Made by a program: the position numbers and the translations under genes. DNA of 64,000 bases, taken from Cellulomonas shaoxiangyii. Its GTDB lineage: Bacteria; Actinomycetota; Actinomycetes; Actinomycetales; Cellulomonadaceae. Below the pieces are notes generated by a model. It saw nothing but the letters and a program-made list of their open reading frames with translations, was not told where the DNA came from and did no database searches. The DNA lies in contig NZ_CP039291.1 in assembly GCF_004798685.1 (NCBI RefSeq), forward strand, positions 930,001 through 994,000, given 5' to 3'. This document shows, piece after piece, positions 1-64,000 of the stretch. Numbering within the stretch: position 1 is the first letter of the stretch; each line of letters starts with the position of its first letter.

Positions 1-1
1 C

Positions 2-388
2 CGGGTCGCGGTGTTGCGCCTGTGCGCGGGGCTCGCGTTCGTCGGGCTGCTGGTGTTCGGGCTCGCGGGCAGCCTGTGGGTCGCGCTGCTGGGCGTCGTC
101 GCGTGGGGTGCGGGCGCGGCCCTCGGCTTCCCGGTCGGGATGAGCGCGGCGTCGGACGACCCGCGCCGTGCGGCCCAGCGCGTCGCCGTCGTCTCGACGA
201 TCGGCTACTCGGCCTTCCTCGCCGGGCCGCCGCTGCTCGGCCTGCTCGCCGAGCGCGTCGGCTACCGGCCCGCGCTGCTCGCGATCCTCGTGCCGGTGGT
301 GCTGGGGCTGCTCGTCACCAGCGCCGCCCGCCCGCTGGCGGAGCCCGGCGGCTCGGGGGCGCGCGGCGCACCGCGCGACGTAGCCTGA
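2..388 (+). CDS. MFS transporter, C-terminal fragment (gene begins before the window)
   Basis: The frame is open from the first bases of the window and ends at a TGA at 386-388, so only the last ~128 residues are present. They form alternating Gly/Ala/Leu/Val-rich membrane segments. A loop reading SAASDDPRRAAQRVAVVSTI and a segment GYSAFLAGPPLLGLLAE are typical of the last helices of sugar- or drug-type major facilitator proteins. The substrate cannot be told. The gene ends 4 nt before the murB start, and the murB -10 box lies across its stop codon. Confidence 0.75.
   Translation, partial: RVAVLRLCAGLAFVGLLVFGLAGSLWVALLGVVAWGAGAALGFPVGMSAASDDPRRAAQRVAVVSTIGYSAFLAGPPLLGLLAERVGYRPALLAILVPVVLGLLVTSAARPLAEPGGSGARGAPRDVA
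381..386 (+). promoter_or_regulatory. -10 box for a leaderless murB transcript
   Basis: TAGCCT lies exactly 6 nt before the murB GTG, so transcription would start at or next to the start codon. No Shine-Dalgarno sequence is present between them. The same arrangement recurs at several other genes in the window. Confidence 0.45.
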
Positions 389-392
389 CGGG

Positions 393-1538
393 GTGGAGCT
401 CGACACCTGCGCCCTGCCCGGTCCCGCACCGGAGCCGGCCGACGCCCCCGTCCCGACGCACGACGGCGCCCCCGCGCTCGCGGACCTGACGACCCTGCGC
501 GTCGGCGGGCCCGCGCGGCGGTACGTCGAGACGCGGACGGAGCAGGAGCTGATCGGCGTCGTCCGTGACGCGGACGACGCGGGCGAGCCGCTCCTCGTGC
601 TCGGCGGCGGCTCCAACGTGCTCGTCGACGACGCCGGCTTCCCGGGGGTCGTCGTCCGCGACGTCCGCGGCGGCGTGGAGGTGCCGGACGCGTCGGCGTG
701 CGCGGGCGTCACCCTGACGGTCCCCGCCGGGACGGTCTGGGACGACGTGGTCGCGTACGCCGTCGAGCACGAGCTCGTCGGCCTCGAGGCGCTGTCCGGC
801 ATCCCCGGGTCCACCGGCGCCACGCCGGTGCAGAACGTGGGCGCCTACGGCCAGGAGGTCGCGCAGACGATCTCGCAGGTCCGCGTCTGGGACCGCGGGC
901 GTGCCCGGGTGCGCACCCTGCCGTGGGTGACGCTCGCGTTCGGGTACCGCACGTCGCTGCTGAAGCGGTCGATGCGCGCCTCGGCGGACGACCCGGCGGC
1001 GCCCTGGGGCCCCACGCCCCGGTACGTCGTGCTGGACGTGACGTTCCAGCTGCGGCCGGGTTCGCTCTCGGCCGCGATCGCGTACCCCGAGCTCGCGCGC
1101 ACGCTGGGCGTCGCCGTGGGGGAGCGGGCGCCGCTGGCCGACGTCCGCGCGGCGGTGCTCGCGCTGCGCTCGCGCAAGGGCATGGTGCTCGACGCCGGCG
1201 ACCACGACACGTGGAGCGCCGGCTCGTTCTTCACCAACCCGGTGCTGCCTGCCGCGGACGCCCAGGCGCTGCCCGCCGACGCCCCCCGCTGGCCGCTGGA
1301 CGACGGCACGGTCAAGACCAGCGCCGCCTGGCTGATCGAGCACGCCGGCTACGGCCGCGGGTACGGCGCCCCGGGCCCGGCCGCGCTCTCCTCGAAGCAC
1401 GCGCTGGCGCTGACGAACCGCGGTGACGCGCGCGCGGGCGACCTCGTCGCCCTGGCGCGGGAGCTGCGCGACGGCGTGCGGGACCGGTTCGGCGTCGTGC
1501 TCGAGCCCGAGCCGGTGCTGGTCGGCACCGCGCTCTGA
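393..1538 (+). CDS. murB: UDP-N-acetylmuramate dehydrogenase (MurB)
   Basis: 381 residues with a GTG start. MurB reduces UDP-GlcNAc-enolpyruvate to UDP-MurNAc with NADPH and FAD, the second committed step of peptidoglycan synthesis, in the cytoplasm. FAD-binding motifs are visible in order: TTLRVGGPARRYVE, LGGGSNVLVDD and SGIPGSTGATPVQNVGAYGQ. The C-terminal substrate domain carries SAGSFFTNPV, which holds the catalytic serine, and the final EPEPVLVG, which holds the conserved glutamate. Residues YRTSLLK match the usual substrate loop. The length is a little above the family norm. The gene follows the MFS gene by 4 nt but appears to have its own promoter. The assignment is secure. Confidence 0.95.
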   Translation: MELDTCALPGPAPEPADAPVPTHDGAPALADLTTLRVGGPARRYVETRTEQELIGVVRDADDAGEPLLVLGGGSNVLVDDAGFPGVVVRDVRGGVEVPDASACAGVTLTVPAGTVWDDVVAYAVEHELVGLEALSGIPGSTGATPVQNVGAYGQEVAQTISQVRVWDRGRARVRTLPWVTLAFGYRTSLLKRSMRASADDPAAPWGPTPRYVVLDVTFQLRPGSLSAAIAYPELARTLGVAVGERAPLADVRAAVLALRSRKGMVLDAGDHDTWSAGSFFTNPVLPAADAQALPADAPRWPLDDGTVKTSAAWLIEHAGYGRGYGAPGPAALSSKHALALTNRGDARAGDLVALARELRDGVRDRFGVVLEPEPVLVGTAL

Positions 1539-1622
1539 CCCCCGCCCCGGACCGCCGCCCGCCCGACCCTGGGGCCACGGTGCGGACGGCACGTCGGCCC
1601 GCGCGACCGGGGCCGCTGGCCG

Positions 1623-2729
1623 CTACCCGGTCGCGGCCGACCTGCTCGCGCCACGGCCGGCCGCAGCGATCGTGCCCGACGTGCTCCGGGACTCATCGTC
1701 GCCGGCCGCGTCGTCGGCGAGCCACGCGTCCACCCCGGCCAGCAGCCGGGCGCGCGTGGCCGCCGACGCCCGGCTCGCGCGGATCGACGCCCGCGCCAGG
1801 TCGGCCAGCTCGGCATCGGTGAACCCGTGCATCTCGCGGGCGACGCGGTACTGGTCGACCAGACGCGAGCGGAACAGCAACGGGTCGTCGGCGCCGAGCG
1901 CCACGGTGGCCCCGGCGTCGACGAGCGTGCGCAGCGGCACGTCCCGCGCCGTCGGGTACACGCCGAGCGAGACGTTGGACGCCGGGCACACCTCGAGCGC
2001 CACGCCCTCCTCGACGACCCGCGCGAGCACGCGCGGGTCCTCGCCGCTGCGCACGCCGTGGCCGAGCCGGTCGGGGTGCAGGTGGTCCAGGACGCTCTCG
2101 ACGTGCGCGGGCCCCAGCAGCTCGCCACCGTGCGGGACGCTGGCCAGACCCGCCCGGCGGGCGATCGCGAACGCCTGCGCGAACTCGGCGGTGTCGCCGC
2201 GGCGCTCGTCGTTCGACAGGCCGAACCCGACGACCTCGCCCGGTCCGTCGCCCGCGTGCCTGGCGGCGAGCCGGGCCAGCACGCGCGCGTCGAGCGGGTG
2301 CCGCATGCGCGACGCGGCGACCACGACGCCGATCTCGACGCCCGTCGCGGCCGCCGCGCGGCGCGCCTCGTCGAGGACGATCTCGAGCGCCGGCGTGAGA
2401 CCGCCGACGAAGGGCGCGTAGGACGTGGGGTCGACCTGGATCTCGAGGCGGCCGGACCCCTCGGCGGCGTCGTCCGCGGCGGCCTCGGCGACCACCCGGC
2501 GCATGTCGTCCTCGCCGCGCACGCACGCGCGCGCCGCGTCGTAGAGCCGCTGGAACCGGAACCACCCGCGCTCGTCGGCGGGGAGCACGAGGGGGTCGGC
2601 GTCGAGCAGCACCTGCGGGAGCCGGGTGCGGTGGCGCTCCGCCAGCTCGGCGAGCGTGGCCACGCGCAGGGACCCGGTGAAGTGCAGGTGCAGGTGCGCC
2701 TTGGGCAGCCGGGTGAGGTCGCGCATCAC
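1623..2729 (-). CDS. add: Adenosine deaminase family protein
   Basis: 368 residues. Members hydrolyse adenosine or deoxyadenosine to inosine plus ammonia in purine salvage, using one Zn2+. The metal and catalytic motifs are all present: KAHLHLHFTGS near the N-terminus (HxH), SVPHGGELLG (third metal-side His and the HGGE motif), GHGVRS, CPASNVSLGVY and GADDPLLF (metal-binding Asp-Asp). The first codons are GTG-ATG. A GGAGG sequence sits immediately before them, so the ATG at 2726 is an equally good start. Some relatives deaminate aminofutalosine or adenine instead, so substrate is inferred from family only. It converges on murB with 84 nt between the stops. Confidence 0.88.
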   Translation of the reverse strand: MMRDLTRLPKAHLHLHFTGSLRVATLAELAERHRTRLPQVLLDADPLVLPADERGWFRFQRLYDAARACVRGEDDMRRVVAEAAADDAAEGSGRLEIQVDPTSYAPFVGGLTPALEIVLDEARRAAAATGVEIGVVVAASRMRHPLDARVLARLAARHAGDGPGEVVGFGLSNDERRGDTAEFAQAFAIARRAGLASVPHGGELLGPAHVESVLDHLHPDRLGHGVRSGEDPRVLARVVEEGVALEVCPASNVSLGVYPTARDVPLRTLVDAGATVALGADDPLLFRSRLVDQYRVAREMHGFTDAELADLARASIRASRASAATRARLLAGVDAWLADDAAGDDESRSTSGTIAAAGRGASRSAATG

Positions 2730-2760
2730 CTCCAGTGTGCCAGCCGTCGGCGCTCGTGCG

Positions 2761-3432
2761 TCACACGGAGGCGTCGACGAGGCGGTAACCGACGCCGCGG
2801 ATCGTGTCGAAGTGCTCGGCGCCGATCTTGCGCCGCAGGTAGCGGACGTACACGTCGACGACGTTCGAGCCGGGGTCGAAGTCGTAGCCCCACACCTCGG
2901 AGAGCAGCCGCTCCCGGGTCAGCACGTCGCCGGGGTTGCGCATGAACGTCTCGGCGAGCGCGAACTCGCGCGCCGACAGGTCGACCTCGCTCTCGTCGAC
3001 CCGCATGCGGCGGGTGCGCAGGTCGAGCTGCAGGCGCCCGTGCACGAGCACGTTGCCGCGCGCGCCGGACGTGGGCGAGCGCAGCCGCAGCCGCACGCGG
3101 GCCAGCAGCTCCTCGAACCGGAACGGCTTGGCCATGTAGTCGTCCGCGCCCTGCTCCAGGCCCGCCACGGTGTCGGTCACCGACGAGCGCGCCGTCAGCA
3201 CGACGACGGGCAGCGCGTAGCCCTCGGCGCGCAGCAGGCGCAGCACCTCGAAGCCGTCCATGTCGCCCAGGCCGAGGTCGAGCACGAGCAGGTCGACGCC
3301 CCCGCGCTCGACGCGTTCGAGCGCCTGCTCGCCCGTGGCGACGGTCGTCGCCTCGAAGCCGTGGGCGCGCAGTCCCTTGGCGACGAAGGCGGCGATCCGC
3401 TCCTCGTCCTCGGCGATGAGGATGTGGGTCAT
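2761..3432 (-). CDS. OmpR/PhoB-family response regulator
   Basis: 223 residues. The receiver domain (about 1-115) has the acidic pair in IAEDEE, the phospho-acceptor Asp52 in LLVLDLGLGD, and the conserved Lys in YMAKPF. The C-terminal winged helix (about 130-220) has SAREFALAETFMRNPG, LLSEVWGYDFDPGSNVVDVY and the terminal RGVGYRLV. The start overlaps the stop of the upstream histidine kinase by 4 bp (ATGA), so the pair is translationally coupled. It presumably controls transcription in response to that kinase; the signal is unknown. The sequence continues upstream in frame, but MTHILIAEDE is the natural family N-terminus. Confidence 0.93.
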   Translation of the reverse strand: MTHILIAEDEERIAAFVAKGLRAHGFEATTVATGEQALERVERGGVDLLVLDLGLGDMDGFEVLRLLRAEGYALPVVVLTARSSVTDTVAGLEQGADDYMAKPFRFEELLARVRLRLRSPTSGARGNVLVHGRLQLDLRTRRMRVDESEVDLSAREFALAETFMRNPGDVLTRERLLSEVWGYDFDPGSNVVDVYVRYLRRKIGAEHFDTIRGVGYRLVDASV

Positions 3433-4991
3433 CGGTGCTGCTCCACGAGCTCGAGGGACACGTCGGACGCGCCGGCGACGAGGCCGACGGCGGGCAGGTC
3501 GAGGACGAAGACGACCCCGGGGCCGGCTCCGGGCGGGGGGTGCTCGAGGAACACCCGACCGCCGTGCGCCGCGGCGATGGCGGCGACGATCGGCAGACCC
3601 AGGCCGGCGCCGTGCTGGACGCGGTCGGCCCTGCCCCGGTGGAAGCGCTCGAAGATGCGCGCCTCCTGCTCCGGCGGCACGCCCGGGCCCTCGTCGCGCA
3701 CCCACAGCAGGAGCCGCCCGCCGGCGACCTCGCTGCCGAGCCGGACCGTGGACCCGGGGGCCGAGAAGCGCACCGCGTTGGCGAGGAGCTGCAGCCACGC
3801 CTGCGTGATGCGCTGCGCGTCGACCCGGGCCGTGACGTCCGCCCGGGAGACCACGACGAACCGGCGCTCGCCGAGCGCGCGGGCCTTCTCCAGGACGTCG
3901 TCGGTGAGGCGGCCGACGTCGACGGGGGCGGGGCGGACGAAGTCCGGCCGGTCGGCGATCGCGAGGGTCACGAGGTCGTCCACCAGGCGCTGCATCCGGT
4001 CCAGCTCGTCGAGCGCCAGGGCCTGCGTGGCGCGCACGTCGGCGGCGTCGGACGGGTCGAGCAGCTCGAGGTGCCCCCGCACGATCGTGAGCGGCGTGCG
4101 CAGCTCGTGCCCGACGTCGTCGAGCAGCTCGCGCTGCGACCCGAACGCGCGCTCGAGCCGGTCGAGCATCGCGTTCACCGAGCCGGCGAGGTCGGCCAGG
4201 TCGTCCTTGCCGAGGACGGCGATGCGCTCCGACAGGTCGGACTCGGTGACCCGGCGCACCGTGTCGCGCAGCATCCGGACGGGTCGCAGCATGCGCCCGA
4301 CCACGAACCACGCCACGACCGAGACCGCGGCGAGCGCGAACAGCCCGACGGCCGAGTAGGTGAGGAAGATGCGCCGCACCCCGGCGGTCGCGGCCGAGCG
4401 GTCGAACGCGACGACGACCAGTCCCTCCGCGGCGGGCTGCGCGTCGACGCGCACCGGCACGGCCACCAGCCGGTACTCGGTGGTGCCGGTCGTCACCGTG
4501 CGCGGCCGGGGCGCGCCCGAGTCCGTGCCGTCGTCGCTGCCGACGTCGGCGAGCCACGCCATGAGCTCGCGGTCGGTGTCGAGCCGGATCGCGCCGGTCT
4601 CGTCGGCCGGGCGCCACTTCATCTCCCCGCCCAGGAAGGCGACGACGCCCTCGTGCTCGCCCGGGATCCGGCTCTCCACGGCCTTGCGCAGCAGCACGTC
4701 GAGCGACGTCCAGGGGACCCTCGCCTCGGGCTCCGTGGGCGCCGAGGGGTCCGCCTGCCCCTCGGCCTCGAGGACGCGCACGGCGGCCACCGCACGGGTG
4801 AGGGACTCGTCGATGCGGGCGTCCACGTCCCGCAGCTGCAGGGCCAGGCCCGTCGCCCCGGCCACCGTCAGGGCGGTCGCCGTGAGGGCCACGACCGCGG
4901 CCATGAGCCGCACCCGCACGGTGGCGCCGCCCGGCGACCGCGTCTCGGCGGGGTCGGCCGCACCGTGGCCGTCACCCGCCGCGCTCGACAT
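3429..4991 (-). CDS. Membrane sensor histidine kinase (HAMP/HisKA type)
   Basis: 520 residues. Two membrane helices (about 28-52 and 207-233) flank an extracellular sensor segment of ~155 residues. After these come a HAMP linker, the HisKA motif VGHELRTPLTIV with phospho-acceptor His295, and an ATPase domain with the N-box (NAVRFSAPG), DEGPGVPPE and GAGLGLPIVAAI. It autophosphorylates and should pass phosphate to Asp52 of the overlapping regulator. A CATACT -10 box lies 7 nt before the ATG, so the transcript may be leaderless. The sensor segment matches no family I recognise, so the stimulus is unknown. Confidence 0.93.
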   Translation of the reverse strand: MSSAAGDGHGAADPAETRSPGGATVRVRLMAAVVALTATALTVAGATGLALQLRDVDARIDESLTRAVAAVRVLEAEGQADPSAPTEPEARVPWTSLDVLLRKAVESRIPGEHEGVVAFLGGEMKWRPADETGAIRLDTDRELMAWLADVGSDDGTDSGAPRPRTVTTGTTEYRLVAVPVRVDAQPAAEGLVVVAFDRSAATAGVRRIFLTYSAVGLFALAAVSVVAWFVVGRMLRPVRMLRDTVRRVTESDLSERIAVLGKDDLADLAGSVNAMLDRLERAFGSQRELLDDVGHELRTPLTIVRGHLELLDPSDAADVRATQALALDELDRMQRLVDDLVTLAIADRPDFVRPAPVDVGRLTDDVLEKARALGERRFVVVSRADVTARVDAQRITQAWLQLLANAVRFSAPGSTVRLGSEVAGGRLLLWVRDEGPGVPPEQEARIFERFHRGRADRVQHGAGLGLPIVAAIAAAHGGRVFLEHPPPGAGPGVVFVLDLPAVGLVAGASDVSLELVEQHR

Positions 4992-5093
4992 GGCGCCCAG
5001 TATGGTCGGGTGTCCGACAGAGGGCGAAGGTCGTCCGCATTTGTCGCCCGTCTGCGCCGCGGGTCCCGCGTCGCCCCGCGCCGCCGACCGGTC

Positions 5094-5726
5094 TCAGGCG
5101 CCCGGCAGGATGCCCCGCTCGATCGCGACCGTGACCGCGCGCGTCCGGTCGTCGACGCCGAGCTTGGCGAACGCCCGCAGCAGGTGCGTCTTGACGGTCG
5201 CCTCGGTGATGAACAGGTCGCGGCCGATCGCCGCGTTCGACAGGCCGCGCGCCACCCCGGCGAGCACCTCGCGCTCGCGGGGGGTCAGGCGCTCGCCCGT
5301 GTCGCCGCGCACCTGCTGCACGAGCCGGCGCGCGACCGACGGCGACAGCGCCGACTCGCCGCGCGCGGCCGCGCGGACCCCGGCGACGAGCTGCTCGCGC
5401 GGCGTGTCCTTGAGCAGGTACCCCGTCGCACCCGCCTCGACCGCCCGCAGGATGTCGGTGTCCGTCTCGTACGTGGTCAGGACCAGCACGTGGACCCCGG
5501 GGAGCGTGGCGACGATGCGCGCGGTCGCGTCGGCGCCGTCCGTGCCCGGCATGCGCAGGTCCATCAGGACGAGGTCGGGGCGCAGCGACGTCGCCAGGGC
5601 GACCGCCTCCTCGCCGTCGGCCGCCTCGCCGACCACCTCGACGTCCGGCTCGAGAGCGAGCAGGCCGGTCAGGCCGGACCGGACGACGGGGTGGTCGTCG
5701 GCGACGAGGACACGGACGGTGCTCAC
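5094..5726 (-). CDS. NarL/FixJ-family response regulator (LuxR-type HTH)
   Basis: 210 residues. The receiver domain has VADDHPVVRSGL, phospho-acceptor Asp56 in PDLVLMDLRMPG, and the conserved Lys in GYLLKDTP. The C-terminal LuxR helix-turn-helix (about 145-205) reads LTPREREVLAGVARGLSNAA and TEATVKTHLLRAFAKLGV. The GTG start overlaps the stop of the preceding histidine kinase by 4 bp. It forms a NarL-type pair with that kinase. Given the ABC-2 exporter genes just upstream on the same strand, it most likely controls that exporter, though this is inferred from context only. Confidence 0.94.
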   Translation of the reverse strand: MSTVRVLVADDHPVVRSGLTGLLALEPDVEVVGEAADGEEAVALATSLRPDLVLMDLRMPGTDGADATARIVATLPGVHVLVLTTYETDTDILRAVEAGATGYLLKDTPREQLVAGVRAAARGESALSPSVARRLVQQVRGDTGERLTPREREVLAGVARGLSNAAIGRDLFITEATVKTHLLRAFAKLGVDDRTRAVTVAIERGILPGA

Positions 5727-7054
5727 GGGTGCTCCTGCGGGTCGTGCACGGCCGGTGCGTCGGGGGTCGACGGGTCGGGAGGTGGGGCGTCGAGGTCGTC
5801 GTCCGGCGGCACCGGCACGCGCAGGAGCACGCGGGTGCCACCACCGGGGGCCCCCGACACGTCGAGCGTGCCTCCTGCGGCGTCGACGCGGGCGCGCATG
5901 CCGCGCAGCCCTGCGCCCTCGGGCGCGCCGGTCGTCCCGCGGCCGTCGTCGGCCACCTCGAGGACGACGTCCCCGCCGGTGCGTGCCAGCCGCAGCGTCA
6001 CCGTCGACGCCTGCGCGTGCTTGCGCACGTTCGCCAGCGACTCCTGCGCCGCGCGCAGCAGCACGACCTCCTGCTCGCGGCCGACCGCGCCGCCGGTGGT
6101 GTCCTCGACGAGCACACGGACGCCGGTCTCGTCCCGGAACCGGTGCGCCAGCCGCACGAGGGCCGCGCTGAGCCCGCCGTCGTCGAGGCCGGGCGGGGCG
6201 AACGCGGCCACGAGCGCGCGCGCCTCGGCGAGGTTGTCGCGCGCGACGTCCTCGATGTGACCGAGGCGGGTCCGCGCCTGCGCGACCCGGTCGCGCTCCA
6301 GCTCGGCCGACGCCGCCTGCGCGAGCATCACGACGGACGTGAACCCCTGGGCGAGGGTGTCGTGGATCTCGCCGGCGAGGCGGGCGCGCTCGGCGAGCAC
6401 GCCCGCGGCGTGGTGGGACGCCCCGAGCTCGTCCTGCGCCGCCCGGAGCTCCTCGAGCAGGTGGGCCCGCTCCTCGCTCTGCTCGGCCACCTGCGTGATC
6501 CACAGGCCGAGCACGATCGCGAACAGGAGCGCGACGCCGAACTCGCCCGCGATGACGGCGACGCCGTCCGCGTCGGCCCCGACGCGCCACGCGGCCGCCA
6601 CGGTGATGCCCACCGTGACGGCGGAGCTCCAGGCGATGCCGGCGACCCGGCGACGCGAGAAGAACCAGATGTGCGAGAACACGACGAACAGCAGTGCGGT
6701 GCCGAGGCCGCCCAGGGCGACCTGAGCCACCGCGACAGCCGTGAGCACGACGAGGTAGGCGTCGGTGAGCCGGGGGGCGCCGCGCAGCGCACCCTGCCGC
6801 CCGAGCAGCACGTAGGCGGCCGCGAGGAGGACGACCAGCAGGAGCGCCACCGTCTGCCGCGCCGGGGGCATGGAGTCCACGAGGACGGCGACCGTGTACA
6901 CCCCGAGCATCGCGACGAACACCGCGTCCCACGTGCGCAGCGTCCGGACCCAGAACCCGTGCCGCTCGAGCTCGCGGCCGTGCGGTCCCGGAGCCGTCCC
7001 GGCCGTGCCGGGGACCGCGTCCGGCGCAGGGGCCGCCGGCGACTGCTCGCTCAT
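5723..7054 (-). CDS. NarL-type sensor histidine kinase (HisKA_3)
   Basis: 443 residues. The N-terminal ~180 residues hold about six hydrophobic helices with no large periplasmic domain, as in DesK/LiaS-type intramembrane sensors. A short coiled coil follows, then HisKA_3 with the motif RARLAGEIHDTLAQGF (phospho-acceptor His near residue 230). The ATPase domain has the N-box NVRKHAQAS, a DDGRGT motif and a GLRGMRARVDAAGG lid. It is transcribed just after the exporter genes and is coupled by overlap to the LuxR-type regulator. Kinases of this kind next to ABC-2 exporters often respond to membrane or antibiotic stress; that role is an inference here. Confidence 0.92.
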   Translation of the reverse strand: MSEQSPAAPAPDAVPGTAGTAPGPHGRELERHGFWVRTLRTWDAVFVAMLGVYTVAVLVDSMPPARQTVALLLVVLLAAAYVLLGRQGALRGAPRLTDAYLVVLTAVAVAQVALGGLGTALLFVVFSHIWFFSRRRVAGIAWSSAVTVGITVAAAWRVGADADGVAVIAGEFGVALLFAIVLGLWITQVAEQSEERAHLLEELRAAQDELGASHHAAGVLAERARLAGEIHDTLAQGFTSVVMLAQAASAELERDRVAQARTRLGHIEDVARDNLAEARALVAAFAPPGLDDGGLSAALVRLAHRFRDETGVRVLVEDTTGGAVGREQEVVLLRAAQESLANVRKHAQASTVTLRLARTGGDVVLEVADDGRGTTGAPEGAGLRGMRARVDAAGGTLDVSGAPGGGTRVLLRVPVPPDDDLDAPPPDPSTPDAPAVHDPQEHP

Positions 7055-7144
7055 GCCCGGACCCTCTCACGCACCGGCCGGCCGCCGGGTGCACCGGCGG
7101 CCGGTCGTGTCGGGGCGCGCGGCCCCGTCCTCGTGGTGCCCATG

Positions 7145-8017
7145 TCAGCCGTCGTCGCGACGGCGCCAGCGGAACGTGCGCACCCCGACCACGAGGCCCG
7201 CGACGAGCCAGGCGGCGAGCACCGCCGCCGTGAGCCCGTGCTGCCACGAGCCCGACGGCTCGAGCGCCGCGGCCTCGTCGGGGAGGAACACCGACCGCAT
7301 GCCCTGGGCGAGCCACTTGAGGGGGAACACGCCTGCCACCTGCTGCATCCACGTCGGGAGCTGGTCGAACCGGAAGAAGACGCCGGAGATGAACTGCAGG
7401 ACCAGCACCACCGGCGTCACGACGGCGCTCACGCTGCGCCCCGAGCGCGGCAGCGCCGAGAACGCGACGCCGCAGACCGCACCTGCCGCCGTGCCCAGCA
7501 GCGCCACCCACAGGAAGGTCCACCACCGGCCGGCGTCGTCGGGCATCGGGACGTCGAACACGAGGGCCGCCACGACGAGCAGCACGGCCGTCTGCAGCGC
7601 CGACGTGATGAGGACCTGACCGGTCTTGCCGAGGAAGTACGCCGCCGCGGGCAGGGGCGTCGCCCGGAGCCGCTTGAGCGTGCCGTCGTCGCGCTCCACG
7701 GCGACGGCGGTCGCGAGGGCCTGGAAGCTCGAGAGCATGACGCCGGTCGCCACCATGCCGGGCAGGAAGTACTGCGGGAACATCACGCCCGACCCGGCCA
7801 GCACCTCCTCGTCACTGCCGAAGACCGTCGCGAAGATCGCGAGCATGACGACCGGGTAGAGGAAGACGAAGACCACGGCGTCGCGCTCGCGGGCGAAGCC
7901 GCGCACCTCGTACGCGGTGCGCGCGGCGCCGAGGCGGACGAGCCCCGGCAGGCGGGCGGGGACGGACGCGGGCCGACGGTCGGCGCCGCGATCCCGGATC
8001 GGGGCGGTGGTGCTCAT
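7145..8017 (-). CDS. ABC-2 type transporter permease
   Basis: 290 residues with six predicted membrane segments, for example VVFVFLYPVVMLAIFATVF near residue 50 and a C-terminal LTAAVLAAWLVAGLVVGV. A cytoplasmic stretch AVERDDGTLKRLRATPLP is the hallmark of ABC-2 permeases of the daunorubicin/multidrug exporter type. The ATG overlaps the stop of the ATP-binding gene by 4 bp, so the two are made together. A dimer with the ATPase would export a drug, lipid or peptide; the substrate cannot be read from sequence. Confidence 0.92.
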   Translation of the reverse strand: MSTTAPIRDRGADRRPASVPARLPGLVRLGAARTAYEVRGFARERDAVVFVFLYPVVMLAIFATVFGSDEEVLAGSGVMFPQYFLPGMVATGVMLSSFQALATAVAVERDDGTLKRLRATPLPAAAYFLGKTGQVLITSALQTAVLLVVAALVFDVPMPDDAGRWWTFLWVALLGTAAGAVCGVAFSALPRSGRSVSAVVTPVVLVLQFISGVFFRFDQLPTWMQQVAGVFPLKWLAQGMRSVFLPDEAAALEPSGSWQHGLTAAVLAAWLVAGLVVGVRTFRWRRRDDG

Positions 8018-8940
8018 CGGGTCACCTCCAGCAGGTGGGTGGGGACGCCCGCGGGGGCGCCGGTGGGGGCGGTGGCGGCCGCATCGGCCCGTGCGCCGCC
8101 GATGAGGTCGAGGTAGACGTCCTCGAGGGTGGGGCGCAGGACCTGCAGCCCCGGGACCTCGCCGAGCTGTGCGGCGAGCCGCCCGACCACGGCCGTCGGT
8201 GCGTCCGTGACCTCCTCGTGCACCGTGCCGTCGGCCGTCCAGCGCACGCGGGCCTGGCGCGCGGCGCGTCCGCCGAGCCCGGCCGGCGTCCCCTCCGCCA
8301 CGACGCGCCCGCTCGCGACCACCACGACGCGGTCCGCGAGCCGCTCGGCCTCGTCCAGGTAGTGGGTCGTCAGCAGGATGGTCGTGCCCTCGTCCCGAAG
8401 CCGCTCGACCAGGCCCCAGAACTCCAGCCGCGCCTCGGGGTCGAACCCGGTGGTCGGCTCGTCGAGGAACAGCAGCTGCGGGTCGCCGACCACGCCCAGC
8501 GCCACGTCGAGCCGGCGGCGCTGCCCGCCGGAGAGCTGCCGCGCACGCGCGCCCGCCTTCGCACCCAGACCCACGGCGTCGATCACCCCGTCGGGGTCGC
8601 GCGGCGCCGGGTAGAACGTCGCGAAGTGGTGCACGAGCTCGCGCACGGTCGCCTCGGCCAGGTCGTCGGTCGACTGCAGCACCACGCCGAGGCGCGAGCG
8701 CCACGCGCGGCCCGCGCTCGCGGGGTCCTCACCGAGGACGCGCACGTGCCCGGCGTCCGCGCGGCGGAACCCCTCGAGGATCTCCACGGTGGTGGTCTTG
8801 CCGGCGCCGTTGGGCCCCAGCACGGCCACGATCTCGCCGTGCTCGACCCGCAGGTCGAGCCCGTCGACGGCGCGCTTGTCGCCGTACCTCTTCTGCAGCC
8901 CTCGGACCTCTACGGCCGGGCCGTCCGTCGTCGTCGTCAT
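8014..8940 (-). CDS. ABC transporter ATP-binding protein (DrrA-like exporter)
   Basis: 308 residues. It has Walker A GPNGAGKTT (42-50), the signature LSGGQRRRLDVALGVVGDP, Walker B LLFLDEPTTGFDP and the H-loop LTTHYLDEAERLAD. The C-terminal ~80 residues, containing LEDVYLDLIGG, are the extension typical of DrrA/antibiotic-export ATPases. First gene of a likely minus-strand unit: ATPase, permease, NarL-type kinase, regulator. A CAGGCT sequence lies 6 nt before the ATG and could be a weak -10 box. Confidence 0.94.
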   Translation of the reverse strand: MTTTTDGPAVEVRGLQKRYGDKRAVDGLDLRVEHGEIVAVLGPNGAGKTTTVEILEGFRRADAGHVRVLGEDPASAGRAWRSRLGVVLQSTDDLAEATVRELVHHFATFYPAPRDPDGVIDAVGLGAKAGARARQLSGGQRRRLDVALGVVGDPQLLFLDEPTTGFDPEARLEFWGLVERLRDEGTTILLTTHYLDEAERLADRVVVVASGRVVAEGTPAGLGGRAARQARVRWTADGTVHEEVTDAPTAVVGRLAAQLGEVPGLQVLRPTLEDVYLDLIGGARADAAATAPTGAPAGVPTHLLEVTR

Positions 8941-9068
8941 GCGTCCAGCCTGCGGCGACGGGCACCGCGGCCGCGACGACCGCCCGGCTGGCCCCGCCGT
9001 CCACCGACCGGTGGACGGGCGCGTCAGTCCGGCGCGGGGTGCCGGACGGGCGGGACGACGGGGACGAC

Positions 9069-9103
9069 GACGGGGCGCCGACCGCTGCGGTCGACGCCCC
9101 GTC
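9069..9103 (-). terminator. Hairpin terminator for the aminotransferase gene
   Basis: Two 15-16-nt arms around a 3-nt loop (85-87 of the 9000s) pair with a single C/A mismatch. It lies ~20 nt past the aminotransferase stop on the minus strand. No T-run follows, as is common in high-GC actinobacteria. Confidence 0.55.
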
Positions 9104-9121
9104 CGGAGGGTGTGGCTGCTG

Positions 9122-10357
9122 TCAGCGGGCCTCGCCGAGCAGGGCCTGGATCCGGCCCACGCCCTCGACCAGGTCGTCGTCGCCGAGCGCGTACGACAGC
9201 CGCAGGTAGCCGCTCGGCCCGAACGCCTCGCCGGGGACCACCGCCACCTCGGCCTCGTCGAGGATCAGCTCCGCGAGCTCGGCGGACGTCCGCGGCGTGC
9301 GCCCGCGGATCGTGCGGCCCAGCACGCCCTCGACCGCGGGATAGGCGTAGAACGCACCCTGCGGGGCCGGGCACCGCACGCCGTCGATCTCGTTGAGCAT
9401 CTCGACCATCGTCCGGCGCCGGCGGTCGAACGCCGCACGCATGTGCTCGACGGCCGACAGGTCGCCCGTGAGCGCCGCGACCGCCGCGCGCTGCGACACG
9501 TTCGCGACGTTCGAGGTCAGGTGCGACTGCAGGTTCGTGGCGGCCGTGATCACGTCGGCCGGCCCGATCATCCAGCCGACGCGCCAGCCGGTCATCGCGT
9601 ACGTCTTCGCCACGCCGTTGAGGACGATCGTCGTGTCGGCGAGCTCCGGCACGACGCGCACGACCGGCGTGAAGACCGCGTCGTCGTACGTGAGGTGCTC
9701 GTAGATCTCGTCGGTGACGACCCAGATGCCGTGCGCGAGCGCCCAGCGGCCGATCGCGGCGGTCTGCTCGGGGGAGTAGACGGCGCCCGTGGGGTTGGAC
9801 GGCGAGTTGAAGAGCAGGGCCTTCGTGCGCGGCGTGCGTGCGGCCTCGAGCTGCTCGACGGTCACGAGGTAGCCCTGGTCGACGCCCGCGAAGACCTCGA
9901 CGGGCACCGCGCCGGCGAGGCGGATCGCCTCGGGGTACGTCGTCCAGTACGGCGCCGGCAGCAGGACCTCGTCGCCCGGGTCCAGCACGGCCGCGAACGC
10001 CTGGAACACCGCCTGCTTGCCGCCGTTCGTGACGAGCACGTCCGCCGGGCGGACCGCGTAGCCCGAGTCGCGCTCCGTCTTGGCGGCGATCGCCTCGCGC
10101 AGCACCGGCAGGCCGGCCGCGGGGGAGTAGCGGTGGTTGACCGGGTCCTGCGCCGCGGCGACCGCGGCCTCGACCACGTAGTCGGGCGTCGGGAAGTCGG
10201 GCTCGCCGGCGCCGAAGCCGATGACCGGGCGGCCGGCGGCCTTCAGGGCCTTGGCGCGCGCGTCGACCGCCAGCGTCGCGGACTCCGCGATGGCGGCGAG
10301 GCGCGCGGACACGCGCGCACGGGGGGACGTCGTCGTCGGTGTGCTCTGCTCGCTCAC
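9122..10357 (-). CDS. Pyridoxal-phosphate aminotransferase, aspartate class Ib
   Basis: 411 residues from a GTG start. PLP-fold class I signature elements are all visible: [10 protein letters not shown] near residue 49, [23 protein letters not shown] (Asn that contacts PLP), [13 protein letters not shown] (Asp and Tyr), and the Schiff-base Lys251 in [16 protein letters not shown]. These match bacterial aspartate aminotransferases of subgroup Ib, which convert aspartate and 2-oxoglutarate to oxaloacetate and glutamate. Some relatives also accept aromatic or arogenate-type substrates. The frame stays open upstream, but the N-terminus from the GTG fits the family. A CAGGAT box lies 6 nt upstream, suggesting a leaderless mRNA. 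It is divergent from tRNA-Trp/secE. Confidence 0.9.
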
Positions 10358-10439
10358 GCGGCCATCCTGGCAGAGGCGGGCGCGGGCGGCCGGTCCATTC
10401 CGCGGGAGGGGCCTGCGTCGGGCGGCGCGGCCGGCGTGG

Positions 10440-10469
10440 TTCGACCCAGCGCCGCCCGTCGCGTACAGT
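10440..10469 (+). promoter_or_regulatory. Probable promoter for tRNA-Trp (and perhaps secE)
   Basis: A TACAGT -10 box (10464-10469) is preceded by a weak TTCGAC -35-like sequence with an 18-bp spacer. It lies ~84 nt before the tRNA. The -35 is a poor match, so confidence is moderate. Confidence 0.45.
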
Positions 10470-10552
10470 GAGGCCCCGGTGGTTGACGTCCGCCATGATG
10501 AGCCACGCCCACGCAAGGGCCGCGGCGCGTCGTGGCGAACAGCGGCCGCCGT

Positions 10553-10625
10553 AGGGCAGTGGCGCAATTGGTAGCGCAGCGGTCTCCAAAACCGCAGGTT
10601 GCAGGTTCGAGTCCTGTCTGCCCTG
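10553..10625 (+). tRNA. tRNA-Trp (CCA anticodon)
   Basis: A 73-nt cloverleaf: acceptor arms AGGGCAG and CTGCCCT pair perfectly, the anticodon stem is GCGGT/ACCGC around the loop CTCCAAA with anticodon CCA at 10586-10588, and the T-arm contains GGTTCGAGTCC. Base 10625 is the discriminator G. The 3' CCA is not encoded and must be added. Its place directly before secE is standard in actinobacteria. Confidence 0.97.
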
Positions 10626-10804
10626 CGCACGCGGACCGGTCCGGGCCGTCGAGCTTCTCGAGGTCCGGTCCGGGTCGCGAGCAGGACCGCCGGACGGTCC
10701 GGCGCGTCGCGTCGGCCCGCTCGCGCGTCCACCGTCCCGGGTGCTGTGCACCCGGGCCGTCACGGGACACCGTCATCCGACGGTCACGAGACAAGGGGCC
10801 AGAC

Positions 10805-11083
10805 GTGAGCGATACCGCTGCCGCTGCGGCGTCCGACGCCGAGGGTTCGGCCCCGCGCCGGGACGAGTCGCCGCGTCGCGAGGAGACCCGCCGCGGGCTG
10901 TTCGCCCGCATCGCGCTCTTCGTGCGCCAGGTCGTCGCCGAGCTGAAGAAGGTCGTCCGGCCCACGCGCCAGGAGCTCGTCACGTACACGACCGTCGTGC
11001 TCGTCTTCGTGGCGGTCGTGATGCTCTTCGTGACGCTCGTCGACCTCGGCGTCGGTCAGCTCGCGTTCCTCGTCTTCGGGTGA
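10805..11083 (+). CDS. secE: Preprotein translocase subunit SecE
   Basis: 92 residues from GTG. The N-terminal ~35 residues are charged and low-complexity. The conserved cytoplasmic amphipathic part follows ([20 protein letters not shown]), then one membrane helix ([22 protein letters not shown]). SecE clamps the SecY channel in the SecYEG translocon. Its neighbours tRNA-Trp and nusG confirm it. The reading frame extends upstream through the tRNA, but the GTG gives the usual actinobacterial length. Confidence 0.95.
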
Positions 11084-11180
11084 ACCGGGCCGGCGGCGAG
11101 CCGGCCACTCCACCCTCTCGGCGCGGTCTCCCGCGCCCGGCCGCGTGCCGGACGAACCACCTCCAGAAAGCAGGTTGCAC

Positions 11181-12083
11181 GTGTCGCAGGACTCGTACGA
11201 GCCCACCCCGGGCGCCGAGGCCGAGCTGGCCGACGCCCTGACGTCCGTCGAGGCCGTCGACGCCGGTCCGGGGCACGAGGTCGACGACGACGCGGCCGAG
11301 GACGCCACCGACGCCGCCACCGACGCTGCGGTCGAGGACGAGGCGACCGACGTCGCCGACGCCGACGAGGCGGACGACGACGCAGCAGCCGACCCCGCGG
11401 ACGAGGCTCCCGACGCCGAGGGCGACGAGGACGCGGCCGCGACGGACGAGGACGCGCCCGAGGACGACGCGCCGGACCCCGACGAGGACCCCGTGGCCGC
11501 GTTCAAGGCCAAGCTCCGCACCCTGCCGGGCGACTGGTTCGTCATCCACTCGTACGCCGGTTACGAGAACCGCGTGAAGGCGAACCTCGAGTCGCGCACG
11601 CAGTCGCTCAACATGGAGGACTACATCCACCAGGTGGAGGTCCCCATGGAGGAGGTCGTGGAGATCAAGAACGCGCAGCGCAAGGTCGTCAAGCGCGTCC
11701 GGATCCCCGGCTACGTCCTCGTGCGGATGGACCTCACCGACGAGTCGTGGGGCGCGGTGCGGCACACGCCGGGCGTCACCGGGTTCGTCGGGCACACGCA
11801 CCAGCCGGTGCCGCTGACGCTGGACGAGGTCTTCTCGATGCTCGCGCCGACGCTCGAGACCAAGGCCCCCACGCAGCAGGCCGCCAAGGCCGCCGCGAAG
11901 GCCGTCGAGGTCGACTTCACGGTCGGCGAGTCGGTGACCGTCACGGACGGCGGTCCCTTCGACACGCTGCCCGCGACGATCTCGGAGATCAACGTCGAGA
12001 GCCAGAAGCTCAAGGTCCTCGTCTCGCTCTTCGGCCGGGAGACCCCGGTCGAGCTGTCCTTCAGCCAGGTCTCGAAGATCTGA
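11181..12083 (+). CDS. nusG: Transcription termination/antitermination factor NusG
   Basis: 300 residues from GTG. Residues 1 to about 110 are a highly acidic, Ala-rich extension of D/E/A runs. The NGN domain follows, starting [20 protein letters not shown] and containing [12 protein letters not shown] and [11 protein letters not shown], which binds RNA polymerase. The C-terminal KOW domain starts [16 protein letters not shown] and ends [11 protein letters not shown]; it contacts Rho or ribosomal S10. Actinobacterial NusG proteins often carry an acidic extension, but this one is long. It probably forms a transcription unit with secE and rplKA. Confidence 0.96.
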
Positions 12084-12091
12084 CCTGCTGA

Positions 12092-12116
12092 GCAGCCCCG
12101 CGCTGCGGGGCACTGC
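12092..12116 (+). promoter_or_regulatory. Hairpin in the rplK leader, possible L1 control site
   Basis: A 7-bp perfect stem, GCCCCGC/GCGGGGC with loop GCT, is extended outward by GCA/TGC across a 2-nt bulge. It sits ~50 nt before rplK. L1 represses rplKA in many bacteria through a leader hairpin. I infer a similar role from position only. Confidence 0.25.
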
Positions 12117-12166
12117 AACCGGGTCATCGCCCACGGCGTCGGCCCACGACACGAACGGAAGGCACC

Positions 12167-12598
12167 ATGCCCCCCAAGAAGAAGGTCACCGGCCTGATCA
12201 AGCTCCAGATCAAGGCCGGTGCCGCGACCCCCGCGCCGCCGATCGGTCCGGCGCTGGGTCAGCACGGCGTCAACATCATGGAGTTCTGCAAGGCGTACAA
12301 CGCGGCCACCGAGGCGCAGCGCGGCAACGTCATCCCCGTCGAGATCACGGTGTACGAGGACCGCTCGTTCACCTTCATCACGAAGACGCCGCCGGCCGCC
12401 GAGCTCATCAAGAAGGCCGCGGGCGTCGCCAAGGGCTCCCCGACGCCGCACACGACCAAGGTCGCGTCGCTGACGAAGGACCAGGTCCGCGAGATCGCGA
12501 GCACCAAGCTCGAGGACCTCAACGCGAACGACCTCGCCGCCGCCGAGAAGATCATCGCCGGCACCGCCCGGTCCATGGGCATCACCGTCCAGGGCTGA
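12167..12598 (+). CDS. rplK: 50S ribosomal protein L11
   Basis: 143 residues, normal length. It begins [17 protein letters not shown]. The N-terminal proline-rich thiostrepton-binding region ([20 protein letters not shown]) is intact, and the C-terminal RNA-binding domain carries [20 protein letters not shown]11 forms the stalk base with 23S helix 43/44 and is needed for factor binding and RelA activation. An AAGG-type ribosome-binding site precedes the ATG. It is followed by rplA with 115 nt between. Confidence 0.97.
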
Positions 12599-12713
12599 GC
12601 ACGACGACACCGAGCACTCGCCGCGGGGGCGGGCACCCGCCCGCTCCCGCACCCCCAGTGGCAGGGCCCTGTGCGGCCCGAGCGACCACGACTGCTAGAA
12701 GGAGAACAGGCAG

Positions 12714-13433
12714 ATGGCTCAGCACAGCAAGGCGTACCGCTCCGCGCTCGAGAAGATCGAGCCCGGCCGCGTCTACGCCCCCCTCGAGGCCGTGCGCCTC
12801 GCCCAGGCGACGTCGACGACGTCGTACGACGCGACCGTCGAGGTCGCGTTCCGGCTCGGCGTCGACCCGCGCAAGGCGGACCAGATGGTCCGCGGCACGG
12901 TGAACCTCCCCCACGGCACGGGCAAGACCGCTCGCGTCATCGTCTTCGCCGTCGGCGAGCGGGCCGAGCAGGCGCGCGCCGCGGGCGCCGACGAGGTCGG
13001 TGGCGACGAGCTCATCGCCAAGGTCGCCGACGGCTGGACCGACTTCGACTCGGCCGTCGCGACGCCGGACCTCATGGGCAAGGTCGGCCGGCTCGGCAAG
13101 GTCCTCGGTCCGCGCGGCCTCATGCCGAACCCGAAGACCGGCACCGTGACGATGGACGTGGCCAAGGCCGTGTCCGACATCAAGGGCGGCAAGATCGAGT
13201 TCCGCGTCGACCGGCACGCGAACCTGCACTTCATCATCGGCAAGACGTCGTTCTCCGACGTCCAGCTGGTGGAGAACTACGGCGCGGCGCTCGAGGAGAT
13301 CCTGCGTCTGAAGCCGTCCGCGTCGAAGGGTCGCTACATCGCGAAGGCGACCATGTCGACGACGAACGGCCCCGGCATCCTGCTCGACCAGAGCAAGACG
13401 CGGAACCTCACCAGCGAGGACGAGGCGGCCTGA
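12714..13433 (+). CDS. rplA: 50S ribosomal protein L1
   Basis: 239 residues, normal length. The start is supported by AGAAGGAGAAC just upstream. Family motifs include [21 protein letters not shown] in two parts, the signature [20 protein letters not shown] (part) and [19 protein letters not shown]1 forms the mobile stalk at the E site and typically autoregulates its own operon. A strong terminator follows, so rplJL, usually next, is not continuous with it here; the CHAT island lies between. Confidence 0.97.
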
Positions 13434-13450
13434 CGCCCCTCGCACCGACA

Positions 13451-13485
13451 CGACGGCCCGGCACCCTCGAGGTGCCGGGCCGTCG
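13451..13485. terminator. Terminator after rplA, probably bidirectional
   Basis: Perfect 15-bp stem (13451-13465 with 13471-13485) around a CTCGA loop. It lies 17 nt after the rplA stop and 37 nt past the end of the opposing minus-strand operon, so it can serve both. Confidence 0.8.
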
Positions 13486-13522
13486 CGCGTCCGGGCTCAC
13501 CCGGCGGGCGTGCGGCGCCCGG

Positions 13523-14044
13523 TCACCACGAGAGCCACTCCGTCACGCAGGTCCCGACGCCGGTCGTGCACACCAGGCACACGGGTCCCTGCGGACGCGT
13601 GTCGATGCGGAAGTAGCCCACCTCGTCGGTGTCGACGTCCGCCACGTCGCCGTCGGGCCGACGCAGCGTGACGTGGCCGGCCCCGGCCGGGATGAGCTGC
13701 CCCTCGACGGAGCGGTCACCGACCTCGAGCTCCACCCCCACGCCGTCGCCCTGGAAGACGAGGGTGCGGGGCGGCTGCCCCGACCGGTCCCGCACGGCGG
13801 CGAGCCGGTCCTCGGTGCTGGAGTCGTGCACGAGCGTCAGGAGGAGCAGCTCGGTGTCGAGCTCCTCGCGCAGCGCGAGCAGGCCGCGGTGCACCGCGAA
13901 GGCGGTGTCGGCGGCCGCCGTCACGCGTCCCACGAGCGGCTGCTCGCCGAGCGCGGCGGCGAGGTCACGGGCCAACGCCTCGTCGTCCGGCCACGGGTCC
14001 CGCCGTGCGGCGCGGCCCCCCGTGTCATCCGAGTGCCAGGACAT
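13523..14044 (-). CDS. Uncharacterised beta-rich protein paired with the island sigma factor
   Basis: 173 residues; I recognise no named family. The first ~75 residues look alpha-helical (DDEALARDLAAALGEQ, TAFAVHRGLLALREELD). The rest is predicted as beta strands with a FQGDGVGVELEVGDRSVEGQ segment, followed by VTLRRPDGDVADVDTDEVG and FRIDTRPQGPVCLVC, resembling a transthyretin-like or carboxypeptidase-regulatory sandwich. There is no signal peptide or membrane helix. The ATG lies inside the sigma-factor gene, overlapping it by 20 bp, so translation is coupled. Its position suggests an anti-sigma or sensor partner for the sigma factor; this is inference. Confidence 0.75.
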   Translation of the reverse strand: MSWHSDDTGGRAARRDPWPDDEALARDLAAALGEQPLVGRVTAAADTAFAVHRGLLALREELDTELLLLTLVHDSSTEDRLAAVRDRSGQPPRTLVFQGDGVGVELEVGDRSVEGQLIPAGAGHVTLRRPDGDVADVDTDEVGYFRIDTRPQGPVCLVCTTGVGTCVTEWLSW

Positions 14045-14666
14045 CGCGGCCTCCTTCGCCGAGTGCGGTTCCGCCGGGGGCCGCGAGGAAGTGCGTCAGG
14101 GCGGCCGTCCGGCGCAGGCGCGCGAGGCCTCGCTGCCGGGTCGGGCCGATGGAGCCGATCGGGATGCCGAGGCGCGCGGAGACCTCCTGGTAGCTCGGCG
14201 CCGGGTCGGTGGAGAGCAGGAGGAGCAGGTCGCGCTGGTGCGCGGGCAGCTCGTCCAGGGCCGCACGCAGGGCGGCGTGCTGCTCGCTGCGCAGGAGCTC
14301 CTGGTCCAGCTCGGCGTCGTCCTGCACGTCGAGGCGGCCGGTCATCGGGTCGACGGGCACCGCCCTGCGGCTGAGGTTCAGCACGCGGATGCACTCGTGC
14401 CGGGTCGCGGTGGAGAGCCAGCCGGGCAGCGCGGCGGGTTCGCGCAGGTCGGCGAGGTGCTCCAGCAGGTTCAGCCAGACGGTCTGCGCGACGTCCTCCG
14501 CCTGCTGCGGCGTCAGCCGGAACTGCCGCACGCGCGCCATGACGAGACCGGTGTGCCGCCGCACGATCTCGGACCACGACTGCTCGTCGCCGGCCCCGGC
14601 ACCGGCGACGAGCTCGGTCGTCGTGCGTTCGGCGTAGGGCTGCCCCGCCCACCCGGAGGTGCTCAC
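14025..14666 (-). CDS. ECF-like RNA polymerase sigma factor of the CHAT island
   Basis: 213 residues. Region 2 is clear (WSEIVRRHTGLVMARVRQF, then AEDVAQTVWLNLLEHL and PGWLSTATRHECIRVL). Region 4 reads ALDELPAHQRDLLLLLS, then SYQEVSARLGIPIGSIGPTR and RGLARLRR, the helix-turn-helix that reads the -35. There is no region 3 or membrane anchor. The GTG at 14664-14666 is chosen because AGGAGG lies exactly 6 nt upstream; an in-frame ATG farther upstream lacks such a site. It is the middle gene of the minus-strand operon, 72 nt after the subtilase, and may activate the divergent CHAT gene or its own operon. Confidence 0.9.
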   Translation of the reverse strand: MSTSGWAGQPYAERTTTELVAGAGAGDEQSWSEIVRRHTGLVMARVRQFRLTPQQAEDVAQTVWLNLLEHLADLREPAALPGWLSTATRHECIRVLNLSRRAVPVDPMTGRLDVQDDAELDQELLRSEQHAALRAALDELPAHQRDLLLLLSTDPAPSYQEVSARLGIPIGSIGPTRQRGLARLRRTAALTHFLAAPGGTALGEGGRDVLALG

Positions 14667-14738
14667 CGCGTGCCTCCTTCGCCTCGGGGATGCGTCCCTG
14701 ACGCCATCATCGCGCTCCGCGAGGCACGTGCCCAGCAC

Positions 14739-16199
14739 CTACGCCCCCGGCAGGATCTGCAGGGCGTGGCCGTAGCCGGCGACGGGCTTGCCCGCGGCCA
14801 GGAGCGCGTGCACGGCCTCCGGACCGCCGACCCGCAGCTCCGTCATGGTGCGGGCGATCGCGCCCGAGACCTGTGGGGCGGCGAAGGACGTGCCGACCCA
14901 GCGGGCGAACGCGTCGTCCCCGAACTCCTGGGCGGACGCGGCGAAGTCGGGGTTCTGGCGGCCCGGCACGTAGGTGGACAGGACGTCCTCGCCGACGGCG
15001 GAGACGTCCACCCACGAGCCGTGGCTGGACCAGGTGGTGGGACGCAGCTCCCGGGTGAGGCCGCCGACCGCCAGGACGCGACCGAACGCGGCCGGCCACG
15101 TGGGCGTGTCGTCGCCGTAGTTGCCGGCGGAGGCGACGAGCACGCTCTGCCACCCGCGCTCGTCCTCGATCTCGCGGACGACCTCCAGCGCGGCGGCGAG
15201 CGGGAGCGAGGGCTCGTCGAACAGCGTCTGCGTGCCCAGGGACAGGTTGACGACGTGCGCGCCGTCGCGCACCGCCCGGATCAGCGCGCAGGCGACGTCG
15301 AGCTCCGAGCCGGCGCCGCCGGGACCGACCGCCTTGAGCACCCGGATCTCGGCCCCCGGCGCGACCTGCTGCACGATCCCGGCGACGAACGTCCCGTGCC
15401 CCGCGTAGACGTCGAGGTAGCCGTCGTGCGGCTCGGCGTCGAGGGGGTCCACGTTCGAGGCGCCCCCGTGCGCGCCCGCCACGTCGCCGGTGCGCACCAC
15501 GTCGCGCAGCCAGCCGTCGCTGCGCCGCTCTGCCGCGACGCCCGTGTCGACCACCGCGACGACGACGCCGCGCCCGTGGGCCTCGCCGCCGCCGACGTAC
15601 TCGTCGAACGTGGCGACCTGGGGCCCGAAGACGCCCGAGTTCGGCTTCATGATCGGCCGGCCACCGAGCGGGGTGACGTACGACATCGACACCGCGTGGC
15701 CGCGTGAGCGCAGCGCCGAGACGAGCCCGTGCAGGCGGCGGGCGCGGCGCGCGTCCGCCGCACGCAGCAGCACCAGCCGTCCCTCGAGCTCCGGGTGCTC
15801 CAGCGGGACGCGGACCAGGCCCGCCGCCCGTGCCTCGTCCTGCACGTCCTCCCACGTGGCCGGCGCCATCAGCAGCTCGCCCACCACCGGGAAGACGTCC
15901 GCGCCGTGCCGGTTGCGCACCACGTCGAGCTCCTGACCGCCGCGGTGCGCCCAGCCGTCCTGCAGCCGCGAGAGGACCGCCTCGCGGCGACGCACGACCG
16001 CCTCGTCCGCGGCCCCGGGGGACAGGTCGGGCGCGAGCCCGCGCAGGTACGCGTCGTCGTCCGGCTCCGCGGCGCGCGCCGCACCGGTGAGGGCGGCGGC
16101 GACGCCGCGGGCGCGCCCCGCCGGGCGCGGGACCATGCGGCCCCGGGAGTAGTCGTCGCCGAAGGGGCGGCCCGGGTGGGCGGCGGGGAAGCGTGTCAC
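14739..16199 (-). CDS. Cytoplasmic S8 (subtilisin-family) serine peptidase
   Basis: 486 residues from GTG, with GAGGAGA upstream. The subtilase triad is intact: Asp218 in VVAVVDTGVA, His268 in YAGHGTFVAGI and Ser438 in VGTSFAAPQVSG, with the oxyanion Asn360 in VASAGNYG. Residues 1 to about 195 form a separate N-terminal region, not a classical inhibitor-I9 propeptide. There is no signal peptide, so the enzyme should act inside the cell, which is unusual for subtilases. It is the first gene of the operon S8-sigma-173-aa protein and is divergent from the TPR-CHAT protease gene, 197 nt away. Substrate and activation are unknown. Confidence 0.93.
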   Translation of the reverse strand: MTRFPAAHPGRPFGDDYSRGRMVPRPAGRARGVAAALTGAARAAEPDDDAYLRGLAPDLSPGAADEAVVRRREAVLSRLQDGWAHRGGQELDVVRNRHGADVFPVVGELLMAPATWEDVQDEARAAGLVRVPLEHPELEGRLVLLRAADARRARRLHGLVSALRSRGHAVSMSYVTPLGGRPIMKPNSGVFGPQVATFDEYVGGGEAHGRGVVVAVVDTGVAAERRSDGWLRDVVRTGDVAGAHGGASNVDPLDAEPHDGYLDVYAGHGTFVAGIVQQVAPGAEIRVLKAVGPGGAGSELDVACALIRAVRDGAHVVNLSLGTQTLFDEPSLPLAAALEVVREIEDERGWQSVLVASAGNYGDDTPTWPAAFGRVLAVGGLTRELRPTTWSSHGSWVDVSAVGEDVLSTYVPGRQNPDFAASAQEFGDDAFARWVGTSFAAPQVSGAIARTMTELRVGGPEAVHALLAAGKPVAGYGHALQILPGA

Positions 16200-16270
16200 G
16201 GGAGGGCTCTCCTCAGGACGCAGGGAGGTGCGGTCGTCCGTCAGAGGGCCGCGGGGCCCGCCCTGATACA

Positions 16271-16288
16271 CACGAGCCCGCCCTCGTG
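16271..16288. repeat. Inverted repeat in the S8/CHAT divergent promoter region
   Basis: CACGAG and CTCGTG arms flank a CCCGCC centre, giving an 18-bp palindrome-like site between the two divergent genes. It could be an operator. It directly adjoins the tandem repeats. Confidence 0.4.
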
Positions 16289-16337
16289 CTCGCGCTCCGC
16301 TGGTGCTCGCGCTCCGCTGGTCCTCGCGCTCCGCTGG
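16287..16337 (+). repeat. Three 17-bp tandem repeats between S8 and CHAT genes
   Basis: Units at 16287-16303, 16304-16320 and 16321-16337 read TGCTCGCGCTCCGCTGG, the third with C for G at position 2. A further partial TGC follows. They occupy the middle of the 197-bp divergent intergenic region, where regulatory sites for both operons would lie. Confidence 0.85.
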
Positions 16338-16384
16338 TGCAGGCGCTGCCCGGTGCGCGGGCGCCCCCGGCGCGGGCCGCGCCC

Positions 16385-16390
16385 TAGGAT
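16385..16390 (+). promoter_or_regulatory. -10 box for a leaderless CHAT transcript
   Basis: TAGGAT lies 6 nt before the GTG of the CHAT gene, with no Shine-Dalgarno sequence between. No standard -35 is seen 17 bp upstream, which would fit use of an alternative sigma factor or activator. Confidence 0.45.
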
Positions 16391-16396
16391 CCGAGG

Positions 16397-19108
16397 GTGC
16401 AGGTGGGAACATCGACCGGCGGCGTCGCCGAGGGTGCGCGGGCCGATCGAGCGGCGCTGGTCGTCGACGCCCGCGCGCTCGAGGCAGCGCTCGACGCCGA
16501 CGCCGCGGACCTCCCGGCACGCGTCGCGGACGTGGTCGAGCGCGCCCGGCGCGCGGACGAGCCCGAGGCGCTCGCGTGGGGGCTGCGGGCGTGGGCGGTG
16601 CTCCGCCGTCGGGACAACGACCCGGCGGGGGCGGTCCGGCTCCTGCGCGAGGCACGCACGGTCGCGCAGCGCGACGGCCGGCCCGTCCTCGAGGCCTGGG
16701 TGCTCGCGAGCCGCTCCGTCGCGGAGCTGGAGCGGGGACGCACGACCCGCGCGCGGGCGGACGCCGAGGCAGCGCTCGCCCTCGCGGAGCGCGCGGCGCC
16801 GGATGACCGCGACGGCGCGCGGGCCGTGCACGCCCGCGTGCAGCTGCAGCTCGCGGTCATGGAGCACAACGCGGGACGACTGGTGGACGCCGAGGCGCGG
16901 TACCGGGCGTTCCTGCGCGAGGTCCCCGCCGACAGCCCGGACGCGGTCCGCGGCGCGAACAACCTCGCCGTCCTGCTCGTGGCACGGGCCGACTTCGACG
17001 AGGCGCTCGTCTGGGCGGAGCGCGCGGTCGCCGCGGCAGCAGGGCTGGCTCCGTCGCTGCGCTCGTGGCCGCACCTGACGCGTGCGCTCGTCCACGTCCA
17101 GGCGGGGCGGCTCGCGGCCGGGCTGCGCGACCTCGAGCGCGCGGCGGCCGCGTCCGAGGCCGCGGGGCAGTCCTCGGCGGAGTACTACGTGGAGTACGCC
17201 GACGCCATGCGTGAGATGCGCCTGCTGCCCGAGGCGGTGGCCGCGGGCGAGCGTGCCCTGACGGAGCTCGCCGCCGCCGGTGCGGGCCTCGTCGCGGTCG
17301 ACGCCGAGATCTCGCTCGCGGAGACGCTGCTCATGACCGGCGACGCGGAGCGTGCGGTCCTGCACGCGGAGGGCGCCCGGGCGCGCGCCCGGGCGCAGCG
17401 CCGGCCCGGCACGCACGACCGTGCCGTGGTCGTCGCCGCCGAGGCGCGCCTGCACACGGCCGCGGCGAGCGTGGCCGATCTCGCGGCCGCGCGCCGCGCG
17501 GCGCGGCGGCTGCACGCCTCGGGGGACGTGGCGGCCGCGGCCGGGGCCGCCCTCGTGTCGGGGCGCGTCGCGGCGGCGCTCGGGCTGGACCGGCAGGCCG
17601 TCGCGGCGCTGCGGAGCGCCGCCGACCTCGGCCGGCGGGGGTCCCTGCCGGTGCGCATCCGCGCCCGCCTGGCGGCCGCGCTCGTGGCCCGGAGCGCCGG
17701 GGCGGACGCGGCCGTCCTGGCCGAGTGCCGGGCGGGACTGCGCGACCTCGCGCGCCATCGTGCGGCGCTCCCGACCATGGAGCTGCGCGCCCTCGCGTCG
17801 GGGCACGGGGCGGAGCTGGGCGAGCTGGGGCTCGACGTCGTGGTCCGGCAGGGATCGGCCGCACGCGTGCTCCGCTGGATGGAGCAGACGCGCGCCGCCG
17901 CGCTGCTCGCCCGGCTGCCCGTCGACGACCTGGATCCCACCCCGTCGCCGGACCGTGCCCGCCCGGTGACGCACGCCGCCGGCGGCCCCATCCCCGCCGG
18001 CGGCCCCGTCCCCGCCGGCGGGCCGGTCGCGCGGTCCGTGATCGTGGCGGACGAGCAGGGTGCGGCCGAGGCGCGGCGGTCGGCGTGGCTGCGGGAGGTG
18101 GGCCCCGCGGGCCCGGTGGCGCACCGGGTGCCGGGCATCGTCGACCTGCGCGCCGCCCTCGACGGCCGGGTGCTCGTCGAGTACGGGCGGCACGAGGGCC
18201 GGCTCGTCGCCGTCGTGGTCACGGCGCGCGGCGCCCGCGTGGTGGACGTGGGCCCGGCCGAGGCCGAGGTCGCGCAGCAGCTGCGGGCGCTGGTGTTCGC
18301 GCTGCGGCGACTGGTCGACCCGCGGGGGCCGGCGGCAGCCGCGGCGGCGCGCACGAGTGCCGACCTGCGGCTCGCCGTGCTGCGGCGCCTCCTCGTGGAG
18401 CCGCTGGCCGTCGACCCCGCGGACGAGCTGGTCGTCGTGCCGGTCGGGCTCCTGCACGGCGTGCCGTGGTCGGCGCTCCACGACGGGCCGGTCGGGCTGG
18501 CGCCCTCGGCCACGACGTGGGCGCGCAGCCGGGCGCGGACGGCGGACGGCAGCGGCGGCGTCGTCCTCGTCGCAGGCCCGGGCCTGCACGGGGCGCAGGA
18601 GGAGGTGGACGTGCTCCGGCGCCTGCACCCGGACGCCCTCGTGCTGGGAGCGGGGGAGAGCGTGGCGGACCGCGTCGTGCGTGCCGTGGCGACGGCCGAC
18701 CTCGCGCACCTCGCCTGCCACGGGTCGCTGCGTGCGGACAACCCGATGTTCTCCGCGGTCGTCCTGGCGGACGGTCCCGTCACGGTGCAGGAGCTGCACC
18801 GTGCGGGCGTCGCGCCGCGCCGGCTCGTCCTCGCGTCCTGCCACTCGGGCGCCGACGTCGCGTACGCGGGCGACGAGGTGCTGGGGCTGGTCTCGGCGGT
18901 GCTGGCCCGGGGGACCGCGGGCGTCGTCGCGAGCATCGCGGCCGTCCCCGACGTCGAGGTCGTCGACCTCATGCGCGCGTTGCACGAGCGTCTTGCGGTC
19001 GGGGAGACGATGGCCCGGGCGCTGCACGGGGCGCGCGCCACCGTGGACCGCGACACGCCGGCCGGGTTCGTGAACTGGTGCACGTTCGGGGCGCACGGCG
19101 CGGCGTGA
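16397..19108 (+). CDS. TPR-CHAT domain protease
   Basis: 903 residues from GTG. Residues 1 to about 520 are an Ala/Arg-rich alpha solenoid of TPR-like repeats (for example PAGAVRLLREARTVAQRDG and VDAEARYRAFLREVPADSP). A Gly/Pro linker with PAGGP repeats (about 527-545) follows, then a C-terminal CHAT domain. The caspase-like dyad is complete: His775 in AHLACHGSLRADNP and Cys815 in LVLASCHSGAD. There is no signal peptide. CHAT proteases act as switchable effectors in other bacterial systems (for example TPR-CHAT of type III-E CRISPR, and gasdermin-activating proteases). The divergent subtilase and sigma factor suggest a proteolytic cascade here. The assignment is strong; the role is not known. 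Confidence 0.93.
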   Translation: MQVGTSTGGVAEGARADRAALVVDARALEAALDADAADLPARVADVVERARRADEPEALAWGLRAWAVLRRRDNDPAGAVRLLREARTVAQRDGRPVLEAWVLASRSVAELERGRTTRARADAEAALALAERAAPDDRDGARAVHARVQLQLAVMEHNAGRLVDAEARYRAFLREVPADSPDAVRGANNLAVLLVARADFDEALVWAERAVAAAAGLAPSLRSWPHLTRALVHVQAGRLAAGLRDLERAAAASEAAGQSSAEYYVEYADAMREMRLLPEAVAAGERALTELAAAGAGLVAVDAEISLAETLLMTGDAERAVLHAEGARARARAQRRPGTHDRAVVVAAEARLHTAAASVADLAAARRAARRLHASGDVAAAAGAALVSGRVAAALGLDRQAVAALRSAADLGRRGSLPVRIRARLAAALVARSAGADAAVLAECRAGLRDLARHRAALPTMELRALASGHGAELGELGLDVVVRQGSAARVLRWMEQTRAAALLARLPVDDLDPTPSPDRARPVTHAAGGPIPAGGPVPAGGPVARSVIVADEQGAAEARRSAWLREVGPAGPVAHRVPGIVDLRAALDGRVLVEYGRHEGRLVAVVVTARGARVVDVGPAEAEVAQQLRALVFALRRLVDPRGPAAAAAARTSADLRLAVLRRLLVEPLAVDPADELVVVPVGLLHGVPWSALHDGPVGLAPSATTWARSRARTADGSGGVVLVAGPGLHGAQEEVDVLRRLHPDALVLGAGESVADRVVRAVATADLAHLACHGSLRADNPMFSAVVLADGPVTVQELHRAGVAPRRLVLASCHSGADVAYAGDEVLGLVSAVLARGTAGVVASIAAVPDVEVVDLMRALHERLAVGETMARALHGARATVDRDTPAGFVNWCTFGAHGAA

Positions 19109-19136
19109 CCGGTGGCCGGTGCGGCGTCGCTGCGAT

Positions 19137-19165
19137 TTGGTCCACCTGACCGCGTGGCGTACGCT
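19137..19165 (+). promoter_or_regulatory. Promoter of rplJ-rplL
   Basis: TTGGTC (-35) and TACGCT (-10) with a 17-bp spacer. It starts 28 nt after the CHAT stop and gives a leader of ~210 nt before rplJ. Confidence 0.65.
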
Positions 19166-19171
19166 GGCCCC

Positions 19172-19340
19172 GCCCAAGACCGTCGGTCGTCGGTCCGCTC
19201 GTCGGACCGGCCGAAGCTCCGCGACAGCGGGGGCCTGCGCAGGCGAGACTCACCGGACACCTGTCCGTCCACGTGCTTCGTGCCGTGCGGCGGAGCCTGT
19301 CCTGCCGAGCCCCGCGCCTGCGCGGGGCTCTTCTGTTTGT
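19172..19340 (+). promoter_or_regulatory. rplJ leader (L10 leader-like) with attenuator hairpin
   Basis: The leader includes several potential hairpins and the stretch CCGAAGCTCCGCGACAGCGG followed by GGCCTGCGCAGGC, which recalls the L10 leader RNA consensus. It ends in a perfect 10-bp stem (19307-19316 with 19321-19330, loop CCTG) followed by TTCTGTTT, a textbook intrinsic terminator placed before the rplJ start. L10, bound as the L10-L12 complex, represses this operon in many bacteria. The L10-leader assignment is by resemblance and position. Confidence 0.55.
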
Positions 19341-19381
19341 CGGGGTGGCATGCCGGCGGCACCCTGATCGGAAGGAATGCC

Positions 19382-19915
19382 ATGGCGAGGCCGGACAAGG
19401 CAGCCGCCGTCGCGGAGCTCACGGAGCGTTTCCGTGACTCCAACGCGGCCGTGCTGACCGAGTACCGCGGGCTCACCGTCGCGCAGCTCAAGACGCTGCG
19501 CAAGGCGCTCGGCGGGAACGCTCAGTACGCCGTGGTGAAGAACACGCTGACCGCGATCGCGGCCAAGGAAGCCGGCCTCGAGGGCCTCGACGACGGGCTC
19601 GCGGGCCCGTCGGCGATCGCCTTCGTCACCGGCGACCCGGTCGAGGCGGCCAAGGGTCTGCGTGACTTCGCCCGTGCGAACCCTGCGCTGGTCATCAAGG
19701 GGGGCGTGCTCGACGGGCGCCCGCTGACCGCGGAGGACATCACCAAGCTCGCGGACCTCGAGTCCCGCGAGGTGCTGCTGGCGAAGGCTGCCGGCGCGAT
19801 GAAGGCCAAGCTCTACCAGGCCGCGTACCTGTTCACGGCTCCTGCCTCGCAGGCCGTGCGCACCGTCGAGGCCCTGCGCGCGAAGCGCGAGGAGTCGTCC
19901 GACGCCGCTGCCTGA
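19382..19915 (+). CDS. rplJ: 50S ribosomal protein L10
   Basis: 177 residues. The start [20 protein letters not shown] is fixed by GGAAGGAATGCC just before the ATG; the frame is open farther upstream, but through the leader. The N-terminal 23S-binding domain has [20 protein letters not shown] and [13 protein letters not shown]; the C-terminal helix that holds the L7/L12 dimers ends [14 protein letters not shown]. Together with rplL it builds the ribosomal stalk. It is expressed apart from rplKA here. Confidence 0.97.
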
Positions 19916-20008
19916 GCCCGACGCTCAGCCTGCAGCTCTCGTAGCAACACACCAGAACCCCCGCCGCCGACCACCGGTCGACGGGTCAGAACGGAAGGAA
20001 CCGCCACC

Positions 20009-20401
20009 ATGGCGAAGCTCACCACCGACGAGCTCATCGACGCGTTCAAGGAGCTCACCCTCCTCGAGCTCTCCGAGTTCGTGAAGGCCTTCGAGGACGT
20101 CTTCGACGTCACCGCCGCCGCGCCGGCCGCCGTCGCGGTCGCCGCCCCCGCCGGCGGTGGCGCCGCCGACGCCCCGGCCGAGGAGGAGAAGGACTCCTTC
20201 GACGTCATCCTCGAGGCCGCCGGTGACAAGAAGATCCAGGTCATCAAGGAGGTGCGTGCCCTCACGAGCCTCGGCCTGAAGGAGGCCAAGGACCTCGTCG
20301 ACGGCGCGCCGAAGGCGGTCATCGAGGGCGCGAACAAGGAGACGGCCGACAAGGCCAAGGCTGCCCTCGAGGGCGCCGGCGCCACGGTCACGCTCAAGTG
20401 A
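20009..20401 (+). CDS. rplL: 50S ribosomal protein L7/L12
   Basis: 130 residues. The N-terminal dimerisation domain is [20 protein letters not shown] onward, followed by an Ala/Pro/Gly hinge (about 40-58). The C-terminal factor-binding domain has [20 protein letters not shown] and KALVDGAPK-like residues (LVDGAPKAV). AGAACGGAAGGAACC gives a strong ribosome-binding site. Four to six copies per ribosome recruit and stimulate translational GTPases such as the EF-G and EF-Tu encoded downstream. Confidence 0.97.
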
Positions 20402-20456
20402 TCCGGCCCGGCCGGGCCGCCTGACGCACGTCACGCCCGACCGGACCAGCCACGCA

Positions 20457-20498
20457 CGACGAGGCCCGCACCCCCCTCGGGGAGTGCGGGCCTCGTCG
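20457..20498. terminator. Bidirectional terminator after rplL
   Basis: Perfect 15-bp stem (20457-20471 with 20484-20498) around a C/G-rich 12-nt loop, between the convergent rplL and the minus-strand membrane-protein gene. Confidence 0.8.
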
Positions 20499-20530
20499 CG
20501 CCCGCCTCGGTGCAGGCCCGGGGTCCGCAC

Positions 20531-21154
20531 TCAGCCGTGGTGCCCGCCGCCGACGAGCCCGTGCAGCCCGTGCGGGACGGCGTGCGCGCCGGCCTCCGTC
20601 GCCGCGAGCCCGTTCACGGTGGCCGCCGACGCGAGCAGCGCGCCGGCGGCGAGGAGACCCAGCCTCGCCCACACGCCCGACCTCGCACCGGTCCGCGCGC
20701 CGAGGCGACCCGCGACCGCGAGCAGCACCCCGCCGACCACGCCCAGCCCGGCCGCGGTGAGCTCGGCCGTGCCGGCCTGCGCGGTCGCGAGGCCCACGAG
20801 CAGCGCCGCGGCACCCGACGCCGCCACGAGCGGGCCGCCGACCCGCAGGTGCCGTCCGTCCCCGCGCAGCGCGAGCACGGCGGCCACCAGGGCGGCGGCG
20901 CCCAGCGGGAGCAGCAGGAGTGCCGCGGGCACGTGGTGGTCGAGGTGACCGGCGCCGAGACCCACGAGCACGAGCCCGGTCCCGAGCGCCGCGTACCCGC
21001 CCCAGGTGCGTGCGGTGAAGACGCCCGTCGCCTCCTGCGGCCAGGGGTCGTGCGCGTCGGCCGCACCGCCCGCCGCGTCCGCGGGTGCGGACGCGGCGGG
21101 ACGGCGGCGGGACGCGGTGCGCCGGGGGAGCGGACTCGCCCCGGCGGTGCTCAC
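20531..21154 (-). CDS. Multi-helix membrane protein of unknown function
   Basis: 207 residues from a GTG that overlaps the end of the upstream DUF4383 gene by 4 bp. After a ~50-residue Ala/Arg/Pro-rich N-terminus there are about five hydrophobic segments (for example YAALGTGLVLVGLGAGHLDH and LGVVGGVLLAVAGRLG). The tail is His/Gly-rich (HAVPHGLHGLVGGGHHG), with several histidines that could bind metal. I do not recognise a family. The tight coupling to DUF4383 suggests a shared membrane role. Confidence 0.75.
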   Translation of the reverse strand: MSTAGASPLPRRTASRRRPAASAPADAAGGAADAHDPWPQEATGVFTARTWGGYAALGTGLVLVGLGAGHLDHHVPAALLLLPLGAAALVAAVLALRGDGRHLRVGGPLVAASGAAALLVGLATAQAGTAELTAAGLGVVGGVLLAVAGRLGARTGARSGVWARLGLLAAGALLASAATVNGLAATEAGAHAVPHGLHGLVGGGHHG

Positions 21155-21558
21155 GCGGTGCGCGTGCGGTCGGTGGCCGCCCGGTCCGCGCCGAGGCCGA
21201 CGCCGAGCAGGATGATCGCGGTGCCGAAGTGCAGCACGTTGTCGGCGCCGTTCAGAGCCAGGATGTTGGCCTCGGTGTCGATGATGAACAGGCCGAGGAT
21301 GCCGACCAGCAGGTAGACGACACCGACCGTGATGTTCATCCGGCGGGCCGCCGCGACCGTGCGCGACGAGGCCAGCAGCGCGATCCCGATGACGAGGTGC
21401 ACGATGTTGTGGAGCGGGTTCACCTCGAACCCGAGGAGCGGCTCGCCCTCCTGGCTCGCGAACGGCAGGCCGCCCGTGACGAGGAACCCGGCGAGGCCGA
21501 TGAGCGTGTACACGACGCCGAAGATCGTGGCGACGAGGCGGTTCGGGGACTGCGACAT
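21151..21558 (-). CDS. DUF4383 family membrane protein
   Basis: 135 residues with four predicted membrane helices: VATIFGVVYTLIGLAGFLVT, a central helix around NIVHLVIGIALLASS, ITVGVVYLLVGILGLFI and VLHFGTAIILLGVGLG. The conserved NPLHNIVHL and NGADNVLHF motifs match the DUF4383 family, common in actinobacteria and of unknown function. The ATG is supported by GAGAGAGGTCACC. First gene of a two-gene operon running away from rpoB. Confidence 0.85.
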   Translation of the reverse strand: MSQSPNRLVATIFGVVYTLIGLAGFLVTGGLPFASQEGEPLLGFEVNPLHNIVHLVIGIALLASSRTVAAARRMNITVGVVYLLVGILGLFIIDTEANILALNGADNVLHFGTAIILLGVGLGADRAATDRTRTA

Positions 21559-21875
21559 GGTGACCTCTCTCCGGGGCGCCTGCCCCTGACGTCCGGTTGC
21601 GACCTGCCGGCACGGGGTCCGTGCCGGTGATTCGTCCTGCTTTCGGAGCGTATGGGCGTGCCGATCGGCCTGCACGGCGGGGCGGGAGCCGCCGGCGCCG
21701 GCTGCCGGTCGGCTTTCCGCATCGCGTGGCGTGTGCCACCATGTCCACCGCGACGACGGTGTCGCGGACCGACGGATCGCACTCCGCACCAGCACGAGCG
21801 CGGTGGGTGACGTCGGACGAGGACCTCGGGTCGACCGGGCGGCGACGGAGCCGCGCGCGTTCCGGTTCCCGGGGG
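21559..21875. other. Divergent intergenic region between DUF4383 and the rpoB promoter
   Basis: About 317 nt without a gene. It contains a 9-bp perfect inverted repeat, CCGGCACGG/CCGTGCCGG with loop GGT (21607-21627), close to the DUF4383 start. On the minus strand there is a CATACGCT sequence (around 21646-21655) that could serve as its -10. I see nothing else of note. Confidence 0.5.
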
Positions 21876-21904
21876 TTTACTTGGCACGCCCGGGTGGGTA
21901 TGCT
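21876..21904 (+). promoter_or_regulatory. Promoter of rpoB-rpoC
   Basis: TTTACT (-35) and TATGCT (-10) with a 17-bp spacer. An overlapping TTGGCA at 21881 is too close to the -10 to serve. A leader of ~145 nt precedes rpoB. Confidence 0.6.
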
Positions 21905-22055
21905 ATCGCTTTGCGCTGGCCTGTGCCGCGACCCCGTATAACCCGAGCCCCCTCCCGTCGTTCGTGCGCGACGCAAGGTGGGCTCGCTCGGCCGGGGGGT
22001 CGCGACCAGCCGGGCTACGCGCAGCGTGCACTCCATCCGCAGGGAAGGACCCCCC

Positions 22056-25000
22056 TTGGCTGCCTCGCGCACCCCTTCTGCTCCGTCCGCCGACGCGATC
22101 GCCAACCGCACCGCGTCGCGCCGCATCTCCTTCGCCAAGATCTCCGAGCCGCTCGAGGTCCCCGACCTGCTGGGTCTGCAGACCGAGAGCTTCGACTGGC
22201 TCCTGGGCAACGAGCGCTGGCAGGCCCGTGTGGCAGCCGCCCTCGAGGCGGGGCGCACCGACGTGCCGGAGACCGCCGGCCTGGAGGAGATCTTCGAGGA
22301 GATCTCCCCGATCGAGGACTTCGGCGGGACGATGTCCCTCTCCTTCCGCGAGCACCGGTTCGAGCCGCCGAAGTACACGGCCGAGGAGTGCAAGGAGAAG
22401 GACTTCACGTACGCCGCGCCGCTGTTCGTCACGGCCGAGTTCGTCAACTACACGACCGGTGAGATCAAGTCGCAGACGGTGTTCATGGGTGACTTCCCGC
22501 TCATGACCGAGCGCGGCACCTTCATCATCAACGGCACCGAGCGCGTGGTCGTCTCGCAGCTGGTCCGGTCGCCGGGCGTCTACTTCGAGCGCGTCGCCGA
22601 CAAGACGTCGGACAAGGACGTGCTCACCGCGAAGATGATCCCGAGCCGCGGCGCGTGGCTCGAGTTCGAGATCGACAAGCGCGACAACGTCGGCGTGCGC
22701 GTCGACCGCAAGCGCAAGCAGAACGCCACGGTGCTGCTCAAGGCGCTGGGCATGACCGAGGGCGAGATCCGCGAGGAGTTCGCCGACTACCCGGCCGTGC
22801 TCGACACGCTGGACAAGGACCACGTCCAGACGCAGGACGAGGCGCTGCTCGACCTCTACCGCAAGATCCGCCCGGGCGAGCCGCCGACCGTCGAGGCCGG
22901 CCGCGCCCTGCTCGAGAACTTCTACTTCAACCCCAAGCGCTACGACCTCGCCAAGGTCGGCCGCTACAAGCTGAACAAGAAGCTCGGCCAGGACGCGCCC
23001 CTCAGCGACTCGGTGCTGTCGCTGTCGGACGTCGTCGCGACGATCAAGTACCTCGCGGCGCTGCACATCGACCGCCCGTCGCTGCCCGGCACGCGCGGCG
23101 GCGAGGCGATCGAGCTGCGCGTCGAGCCGGACGACATCGACCACTTCGGCAACCGCCGCATCCGTGCGGTCGGCGAGCTCATCCAGAACCAGGTCCGCAC
23201 GGGCCTGTCCCGGATGGAGCGGGTCGTGCGCGAGCGGATGACGACGCAGGACGTCGAGGCGATCACGCCGCAGACCCTCATCAACATCCGCCCCGTCGTG
23301 GCCTCCATCAAGGAGTTCTTCGGGACGAGCCAGCTGTCGCAGTTCATGGACCAGAACAACCCGCTCGCGGGCCTGACGCACAAGCGGCGTCTGTCCGCCC
23401 TGGGCCCGGGTGGTCTGTCCCGCGACCGCGCCGGCATGGAGGTCCGTGACGTCCACCCGTCGCACTACGGCCGCATGTGCCCGATCGAGACGCCCGAGGG
23501 CCCGAACATCGGCCTCATCGGGTCGCTCGCGACGTACGGGCGCATCAACCCGTTCGGCTTCGTCGAGACCCCGTACCGCAAGGTCGTCGAGGGTCGCGTG
23601 ACGGACGAGGTCGCGTACCTGACGGCCGACGACGAGGACCGCTACGTCATCGCGCAGGCCAACGCGCCGCTCCAGGCCGACGGCCACTTCGCCGAGGACC
23701 GCGTCCTGGTCCGGACCAAGGGCGGCGAGGTGGAGTTCATCCCCGCCGACGCCGTGGACTACATGGACGTCTCGCCGCGCCAGATGGTGTCGGTCGCGAC
23801 CGCCCTCATCCCGTTCCTCGAGCACGACGACGCGAACCGTGCCCTCATGGGCGCGAACATGCAGCGCCAGGCCGTGCCGCTGGTCCGCTCCGAGGCGCCG
23901 CTCGTCGGCACCGGCATGGAGCGTCGTGCGGCCGTCGACGCGGGCGACGTCATCGTCGCGTCGAAGCCGGGCGTGGTCACCGAGGTGTCGGCCGACCTGA
24001 TCACGATCGCCAACGACGACGCGACCACGTCGACGTACCGGGTGGCGAAGTTCCGCCGCTCGAACCAGGGCACGAGCTACAACCAGCGCGTGCTGGTCGA
24101 CGAGGGCGCACGCGTCGAGGTCGGCTCCGTGCTGGCCGACGGCCCGGCGACGGACGAGGGCGAGCTCGCGCTCGGCCGCAACCTGCTCGTGGCGTTCATG
24201 TCGTGGGAGGGCCACAACTACGAGGACGCGATCATCCTGTCGCAGCGCCTCGTGCAGGACGACGTCCTGTCCTCGATCCACATCGAGGAGCACGAGGTCG
24301 ACGCGCGCGACACGAAGCTGGGCCCCGAGGAGATCACGCGGGACATCCCGAACGTCTCCGAGGAGGTCCTGGCCGACCTCGACGAGCGCGGCATCATCCG
24401 CATCGGCGCCGAGGTCGCGGCGGGCGACATCCTCGTCGGCAAGGTCACGCCCAAGGGCGAGACCGAGCTGACGCCGGAGGAGCGCCTGCTCCGCGCGATC
24501 TTCGGCGAGAAGGCGCGCGAGGTCCGCGACACGTCGCTCAAGGTGCCGCACGGCGAGTCCGGCACGGTCATCGAGGTGCGCACGTTCAGCCGGGACGACG
24601 GCGACGAGCTGCCCGCCGGCGTGAACGAGCTGGTCCGCGTGTACATCGCCCAGCGCCGCAAGATCACGGACGGCGACAAGCTCGCCGGCCGGCACGGCAA
24701 CAAGGGCGTCATCTCGAAGATCCTGCCCGTCGAGGACATGCCGTTCCTCGAGGACGGCACCGCCGTCGACGTGGTGCTGAACCCGCTCGGTGTGCCCGGC
24801 CGCATGAACGTCGGCCAGGTCCTCGAGACGCACCTCGGCTGGGTGGCGAAGCAGGGCTGGGACATCGAGCTGGCCGAGGGCAAGGCGCAGTGGACCGCGG
24901 GCGTGCCCGAGGTCGCGCACCGCTCGCAGCCGGGCAACCCGGTCGCGACGCCGGTCTTCGACGGCGTTCCGGAGGAGACCCTCACGGGTCTGCTCTCGGC

Positions 25001-25562
25001 CACGCTGCCCAACCGTGACGGCGAGCGCATGGTCGCCGGCGACGGCAAGGCGCGGCTGTTCGACGGCCGCTCCGGCGAGCCGTTCCCGGAGCCGGTGGCC
25101 GTCGGCTACATGTACATCCTCAAGCTCCACCACCTCGTGGACGACAAGATCCACGCCCGGTCGACCGGCCCGTACTCGATGATCACGCAGCAGCCGCTCG
25201 GTGGTAAGGCCCAGTTCGGCGGCCAGCGGTTCGGCGAGATGGAGGTGTGGGCCCTCGAGGCGTACGGCGCCGCCTACACGCTGCAGGAGCTGCTCACCAT
25301 CAAGTCGGACGACGTCCCGGGCCGCGTGAAGGTCTACGAGGCGATCGTCAAGGGCGAGAACATCCCGGACTCCGGCATCCCGGAGTCGTTCAAGGTCCTG
25401 CTCAAGGAGATGCAGTCGCTCTGCCTGAACGTCGAGGTGCTGTCCTCGGACGGCGTCTCCATCGACATGAAGGAGAACGACGACGAGGTCTACCGCGCCG
25501 CGGAGGAGCTCGGCATCGACCTGTCGCGGCGACCGAACGCCAGCAGCGTCGAGGAGATCTGA
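22056..25562 (+). CDS. rpoB: DNA-directed RNA polymerase subunit beta
   Basis: 1168 residues from a TTG start. GGGAAGGACC precedes the TTG, and the resulting N-terminus LAASRT matches other actinobacterial RpoB proteins; the frame is open upstream without homology. The rifampicin pocket lies at 426-447 with the usual sensitive residues Gln429, Asp432, His442 and Ser447 (E. coli 513, 516, 526, 531). Position 438 is Ala instead of the E. coli Ser522. Catalytic-core motifs such as [14 protein letters not shown] and [17 protein letters not shown] are present. It forms the core enzyme with RpoC and RpoA, both in this window. Confidence 0.98.
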
Positions 25563-25689
25563 GGTCGAGCCCTCGCCCGGTACGCGCCGCACCCCACGGG
25601 TGCGGTGCGGTCCGGGCGGGGCGCCGACACCCCTGTTGCAGATGTACCGGTGAGCCGAACGGCCCCGGAACGCGTAGGAAGTAGGAACC

Positions 25690-29559
<3,870 letters not shown>

Positions 29560-29583
29560 CGTCGCTCCTCACCAGCACGTCCC

Positions 29584-29621
29584 CCGGGGGGCTCGTCGGC
29601 CGCGGCCGACGGGCCCCCCGG
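29584..29621 (+). terminator. Terminator after rpoC
   Basis: An 18-bp stem with one T/G wobble and a 2-nt GC turn (arms 29584-29601 and 29604-29621), 25 nt after the rpoC stop. Very stable; no T-run. Confidence 0.8.
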
Positions 29622-29656
29622 GCCGTCCCGGGCAGCCGCACGTGGCCAGGGTCTCT

Positions 29657-29685
29657 TTGACGCTCCACGATGCGCCGGGTAACGT
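29657..29685 (+). promoter_or_regulatory. Promoter of the str operon
   Basis: TTGACG (-35) and TAACGT (-10) with a 17-bp spacer, the best consensus match in the window. It starts a leader of ~275 nt before rpsL. Confidence 0.75.
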
Positions 29686-29824
29686 AGGAGACCGTGCCCG
29701 CGCCGTCGGGCCCTTGTGCGTGCACTCGACACAGCGTCCCCGGGACGTGGTCGCAGTAGCACCGGGTGGTTCCCCTCCCGTTCGGACCGGCCTCTCGAGG
29801 CCGGGCACCGCGCGGGGGAGCGGG

Positions 29825-29851
29825 GCGACACGCCCGGGCGCGGGGGTCGGA
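29825..29851 (+). promoter_or_regulatory. Leader element shared with rpsJ (copy 1)
   Basis: A 27-nt sequence beginning GCGACACGCCCG and ending GCGGGGGTCGGA is repeated with only two substitutions in the rpsJ leader at 34653-34679. The G/C-rich halves CGACACGCCCG and CGGGGGTCG can pair in part. It lies 117 nt before rpsL, within the transcribed leader. Its role is unknown; coordinate control of the two ribosomal operons is a reasonable guess. Confidence 0.7.
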
Positions 29852-29968
29852 GCGGGACGTCAGACCCACCGGGGTAGTCGCGCGACGGGCGACGATCCGG
29901 GACAAGCCGGCCGTCCAGGGTGACGGGTGCCGGTCAGACCAGAGAACACCGAACAGTTCGGAGACGTA

Positions 29969-30337
29969 GTGCCTACGATCCAGCAGCTGGTCCGCAAGGG
30001 CCGGCAGGCGAAGACGAACAAGTCGAAGACGCCTGCCCTCAAGGGCTCCCCCCAGCGTCGCGGTGTCTGCACCCGCGTGTACACGACCACCCCCAAGAAG
30101 CCGAACTCCGCGCTGCGCAAGGTCGCGCGCGTCCGGCTGTCGTCGGGCATCGAGGTCACGGCCTACATCCCGGGCGTCGGCCACAACCTGCAGGAGCACT
30201 CGATCGTGCTCGTGCGCGGTGGTCGCGTGAAGGACCTGCCGGGTGTCCGCTACAAGATCGTCCGTGGCGCGCTCGACACGCAGGGCGTGAAGAACCGCAA
30301 GCAGGCGCGCAGCCGCTACGGCGCGAAGAAGGGCTGA
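29969..30337 (+). CDS. rpsL: 30S ribosomal protein S12
   Basis: 122 residues from GTG; the upstream in-frame ATG would add 14 residues without homology, and GGAGAC precedes the GTG. S12 lies at the decoding centre. The loops that carry streptomycin-resistance changes elsewhere are wild type: [13 protein letters not shown] (Lys43 region) and [13 protein letters not shown] (Lys88 region). First gene of the str operon, 5 nt before rpsG. Confidence 0.97.
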
Positions 30338-30342
30338 GTCAG

Positions 30343-30813
30343 ATGCCTCGTAAGGGTCCCGCTCCGAAGCGGCCGCTGATCGTCGACCCCGTCTACGGGT
30401 CGCCGGTCGTCACGCAGCTCATCAACAAGGTCCTCCTCGACGGCAAGAAGACCGTCGCCGAGGCCATCGTCTACGGCGCCCTCGAGGGCGTCCGTGACAA
30501 GACGCAGTCCGACCCGGTCGTCGTGCTCAAGCGCGCGCTGGACAACGTGCGTCCGTCGATCGAGGTCAAGTCGCGCCGCGTCGGTGGCGCCACCTACCAG
30601 GTGCCGATCGAGGTCCGCCCCGTGCGCGCGACCACGCTCGCCCTGCGCTGGCTCACGGACTTCTCCCGCGCCCGTCGCGAGAAGACGATGACCGAGCGCC
30701 TCATGAACGAGATCCTCGACGCGTCCAACGGCCTCGGTGCCGCGGTCAAGCGCCGTGAGGACATGCACAAGATGGCCGAGTCCAACCGGGCCTTCGCGCA
30801 CTACCGCTGGTGA
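30343..30813 (+). CDS. rpsG: 30S ribosomal protein S7
   Basis: 156 residues, the standard length. It begins [20 protein letters not shown], with the 16S-binding core [20 protein letters not shown] and conserved [15 protein letters not shown]7 nucleates assembly of the 30S head and, in E. coli, represses the str operon. It starts 5 nt after rpsL, so translation is probably coupled. A 92-nt gap with G/C-rich repeats separates it from fusA. Confidence 0.97.
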
Positions 30814-30905
30814 CCTCGCGGCGCGACGCCGCGAGCCGCCCGACCAGGGTGCTCGCGGCGTCGCGGCCGGCACCGATCAACAGCCAACCGACAAGGGGCT
30901 ATCAC

Positions 30906-33008
<2,103 letters not shown>

Positions 33009-33130
33009 TCCCACAGGTCGACCCGCAGTACCCCCAGCAACACATCCGACCCGTAGGACCGCACGCCGAGCAGGTACCGTCAGGTGGCTGCCGTCGGGCA
33101 ATCTCTACCAAGTCCTGAGGAGGACACCCA

Positions 33131-34324
<1,194 letters not shown>

Positions 34325-34351
34325 TCACCGCCCCTCGGGGCTGATCGCGAC

Positions 34352-34385
34352 GCAGGGCCCGGGAGCTTCGGCTCCCGGGCCCTGC
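34352..34385 (+). terminator. Terminator after tuf
   Basis: Perfect 15-bp stem (34352-34366 with 34371-34385) closed by a TTCG tetraloop and followed by TGTTCT. The str operon ends here. Confidence 0.92.
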
Positions 34386-34465
34386 TGTTCTCATGGGGAC
34401 GGCTGCCCTACCCGGGGCCCCTGAGCGGCGGCACGGGGCCGCGGGGGAGGTGTCCGTCACGGCGG

Positions 34466-34495
34466 TTGGCTATCCGGGCGGACATCTGGCAGACT
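34466..34495 (+). promoter_or_regulatory. Probable promoter of the S10 operon
   Basis: TTGGCT (-35) and CAGACT (-10) with an 18-bp spacer. It gives a leader of ~210 nt before rpsJ. The -10 lacks the usual first T, so this is tentative. Confidence 0.45.
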
Positions 34496-34652
34496 GTCGG
34501 GGTTGCCCGCTAAGGGCGTGCGTTCGCGCGCGCCTTGGCCAGGGCGACCAGACGTGGCGGACGCGTGGGCCCCGGGGCGACCCGGAGGCAGGCGTTCGCA
34601 GCCACGACCCCGTCCCGGGAACGGAACACAGCGCGAAGGCGCGTCGCGAAGA

Positions 34653-34679
34653 GCGACACGCCCGAGTGCGGGGGTCGGA
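34653..34679 (+). promoter_or_regulatory. Leader element shared with rpsL (copy 2)
   Basis: The same 27-nt element as at 29825-29851: it starts GCGACACGCCCG and ends GCGGGGGTCGGA, differing only at two internal purine/pyrimidine positions. Here it ends 35 nt before the rpsJ start. The rest of the two leaders is not alike, so the conservation is specific. Confidence 0.7.
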
Positions 34680-34714
34680 CGGACCGGTATCGAGAGAGAG
34701 AAGTAGACGACGCC

Positions 34715-35023
34715 ATGGCGGGACAGAAGATCCGCATCCGGCTCAAGTCCTACGACCACGAGGTCATCGACAGCTCGGCGCGCAAGATCGTCGACACGGT
34801 GACTCGCGCTGGTGCGTCGGTCGTGGGCCCGGTGCCGCTCCCGACGGAGAAGAACGTCTTCGTCGTGATCCGGTCGCCTCACAAGTACAAGGACAGCCGC
34901 GAGCACTTCGAGATGCGCACGCACAAGCGGCTCATCGACATCATCGATCCCACGCCGAAGGCCGTCGACTCGCTCATGCGTCTCGACCTGCCTGCGGACG
35001 TGAACATCGAGATCAAGCTCTGA
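34715..35023 (+). CDS. rpsJ: 30S ribosomal protein S10
   Basis: 102 residues, normal length. It begins [20 protein letters not shown], includes [20 protein letters not shown] and ends [13 protein letters not shown]10 is part of the 30S head and, as NusE, links RNA polymerase-bound NusG to the ribosome. The start is set by GAGAGAGAAG upstream. First gene of a 20-gene run through rplO on one strand. Confidence 0.97.
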
Positions 35024-35046
35024 CGCTGGGAAGGGACTGATCTTTC

Positions 35047-35706
35047 ATGGCTACCCAGCAGAACGCGCGCCCCGTCACCGCGGTGCTCGGCACGAAGCTC
35101 GGCATGACCCAGGTCTGGGACGAGGCAGGACGCCTCGTGCCGGTCACGGTCGTCGCCGTCGGGCCGAACGTCGTGACGCAGGTGCGCTCCGCTGAGACCG
35201 ACGGCTACGCCGCGGTGCAGCTGGCCTCCGGCCAGATCGACCCGCGCAAGGTCACCAAGCCGCTCAAGGGCCACTTCGAGAAGGCGGGGGTCACCCCTCG
35301 TCGGCACGTGGTCGAGGTGCGGACGCCGAACGCGGCCGAGTTCACGCTCGGCCAGGAGATCACCGCCGGCGTGTTCGAGGCCGGCCAGGTCGTCGACGTC
35401 GTCGGCACCACCAAGGGCAAGGGCACGGCCGGTGTGATGAAGCGTCACGGCTTCTCCGGCGTCGGCGCCTCCCACGGTGCGCACCGCAACCACCGCAAGC
35501 CCGGCTCGATCGGTGGCGCCTCCACGCCGTCGCGCGTCTTCAAGGGCATGCGCATGGCCGGTCGGATGGGCGTCGACCGCCAGACCACACAGAACCTGAC
35601 CGTGCACGCGGTCGACGCCGAGAAGGGTCTGCTGCTCGTCAAGGGCGCGGTCCCGGGCCCCAAGGGTGGCGTCGTCCTCGTGCGTTCCGCTGCGAAGGGT
35701 GCGTGA
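35047..35706 (+). CDS. rplC: 50S ribosomal protein L3
   Basis: 219 residues. It has the N-terminal [17 protein letters not shown] and the long extension that reaches the peptidyl-transferase centre ([20 protein letters not shown] and [10 protein letters not shown]). It is an early assembly protein of the 50S. It starts 23 nt after rpsJ and is followed at once by rplD. Confidence 0.97.
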
Positions 35707-35711
35707 CCTCG

Positions 35712-36404
35712 ATGAGCGACACGCTGACCGTCGACGTCCTCGACGAGAAGGGCACCAAGGCCGGCACGGCCGACCTGCCCGGTGACGTCTTCGACGCCCC
35801 GACGAACGTCCCGCTGATCCACCAGGTCGTCGTCGCCCAGCTCGCCGCCGCGCGGCAGGGCACCCACGACACCAAGAGCCGCGGCGAGGTCCGCGGTGGT
35901 GGCAGGAAGCCGTACAAGCAGAAGGGGACCGGCCGCGCCCGTCAGGGCTCGACCCGCGCCCCGCAGTTCGCCGGCGGTGGCGTCGTCCACGGCCCGACGC
36001 CCCGCGACTACTCGCAGCGGACCCCGAAGAAGATGAAGGCCGCGGCGCTCCGCGGTGCTCTCTCGGACCGCGCGCGTGCCGGTCGCGTCCACGTCGTGAC
36101 GGGCTTCGCGCCCGGCCAGGTGCCGTCGACCAAGGCCGCTCTCGCGGTGCTCGACAACCTGTCCGGCCGCAAGAACGTCCTCGTGGTCGTCGAGCGCCAG
36201 GACGAGATCACCTGGAAGTCGCTGCGCAACGTCGAGCGGGTCCACCTGCTCGTCGCCGACCAGCTCAACACCTACGACGTCCTCATCTCGGACGACGTGG
36301 TCTTCACGCAGGGCGCGCTCGACGCGTTCCTCGCAGGCCCCGCCAAGGGTGCGAAGGCCGTGGCGACCGAGTCCGAGGCGGCCGCCCAGGAGGAGACGAA
36401 GTGA
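35712..36404 (+). CDS. rplD: 50S ribosomal protein L4
   Basis: 230 residues from the ATG at 35712. A GTG at 35703 overlaps the rplC stop and would add three residues; the ATG has the better spacing from AAGGG and gives the usual N-terminus [10 protein letters not shown]. The tentacle loop that lines the exit tunnel is intact ([20 protein letters not shown]). L4 represses the S10 operon in E. coli; nothing in this leader shows that mechanism. A ~25-residue Ala/Glu-rich tail closes the protein. Confidence 0.95.
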
Positions 36405-36703
36405 CCGCCGTCGGCAAGGACCCGCGCGACATCCTGATCGCGCCGGTCGTCTCGGAGAAGAGCTACGGCCTGCTCGACGAGGGCAAGTACACGTTCCTCG
36501 TGGACCCGCGGGCCAACAAGACCGAGATCAAGATCGCCGTCGAGCACGTCTTCGGCGTCAAGGTCGACTCGGTCAACACCGCGAACCGCCAGGGCAAGTC
36601 GCGCCGGACCCGGTTCGGCATCGGCCGCCGCAAGGCCACGAAGCGTGCGATCGTCACCCTCCGCGAGGGCTCGATCGACATCTTCGGTGGACCGGTCGGC
36701 TGA
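36401..36703 (+). CDS. rplW: 50S ribosomal protein L23
   Basis: 100 residues from a GTG that overlaps the rplD stop by 4 bp. Motifs: [40 protein letters not shown] and KKAIVTL-like [12 protein letters not shown]23 sits at the tunnel exit and is the docking site for trigger factor and SRP. Confidence 0.96.
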
Positions 36704-36726
36704 GGCCCGGAAGGATCTGAGGACTC

Positions 36727-37563
<837 letters not shown>

Positions 37564-37575
37564 TAGGAGCCCGAG

Positions 37576-37857
37576 ATGCCTCGCAGCCTCAAGAAGGGCC
37601 CGTTCGTCGACGACCACCTGCAGAAGAAGGTCGACGCGCAGAACGAGTCCGGCACGAAGAACGTCATCAAGACGTGGTCGCGTCGCTCGATGATCACGCC
37701 CGACTTCCTCGGCCACACCTTCGCGGTCCACGACGGCCGCAAGCACACGCCCGTGTTCGTGACGGAGTCGATGGTCGGGCACAAGCTCGGCGAGTTCGCC
37801 CCCACGCGGACGTTCCGCGGCCACGAGAAGGACGACCGGAAGGGCCGTCGCCGCTGA
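37576..37857 (+). CDS. rpsS: 30S ribosomal protein S19
   Basis: 93 residues. It has the signature [39 protein letters not shown] and [21 protein letters not shown]19 is in the 30S head near the A-site finger. AGGAGCCCGAG provides the ribosome-binding site. Confidence 0.97.
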
Positions 37858-37910
37858 CCCCGGTCAGCCTGGTGACGCCCTGACGGCAGAGAACAGAGAG
37901 CAGGACAGCG

Positions 37911-38288
37911 ATGGAAGCCAAGGCGAAGGCGCGGTTCGTCCGCGTCACGCCCCAGAAGGCCCGCCGCGTCGTGGACCTCATCCGTGGCAAGCAGGCGGCC
38001 GAGGCCGTGGCGGTGCTGAAGTTCGCGCCGCAGGCCGCGGCTGAGCCGGTCCTCAAGACGGTGCAGTCCGCGGTCGCGAACGCGGTCGAGGGGGCCAAGC
38101 GCAACAGCGAGCGGCTCGACGAGACGAACCTCTACATCTCCGAGGTCTTCGTCGACGAGGGTCCGACGCTCAAGCGGTTCCGGCCTCGCGCGCAGGGTCG
38201 CGCGGGCCGCATTCTCAAGCGCACGAGCCACATCACGGTCGTGGTGGCCGAGCGCGAGACGACGAGCACGAAGGGACGGGCCCGCTAG
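37911..38288 (+). CDS. rplV: 50S ribosomal protein L22
   Basis: 125 residues. It has [19 protein letters not shown] and the C-terminal hairpin [20 protein letters not shown] that lines the exit tunnel at the macrolide gate. The stop overlaps the rpsC start by 1 nt. Confidence 0.97.
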
Positions 38289-39127
38289 TGGGACAGAAGG
38301 TCAACCCGCTCGGGTACCGCCTGGGCATCACGACGGATCACCGCTCGCGCTGGTTCGCCGACTCGACGAAGCCGGGTCAGCGCTACCGCGACTACGTCCG
38401 CGAGGACGTCCAGATCCGCAAGCTCATGAGCACCGGCCTCGAGCGCGCCGGCATCGCCAAGGTGGAGATCGAGCGCACGCGTGACCGCGTGCGCGTCGAC
38501 ATCCACACCGCCCGCCCGGGCATCGTCATCGGGCGTCGCGGGGCCGAGGCCGACCGCATCCGGGGCGAGCTCGAGAAGCTCACGGGCAAGCAGGTCCAGC
38601 TGAACATCCTCGAGGTCAAGAACGCCGAGATCGAGGCTCAGCTGGTCGCCCAGGGCATCGCCGAGCAGCTCGCGAGCCGCGTGTCGTTCCGCCGGGCCAT
38701 GCGCAAGGGCATCCAGTCCGCGCAGCGCGCCGGCGCCAAGGGCATCCGTGTGCAGGTCTCCGGCCGCCTCGGCGGTGCGGAGATGAGCCGCACGGAGTTC
38801 TACCGCGAGGGTCGTGTGCCGCTGCACACGCTCCGCGCCAACATCGACTACGGCTTCTTCGAGGCCCGCACGACCTTCGGCCGCATCGGCGTGAAGGTCT
38901 GGGTCTACAAGGGTGACGTCACCGAGCGCGAGTGGGCGCAGCAGCAGGCCACCCAGGCTCCGCGCCCGGCGCGCGGCGGCCCGCGTGGTGACCGCGGCGA
39001 CCGCGGTGACCGTGGCCCTCGGGCCGGCGGTCGTCGTCCCGAGCGCCAGGACGCACCCGCCCCGGCCGCCGAGCAGTCGGCGCCCGCGGCGGAGCCCGCG
39101 CCCACCGAGTCCGGAACGGAGGCCTGA
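38288..39127 (+). CDS. rpsC: 30S ribosomal protein S3
   Basis: 279 residues from GTG. It has the N-terminal [20 protein letters not shown], the KH domain motif [18 protein letters not shown] and the S3C motif [17 protein letters not shown]. Residues from about 217 on are an added low-complexity tail rich in R/G/D ([16 protein letters not shown]) ending in A/P/E; such tails are common on actinobacterial S3. The protein helps form the mRNA entry helicase site. Confidence 0.97.
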
Positions 39128-39130
39128 GCC

Positions 39131-39547
39131 GTGCTGATCCCGCGCCGGCTGAAGCACCGCAAGCAGCACCACCCCGGGCGCTCCGGCGCCGCCACGGGTG
39201 GCACGACGATCTCGTTCGGCGAGTACGGCATCCAGGCTCTGGAGCCGGCCTACGTCACGAACCGTCAGATCGAGGCTGCACGTATCGCCATGACCCGCCA
39301 CATCAAGCGTGGTGGGAAGGTCTGGATCAACATCTACCCGGACCGTCCCCTCACGAAGAAGCCCGCCGAGACCCGCATGGGTTCCGGCAAGGGCTCGCCC
39401 GAGTGGTGGATCGCCAACGTCAAGCCCGGCCGAGTTCTGTTCGAGCTCGCCGGTGTCCCGGAGCCGCTGGCCCGCGAGGCCATGCGCCGCGCGATGCACA
39501 AGCTCCCGATGAAGACACGTTTCATCGTGCGCGAGGGGGGTAACTGA
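39131..39547 (+). CDS. rplP: 50S ribosomal protein L16
   Basis: 138 residues from GTG. It begins [20 protein letters not shown], with [20 protein letters not shown] and [20 protein letters not shown] near the catalytic RNA. L16 organises the A-site tRNA path. The stop overlaps the rpmC start by 1 nt. Confidence 0.97.
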
Positions 39548-39783
39548 TGGCCATCGGAACCAAGGACCTGGCTCCCAGCGAGCTGGACACCTTCGACGAC
39601 GAGAAGCTGCTCGCCGAGCTGAAGAAGGCCAAGGAGGAGCTGTTCAACCTCCGCTTCCAGTCGGCGACGGGGCAGCTCGAGAGCCACGGCCGCCTCAAGG
39701 CGGTCCGCCGCGACATCGCGCGCATCTACACGATCCTGCGCGAGCGTGAGCTCGGCATCCGTACCGCCCCGAGCGCGGAGTGA
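39547..39783 (+). CDS. rpmC: 50S ribosomal protein L29
   Basis: 78 residues, normal for actinobacteria. The helical hairpin reads [20 protein letters not shown] and [20 protein letters not shown]29 lies beside L23 at the tunnel exit. The ATG overlaps the rplP stop by 1 nt. Confidence 0.96.
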
Positions 39784-39790
39784 GGTCCTC

Positions 39791-40078
39791 ATGACGAAGC
39801 ACGAGCACACCACCGCGACGACCGACCACCGGGCATACCGCAAGACCCGCCGTGGTTACGTCGTCAGCGACAAGATGGACAAGACGGTCGTCGTCGAGGT
39901 CGAGGACCGCGTCAAGCACCCGCTCTACGGCAAGGTCATCCGCCGCACGAGCAAGGTCAAGGCGCACGACGAGCAGAACAGCGCCGGCATCGGCGACCTG
40001 GTCGAGATCATGGAGACCCGGCCGCTGTCGGCGACGAAGCGCTGGCGCATCATCGAGGTCATCGAGAAGGCCAAGTAA
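39791..40078 (+). CDS. rpsQ: 30S ribosomal protein S17
   Basis: 95 residues from the ATG at 39791, preceded by GAGGTCCTC. The core is [20 protein letters not shown], then [20 protein letters not shown] and [21 protein letters not shown] short His/Thr-rich N-terminal extension ([12 protein letters not shown]) precedes the OB fold. An upstream in-frame start would overlap rpmC and is less likely. Confidence 0.95.
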
Positions 40079-40257
40079 GTCCCGTTCCCGGGCCCTCGGG
40101 CCCGGCACGCACCACAGTTGCCCGCGTCGCGGGCGCGCCCCCCGGGGCCGCCCGCGCCGTGTGCACCACGGCAACCATCCGTTCGGCCAGGCTCGGCGGC
40201 CGCCCGCTCGCGGGCGGTGCGGTGCGAGAACCCGCAGGACGAGGAGGAGAGAGCTAG
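40079..40257 (+). other. Spacer between rpsQ and rplN
   Basis: 179 nt, the largest gap inside the S10-spc run. It has a G/C hairpin, CCCGGGCC/GGGCCCGG, near 40086-40105 and ends in GAGGAGAGAG before rplN. No T-run and no clear promoter. It may mark the boundary between the S10 and spc units. Confidence 0.4.
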
Positions 40258-40626
40258 ATGATCCAGCAGGAGTCGCGACTGCGTGTCGCCGACAACACGG
40301 GTGCCAAGGAGATCCTCTGCATCCGTGTCCTCGGCGGCTCCGGCCGCCGCTACGCCGGTATCGGTGACGTCATCGTCGCCACCGTCAAGGACGCGATCCC
40401 GGGCGGCAACGTCAAGAAGGGCGACGTCGTCAAGGCGGTCGTCGTGCGCACCCGCAAGGAGCGCCGGCGCCCCGACGGCTCGTACATCAAGTTCGACGAG
40501 AACGCCGCGGTGATCCTCAAGAACGACGGCGAGCCGCGCGGTACCCGCATCTTCGGCCCCGTGGGCCGCGAGCTGCGCGACAAGAAGTTCATGAAGATCA
40601 TCTCGCTGGCGCCGGAGGTGCTCTGA
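40258..40626 (+). CDS. rplN: 50S ribosomal protein L14
   Basis: 122 residues, the universal length. It has [40 protein letters not shown] and [21 protein letters not shown]14 forms an intersubunit bridge and is the docking site for RsfS. The ribosome-binding site is GAGGAGAGAG. Confidence 0.98.
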
Positions 40627-40628
40627 CC

Positions 40629-40970
40629 ATGGCGAAGATCAAGAAGGGCGACCTCGTCCTCGTCATCTCGGGCCGCGACAAGAACAAGACGGGTCGCGTC
40701 CTCGAGGTGCTCCCCGAGACGCAGCGTGTCGTCGTCGAGGGCGTCCAGCGCGTGCAGAAGCACACCAAGGCCGGCCAGTCGTCGCGCGGCACCCGTACGG
40801 GCGGCATCGAGACGGTCGAGGCCCCCATCCACATCAGCAACGTGATGCTGGTGGACCCGGAGACCAAGAAGGGCACCCGGGTCGGCTACCGCACCGAGCA
40901 GGTCGAGCGCGACGGACGCACGCGCACCGTGCGCGTCCGCGTCGCCAAGCGCTCCGGTAAGGACATCTGA
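40629..40970 (+). CDS. rplX: 50S ribosomal protein L24
   Basis: 113 residues. The KOW motif [20 protein letters not shown] is at the N-terminus, then [20 protein letters not shown] and RVGYRTE. L24 starts 50S assembly. It begins 2 nt after rplN, and its stop overlaps the rplE start by 1 nt. Confidence 0.97.
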
Positions 40971-41542
40971 TGACCGAGACCACGATCGAGGCCCCGGCCC
41001 AGCCGCGCCTCAAGACGCGCTACAACGACGAGATCAAGACCGCCCTGTTCGAGCAGTTCTCGCACGAGAACATCAACCAGGTCGCGCGACTGGTCAAGGT
41101 CGTCGTCAACATGGGCGTCGGCGACGCCGCCAAGGACTCCAAGCTCATCGAGGGCGCGATCCGCGACCTGACCCAGATCACGGGCCAGAAGCCGCAGGTC
41201 ACGAAGGCCCGCAAGTCCATCGCGCAGTTCAAGCTGCGCGAGGGCATGCCGATCGGCGCGCACGTCACGCTGCGCGGCGACCGTGCCTGGGAGTTCCTGG
41301 ACCGCCTGCTGTCGATCGCGCTGCCGCGCATCCGTGACTTCCGCGGTCTGTCCCCGGCCCAGTTCGACGGGAACGGGAACTACACGTTCGGCCTCGTGGA
41401 GCAGTCCGTGTTCCACGAGATCGACCAGGACAAGATCGACCGGGTCCGCGGGATGGACATCACCATCGTCACGACCGCCACCACGGACGACGAGGGGCGC
41501 GCGTTCCTCAAGCTCCTCGGCTTCCCGTTCAAGGAGAACTGA
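40970..41542 (+). CDS. rplE: 50S ribosomal protein L5
   Basis: 190 residues. It has [20 protein letters not shown], the P-site loop [20 protein letters not shown] and [21 protein letters not shown]5 binds 5S rRNA and contacts P-site tRNA. The ATG overlaps the rplX stop (TGATG), and the stop is 1 nt before the rpsN start. Confidence 0.98.
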
Positions 41543-41543
41543 C

Positions 41544-41729
41544 ATGGCGAAGACCGCCCTCATCCACAAGGCGGCCGCGAAGCCGAAGTTCGCGGTCCGT
41601 GCCTACACGCGCTGCCAGCGGTGCGGTCGCCCGCACTCGGTGTACCGCAAGTTCGGCCTGTGCCGGATCTGCGTGCGGGAGATGGCCCACCGCGGCGAGC
41701 TCCCCGGCGTGACCAAGAGCAGCTGGTAA
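41544..41729 (+). CDS. rpsZ: 30S ribosomal protein S14, zinc-binding type Z
   Basis: 61 residues. The zinc ribbon is complete: Cys24, Cys27, Cys40 and Cys43 in [20 protein letters not shown]. The C-terminus is [17 protein letters not shown]. This is the short zinc (C+) form, as usual in the spc operon of Gram-positives; a zinc-free paralogue, if any, is outside the window. It starts 1 nt after rplE. Confidence 0.97.
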
Positions 41730-41750
41730 GTACCACCGGACGTCGGTAGG

Positions 41751-41777
41751 TCCGCGCCCCCGCCTCGGGGGCGCGGA
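41751..41777 (+). terminator. Hairpin between rpsN and rpsH
   Basis: Perfect 12-bp stem (41751-41762 with 41766-41777), loop CCT, in the middle of the spc cluster. No T-run. It may be a partial terminator, an RNA-processing site or a repressor-binding site rather than a full stop. Confidence 0.5.
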
Positions 41778-41805
41778 TACCCCGGCGAGAAAGGGCTGAC
41801 GCCCG

Positions 41806-42204
41806 ATGACCATGACCGACCCGATCGCAGACTTCCTGACGCGTCTGCGCAACGCGAACTCGGCGCACCACGACACGGTGACGATCCCGTTCTCGAAGCT
41901 CAAGAGCCACATCGCCGAGATCCTGCAGGCCGAGGGCTACATCTCCGGCTGGACCGTCGAGGACGCGCGCGTGGGTAAGAACCTCACGATCACGCTGAAG
42001 TACGGCCCCAACCGTGAGCGTGCGCTCGCCGGCGTCAAGCGCGTGTCCAAGCCGGGCCTGCGCGTCTACGCCAAGTCGACCAACATGCCCAAGGTGCTCG
42101 GTGGCCTCGGCGTGGCGATCCTGTCCACGTCGTCCGGCCTCCTGACCGACAAGCAGGCCGCCAAGAAGGGCGTGGGTGGGGAAGTCCTCGCCTACGTCTG
42201 GTAA
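41806..42204 (+). CDS. rpsH: 30S ribosomal protein S8
   Basis: 132 residues. It begins [20 protein letters not shown]; a second ATG two codons in is also possible. The C-terminal motif [20 protein letters not shown] is intact. S8 is a central 16S binder and in E. coli represses the spc operon by binding near rplE. Confidence 0.97.
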
Positions 42205-42228
42205 GCCCGAGACGAGAGGAGAACAGCC

Positions 42229-42768
42229 ATGTCCCGAATCGGCAGGATCCCCGTCCCGGTGCCGTCCGGTGTCGACGTGACGATCGACGGCCAGCTCGTG
42301 ACGGTGCAGGGTCCCAAGGGGACTCTCACGCACACCATCCCGGCCCCGCTCGCGGTGGACCGTGACGACGCCGGCGCCCTCGTGGTGACGCGTCCCGACG
42401 ACGAGCGCCAGTCGCGCTCGCTGCACGGCCTGACCCGCACGCTGCTGGCCAACCTGGTCACCGGCGTGACGGAGGGCTACACCAAGAAGCTCGAGATCGT
42501 CGGCACCGGTTACCGCGTGACCGCGAAGGGCCAGACCCTCGAGTTCGCGCTCGGCTTCAGCCACCCGGTCACGGTCGACCCGCCGGCCGGCATCGACTTC
42601 GCCGTCGAGACCCCGACCAAGTTCTCGGTCCAGGGCATCGACAAGCAGCTGGTGGGCGAGGTCGCCGCGAACATCCGCAAGATCCGCAAGCCCGAGCCGT
42701 ACAAGGGCAAGGGCGTGCGGTACGCGGGCGAGAACGTGCGCCGCAAGGTCGGAAAGGCTGGGAAGTAA
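42229..42768 (+). CDS. rplF: 50S ribosomal protein L6
   Basis: 179 residues. It has [20 protein letters not shown] and the C-terminal signature [20 protein letters not shown]. It lies near the sarcin-ricin loop. The ribosome-binding site GAGAGGAGAACAGCC precedes the ATG. Confidence 0.97.
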
Positions 42769-42771
42769 GCC

Positions 42772-43143
42772 ATGGCGATCAGCATCAAGGGCAAGGGCAA
42801 GACGATCGCCCGCCGCCGCCGCCACCTGCGGCTGCGCAAGAAGGTCGTCGGCAGCGCCGGGCGTCCGCGCCTGGTCGTGACGCGCTCCGCGCGCCACATC
42901 ACGGCCCAGGTTGTCGACGACGGCATCGGTCAGACCGTGGCCTCGGCCTCGACGCTCGAGGCGGACCTGCGGGCCACCGACGGCGACAAGACCGCGAAGG
43001 CGCGCAAGGTCGGCGAGCTCGTCGCCGCACGTGCGAAGGCGGCCGGCGTCGAGTCGGTCGTGTTCGACCGTGGCGGCAACAAGTACCACGGCCGTGTCGC
43101 CGCGGTCGCCGACGGCGCCCGTGAGGGTGGTCTGGCCCTGTGA
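42772..43143 (+). CDS. rplR: 50S ribosomal protein L18
   Basis: 123 residues. The 5S rRNA-binding protein begins with a very basic tract ([20 protein letters not shown]) and has [20 protein letters not shown] and [20 protein letters not shown]. It starts 3 nt after rplF. Confidence 0.97.
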
Positions 43144-43177
43144 CGACGAACTCCGCATCGAAGAAGAGGACTTTCTG

Positions 43178-43819
43178 ATGGCTGCTCCTCAGCGCAGCAA
43201 CACCGGTGCCGGTGGCACCGGCGGCGACCGCCGAGACGGCGGCCGTCGTGACGGCGGGCGGCGCGGTGACGCCGCCGAGAAGAGCGCGTTCGTCGAGCGC
43301 GTCGTGACGATCAACCGTGTCGCGAAGGTCGTCAAGGGCGGCCGCCGCTTCAGCTTCACCGCGCTCGTCGTGGTGGGCGACGGTGACGGCACGGTCGGCG
43401 TCGGCTACGGCAAGGCCAAGGAGGTGCCCGCGGCGATCGCCAAGGGTGTCGAGGAGGCGAAGAAGAACTTCTTCCGCGTCCCCCGCATCCAGGGCACCAT
43501 CCCGCACCCCGTCCAGGGCGAGAAGGCGGCCGGCGTCGTGTTCCTGCGCCCCGCGTCCCCGGGTACCGGCGTGATCGCCGGCGGCCCGGTGCGTGCGGTG
43601 CTCGAGTGCGCCGGCATCCACGACGTGCTCAGCAAGTCGCTCGGGTCGTCCAACGCGATCAACATCGTGCACGCGACGGTCGAGGCCCTGCGCTCCCTGG
43701 AGGAGCCCGAGGCCGTCGCCGCTCGTCGTGGGCTGCCCCTCGACCACGTCGCTCCTGCCTCGCTCCTGCGTGCGCAGGCGGCGGGCCGTGCGGCCACGGC
43801 TGCGAAGGTGGGTGCGTGA
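43178..43819 (+). CDS. rpsE: 30S ribosomal protein S5
   Basis: 213 residues from the ATG at 43178, which follows GAAGAAGAGGAC. Residues 1 to about 35 are a G/R/D-rich extension ([17 protein letters not shown]). The core then has [20 protein letters not shown] and the spectinomycin-loop region. S5 is part of the mRNA entry site and fidelity centre. The stop overlaps the rpmD start. Confidence 0.97.
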
Positions 43820-44001
43820 TGGCCCGCCTGAAGGTGACCCAGACCCGGTCCGCCATCGGCGGCAAGCAGAACCAGCGCGACACGCTGCGCACCCTGGGCC
43901 TGAAGCGGATCGGCGACGTCGTCGTCAAGGAGGACCGCCCCGAGATCCGCGGCATGGTCAAGACGGTGACGCACCTGGTCGCGGTCGAGGAGGTCGAGTG
44001 A
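43819..44001 (+). CDS. rpmD: 50S ribosomal protein L30
   Basis: 60 residues, normal length. It reads [20 protein letters not shown], then [20 protein letters not shown] and ending HLVAVEEVE. The ATG overlaps the rpsE stop by 1 nt (TGATG), and rplO follows immediately. Confidence 0.97.
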
Positions 44002-44003
44002 CC

Positions 44004-44693
44004 ATGGCCGACGACAAGAAGAAGGCCGACGACACGGCCGTGGAGTCGACGGAGGAGGCCCCCAAGGCCGCCGCCAAGAAGACCCCGGCGAAGAAGGCTC
44101 CCGCGAAGGCTGCGGCGACCGAGGCTGCGGCGACCGAGGCCGCTGCGGCCGAGGAGAAGCCGAAGGCGACCCGCAAGCCGGCCACCAAGAAGGCCGACGC
44201 GGAGGAGCCCAAGGCGGCCGCCAAGGGCAGTGCGACCACCGAGGGTGCCGGCGGCACGCTCAAGGTTCACCACCTGCGTCCGGCCCCCGGCGCCAAGACC
44301 GCCAAGACCCGCGTGGGTCGTGGTGAGGCGTCGAAGGGCAAGACGGCCGGCCGTGGCACCAAGGGCTCGAAGGCCCGCTACCAGGTGCCCGAGGCCTTCG
44401 AGGGTGGGCAGATGCCGATGCACATGCGGCTGCCCAAGCTCCGCGGCTTCAAGAACCCGTTCCGCGTCGAGTACCAGGTCGTGAACCTGGACAAGATCTC
44501 GGCGCTCTACCCGCAGGGCGGCGACGTCACCGTCGCCGACCTGGTCGCCAAGGGCGCGGTCCGCAAGGGCCAGCCCGTCAAGGTGCTCGGCACCGGCGAG
44601 CTGACCGTCAAGGTCTCCCTGGCGGTGGACGCGTACTCCGCGTCTGCCAAGGAGAAGATCGAGGCGGCCGGCGGCAGCGTCGCGCAGGGCTGA
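44004..44693 (+). CDS. rplO: 50S ribosomal protein L15 with long Lys/Ala-rich N-terminal extension
   Basis: 229 residues from the ATG at 44004; a GTG at 43998 overlapping rpmD would add two. The conserved L15 core begins near residue 85 ([20 protein letters not shown], then [10 protein letters not shown] and [10 protein letters not shown]). Residues 1-84 are extra: repeated [11 protein letters not shown] and [13 protein letters not shown] segments, resembling histone H1 or HU-type tails. Most L15 proteins are ~150 residues. The extension has the same frame and RBS logic, so it is probably real and could bind RNA. It is the last gene before a strong terminator; secY, usually next, is 6.3 kb away. 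Confidence 0.95.
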
Positions 44694-44717
44694 CGCCCCG
44701 CGCAGCAGCACGACCCT

Positions 44718-44759
44718 GAAGCGGGCGGTCCCGGGAGTGATTCCGGGGCCGCCCGCTTC
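44718..44759 (+). terminator. Terminator after rplO
   Basis: A 17-bp stem with one T/G pair (44718-44734 with 44743-44759) and an 8-nt loop, 25 nt past the rplO stop. It ends the spc cluster and separates it from the surface-protein island. Confidence 0.85.
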
Positions 44760-45204
44760 GTCGTGCCCGTGCCCTCCGCGGTGTCATGGCGCCCGGTCAC
44801 AGGGTGCGCGGACCCGCCCGGCGAAACGGCTCCGGCGGCGGATCGCGGTGGCGTAGTGTCGGCCCCGCACGCTCGTGGCGACGTCCGCCCCCGTGTGGGC
44901 CGGCCGCGACGGAGCGCCCGGCGCCCGGCGGTCGACCGCGGCTCTCAGTTGGACGAGTGTTCATGTCCGGGAGTCGGTGCGAGTCACAGACGAGCGCGAC
45001 GCGTGGGCTGCCAGGGTGAAGGCGGGCCCGGCGCCTAGGTCGTAGCACCCCCCGAAGCGTCCCGAACGCCCGGAACGGCCCGCCCTGTCCGGATCGGCGC
45101 TGTTGGACGGCCGTCCGGCGCCCGGCTTACTTGAGGGGCCGCAGGAGGGGCCCCCATGGGATCGCTCCCTCACCCCGCGGCGTCCGACGGCCAGGGAGCA
45201 CGAC
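44760..45204 (+). other. 445-nt upstream region of the surface island
   Basis: No gene. A TAGTGT (44854-44859) could be a -10 box, without a convincing -35. A CTAGGTCGTAG sequence around 45034-45046 is a second candidate. Near the gene end, AGGAGGGGCCCCCATGGG at 45143-45160 looks like a ribosome-binding site plus ATG, but in a frame with no homology. The GGGAGCACGAC before 45205 fits the real start. The long leader suggests regulated expression, but I see no known riboswitch. Confidence 0.4.
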
Positions 45205-46986
45205 ATGCAGCAGGACACGACCGGTGCACGGCGCTCGACGCGCCGCGTCTCGGCGCTCGTGGCCGTCGGCATGCTCCTGGGCGTCGTGCTGGCCCCGGTC
45301 GCGCAGACCGCGACCGCTGCGCCCGCGTCCGCGGCGCCGGTCGCCCTCCCCGCCGTCAGCGCGCAGCTGCAGAACCACCGCGGCACGACGGCCGGGGGCG
45401 CCGCCGACGGGTCCACTGCGCAGAACTGCATCCGGTTCCAGCCCGCGAGCGGGCAGTGGAGCGCGACCGAGGCGCTCGCCGCCCACGGCGGCGAGTCGTC
45501 GTTCTTCGGGATGCTCTCCTGCCCCACGAACCTGAGCACCACGTCGCAGAGCGCGATCGGGCTGGCGCCGAACCAGGCGGCACCCGAGACCGGCACGACG
45601 TTCCTGCTGGGCTCCTTCCGGCACTACAACAACCCGATCAACGCGCAGGCGGAGTACTTCCGCGGCACGTTGAACCTGCGGCTGGGGACCTCGGCGGCCT
45701 TCGTCAGCTCGTCGTACGTGCTGCGCGAGACGCCCAACAGCGCGAACCCGGCGGGGAACGTCGCCAACAACGACACGGTCACGTTCACGGACCTGGTCAG
45801 GTCGAGCGAGGTCCAGGTCAACGGCATGACCTACCGGCTCACGGTGCGTGGCTTCACGACCGCCGGCACGGGGAACGCGCAGTGCACCCGGGTGCCGACG
45901 TCGGGCTTCTCCGACGTGGTCTCGACCGTCGAGCAGACCACGACGGTGGCGTGCCTCTGGGCGCGGCTCGACCAGGTGCGCCCCGTCACCGTCGTGAAGG
46001 AGGCCCTCGCGGCCGGCGACGCGCCGGCGACGGTCCCCGGCTTCACGTTCACTGCGAGCGAGGGCACCGCGACGCAGTCCGCGACGCTGACCCCGGCGGG
46101 CACGACGGCACCCACGAACACCGCGTCGGTGCAGGCCGGCAACCGCACGCCGACGGCCGCGCCCGTCACGATCACCGAGGGCGCCGCCCCCGCGGGGTGG
46201 GAGCTCACGGGCATCGTCTGCCGCGACGGCTCCGGCAGCACCCTGACGACGGGGGTCGCGACGTCCGGACGGACGGTGGTGCTCGGTTCCGTGCCCGACG
46301 CGACCACTGTGGCGGCGCTGCCCATCGTCTGCACGTTCACCAACACGTACGTGGCGCCGACGGTGCTGACACTCGTGAGCCAGACCGTGCCCGACGGGCG
46401 GACGGCACCGCAGGGCACGGCCGGCTGGACGTTCACCGTCGACGCCGTGGCGGGCCCGCTGACCACGGCGGGCGCGGCGGGCTCGGCCGCGACGACGGTC
46501 GCCGTCCCGGCCGCGACCCGCGTGGTCCGGGTCACCGAGACCGTGCAGGCCGGCTACGTCGTCGACCTGGTCACGTGCACCGGCACCGACGGCAGCTCCG
46601 TCACCGTGAGCGCCAACCCGGTGGACCTGACCGTGCGCCGCGGCCGCAGCTACACCTGCACCGTCGTCAACCTCCGCCCCGGGGTGCAGGTGGTGAAGGA
46701 GGCGTTCCTCGCCACCGACACCGCGTTCACGAGCCCCGTCCCGGCGGGCAGGCAGCTCGTCGCGGGCACCGCGGTCGTCTGGCGGTACACCGTGCGCAAC
46801 ACCGGCCAGACGCGTCTGACGGGCCTCGTGCTCCGCGACTCCTGGTCCGCCACGGGCCCCGGCGTCCCCACGACGTCCGGCGCCACCACGATCACGTGCC
46901 CCGGCCTCACGCCGGCGACGACCGTGACCATCCCGTCGCTCGCCAGCGGCGCCTCGATCGCCTGCACCGCCCCCGGCGTGCTGTGA
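45205..46986 (+). CDS. Exported choice-of-anchor K / SpaA-like surface protein
   Basis: 593 residues. A standard signal peptide is clear: RRSTRRVSALVAVGMLLGVV with a cleavage site after ATAAPASA-type residues (about 45-50). The first domain (about 60-265) has GTTFLLGSFRHYNNPINAQA, typical of the choice-of-anchor K family. Two or three Ig-like repeats follow, each ending in a cysteine motif (IVCTFTNTY, YTCTVVNLR), as in prealbumin/SpaA-like folds of bacterial adhesins, then a DUF11-like domain from about 525. The protein stops abruptly at IACTAPGVL, with no LPxTG-type anchor or membrane helix, so it is either secreted or held by partners. It lies 103 nt before the first alternate-signal-peptide gene. 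Confidence 0.85.
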   Translation: MQQDTTGARRSTRRVSALVAVGMLLGVVLAPVAQTATAAPASAAPVALPAVSAQLQNHRGTTAGGAADGSTAQNCIRFQPASGQWSATEALAAHGGESSFFGMLSCPTNLSTTSQSAIGLAPNQAAPETGTTFLLGSFRHYNNPINAQAEYFRGTLNLRLGTSAAFVSSSYVLRETPNSANPAGNVANNDTVTFTDLVRSSEVQVNGMTYRLTVRGFTTAGTGNAQCTRVPTSGFSDVVSTVEQTTTVACLWARLDQVRPVTVVKEALAAGDAPATVPGFTFTASEGTATQSATLTPAGTTAPTNTASVQAGNRTPTAAPVTITEGAAPAGWELTGIVCRDGSGSTLTTGVATSGRTVVLGSVPDATTVAALPIVCTFTNTYVAPTVLTLVSQTVPDGRTAPQGTAGWTFTVDAVAGPLTTAGAAGSAATTVAVPAATRVVRVTETVQAGYVVDLVTCTGTDGSSVTVSANPVDLTVRRGRSYTCTVVNLRPGVQVVKEAFLATDTAFTSPVPAGRQLVAGTAVVWRYTVRNTGQTRLTGLVLRDSWSATGPGVPTTSGATTITCPGLTPATTVTIPSLASGASIACTAPGVL

Positions 46987-47089
46987 CCGCCCCCGCCTCC
47001 TCTCCCTGACACCCGCACCCACCCTCGGGACGCCCGCCCGGACGCCCGACGACTCGCCTCCGGGCGGACCTCTCCAGAAAGGCATCACC

Positions 47090-47743
47090 ATGCAGAACAA
47101 GACCAAGGGCATCCTCGCCGGCGTCGCCGGTGTCGCGCTGCTGACCTCCGGCGCCACCTTCGCGCTCTGGACCGACTCGGGCACGGCCGCCGGTGGCACC
47201 ATCACCAACGGCCGCCTCGACGTGAACGCGGCAGCCGTCGCCACGTGGGCCGACGTCTCGGCCGACCGGACCGACCGTGGGCACGCCATCACGGATCTCG
47301 CCACGTGGCGCATGGTGCCGGGCGACACGATCGAGGGCACGCAGGCCCTGGACGTGGCGCTCGAGGGCGACAACCTCGTCGCGAGCCTCGTGGTCGACTC
47401 CACGGCCGCGACGCTGCCCACCGGCGTCACTGTCACGTACCAGGTGCTCGCGGGCGCCACGGGGACCACGGTCCTGGCGGAGACCAGAGAGCTGGGCACG
47501 GACTCGACGGTCCGCCTCGCGGCGCCGCGTGCCGGCCAGGCCGCCGGTGCCCCGACGAACACCGGCACCACGCTCGTCGGTGCCACGCTCGACGGGGTCG
47601 CGGACCTGCGCGTCGTCTACCGCGTCGCGTTCGACGCGACCACCGCCGGTCAGGTCTCCGCCACCGCGCAGTCGGTCATCCAGGGCCTCACCGCGACGCT
47701 CACGCAGACGCGCCAGGGCGCGGACTTCGTCGCCGCTCCCTGA
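47090..47743 (+). CDS. Alternate-type signal peptide protein, TasA/camelysin-like (1)
   Basis: 217 residues. The N-terminus KGILAGVAGVALLTSGATFA is followed by LWTDSG, the pattern of SipW-dependent (alternate) signal peptides; the actinobacterial RER_14450-type family fits best. The mature part is beta-rich with an LVASLVVDSTAA-type strand pattern, like TasA/CalY fibre subunits. AGAAAGG precedes the ATG. A signal-peptidase gene of the matching ER type follows 137 nt later. I infer a polymerising surface subunit; there is no direct evidence for fibres. Confidence 0.87.
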   Translation: MQNKTKGILAGVAGVALLTSGATFALWTDSGTAAGGTITNGRLDVNAAAVATWADVSADRTDRGHAITDLATWRMVPGDTIEGTQALDVALEGDNLVASLVVDSTAATLPTGVTVTYQVLAGATGTTVLAETRELGTDSTVRLAAPRAGQAAGAPTNTGTTLVGATLDGVADLRVVYRVAFDATTAGQVSATAQSVIQGLTATLTQTRQGADFVAAP

Positions 47744-47880
47744 CGTCCCGACCGGCCGGGGTGGGGCGCCCCGCTCCACCCCGGCCGCGAACGTCGGCCC
47801 AGGCCCGCGACGTCCGCACCGCGCCACGCACCACCCGCACACCTCACCCACCGCCAGCGCACGGCCACCCAGGAGGACCC

Positions 47881-48534
47881 ATGACCACGACGCGCCCCCC
47901 GCGCGACAGCTGGGTCGCCGGCGTCCTCTCGGTGGTGACGACCGCTCTCCTCCTGGCCGCGCTCGCGCTGGCGGTCGCCCTCGCGGTGGTGCCGCGGGCG
48001 CTCGACGGCGCGGCCCTGACCGTCCTGACCGGCTCCATGGCCCCCACCTACGACCCCGGCGACATGGTCGTCGTCCGTGGCGTCCAGGACCCGGCCACGC
48101 AGGTGCAGGAGGGTGACGTCATCACGTTCCAGCCCGTCTCCGCCGACCCGACGCTCGTCACGCACCGCGTGGTGTCCAAGGTCCTCACCGTCGACGGGGT
48201 CCGCTTCATCACACGCGGCGACGCCAACGGCGCCGACGACGACCCGATCGTCCCCGCGCAGGTGACGGGGCAGGTGGTGTACCACGTGCCGTTCGTCGGC
48301 CACGGTGCGCTGCTCCTCGGGCAGCACCGCGGGACGGTCGTCCTGGCCGTCGCGGTCGCCCTGCTCTGCTACGGCGCGTTCATGGTGCTGCGGCCGGAGC
48401 GCCGCGGCGACGCGGTGCCGACCGACGGGGCGGCTGCCGCCGCGACGCCGACCGACCCGGTGACCGACCCGGTGACCGACCCGGTCGCCGTGCCGGTTGC
48501 CGTACCCGCCGGCGCGTCCGGAGCGGGCCGATGA
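47881..48534 (+). CDS. SipW-like (ER-type) signal peptidase I
   Basis: 217 residues. N-terminal helix LSVVTTALLLAALALAVALA, catalytic Ser52 in VLTGSMAPTYDPGDMV, His95 in VTHRVVSK (in place of the bacterial Lys) and Asp114 in TRGDANG: the Ser-His-Asp set of archaeal/ER-type peptidases such as Bacillus SipW. A second helix near residues 158-172 (TVVLAVAVALLCYGAFMVL) is followed by a PTDPVTDPV tail. It should cleave the alternate signal peptides of its neighbours. AGGAGGACCC gives a strong RBS. Its stop overlaps the next start by 4 bp. Confidence 0.93.
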   Translation: MTTTRPPRDSWVAGVLSVVTTALLLAALALAVALAVVPRALDGAALTVLTGSMAPTYDPGDMVVVRGVQDPATQVQEGDVITFQPVSADPTLVTHRVVSKVLTVDGVRFITRGDANGADDDPIVPAQVTGQVVYHVPFVGHGALLLGQHRGTVVLAVAVALLCYGAFMVLRPERRGDAVPTDGAAAAATPTDPVTDPVTDPVAVPVAVPAGASGAGR

Positions 48535-49163
48535 GCCGGCCCCGCCACCGCCGGCGCACCGCGCTCGCCGCGAGCGCCCTGGTCCTGGTCGCCGCCCTGG
48601 CCGGCGGCCTCACCCACGCGCTGTGGTCGACCGACGCGGTGGCGTCCGTGGCCGTCATCCGGTCGGGCAACCTCGACCTCGAGCTCGTCGGCCCGCCGCG
48701 CTGGGTGGAGGGCAGCCCCGACCTCGCGTCGCCGCACGCGATCGCGCTGCGCGCCGACGGTCGCACCGCCGACCACCTGGCGACGCCGGGGGACACGTTC
48801 ACCGTGACCCAGCAGTTCCGCACGACCCTGGAGGGGGACAACATCCGGGCCCGCGTGACCGTCGGGTGGCAGGGGCCGACGTCCTTCCCCGCCGGGGTCA
48901 CCGGGACGTACCGGGTGACGCCGCCGACCGGTGCACCGAGTGCCGCCGTCCCGCTCGGCAGCCCGGTGACCGTGCCCGGCGGCACGGCGAGCATCGCCCA
49001 GGGCGTCGGCACGTGGACCGTGACGGTGACGGTCGCGTGGACGGCGGCGAGCGACGTGGTCGTCCGGCCGTCCGCGGTCAGCGCGTCGCCGACCGCCGGC
49101 GCCGAGGGGACGATGCTCATCGACCTGCGCCAGGTCCGCGACGGCGACGGGTTCCGGCCGTGA
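48531..49163 (+). CDS. Alternate-type signal peptide protein (2)
   Basis: 210 residues. A basic start (RPRHRRRTALAASALVLVAA) leads into a hydrophobic core ending THALWSTDA, the alternate signal-peptide pattern seen also in protein 1. The mature region has the same beta-rich character, including an LEGDNIRARVTV segment that parallels LEGDNLVASLVV in protein 1; the two are therefore likely homologues. The ATG overlaps the signal-peptidase stop by 4 bp. No cell-wall anchor. Probable substrate of the adjacent peptidase. Confidence 0.85.
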   Translation: MSRPRHRRRTALAASALVLVAALAGGLTHALWSTDAVASVAVIRSGNLDLELVGPPRWVEGSPDLASPHAIALRADGRTADHLATPGDTFTVTQQFRTTLEGDNIRARVTVGWQGPTSFPAGVTGTYRVTPPTGAPSAAVPLGSPVTVPGGTASIAQGVGTWTVTVTVAWTAASDVVVRPSAVSASPTAGAEGTMLIDLRQVRDGDGFRP

Positions 49164-49891
49164 GCGCGGCGACGACGCAGGCGCCACGGCGCTCCCGCCT
49201 CCGCGGCGCGGCGGTGGTGCTCGTGGCGCTCGCGCTCGCGCTGCTCGTCGGCACGACCGCGGGGGGCACGCTCGCCCTGTGGCGCGACACCGCCACCGTC
49301 ACCACGCGGATGCCCGCCGGGGTGGTGGTCGTGGGTGCGGGTGCACCGGCGCCGACCGGCACGCTGGCCGACTACGCGAGCGGCCCGGGCGACCCGGTCG
49401 AGGTGCCGTTCGGGCCGGCGCAGGCCGCGACCCTCTACACCACGGGCGCCGTGGCGGTGCCCTTCCAGGTCGACACGCTGTCCCAGGGGCACCGGGGCCT
49501 GCGCTACCAGCTCGCTCCCCAGGTCGCCGGCGGCGTGTTCGGCCAGTCGGTCGTCCGGCTGGTGCGGGTCGCCGACGCCGGCGCCTGCACGCCCGCCGTC
49601 GCCGGGGAGGCCGCGACGACGGCGACGCCGTGGTCCGGCGCGTACAGCACGTCGACGGCGCTGCGCAGCGAGCTGTGGTGCCTGGTGGCGACGTTCGACC
49701 GGATCCGGCACACCTACACCAACACCGCGACGGTGGACGCGAGCGTCACCACGTCGACCGGTGCCGTGGTCGGGTCCGTGAGCTCGAGCGCGAGCTGGTC
49801 GGCGCAGGTGCTGAAGGCGCTCGACCCCGCGACGGAGCCGACGCACCGCGTCGCGGTGACGTGGCAGACGTTCCGGGGGGCGACGCCGTGA
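49160..49891 (+). CDS. Alternate-type signal peptide protein (3), cysteine-containing
   Basis: 243 residues from a GTG overlapping the previous stop by 4 bp. The N-terminus RRSRLRGAAVVLVALALALL is followed by GGTLALWRDTA, the same W-centred signal-peptide end. The mature part differs from proteins 1 and 2: it has Cys in GACTPAVAG and LWCLVATF, which could form a disulphide, and a YTNTATVDASVTTS strand set. It may be a minor or tip subunit. Function unknown. Confidence 0.83.
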   Translation: MSAATTQAPRRSRLRGAAVVLVALALALLVGTTAGGTLALWRDTATVTTRMPAGVVVVGAGAPAPTGTLADYASGPGDPVEVPFGPAQAATLYTTGAVAVPFQVDTLSQGHRGLRYQLAPQVAGGVFGQSVVRLVRVADAGACTPAVAGEAATTATPWSGAYSTSTALRSELWCLVATFDRIRHTYTNTATVDASVTTSTGAVVGSVSSSASWSAQVLKALDPATEPTHRVAVTWQTFRGATP

Positions 49892-50673
49892 GGCGCCGGT
49901 GGGTCGCCGCCGCGGTCCTCGCGGCCGGATTCGTCACCTCCGGTGCCGGGGCTGCGGACGCCGCTGGGGTCGACGACGCCCTCGGTCTGGCCTGGGAGGG
50001 CCCGACGGTCGCGCTGGCGTGGGACGGCACGGCGCACGACACGGTGACGACGAGCTTCGTCGGGAGCCGGGTCGCCGTGCCCGGCGACGTCGTGGGGAGG
50101 ACGCTGACGGTCCGCAACGACGGTCCCACCGACGCGACGCTGCGGGGCTGGGTGACGGACGTCGCGCTGCTCGACCCCGCCGCCCCCGACGTCGACCACG
50201 CGACGGGGGAGGAGCGGGGCGACTTCTACGCGGACCTCCGCCTGCGCTGGCGCGCCGCGTCGGGCGACGGCACGGCGTCCTTCCGGGAGCTCGCCGTGCA
50301 TGGGCGCACCGAGGTGGTGAGCGTCCCGCTGGCGCGCGGCGAGACGACGCGCATCACCCTCGTCTCCGAGCTGCCCGTCGGGGCCCGGTCCGGCAACGGG
50401 GCGAACGTCGCCCCGCGCGAGGCCCGCTTCGACGTGCTGCTGCGCCTCGACGGCTCGGCGTCGCCCGTCCCCGCCGCCGGAGTGACGTCCGTGCCCGCCG
50501 CGGCGGCGGTGACCGCGCCGGGAGGTGGTGCGGGTGCCCGGACGGGCGGGGTGGGCGGCCCCCTGGCGACGACGGGCGCCGACGCCCTGCGCGCCGCGCT
50601 CGCCGCCGTGGTGGCGGTGGGCGTCGGCGGTCTCCTGCTCGGCGCCGTGCGTCGACGCCGCGAGGAGCCGTGA
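49888..50673 (+). CDS. LAxTG-anchored surface protein of the island
   Basis: 261 residues from a GTG overlapping the previous stop by 4 bp. A normal signal peptide (RRRWVAAAVLAAGFVTSGAG) precedes a beta-sandwich domain (VPGDVVGRTLTVRNDGPTDA). A ~35-residue Ala/Gly linker follows, then the sorting signal LATTG at 226-230, a hydrophobic helix (ALAAVVAVGVGGLLLGAV) and RRRREEP. LAxTG is the class E sortase signal of high-GC Gram-positives. It is the only covalent anchor in the island and may hold the fibre proteins. No sortase is in the window. Confidence 0.88.
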   Translation: MRRRWVAAAVLAAGFVTSGAGAADAAGVDDALGLAWEGPTVALAWDGTAHDTVTTSFVGSRVAVPGDVVGRTLTVRNDGPTDATLRGWVTDVALLDPAAPDVDHATGEERGDFYADLRLRWRAASGDGTASFRELAVHGRTEVVSVPLARGETTRITLVSELPVGARSGNGANVAPREARFDVLLRLDGSASPVPAAGVTSVPAAAAVTAPGGGAGARTGGVGGPLATTGADALRAALAAVVAVGVGGLLLGAVRRRREEP

Positions 50674-50986
50674 GCCGGCGGTGACGACGCGCGGGGCGGT
50701 GACGCCACCGCGCTGACCCCGGGCAGCGTCCCGGGGCGGGGGTTCCGACGGCCGGCTCCCGGGGCAGGGACGGCGGCACGCCCGGGACCGGCTATCCTCG
50801 GACGGCTCGCAGCGTCGCGCGCTGCGGTCTGGCCGGGTACGGGGCCGTCATGGGTGCCGCCGCCGGACGTCCGTCCCGGGCACGTGCCGGGGGGTATGGA
50901 CGTTCGGGGTAGTGTGGCGCGCGGTCTTCGCCGCGGCGCGGCGGCAACGGGTCGGTCTCGCCGGCCTCATCCCAGCAGGAGGACAG
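50674..50986 (+). other. 313-nt region between the surface island and secY
   Basis: No gene. It contains two candidate -10 boxes for secY, TATCCT at 50793-50798 and TAGTGT at 50910-50915, neither with a clear -35. AGCAGGAGGACAG before 50987 is the secY ribosome-binding site. A secY promoter here is expected because the terminator at 44718-44759 cuts secY off from rplO. Confidence 0.45.
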
Positions 50987-52285
50987 GTGCTCAGCGCATT
51001 CGCACGGGCGTTCCGGACGCCCGACCTGCGGCGCAAGCTGCTCTTCACCATCGGCATCATCGTGGTGTTCCGCATCGGTTCGTTCCTGCCGACGCCGGGC
51101 GTCAGCTACCCGAACGTCCAGGCGTGCATCGACCAGACGGCCGACGCGAACGACCTGCTGGGGCTGGTGAACCTCCTGAGCGGCGGCGCGCTGCTGCAGC
51201 TGTCGGTGTTCTCGCTCGGGATCATGCCGTACATCACCGCGAGCATCATCATCCAGCTGCTCCGCGTGGTGATCCCGAAGTTCGAGGAGCTGCACAAGGA
51301 GGGGCAGTCCGGCACCGCGAAGCTGACGCAGTACACGCGGTACCTGACCATCGGCCTGGCCGTCCTGCAGTCCACGACGATCATCACCTTCGCCCGCAGC
51401 GGGAACCTGTTCCCGGGCTGCAGCGTCGACGTCATCCCGGACGACTCCCCGCTCGTCCTGCTCATCATGGTGATCGCCATGACCGCCGGTACCGGCCTCG
51501 TCATGTGGCTGGGCGAGCTCATCACCGAGCGCGGCATCGGCAACGGCATGTCGCTGCTGATCTTCGTCTCGATCGCGGCGAGCTTCCCGTCGGCCATGTG
51601 GTCGATCGCGGGCGGCGCCGGCGGCATCGGCAAGTTCATCGTCGTGCTGGCGATCATCGTCCTGGTCATCGGGCTGGTCGTGTTCGTCGAGCAGTCGCAG
51701 CGCCGCATCCCGGTGCAGTACGCCAAGCGCATGGTCGGCCGCCGCATGTACGGCGGCTCCAGCACCTACATCCCGATCAAGATCAACATGGCCGGCATCA
51801 TCCCGGTGATCTTCGCGTCGTCGCTGCTGGCCATCCCCGCGCTGCTCGCGCAGTTCGGCGACGCGACGGCGGGCTGGGTGCAGTGGATCAGCCGGTACGT
51901 CGCGGACCCCGAGGCGCCGCTGCACATCGGGCTCTACATCGTGCTCATCATCTTCTTCTGCTACTTCTACACGGCGATCACGTTCAACCCGGACGAGGTC
52001 GCGGACAACATGAAGAAGTACGGCGGCTTCATCCCCGGCATCCGCGCCGGGCGTCCGACGGCCGAGTACCTCGACTACGTCATCACGCGCATCACCGCGC
52101 CCGGCTCGATCTACCTGGCGCTCGTCGCGCTCATCCCGACGATCGCCTTCATCGTCCTGGACGTCGGCTCGAACATCCCGTTCGGCGGCGCCTCGATCCT
52201 CATCGTGGTCGGCGTCGGCCTCGAGACGGTGAAGCAGATCGAGTCGCAGCTGCAGCAGCGTCACTACGAAGGGTTTCTCCGTTGA
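50987..52285 (+). CDS. secY: Preprotein translocase subunit SecY
   Basis: 432 residues from GTG with GGAGGACAG before it. Ten membrane helices; the plug region follows FRIGSFLPTPGVSYPN, and the second helix set starts GALLQLSVFSLGIMPYITAS. The cytoplasmic ribosome-binding loop has QRRIPVQYAKRMVGRRMYGG and the last loop KKYGGFIPGIRAGRPTAEYL. SecY forms the channel with SecE. The stop overlaps the adk TTG start by 4 bp. The usual partner rplO is separated from it here. Confidence 0.97.
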   Translation: MLSAFARAFRTPDLRRKLLFTIGIIVVFRIGSFLPTPGVSYPNVQACIDQTADANDLLGLVNLLSGGALLQLSVFSLGIMPYITASIIIQLLRVVIPKFEELHKEGQSGTAKLTQYTRYLTIGLAVLQSTTIITFARSGNLFPGCSVDVIPDDSPLVLLIMVIAMTAGTGLVMWLGELITERGIGNGMSLLIFVSIAASFPSAMWSIAGGAGGIGKFIVVLAIIVLVIGLVVFVEQSQRRIPVQYAKRMVGRRMYGGSSTYIPIKINMAGIIPVIFASSLLAIPALLAQFGDATAGWVQWISRYVADPEAPLHIGLYIVLIIFFCYFYTAITFNPDEVADNMKKYGGFIPGIRAGRPTAEYLDYVITRITAPGSIYLALVALIPTIAFIVLDVGSNIPFGGASILIVVGVGLETVKQIESQLQQRHYEGFLR

Positions 52286-52863
52286 GTGCACGTCTCGTCC
52301 TGCTGGGCCCGCCCGGAGCGGGCAAGGGAACGCAGGCCGTCCGGCTCGCCGAGCAGCTCGGGGTGCCGGCCATCTCGACCGGCGACATCTTCCGGTCGAA
52401 CGTCAGGAACGGCACGGAGCTGGGCCGTCAGGTGCAGGACATCACCGCCTCCGGGGCCCTGGTGCCCGACGAGCTCACGAACGAGCTGGTCAGGGACCGC
52501 CTCGCGCAGGCCGACGCCGTCGGCGGCTTCCTGCTCGACGGGTACCCGCGGAACGTCGCGCAGGTCGCGGCGCTCGACGAGATCCTCGCCGCCGCGGGGG
52601 TCGCGATCGACGCGGCCGTGGAGCTCACGGTCGACCCCCAGGTCGTCGTCGACCGGCTGACGAAGCGGGCCGCCATCGAGGGGCGCGCGGACGACAGCGA
52701 GGACGTCATCCGCCACCGCCTCGACGTCTACGCCGAGCAGACCGCGCCGATCTCCCAGGTCTACGCCGCCCGGGGGCTGCTCGTGCAGGTCGACGGGCTC
52801 GGCGAGGTCGACGAGGTCACGCAGCGCCTCATCGACGCGCTGCAGGCCGCGCAGTCCGCCTGA
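52282..52863 (+). CDS. adk: Adenylate kinase, short type
   Basis: 193 residues from a TTG overlapping the secY stop. P-loop LLGPPGAGKGTQA, NMP-bind region ISTGDIFRSNVRNGTELG, and GFLLDGYPRNVAQ. The LID segment is short (RAAIEGRADDSED), with no zinc-binding insert, the form usual in actinobacteria. It interconverts ATP, ADP and AMP in the cytoplasm. The secY-adk-map order is conserved. Confidence 0.97.
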   Translation: MSARLVLLGPPGAGKGTQAVRLAEQLGVPAISTGDIFRSNVRNGTELGRQVQDITASGALVPDELTNELVRDRLAQADAVGGFLLDGYPRNVAQVAALDEILAAAGVAIDAAVELTVDPQVVVDRLTKRAAIEGRADDSEDVIRHRLDVYAEQTAPISQVYAARGLLVQVDGLGEVDEVTQRLIDALQAAQSA

Positions 52864-52873
52864 GCGGGGCGCC

Positions 52874-53716
52874 ATGTTCGGCCGGGAGCGGATCGAGTAC
52901 AAGACGCCCGAGCAGGTCGCGGTCATGCGGCGGGCCGGGCTCGTCGTGGCGGACGCCCTCGACGCCGTGCGCGCCCGGGTGGCGCCCGGCACGACGACCG
53001 CCGAGCTGGACGCGGTCGCCGAGCAGGTGATCGCCCGCGCGGGTGCGACGCCGTCGTTCCTCGGGTACCACGGGTACCCGGCGTCGCTGTGCGCCTCCGT
53101 CAACGAGGAGGTCGTGCACGGCATCCCGGGAGGTCGCGTCCTGCAGCCGGGGGACGTCGTGTCCGTCGACTGCGGCGCGATCGTCGACGGGTGGCACGGC
53201 GACTCCGCCTTCTCCGTCGTCGTCGGCGAGGGGGATCCCCGCGACCACGAGCTCGTCGTGACGACCGAGGACGCGCTGTGGGCCGGCATCGCGGCGCTCG
53301 CGCGCGGCGACCGCCTCGGCGTCGTGGGGGAGGCCGTCGAGGAGGTCGTCGAGGCGGCCGCGGCCGCCGGCCGCAACGGCGGCGTGCCGTTCGGCATCGT
53401 CGAGGACTACGTCGGCCACGGCATCGGGACCGCCATGCACCAGCCGCCCGACGTACCGAACTACCGCACGCGCGACCGCGGGGCGAAGGTGCGCCCCGGG
53501 CTGTGCGTGGCCGTGGAGCCCATGCTCGTGCGGGGCGCCGAGGCCAACCACACGCTCGCGGACGACTGGACCGTCGTGACCGACGACGGGTCGCGCGCCG
53601 CCCACTGGGAGCACACCGTGGCCGTCCTCGAGGACGGGGTGGTCGTGCTCACGGCGCGTGACGGCGGCGCCGCCCGCCTCGCGGCCCTCGGCGTCCAGGT
53701 CGCGCCGCTGACCTGA
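52874..53716 (+). CDS. map: Methionine aminopeptidase, type I
   Basis: 280 residues. The metal ligands are in [17 protein letters not shown] (two Asp), [12 protein letters not shown] (His), VAVEPML (Glu) and HWEHTVAV (Glu); the substrate His is in [14 protein letters not shown]. It removes the initiator Met from nascent proteins. 10 nt after adk. No N-terminal zinc finger or SH3-binding extension. Confidence 0.96.
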
Positions 53717-53774
53717 CGCCCGCACGGCGCCGAGCAGAACGGGCCGCCGTGTCCGGAGAGCGTCTCGGATGCCG

Positions 53775-53780
53775 TATAGT
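53775..53780 (+). promoter_or_regulatory. -10 box of the infA operon
   Basis: TATAGT, the closest match to the -10 consensus in the region; the expected -35 site is not recognisable. It gives a leader of ~135 nt containing the large hairpin at 53841-53875. Confidence 0.5.
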
Positions 53781-53840
53781 TGCCGGTTGGTTGTGTGTGC
53801 CGTCCGGACGGACGGGCTGCGCGCGCCGCTCCACGACTCT

Positions 53841-53875
53841 CGCCGAGAGGCCCGGCCAGGCCGGGCCTCTCGGCG
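53841..53875 (+). promoter_or_regulatory. Perfect 15-bp hairpin in the infA leader
   Basis: Arms 53841-53855 and 53861-53875 pair without mismatch around a CCAGG loop, 46 nt before infA and downstream of the -10 box. No T-run. It could be an attenuator, an mRNA-stabilising structure or a terminator for map. Confidence 0.75.
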
Positions 53876-53921
53876 GCGCGTGGGACAAGCACGAGAAGAA
53901 GAACGACAGTTAGCGGAGGAC

Positions 53922-54143
53922 ATGGCCAAGAAGGACGGCGTCATCGAGATCGAGGGCAGCGTGATCGAGGCGCTCCCCAACGCGATGTTCCGCGTGGAGC
54001 TCGCGAACGGCCACAGGGTGCTCGCCCACATCTCGGGCAAGATGCGTCAGCACTACATCCGGATCCTCCCCGAGGACCGGGTGGTCGTCGAGCTCAGCCC
54101 GTACGACCTGTCCCGCGGGCGCATCGTCTACCGCTACAAGTAA
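53922..54143 (+). CDS. infA: Translation initiation factor IF-1
   Basis: 73 residues, the universal length. It reads [20 protein letters not shown], then [20 protein letters not shown] and [11 protein letters not shown]-1 is an OB-fold protein that fills the A site during initiation. GCGGAGGAC gives the RBS. The frame is open upstream through the hairpin but without homology. Confidence 0.97.
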
Positions 54144-54207
54144 CCCACCCCATCGACACGCCGTCGGCCGAGCCCCCGGGCACCGCACGGCGGCGGAGGA
54201 ACACGCG

Positions 54208-54321
54208 ATGAAGGTCAAGCCGAGCGTCAAGAAGATCTGCGACAAGTGCAAGGTGATCCGCCGGCACGGTCGCGTCCAGGTCATCTGCGAGAACCTGCGC
54301 CACAAGCAGCGCCAGGGCTGA
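54208..54321 (+). CDS. rpmJ: 50S ribosomal protein L36
   Basis: 37 residues. It has [20 protein letters not shown] and ends LRHKQRQG. The zinc ligands Cys11, Cys14, Cys27 and His32 are all present (C+ form). It is preceded by GCGGAGGAACACGCG. Conserved between infA and rpsM. Confidence 0.97.
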
Positions 54322-54491
54322 GCAGGCACCTGAACCACCGGCCCGTCAGGGCCAGCAAGCGCACCGCCGCTCCGTGAGCAGGGCCACCGGCCCGGCGCAC
54401 GGCGAACCCCCGGCTCGGAGGCCGGGGCCCGCGACCACCACGCGGGAGGACGGTGCGGAAGACCTCCGACGCAGTACAGGAGCCACCAGGC

Positions 54492-54872
54492 ATGGCACGT
54501 CTCATCGGTGTCGACCTCCCCCGCGACAAGCGGGTCGAGATCGCCCTCACCTACATCTTCGGGGTCGGCCGCACGCGTGCGCAGCAGACCCTCGCCGCCA
54601 CGGGCATCAGCCCCGACGCCCGGGTCAAGGACCTGGGCGACGCCGAGCTGGTCGCGCTGCGCGACTACCTCGAGGGCAGCTACAAGCTCGAGGGTGACCT
54701 CCGCCGCGAGGTCGCCGCCGACATCCGCCGCAAGGTCGAGATCGGTAGCTACGAGGGCCTGCGTCACCGCCGCGGCCTCCCGGTGCGTGGTCAGCGCACC
54801 AAGACGAACGCGCGTACCCGCAAGGGCCCGAAGCGCACGGTCGCCGGCAAGAAGAAGGCCGGGCGCAAGTAA
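54492..54872 (+). CDS. rpsM: 30S ribosomal protein S13
   Basis: 126 residues from the ATG at 54492. It begins [20 protein letters not shown]; conserved [20 protein letters not shown] and the basic tail [17 protein letters not shown] that reaches the A/P-site tRNAs. The 170-nt gap after rpmJ carries a small G/C hairpin (CCCCGGC/GCCGGGG near 54409-54428). Confidence 0.97.
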
Positions 54873-54949
54873 GGCGCCGGGCTGGTCGCGCCCGTCGCTG
54901 ACCGCCCCGCCGTCGGCCCACCGACCCGCAGACCCCGAGAGAAGAAGAG

Positions 54950-55351
54950 ATGCCTCCCAAGTCCCGCACCGCCGTGCGCAAGCCGCGCCGCAAGGAGAAG
55001 AAGAACGTCTCCCACGGCCAGGCGCACATCAAGAGCACGTTCAACAACACCATCGTGTCCATCACGGACCCGTCCGGTGCCGTGATCGCCTGGGCCTCGT
55101 CCGGCCAGGTCGGCTTCAAGGGCTCGCGCAAGTCGACGCCGTTCGCCGCGCAGCTCGCTGCCGAGGCGGCCGCCCGCAAGGCGCAGGAGCACGGCATGCG
55201 CAAGGTCGACGTCTTCGTCAAGGGCCCCGGCTCTGGTCGTGAGACGGCGATCCGCTCGCTGCAGGCCACCGGCCTCGAGGTCGGCTCGATCCAGGACGTG
55301 ACGCCGCAGGCCCACAACGGCTGCCGTCCGCCGAAGCGCCGCCGCGTCTGA
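54950..55351 (+). CDS. rpsK: 30S ribosomal protein S11
   Basis: 133 residues. It has [40 protein letters not shown] and ending [12 protein letters not shown]. It is part of the platform near the mRNA exit. The 77-nt gap after rpsM ends in GAGAGAAGAAG. rpsD, which follows rpsK in many phyla, is absent here. Confidence 0.97.
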
Positions 55352-55565
55352 CCGTCGACGGCCGGGACGGCGCCCTCGAGGCCCGTCCCGGCCCTCGCGC
55401 GTCCGTCCCGCCGTCGTCCCGCGTCTCGCGTGACGACGGACCGGGGCGGCGCACGGCACGACCGGCCCACGACCGTCGCCCAGGACGTGCGGACCGAGCC
55501 ACGTCCTGGCCAGCAGTACCTGCGGAGCGTCATATGGCGGACGCCCGCGGAGAGGAAACCCCACC

Positions 55566-56579
55566 GTGCTCATCGCACAGCGTCCCACCCTGACCGAAGA
55601 GGTCATCTCGGAGCACCGCTCGCGGTTCTCCATCGAGCCGCTCGAGCCCGGCTTCGGCTACACCCTCGGCAACTCCCTGCGCCGCACCCTCCTGTCGTCC
55701 ATCCCGGGCGCCGCCGTCACGTCCATCCGGATCGACGGTGTGCTGCACGAGTTCTCGACGATCCCGGGTGTCAAGGAGGACGTCACCGAGATCATCCTCA
55801 ACATCAAGAACCTCGTCGTCTCCTCGGAGAACGACGAGCCCGTCGTGATGTACCTGCGCAAGCAGGGTGCGGGTGTCGTCACCGCTGCGGACATCGTGCC
55901 GCCGGCGGGCGTCGAGGTGCACAACCACGACCTGCACCTCGCCACGCTCAACGACAAGGGCAAGCTCGAGATCGAGCTCACCGTCGAGCGGGGCCGTGGC
56001 TACGTGTCGGCGAACCAGAACAAGTCGCTGGACGCCGAGATCGGCCGGATCCCGGTCGACTCGATCTACTCGCCGGTGCTCAAGGTGACGTACAAGGTCG
56101 AGGCGACCCGTGTCGAGCAGCGCACCGACTTCGACAAGCTCATCGTCGACGTCGAGACGAAGCCGGCGATCAACCCGCGCGACGCCCTGGCGTCCGCCGG
56201 CAAGACGCTGGTCGAGCTGTTCGGCCTGGCCCGTGAGCTGAACGTCGAGGCCGAGGGCATCGAGATCGGCCCGTCGCCGACCGACGCCGCCCTGGCCGCC
56301 GACCTCGCGCTGCCCATCGAGGACCTGCAGCTGACGATCCGCTCGTACAACTGCCTCAAGCGCGAGGGCATCCACACCGTGGGTGAGCTCGTCGCGCGGT
56401 CCGAGGCGGACCTGCTCGACATCCGCAACTTCGGTGCGAAGTCCATCACCGAGGTCAAGGAGAAGCTCGCCGAGCTGGGCCTGACGCTGAAGGACAGCCC
56501 GCTGGACTTCGACCCGACCGCGTCGGGCGCGTACTACGGGGACGACGAGACCGACTTCGTCGAGGACGAGCAGTACTGA
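55566..56579 (+). CDS. rpoA: DNA-directed RNA polymerase subunit alpha
   Basis: 337 residues from GTG with GAGAGGAAACC before it. The N-terminal dimerisation domain has [20 protein letters not shown] and [20 protein letters not shown]. The linker leads to the C-terminal domain with [20 protein letters not shown] residues ([20 protein letters not shown]) and [18 protein letters not shown]. The last ~25 residues are acidic. A 214-nt gap after rpsK contains a hairpin near 55360-55392. Confidence 0.98.
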
Positions 56580-56650
56580 CGACCGTTGGCCCGGGCCGCC
56601 GCCGGCGGCGGCCCGGAGTCGCCCCTTTCTGATCCCAAGGAGTAGAGACC

Positions 56651-57214
56651 ATGCCCACGCCCACCAAGGGTGCCCGGCTCGGTGGCAGCCCGGCGCACGA
56701 GCGGCTGATCCTCGCGAACCTCGCGACGGCGCTGTTCGAGCACAAGCGCATCACGACGACCGAGGCGAAGGCCAAGCGCCTGCGCCCGCTCGCGGAGCGG
56801 CTCATCACGTTCGCGAAGCGCGGGGACCTGCACGCGCGCCGTCGCGTGCTGACCGTCGTCCGTGACAAGGGTGTCGTGCACACGCTGTTCACGGAGATCG
56901 CGCCCGTCGTGGCCGACCGCCAGGGCGGCTACACCCGCATCACGAAGATCGGCCCCCGCAAGGGCGACAACGCGCCGATGGCGGTCATCGAGCTCGTGCT
57001 CGAGCCGCTCTCGCCGAAGCAGGCCGTCGTCAAGGAGGCCACGCGGGCCGCCCAGAAGGCAGCCCCGGTCGAGGAGGCTCCCGCCGAGGAGCCGACCACG
57101 GACGAGACCGCCACGGACGAGACCGCCACGGACGAGGCCGCCACGGACGAGACCGCCACGGACGAGGCGTCCGCCGACGCCCCGGCCGACGAGACGCAGG
57201 CCGACAAGGCCTGA
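56651..57214 (+). CDS. rplQ: 50S ribosomal protein L17 with acidic repeat tail
   Basis: 187 residues; the core (to about 130) has [40 protein letters not shown] and [20 protein letters not shown]. Residues from about 140 form an added acidic tail with tandem [10 protein letters not shown] repeats, encoded by the 15-bp repeat at 57096-57170. Core L17 is ~120 residues in most bacteria; long tails occur on actinobacterial L17, but this repeat is unusually regular. Last gene of the alpha operon. Confidence 0.96.
57096..57170 (+). repeat. Five 15-bp tandem repeats within rplQ
   Basis: Unit CCACGGACGAGACCG at 57096, 57111 and 57141, with one- to three-base variants at 57126 and 57156. They encode the TDETA pentapeptide repeat of the L17 tail. 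Length may vary between strains by slippage. Confidence 0.9.
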
Positions 57215-57231
57215 CCTCGCCCCGCAGCACC

Positions 57232-57267
57232 CGAGGGCCCGGACACCGCACGGTGTCCGGGCCCTCG
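57232..57267 (+). terminator. Terminator after rplQ
   Basis: Perfect 17-bp stem (57232-57248 with 57251-57267) and a CA turn, 18 nt after the rplQ stop. It ends the alpha operon. Confidence 0.9.
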
Positions 57268-57298
57268 CGCGTGCGGGGACCCGGCCTGCGTCCGTGGG

Positions 57299-57304
57299 TA
57301 CGGT
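57299..57304 (+). promoter_or_regulatory. -10 box for a leaderless hydrolase transcript
   Basis: TACGGT lies 6 nt before the ATG of the hydrolase gene, with no Shine-Dalgarno sequence. Same spacing as at murB, the CHAT gene and truA. Confidence 0.45.
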
Positions 57305-57310
57305 CGGAGC

Positions 57311-58081
57311 ATGAGTGAGCGGCAGACGCCCGTGGTGCTGGTCCACGGCCTGCGTGCCTCCCGCACGATGTGGCGGGCCCAGGTCGAGGCCCTCGAGGCC
57401 TCCGGACGCACCGCGCTCGCGATCGACCTGCCCGGGCACGGCCGGCGCCTCGGTGAGCGCTTCACGATGGCCGGCGCGGTGGAGGCCGTGCGCGACGGCG
57501 TGGCGACGGTCGGCGGCAGGGCCGCGGTGGTGGGCCTGTCCCTGGGCGGCTACACGGCGATCGCGCACGCCGCGCGGTTCCCTCAGCAGGTCGCCGGCCT
57601 CGTCGCCGCGGGCTGCTGCACGCGTCCCCACCGGGTCGTCCTGCGGGCGTGGGGAGCGGCTGCGGCGGGCTTCGCGCGCCTGCCCGACCGGGGCGCGGCC
57701 GTCAACCAGCTGCTCGTCGACCGCACGATGCCGCCCGAGGCGGCGGCCGACGTGGGTGCGGGCGGGTTCGCGCTGGACGTCGTCGAGGACACGCTGCGCG
57801 AGATGAGCGCCGCCGACCCGCTCGCGGACCTGGCCCGCGTGACCGCGCCGGTGTGGCTGGTCAACGGCCGGTGGGACCACTTCCGCGGCGAGGAGGCCCG
57901 GTTCCTCGCCGCGTGCCGGGACGGGCGGCTGGTGGTCGTGCCGCAGGCGACGCACCTCGTGAGCCTCGTCCAGCCGGTGCGGTTCACCCGGGTGCTGCTG
58001 GAGGCGCTCGACGCCGTGGACGCCGCCGAGGACGCACGGGCCGTGTCGCAGGACCCGGGTGGCGGACCGGCGGACACCTGA
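57311..58081 (+). CDS. Alpha/beta hydrolase
   Basis: 256 residues. HG motif VVLVHGLRASRTMW, nucleophile Ser77 in VVGLSLGGYTAIAHA, an Asp in VWLVNGRWDHFRGEE and a His in VPQATHLVSLVQP complete the triad. The size and single-domain build match the esterase/haloperoxidase-like group. Substrate unknown. No signal peptide. It is a single gene between two terminators or divergent units, expressed apart from rplQ. Confidence 0.9.
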   Translation: MSERQTPVVLVHGLRASRTMWRAQVEALEASGRTALAIDLPGHGRRLGERFTMAGAVEAVRDGVATVGGRAAVVGLSLGGYTAIAHAARFPQQVAGLVAAGCCTRPHRVVLRAWGAAAAGFARLPDRGAAVNQLLVDRTMPPEAAADVGAGGFALDVVEDTLREMSAADPLADLARVTAPVWLVNGRWDHFRGEEARFLAACRDGRLVVVPQATHLVSLVQPVRFTRVLLEALDAVDAAEDARAVSQDPGGGPADT

Positions 58082-58163
58082 GGGGCGTCGCCGGGTCCCG
58101 GTGAGGGCAAGGGGCGGGCCCGCGGAGCCGGTGGGGCCCGGTCGGGGCACGCGAGGAGCGGGG

Positions 58164-58928
58164 TCAGCCGACGAGCGCCCAGGCGCGCACGCCGCCCACG
58201 ATCCCCGCCTGGTTGGGCACCACGACGACGTCGTCCCCGAGCCGCTCGAGCGTCGGCGCCGTGACGGCCCGCGCGTTGCCGCCGCCGAGGTACAGCCGGT
58301 CCCAGTGGAAGACCGGCCGGAAGCCCTCGACGACGCGCCGCACGCGCCGCGACCACAGCGCGTCCCCGAGGCGCGCACGCTCGTGCTGCCCCACGTAGGC
58401 GTCGTAGGTCGTGCCCCACCGCACGGGCGCGTGCGACAGCTCGAGGTGCGGCGCGATCCTGCCGCCGTCGAACAGCGCGGAGCCGAGGCCGGTGCCGAGC
58501 GTGAGGACGAGCTCGACCCCGGTCCCGGACACGACGCCCGCGCCGTGCACCTCCGCGTCGTTGAGGACGAGCGTCGGCACGCCCAGCCGCGCCTCGAGCA
58601 GTGCCCGCACGTCGCAGCCCTGCCAGGCGCGGACCAGCTCGGGCAGGACGGCGGTGCGCGGGCCCGCGCGGGTCACGTAGTGCGGCGTCGCCACCACGAC
58701 GCCGTGGCGGATCATGCCCGGCACGCCGACGGTCGCACGGCCGGCCGCGGGCAGGCCCTCGGCGATCCGGGCGATGGTCTCGGCGAGCCGGTCGGGGGGC
58801 AGGGGGTACGGCGTCGGCACCCGCACCGCCGGCGCGTGCAGCGTGCCGGCCCCGTCGAGCACCGACGCCTTGATGCCGCCGCCGCCGCAGTCGACGGCGA
58901 GCGTGTACGGCTGGGACGCGGGCGGCAC
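58164..58928 (-). CDS. ROK-family sugar kinase (polyphosphate glucokinase-like)
   Basis: 254 residues from the GTG at 58926-58928; another GTG three codons upstream would give 257. I prefer the shorter form because TACCGT lies 7 nt before it, the leaderless spacing seen elsewhere. The N-terminal phosphate loop is LAVDCGGGGIKASVLD, and GTGVELVLTLGTGLGSALFD is the second nucleotide motif. HLELSHAPVRWG stands in for the usual ROK HxH/ExGH site. It lacks the zinc-cysteine motif of many ROK proteins, as do actinobacterial polyphosphate glucokinases. Glucose as substrate is an inference. Confidence 0.78.
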   Translation of the reverse strand: MPPASQPYTLAVDCGGGGIKASVLDGAGTLHAPAVRVPTPYPLPPDRLAETIARIAEGLPAAGRATVGVPGMIRHGVVVATPHYVTRAGPRTAVLPELVRAWQGCDVRALLEARLGVPTLVLNDAEVHGAGVVSGTGVELVLTLGTGLGSALFDGGRIAPHLELSHAPVRWGTTYDAYVGQHERARLGDALWSRRVRRVVEGFRPVFHWDRLYLGGGNARAVTAPTLERLGDDVVVVPNQAGIVGGVRAWALVG

Positions 58929-58951
58929 GCGGTCCACGGTAGCGCCGCGGC

Positions 58952-58957
58952 TAGCGT
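58952..58957 (+). promoter_or_regulatory. -10 box for a leaderless truA transcript
   Basis: TAGCGT lies exactly 6 nt before the truA GTG. It is in the 35-nt divergent gap between truA and the ROK kinase gene. Confidence 0.45.
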
Positions 58958-58963
58958 GGGCCC

Positions 58964-59980
58964 GTGCGCAGCGAGGACGGGACCGGGCGCGACGCCGGTC
59001 CGCAGACACAGCCCGACGGCCGGCAGGCCGGCCCCGCGACGCCTCGGCCGGGGGTGCCGTGGGACGGCGCGGCCGACGAGAGCCCGGTGCGGCTGCGGCT
59101 CGACCTCGCGTACGACGGCTCCGGCTTCGCGGGCTGGGCGCGCCAGCCCGGGCTGCGCACGGTGCAGGGCGTCCTCGAGGACGGGCTCGCCACGGTGCTG
59201 CGCACGGGCCCGCGTGGCGACGCGCCGGCCCGCGTGACGGTCGCCGGGCGCACGGACGCGGGGGTGCACGCGCGCGGGCAGGTGGCGCACGTGGACGTCG
59301 TGCCCGGCGCGCTCGCCGCGGCGCGCGGGCGCTCGGACCGGGACGCGCTCGAGGTGCTGACGAGCCGGCTGGCGGGCGTCCTGCCCGCCGACCTCGTGGT
59401 GCACCGCGTGACGCGGGCGCCGGACGGGTTCGACGCGCGGTTCGGCGCGCTGCGCCGCAGGTACGCGTACCGGGTCGTCGACGACCCGGCCGCGCGCGAC
59501 CCGCTGCGCCGCGCGTGGGTGCTGTGGCACCGCCGGGCGCTCGACGTGGCGGCCATGGACGCGGCCGCGCGCCGCCTCGTCGGGCGGCACGACTTCGCGG
59601 CGTACTGCAGGCCGCGCCCCGACGCGACGACCATCCGGACGCTCGAGGAGTTCACGTGGACGCGCCCGGCCGACGGGCCCGACGCGGGGCTCGTCGTCGC
59701 CCACGTGCAGGCCGACGCGTTCTGCCACTCGATGGTCCGGGCGCTGGTCGGCGCGTGCCTGGCCGTGGGGGAGGGCCGGCGCGGCGCGGACTGGCCGCAC
59801 GCGCTGCTGCTGGGTCGCCGGCGCGAGGGCGGCGCGACGGTCGTGGCCCCGCACGGCCTCACGCTGGAGGAGGTCACCTACCCCGCGGACGCCGAGCTGG
59901 CGGACCGCGCGGGGCGCACGCGCGCCCGGCGCGGCGCCCACGAGGTCGAGGGCGCCGCGCCGGGCGGTTGCTGCGGGTGA
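58964..59980 (+). CDS. truA: tRNA pseudouridine(38-40) synthase
   Basis: 338 residues from GTG. The catalytic Asp98 is in VTVAGRTDAGVHARGQ, with LAYDGSGFAGWARQPG before it and FCHSMVRALVGACLAVGEG near the C-terminus. TruA isomerises uridines 38-40 in the tRNA anticodon arm. The first ~40 residues are a Pro/Gly/Asp-rich extension not found in E. coli TruA. A short Cys-rich end (GGCCG) closes it. truA after rplQ is common; here two genes intervene. Confidence 0.94.
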   Translation: MRSEDGTGRDAGPQTQPDGRQAGPATPRPGVPWDGAADESPVRLRLDLAYDGSGFAGWARQPGLRTVQGVLEDGLATVLRTGPRGDAPARVTVAGRTDAGVHARGQVAHVDVVPGALAAARGRSDRDALEVLTSRLAGVLPADLVVHRVTRAPDGFDARFGALRRRYAYRVVDDPAARDPLRRAWVLWHRRALDVAAMDAAARRLVGRHDFAAYCRPRPDATTIRTLEEFTWTRPADGPDAGLVVAHVQADAFCHSMVRALVGACLAVGEGRRGADWPHALLLGRRREGGATVVAPHGLTLEEVTYPADAELADRAGRTRARRGAHEVEGAAPGGCCG

Positions 59981-60023
59981 TCGGCGGGTCCGGCGGGCCG
60001 GACCGCGCCGGGCGGTCGGGACG

Positions 60024-60524
60024 TCAGAGGCGCTCGGCGGGCGGCGTGTCCTCGTCGCCCGTGACCTCGTCGTCGTCCGCCGTCCCGGGGGCGTCGGGGT
60101 AGGCCTCCTCGTACTGCTCCTCGATGACGTGCACGGCCGCCTCCTCGGCGGTCGCGGCACCGCCGGCGATGCCGGCGTCGACGGCGAACTCGCTCGTGCC
60201 GCCGGCCTCGACGGCGTCGCCGTCCTCGATCAGGCGGCCCGCGCGCAGCTCGTCGCGGTCCGGCGGCGGTGCCGACTCGGTCTCCCACACCTCGGGCTCC
60301 TCCTGGGCGACGCGCTGGTCGAGCGTCTCGCCGCGCGCCTCCTCCCAGGGGGTCTCGCCCCAGCGGGCGGAGGCCGGGCGGTCACGCTCCGGCGGGACGA
60401 TCCACTCGTCGAGCAGGTCGCCGGTGCCGCGGTCGGACAAGATGTCCTCGCCGGGCAGCTGGTTGGTGTCCCCCTCGGACCCGAGGGCGGGGTCGGTGCG
60501 GGTGGCAGGGGTGTCCTCGCTCAT
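60024..60524 (-). CDS. DUF5709-like acidic protein
   Basis: 166 residues, very acidic. The centre reads DRGTGDLLDEWIVPPERDRP and GETLDQRVAQEEPEVWE, the pattern of the DUF5709 family of actinobacteria, whose function is unknown. Residues from about 110 are Ala/Glu-rich with HVIEEQYEEAYPDAPG. No signal peptide or membrane helix. It is a single gene, convergent with truA and divergent from the ABC-F gene. Confidence 0.82.
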   Translation of the reverse strand: MSEDTPATRTDPALGSEGDTNQLPGEDILSDRGTGDLLDEWIVPPERDRPASARWGETPWEEARGETLDQRVAQEEPEVWETESAPPPDRDELRAGRLIEDGDAVEAGGTSEFAVDAGIAGGAATAEEAAVHVIEEQYEEAYPDAPGTADDDEVTGDEDTPPAERL

Positions 60525-60638
60525 GGCACGACCCAAGCACCGCCGGCGGCCGCCCGCCACAGCAGACGGCCCGCGACCCGTGCGGCGTCCGCCACGAATC
60601 CGGTGGGGGTACGTGCCCGGGGCGGGGACACTGTGCGC

Positions 60639-62321
60639 ATGGGTCACCTCGAGGTCGCCGGTGTCGGCTGGACGCTCCCGGACGGGCGCCCGCTGCTCGA
60701 CGACGTGTCGTTCCGGGTCGGGGAGGGGCACCGCACGGCGCTCGTCGGCCCCAACGGCGTGGGCAAGTCGACGCTGCTGCGCGTCGTCACGGGCGAGGTC
60801 GAGCCGCACGCCGGCAGCGTGGCGCGCAGCGGCGGCCTGGGCGTGATGCGCCAGGAGGTCGGGCGCATCGACGACGACCGCACGGTGCGCGACCTGCTGG
60901 CGTCCCTCGCGCCGCCCGCGGTGCGCGACGCCGCGGCCGAGCTGACGGCCGCCGAGCTCGCCATGATGGAGCGGGACGACGAGCCGACGCAGATGCGCTA
61001 CGCGCAGGCGCTCGCGGACTGGGCCGACGTCGGCGGGTACGACGCGGAGGCCGGGTGGGACCTCGTCACGGACGCCGTCCTGTCGCTGCCCTTCGAGCGG
61101 GCGCAGCACCGCGACGTCCGGACCCTGTCGGGCGGGGAGCAGAAGCGGCTCGTGCTCGAGGCGCTGCTGCGAGGCCCGGACGAGGTGCTCGTCCTCGACG
61201 AGCCCGACAACGCGCTGGACGTGCCGACCAAGCGCTGGCTCGAGGACCGCCTCGTCGCGTCGCCGAAGACGGTCCTGCTCGTGAGCCACGACCGCGAGAC
61301 CCTGGCCCGCGTCGCCACGCACGTCGCGACGCTCGAGCCGACGGCCGTGGGTGCCCGCGCCTGGGTGCACGGGGGCGGCTTCGCGACGTACGCGCAGGCC
61401 CGCCGGGACCGCCGCGAGCGGCTGGAGGAGCTCGCCCGGCGGTGGGACGAGGAGCACGCGAAGCTGCGCGACCTCGTCCTGACGCTCAAGACGAAGGCGG
61501 CCTTCAACGACGGGCTGGCCTCGCGCTACCAGGCCGCGCAGACGCGCCTGCGCAAGTTCGAGCAGGAGGGCCCGCCCGTGGTCGTCTCCCGCGACGAGCG
61601 GGTCCGCGTGCGGCTGACGGGCGGGCGCACCGCCAAGCGGGCGGTCGTCGCGCGCGGGCTCGAGCTCACGGGGCTCATGCGCCCGTTCGACCTGGAGGTC
61701 TGGTACGGCGAGCGGGTCGCGGTGCTGGGCTCGAACGGGTCGGGCAAGTCGCACTTCCTGCGCCTGCTCGCGGCCGGCGGCAGCGACCCGGCCCCCGAGC
61801 ACGAGCCGGCGGGGGACCTGCACCCCGCCCCGGTCGCGCACGCAGGCACGGTCACGCTGGGGTCGCGCGTGCGGCCCGGCTGGTTCGCGCAGAACCACGT
61901 GCACCCCGAGCTCGCGGGGCGCACGCTGCTCGACGTGCTGCACCGGGGCGACGGCCACCGTGCCGGCCTGGGGCGCGAGGCGGCGAGCCGGGCGCTCGAC
62001 CGGTACGGCCTCGTGGCGGCCGCCGAGCAGCGCTACGACACGCTGTCCGGCGGGCAGCAGGCGCGCCTGCAGATCCTGCTCCTGGAGCTGGCGGGCGCGA
62101 CGCTGCTGCTGCTCGACGAGCCGACGGACAACCTCGACCTGCAGTCCGCCGAGGCGCTGGAGGCCGGTCTCGCGGCGTTCGACGGGACGGTCCTCGCCGT
62201 GACGCACGACCGGTGGTTCACGCGGACGTTCGACCGGTTCCTGGTGTTCGGTGCCGAAGGCGACGTGGTGGAGACGCCCGAGCCGGTGTGGGACGTCGGT
62301 CGGGTCGCCCGGGCCCGCTGA
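60639..62321 (+). CDS. ABC-F family ATPase
   Basis: 560 residues from the ATG at 60639 (a GTG two codons earlier is possible). Two ABC cassettes: Walker [12 protein letters not shown] and [11 protein letters not shown], signatures [15 protein letters not shown] and [15 protein letters not shown], Walker [13 protein letters not shown] and [13 protein letters not shown] linker of ~80 residues (around 245-320) holds the basic coiled coil that reaches the ribosome in this family. No membrane segment. ABC-F proteins ease ribosome stalling or protect from antibiotics; which applies is not clear from sequence. Confidence 0.93.
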
Positions 62322-62351
62322 CGGGCGCGCTGACGGGCCCGCTGACGGGCG
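62316..62351 (+). repeat. Three 12-bp tandem repeats at the ABC-F stop
   Basis: CGCTGACGGGCG repeated three times (second unit ends CC). The ABC-F TGA lies within the first unit. It may stem from slippage; no function is apparent. Confidence 0.8.
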
Positions 62352-62387
62352 CGGTGGGGCGCGTGCGCGGGCGTCCGACGACGGCTT

Positions 62388-62416
62388 TTGCTCTGCGCCC
62401 CGCGTGCCGGTACTCT
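62388..62416 (+). promoter_or_regulatory. Promoter of rplM-rpsI
   Basis: TTGCTC (-35) and TACTCT (-10) with a 17-bp spacer. It gives a leader of ~165 nt that holds a GGTG/CACC hairpin near 62451-62464 and a longer G/C-rich fold after it. Confidence 0.65.
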
Positions 62417-62589
62417 GGTTAGTCGTTGTGCGTCCCCTGTCGCGCACCGGTGGCTTCTCACCACTGCGTGCCGATGGCCGTCCTGGTGCGATCCCACTCG
62501 CCGGGGCGGGATGCTCCGACAGCCATCCTCGGCCGGTCGCCCCTGTGCGCCCGGCCATGACACGCAACACGAGACAGAGGCCCACACCC

Positions 62590-63033
62590 GTGCGCACGTA
62601 CACCCCGAAGCCCGGCGACGTCGAGCGGAACTGGTACGTCATCGACGCGTCCGACGTCGTCCTCGGCCGCCTGGCCACCCACGTGGCCACGCTGCTGCGT
62701 GGCAAGCACAAGCCGACGTTCGCGCCGCACGTCGACGGTGGCGACTTCGTCATCGTCGTCAACGCCGAGAAGATCGCCCTGACCGGCAACAAGCGCGAGA
62801 CGAAGCTCGCCTTCCGGCACTCCGGCTACCCGGGCGGCCTCCGGGCCACCCGGTACGCCGACCTCCTCGAGAAGCACCCCGAGCGTGCCATCGAGAAGGC
62901 CGTCCGCGGCATGCTGCCCCGTACGACCCTCGGTCGTCAGCAGCTGAGCAAGCTCAAGGTCTACGCAGGCCCGGAGCACCCGCACGCAGCCCAGCAGCCG
63001 AAGCCGTTCGAGCTGACCCAGGTGGCGCAGTAG
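62590..63033 (+). CDS. rplM: 50S ribosomal protein L13
   Basis: 147 residues from GTG. It begins [20 protein letters not shown], with [20 protein letters not shown] and [21 protein letters not shown]13 is an early 50S assembly protein. The frame is open upstream without homology; the GTG gives the usual length. Confidence 0.97.
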
Positions 63034-63079
63034 GCCCCGGGCTGCTGCGGCAGTGATGAACACAGAACGCGAGGACATC

Positions 63080-63568
63080 GTGGCTCAGACCACCGTCGAG
63101 AACGAGTACGAGGGCGACGAGACGCCCACCAGCTACACCTCCGAGAGCTCCGCTCCGGTCGGTCGCGGTCAGTCGCTGACCGCTCCCGGCCAGGCGCTCG
63201 GCCGCCGCAAGGAGGCCGTCGCGCGCGTCCGTCTGATCCCCGGCACCGGCCGGTGGACCGTCAACGGCCGTGAGCTCGAGGAGTACTTCCCCAACAAGGT
63301 GCACCAGCAGCTGGTCAACAGCCCGCTGAAGGCCGTGGACGTCGAGGGTCGCTTCGACGTCGTCGCCCGCATCACGGGCGGCGGCACGTCGGGTCAGGCC
63401 GGGGCACTGCGCCTCGGCATCGCCCGCGCGCTCAACGCGATCGACGCGGAGCACAACCGCCCGGCGCTCAAGAAGGCCGGCTTCCTCACGCGTGACGCCC
63501 GCGTGGTGGAGCGCAAGAAGGCCGGTCTGAAGAAGGCGCGCAAGGCGCCGCAGTACTCGAAGCGCTGA
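63080..63568 (+). CDS. rpsI: 30S ribosomal protein S9
   Basis: 162 residues from the GTG at 63080, preceded by GAGGACATC. A GTG-ATG nine codons earlier is less likely. The first ~40 residues are an acidic Ser/Thr-rich extension. The core has [20 protein letters not shown] and [19 protein letters not shown], and the tail [12 protein letters not shown] whose last Arg contacts P-site tRNA. 46 nt after rplM. Confidence 0.96.
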
Positions 63569-63582
63569 CACAGCGCAGCACA

Positions 63583-63622
63583 CCGATGGCCCCGCGGGTC
63601 TTGCGACCCGCGGGGCCATCGG
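63583..63622 (+). terminator. Terminator after rpsI
   Basis: Perfect 18-bp stem (63583-63600 with 63605-63622) closed by a TTGC loop, 14 nt after the rpsI stop. No T-run. Confidence 0.9.
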
Positions 63623-63755
63623 CGTGTGCGGCGCCGGACGGACCGGGTCGCGTGCGCGCGCCGCACGGACCCACCGCGCCGCGCGGCAGGAGGACCGAAC
63701 GAAGGTCCCGACGTACCGTTGACACGGCCGTCGGGCGGGACGAGGGAGTCGTGTG

Positions 63756-64000
63756 ATGGGTCGACTGTTCGGCACGGACGGCGTACGCGGTCTGGCGAAC
63801 CGGGACGTGACGGCGGAGCTGGCGCTGGACGTGTCCGTCGCCGCGGCGCACGTGCTCGCGAGCCGCGGGGCGTTCGAGGGGCACCGCCCGCGGGCCGTGG
63901 TCGGGCGTGACCCGCGCGCGTCCGGGGAGTTCCTCTCCGCGGCGGTGGCCGCCGGGCTGGCGTCGGCGGGCGTCGACGTCGACCTCGTGGGCGTGCTGCC
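63756..64000 (+). CDS. glmM: Phosphoglucosamine mutase, N-terminal part (runs off the window)
   Basis: The first 81 residues are present and the frame is still open at the window edge. It begins [20 protein letters not shown] and contains [16 protein letters not shown], both typical of GlmM. The catalytic serine loop lies beyond the edge. GlmM converts glucosamine-6-phosphate to glucosamine-1-phosphate for UDP-GlcNAc and cell-wall synthesis. GGGAGTCGTGTG before the ATG is a plausible RBS. rplM-rpsI-glmM is the usual actinobacterial order. Confidence 0.93.

Follow-up and report, generated by a model that had tools for sequence, protein, structure and literature searches.

A conserved actinobacterial gene cassette combining a TPR-CHAT protease, an exchangeable serine protease, an ECF-like sigma factor and a candidate soluble anti-sigma protein

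Between rplA and rplJ of Cellulomonas shaoxiangyii, a TPR-CHAT cysteine protease gene lies head to head with genes for an S8 subtilase, an ECF-like sigma factor and a 173-aa protein. Homologs of the four genes form a conserved unit, the 173-aa protein carries an invariant arginine (R85) in a flexible linker, and serine proteases of different families occupy the same locus in related genomes. We tentatively propose, at a probability just short of even, that the cassette is a proteolytic sigma switch in which cleavage of the small protein at R85 by CHAT releases the sigma factor, with the serine protease as an exchangeable partner. The four-gene island named in the preliminary description is real, as all four open reading frames were confirmed in the 64,000-nucleotide stretch analyzed here (the window). 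The remaining real-looking reading frames at 11.5–21.5 kb encode NusG and ribosomal proteins, judging from their translations. The theme of that description, regulated proteolysis inside the cell linked to a sigma factor, is likely to hold, whereas the cascade it drew between the two proteases probably is not the wiring.

The grouping of the four genes is not due to chance. Among the 80 closest Actinomycetota loci, picked by S8 alone, CHAT is present in 77, the sigma factor in 72, the small protein in 70 and all four genes in 69, while any other gene cluster occurs in at most 17 of the 80. The set is thus conserved as a unit. On the question of mobility between loci raised in the preliminary description, the cassette occurs in several gene orders, and its chromosomal position varies from family to family. 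The sigma factor and small protein genes are adjacent on the same strand in 69 of the 70 loci having both, and their profile matches are no more than 20 bp apart in 57 of these 69. Four S8-CHAT pairs (L031, L037, L050 and L093) have neither of these two genes despite long flanks. Two apparent fusions, P0081 (S8 with sigma) and L027 (sigma with small protein, and CHAT with S8), look like frameshifted draft sequence and were left uncounted. When the small protein was used as the query, a set of 198 evenly drawn genomes gave 31 matches in 25 genomes, two of which matched weakly; CHAT lies within 10 kb of 21 of the 31 matches and is present (E≤1e-60) in 23 of the 25 genomes. By comparison, none of 20 genomes examined from the 173 without the small protein has a CHAT match reaching 1e-30. 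The four-gene set is shared by many soil bacteria.

The TPR-CHAT protein (16397..19108, plus strand; 903 aa, GTG start) is the sole CHAT match in the source genome, which has four S8 matches. Its CHAT domain (residues 661–887, about 18377–19057) matches PF12770 at 2.2e-29 and 103.3 bits, well above the cut-off of 24, which places it among the CHAT peptidases; TPR matches fall below the cut-off. The catalytic residues H775 and C815 are retained in all 70 CHAT rows having that column (78 rows aligned). No invariant Asp could be assigned as an acidic S1 residue, the nearest candidates being D792 (66/70) and D852 (57/70). Of the CHAT-named chains among the 60 matches listed out of 142, structure 8rot scored highest.

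A −10-like TAGGAT (16385..16390, plus strand) precedes the start codon of CHAT by 6 nt, suggesting a leaderless, housekeeping-type promoter. Of 50 divergent regions extracted, the 37 longer than 80 nt were scored, and 21 contain TANNNT-N4-8-RTG, compared with a mean of 3.5 and a maximum of 9 in 200 base shuffles; the window's own region, truncated ahead of its GTG, is outside the 21. No usable shared ECF-type promoter motif was found in 12 Cellulomonas regions, the best spaced dyad occurring in 4 of the 12 on either side against 2–3 of 12 in ten shuffles. These results do not support the earlier suggestion that the sigma factor sets expression. The sigma factor itself (14025..14738, minus strand) contains regions 2 and 4 (PF04542, 8.8e-10; PF08281, 7.6e-6; both above cut-offs) and no region 3 family, and with a TIGR02937 score of 60.7 bits against a cut-off of 42.9 it belongs to the ECF-type factors. 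Its start is likely the GTG at 14666, as judged from an AAGGAGG site.

The S8 subtilase (14739..16199, minus strand) is 486 aa long from its GTG start; a 638-aa mechanical reading frame was rejected. Membership in the family is indicated by PF00082 (9.6e-30) and by the triad D218/H268/S438 within that domain, which is kept in 81 of 81 S8 rows, so that the catalytic residues first assigned to both proteases proved invariant wherever the columns are present. Inspection of the N-terminus by eye revealed no signal-peptide-like stretch, in agreement with the earlier reading. The structural model (mean pLDDT 87) predicts an I9-like prodomain of beta-alpha-beta-beta-alpha-beta order (15675..15890, minus strand) behind an N-terminal helical region. 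A Foldseek search with this model returned fervidolysin as the top match (451 columns); further down, pro-subtilisin E ranked 13th and ProN-Tk-SP 14th. The enzyme thus has the fold and N-terminal prodomain of fervidolysin, pro-subtilisin E and Tk-subtilisin, but differs in that no signal peptide is seen, in its extra N-terminal helices and in its genetic link to CHAT and sigma.

The 173-aa protein (13523..14044, minus strand), whose gene adjoins that of the sigma factor, is the proposed soluble anti-sigma factor or adaptor. It finds no match among the Pfam or PADLOC families, and its single NCBIfam match (E 0.043) is meaningless. Its model (mean pLDDT 85) predicts an N-terminal helical domain (residues 21–74, 13823..13984), a flexible linker (residues 75–92, 13769..13822) and a C-terminal Ig-like, carboxypeptidase-regulatory-like beta-sandwich (residues 93–168, 13541..13768). 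PF13620 is matched in distant homologs below the cut-off (best 2.4e-5). Among 11 family members scanned with anti-sigma models, one of which (L167) was entered as a shortened piece, four gave matches of 5.3e-5 to 0.028, all far under the 100-bit cut-off and located in the N-terminal part of distant homologs; the window's own protein matched none. No PDB fold matched its model at E≤0.001, the best weak match being 0.013. A PDB biofilm surface protein recovered with the profile (8.4e-7 for the whole chain, 0.019 for the best stretch) was given little weight, as the match lies partly on an apparent purification tag.

R85 (13790..13792, minus strand), the proposed P1 residue of a cut site, is the most conserved residue of this protein, being present in 100 of 101 aligned rows with the remaining row gapped. 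Separate sets gave the same picture: 70/70 rows, 72/72 fresh proteins and 67/67 close homologs. The residue following it is G, S, A or D in 69 of 70, and residues 81–90 have a mean pLDDT of 64, the lowest block between the two domains. As a caution regarding the switch model, R85 could be a structural or binding residue, and the aligner may favor lining up linker arginines.

Nine other Cellulomonas genomes carry a divergent cassette at the same site, its subtilase replaced by a trypsin-like protease; seven genus genomes lack the cassette beside rplA. R85 is retained in all nine trypsin-like Cellulomonas cassettes and in that of G212, and the CHAT His and Cys are retained in all 10. Since R85 persists when the S8 enzyme is replaced, its reader should be the constant protease, CHAT. 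Under the proposed switch, the helical N-domain of the 173-aa protein would hold the co-transcribed sigma factor, and the TPR-CHAT protein would be made constitutively as a sensor protease. Once its TPR solenoid met a trigger, CHAT would cleave the linker of the small protein after R85, and loss or degradation of the N-domain would free the sigma factor to act on its regulon. The cytoplasmic pro-subtilase, or the trypsin-like enzyme of the sister cassettes, would then be an exchangeable executor or amplifier. It is this model that assigns the anti-sigma function, the cleavage and the cutting protease, as well as trigger, regulon and serine protease role.

The preliminary description instead suggested a cascade in which one protease senses or activates and the other acts; in its most direct form, CHAT would activate the pro-subtilase by cleavage, the subtilase would be the acting enzyme, and the sigma factor would only set expression. 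CHAT adjoins S8 in most of the 80 loci, some of which have just these two genes, the predicted S8 prodomain is of an inhibitory type followed by a floppy linker, and a cascade from CHAT to a second protease has a precedent in type III-B CRISPR systems. However, subtilase prodomains are mostly self-processed, the alignment of the S8 pro-linker contains no invariant Arg or Lys, and the place of S8 can be taken by a trypsin-like protease, while a candidate cut site is found in the small protein; we therefore consider this order of events improbable. A slightly less probable arrangement would have the serine protease cut the small protein, with CHAT as activator or scaffold. Arg specificity is known in some families of both S8 and trypsin-like enzymes, but a single site would have to be shared by two unrelated serine proteases and would have stayed constant while these proteases changed.

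It is also rather improbable, marginally less so than cutting by the serine protease, that R85 serves in structure or docking and that the small protein is a regulator left uncut. The near-invariant G143, G115 and F145 are probably structural, and conservation extends to the nearby R93 (82 of 101 rows and 100% of the 72 fresh proteins). Yet the most divergent members keep R85 and not R93, R85 falls within a linker predicted with low confidence, and a small residue or Asp nearly always follows it. As doubtful as a serine protease cutter is the published proposal for the ECF54 group, in which peptidases would degrade the sigma factor to keep it off and no anti-sigma is involved. This proposal is a review statement made from gene context (PMC8999054). 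Against it, the ‘carboxypeptidase’ resembles, in the model, a beta-sandwich that is not an enzyme and carries an additional N-domain, and the small protein tracks the sigma factor, some distant members resembling anti-sigmas.

The ECF54 account, which draws on Casas-Pastor 2021 and Huang 2015, describes an actinobacterial ECF sigma factor with a conserved ‘carboxypeptidase’, a subtilase and CHAT as neighbors, and proposes that the proteases control the sigma factor (PMC8999054). The island, which the preliminary description could not name, is therefore already on record: a CHAT protein, a subtilase and a carboxypeptidase-type domain are all present, the last as the sub-threshold PF13620 matches of distant members, and Geodermatophilus, the source of the ECF54 model member, has all four genes here (L033). 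In contrast to our model, the ECF54 proposal in the available text of PMC8999054 has no anti-sigma, cut site or trypsin-like replacement. What is new is the proposed brake protein, the likely cut site and the protease exchange. Beyond the ECF54 statement, no study of the cassette was found in the mainly open-access literature.

The proposed switch resembles Craspase (type III-E; Csx29, Csx30 and CASP-sigma), which in the portions of PMC10028731 available combines a TPR-CHAT protease, a two-domain sigma inhibitor and an ECF sigma factor; there Csx29 cuts Csx30 in a flexible loop, and we propose a cut here. That loop belongs to the Csx30 C-domain, and alanine scanning found no essential residue whereas loop length mattered, so that the one TPR-CHAT studied does not depend on a fixed P1. 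The cassette further differs in its extra serine protease and its chromosomal core locus. The Csx29 model NF041237 scores 15.8 bits on the window CHAT against a cut-off of 300, and no Cas7-11-like reading frame occurs in the 10 kb around the cassette (11.5–21.5 kb). In CalpL/CalpT/CalpS, too, an ECF sigma factor has an anti-sigma that is cleaved by a protease; as described in the available parts of PMC11417357, which also names SAVED-CHAT, this system differs in having a Lon-SAVED protease and a cyclic oligoadenylate trigger, with no CHAT and no serine protease partner. Caspase/EACC2 neighborhoods bring together a caspase-fold protease, TPR, an ECF sigma factor and trypsin-like peptidases, but contain EACC2 and DUF1822 (TPR protein) domains, and the accessible part of PMC8195603 mentions no such small protein.

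A role in phage defense, raised earlier as a possibility, may exist but gains no support here. Among the four proteins, PADLOC matched S8 only (subtilase, 1.1e-14; IetS, 1.2e-7 over a short stretch), and at the limits used neither the window's CHAT nor its small protein matched a plasmid in PLSDB, nor did the CHAT match a phage. More speculatively, and on balance unlikely, the cassette could represent a widespread, CRISPR-free chromosomal TPR-CHAT/anti-sigma/ECF-sigma relay, with a constant core of CHAT, fixed-Arg anti-sigma and sigma factor; Craspase would then either derive from it by gaining RNA guidance or have converged on it. In this reading the serine protease would be a cartridge swapped between unrelated families at one site, a pattern that diversifying pressure on a conflict or self-surveillance system would produce. 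With its proposed cut site confined to a single residue of the 173-aa protein, the switch model is easy to test. If it is true, many actinobacteria, to judge from the 25 of 198 evenly drawn genomes with the small protein, would have a cytoplasmic sigma switch released by a protease, a group described as lacking an anti-sigma would have a proposed one, and TPR-CHAT sensing and signaling would gain a CRISPR-free model.

The cassette belongs to a region (G000:C1:930001-994000) of a 3.9-Mb genome, whose proteins have their nearest named relatives in Cellulomonas, and comprises four genes flanked by rplA (12714–13433, + strand) and rplJ (ATG at 19382, + strand), both named by reading of the sequence. 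Three of these genes run leftward (- strand), encoding a 173-aa protein (13523–14044), an ECF-like sigma factor (14025–14738, likely start 14666) with sigma-70 regions 2 and 4 in the family scan, and a subtilase (14739–16199) assigned to Peptidase_S8. The TPR-CHAT gene (16397–19108, + strand) runs rightward, and its product was assigned to CHAT. Family scans of the window's own 173-aa sequence returned nothing useful. Residues H775/C815 of CHAT are invariant in the 70 rows having that column (78 CHAT rows aligned), as are D218/H268/S438 in all 81 S8 rows. The island of two proteases, sigma factor and small protein noticed in the preliminary description is thus borne out. Between the S8 and CHAT starts, a 17-bp unit, GTGCTCGCGCTCCGCTG, occurs in 3.2 copies with 94% matches (16286–16340).

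The same description raised the question of whether the set is conserved as a unit across Actinobacteria. Named genomes were scanned with 22 aligned S8 proteins alone (A1), which left the presence of the other three genes free to vary. The best 80 of at least 459 S8 relatives were taken, so the counts apply to the closest S8 relatives; the models used for counting came from these very same 80 loci, one for each of their four most frequent gene clusters. CHAT was found in 77, the sigma factor in 72 and the 173-aa family in 70 of these loci, and tblastn with the window's own proteins gave a similar picture. All four genes are present in 69 of the 80, and the set is therefore conserved as a unit among these relatives; the next commonest neighbor cluster reaches only 17. 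Several of the 11 incomplete loci end at contig edges (e.g., L032, L053, L067 and L092), whereas L031, L037, L050 and L093 have long flanks yet no sigma factor or small protein nearby. Gene order varies: of the 69 complete loci, 29 have CHAT divergent from a row of S8, sigma factor and small protein, 22 have the four genes pointing the same way, 10 have CHAT and S8 divergent but the sigma pair inverted, and 8 are arranged otherwise. The sigma and small-protein genes are adjacent on the same strand in 69 of the 70 loci having both, with profile matches no more than 20 bp apart in 57 of 69 (widest gap 564 bp, L048). At most 17 of the 80 loci (L053 and others, many titled Actinomadura) have the cassette beside fatty-acid synthesis genes and a DUF3145-like gene, named by reading of the sequence, so the chromosomal site of the cassette seems to be kept within a lineage and to differ from one lineage to another. 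The cassette of Pseudonocardia sp. CNS-139 (L027) has frame changes inside genes, probably draft-assembly frameshifts, and Cellulomonas terrae carries a second S8-family match between the small protein and rplA (L021:13224-14312).

The small-protein alignment (A2) served as the reverse starting point: among 198 genomes drawn evenly from the phylum, 25 gave a total of 31 matches. A CHAT family member (E<=1e-30) lies within 10 kb of 21 of the matches, counted by hand. Three of the other ten are weak, C-terminal matches (G036, G183 and the second of G224), and seven have CHAT elsewhere in the genome (G071 twice, G147, G115, G218, G191 and G181; some contigs are short). CHAT was present at E<=1e-60 in 23 of the 25 genomes; among 20 genomes examined of the 173 without a small-protein match, none had it at 1e-30 (best 1.2e-21, partial). 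From these counts, the CHAT-S8 pair and the sigma-small protein pair tend to co-occur, even when unlinked. Genome G071, in several contigs, has three matches to the small protein and as many CHAT-S8 pairs, of which one set alone stands together in one place, possibly an in-trans arrangement of paralogous switches.

At the rplA-rplJ site, the serine protease is not constant. Strong window-type S8 matches (E 8e-92 or better) occur in 14 of 30 Cellulomonas genomes, always beside rplA. Nine others (G002, G008, G010, G020, G021, G023, G025, G026, on two contigs, and G027) carry in the rplA-rplJ interval a divergent cassette with a trypsin-like protease in S8's stead. Its CHAT and sigma factor are 30–38% identical to the window's (six loci compared), and its small protein matches the profile at 1e-12 or better. 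In the remaining seven (G001, G004, G009, G013, G015, G017 and G028), the part examined downstream of rplA, truncated in G013, showed neither a cassette nor rplJ. The two cassette proteases scanned for the trypsin domain scored 24.3 and 25.0 bits, just below the Pfam cut-off of 27.6; LTNWHV is found in 9/9 and GGDSGS in 8/9, the ninth (L155) being an incomplete piece. Short repeats of the type (NP)FTEPFTEP occur in the two Cellulomonas proteases read whole (L148:846-2615, - strand; L152:6476-8296, + strand). Weaker relatives of the trypsin-like protease (E 5e-16 to 3e-54) lie elsewhere in 12 of the 14 S8-type genomes, so the exchange is a matter of locus rather than of gene content. In G212, from another family, a relative of the trypsin-like protease (4e-13; L101:3832-5406, - strand; EPHYQA-type short repeats) takes the position of S8, divergent from CHAT, and the 9 kb showed no member of the S8 family. 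A midpoint-rooted tree of 87 CHAT proteins, built by a quick method, places the two Cellulomonas types far apart, with the trypsin type sister to S8-type L107, L109 and L099 (long branches) and L101 among S8-type cassettes. The simplest reading of these sequences is that a trypsin-like protease replaced the subtilase at least twice and that whole cassettes were exchanged at one chromosomal site.

The small protein is predicted (mean pLDDT 85, 59-row alignment) to consist of helices (residues 21–33 and 35–62), a strand (66–74), a linker (mean pLDDT 64 over residues 81–90) and a beta-sandwich (93–168). Distant members match PF13620, the carboxypeptidase regulatory-like domain, below cut-off (best 2.4e-5). 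This domain is itself no peptidase, which may explain the literature label "carboxypeptidase" for the neighbor of ECF54 sigma factors. Eight members form a divergent set (L110, L111, L113 and L167-L171; alignment A6), and in some of them the N-terminal part resembles anti-sigma domains: residues 12–87 of L170 match the NCBIfam anti-sigma factor NF052375 at 5.3e-5, and L113, L169 and L171 match in the same region at 0.011, 0.016 and 0.028, all below the curated cut-off. Family scans gave no anti-sigma match in L110, L111, L168, L107, L112, the window protein or L167, the last scanned without its first part.

The best-conserved of all columns across the 101 aligned rows, R85, lies in the linker and is Arg in 100 rows, the exception being a gap in a truncated sequence; G143 (99) and G115 (97) follow, and nearby R93 reaches 82. 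Arg is found in 70/70 discovery rows (next residue G/S/A/D in 69), in 21/21 extra homologues outside the discovery loci down to E 5e-5, some of whose genomes may repeat earlier ones (next residue G/S/A in 20, T in 1), and in 9/9 trypsin-type cassettes (A in 7, T in 1, K in 1). It is also found in 72/72 fresh database proteins (73 were new among the best 120 of 292 matches, one already used being left out), in 67/67 close homologues and in five more by eye. An invariant Arg, followed by Asp or a small residue and placed where order is lowest between two predicted domains, looks like a specific cleavage site, although R85 could instead be a docking or structural residue. If it is a cleavage site, the constancy of R85 while the serine protease switches family implies that its reader should be the constant enzyme, CHAT.

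A review (PMC8999054) already records this gene neighborhood for ECF group ECF54 and proposes that the proteases control the sigma factor with no anti-sigma involved. The closest mechanism is that of Craspase (PMC10028731). There the TPR-CHAT protease Csx29 cleaves Csx30, a protein that binds the ECF sigma factor CASP-sigma through its N-domain. The same account reports that alanine scanning of Csx30 revealed no essential residue and that the cut lies within its C-domain. An invariant P1 in a linker between domains would set the cassette apart from this. By analogy the cassette may work like Craspase, but the window CHAT, at 15.8 of 300 bits against the Csx29 family model, is not a member of that family. 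CalpL/T/S (PMC11417357) and caspase/EACC2 neighborhoods with an ECF sigma factor (PMC8195603), as far as the portions of these papers drawn on here describe them, have the logic in common with the cassette but different parts.

In the switch that we infer, a trigger would activate CHAT, CHAT would cut the small protein at R85, and the loss of a bound anti-sigma would free the sigma factor; the serine protease would be an interchangeable component that executes or amplifies the response. A TANNNT box lies 4–8 nt ahead of RTG in 21 of 37 divergent CHAT-S8 regions (200 base shuffles: mean 3.5, maximum 9), with TAGGAT-N6-GTG as the window counterpart, which suggests constitutive, leaderless CHAT expression, in line with a standing sensor. 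The subtilase is probably a cytoplasmic zymogen, given its predicted N-terminal helical region and I9-like prodomain and its Foldseek matches, in which fervidolysin comes first (451 columns), pro-subtilisin E thirteenth and ProN-Tk-SP fourteenth; many of the remaining matches are limited to the catalytic domain. The earlier proposal of a proteolytic cascade holds in part, in that the four genes form a conserved unit, but activation of the subtilase by CHAT finds little favor, as the S8 pro-linker has no invariant basic residue in the alignment and S8 itself is exchangeable. The cassette may serve in stress, self-surveillance or defence. As far as our searches of the open-access literature show, three points are new: the small protein as a candidate anti-sigma factor, the invariant residue in it as a candidate cut site, and the exchange of serine proteases at a single locus.
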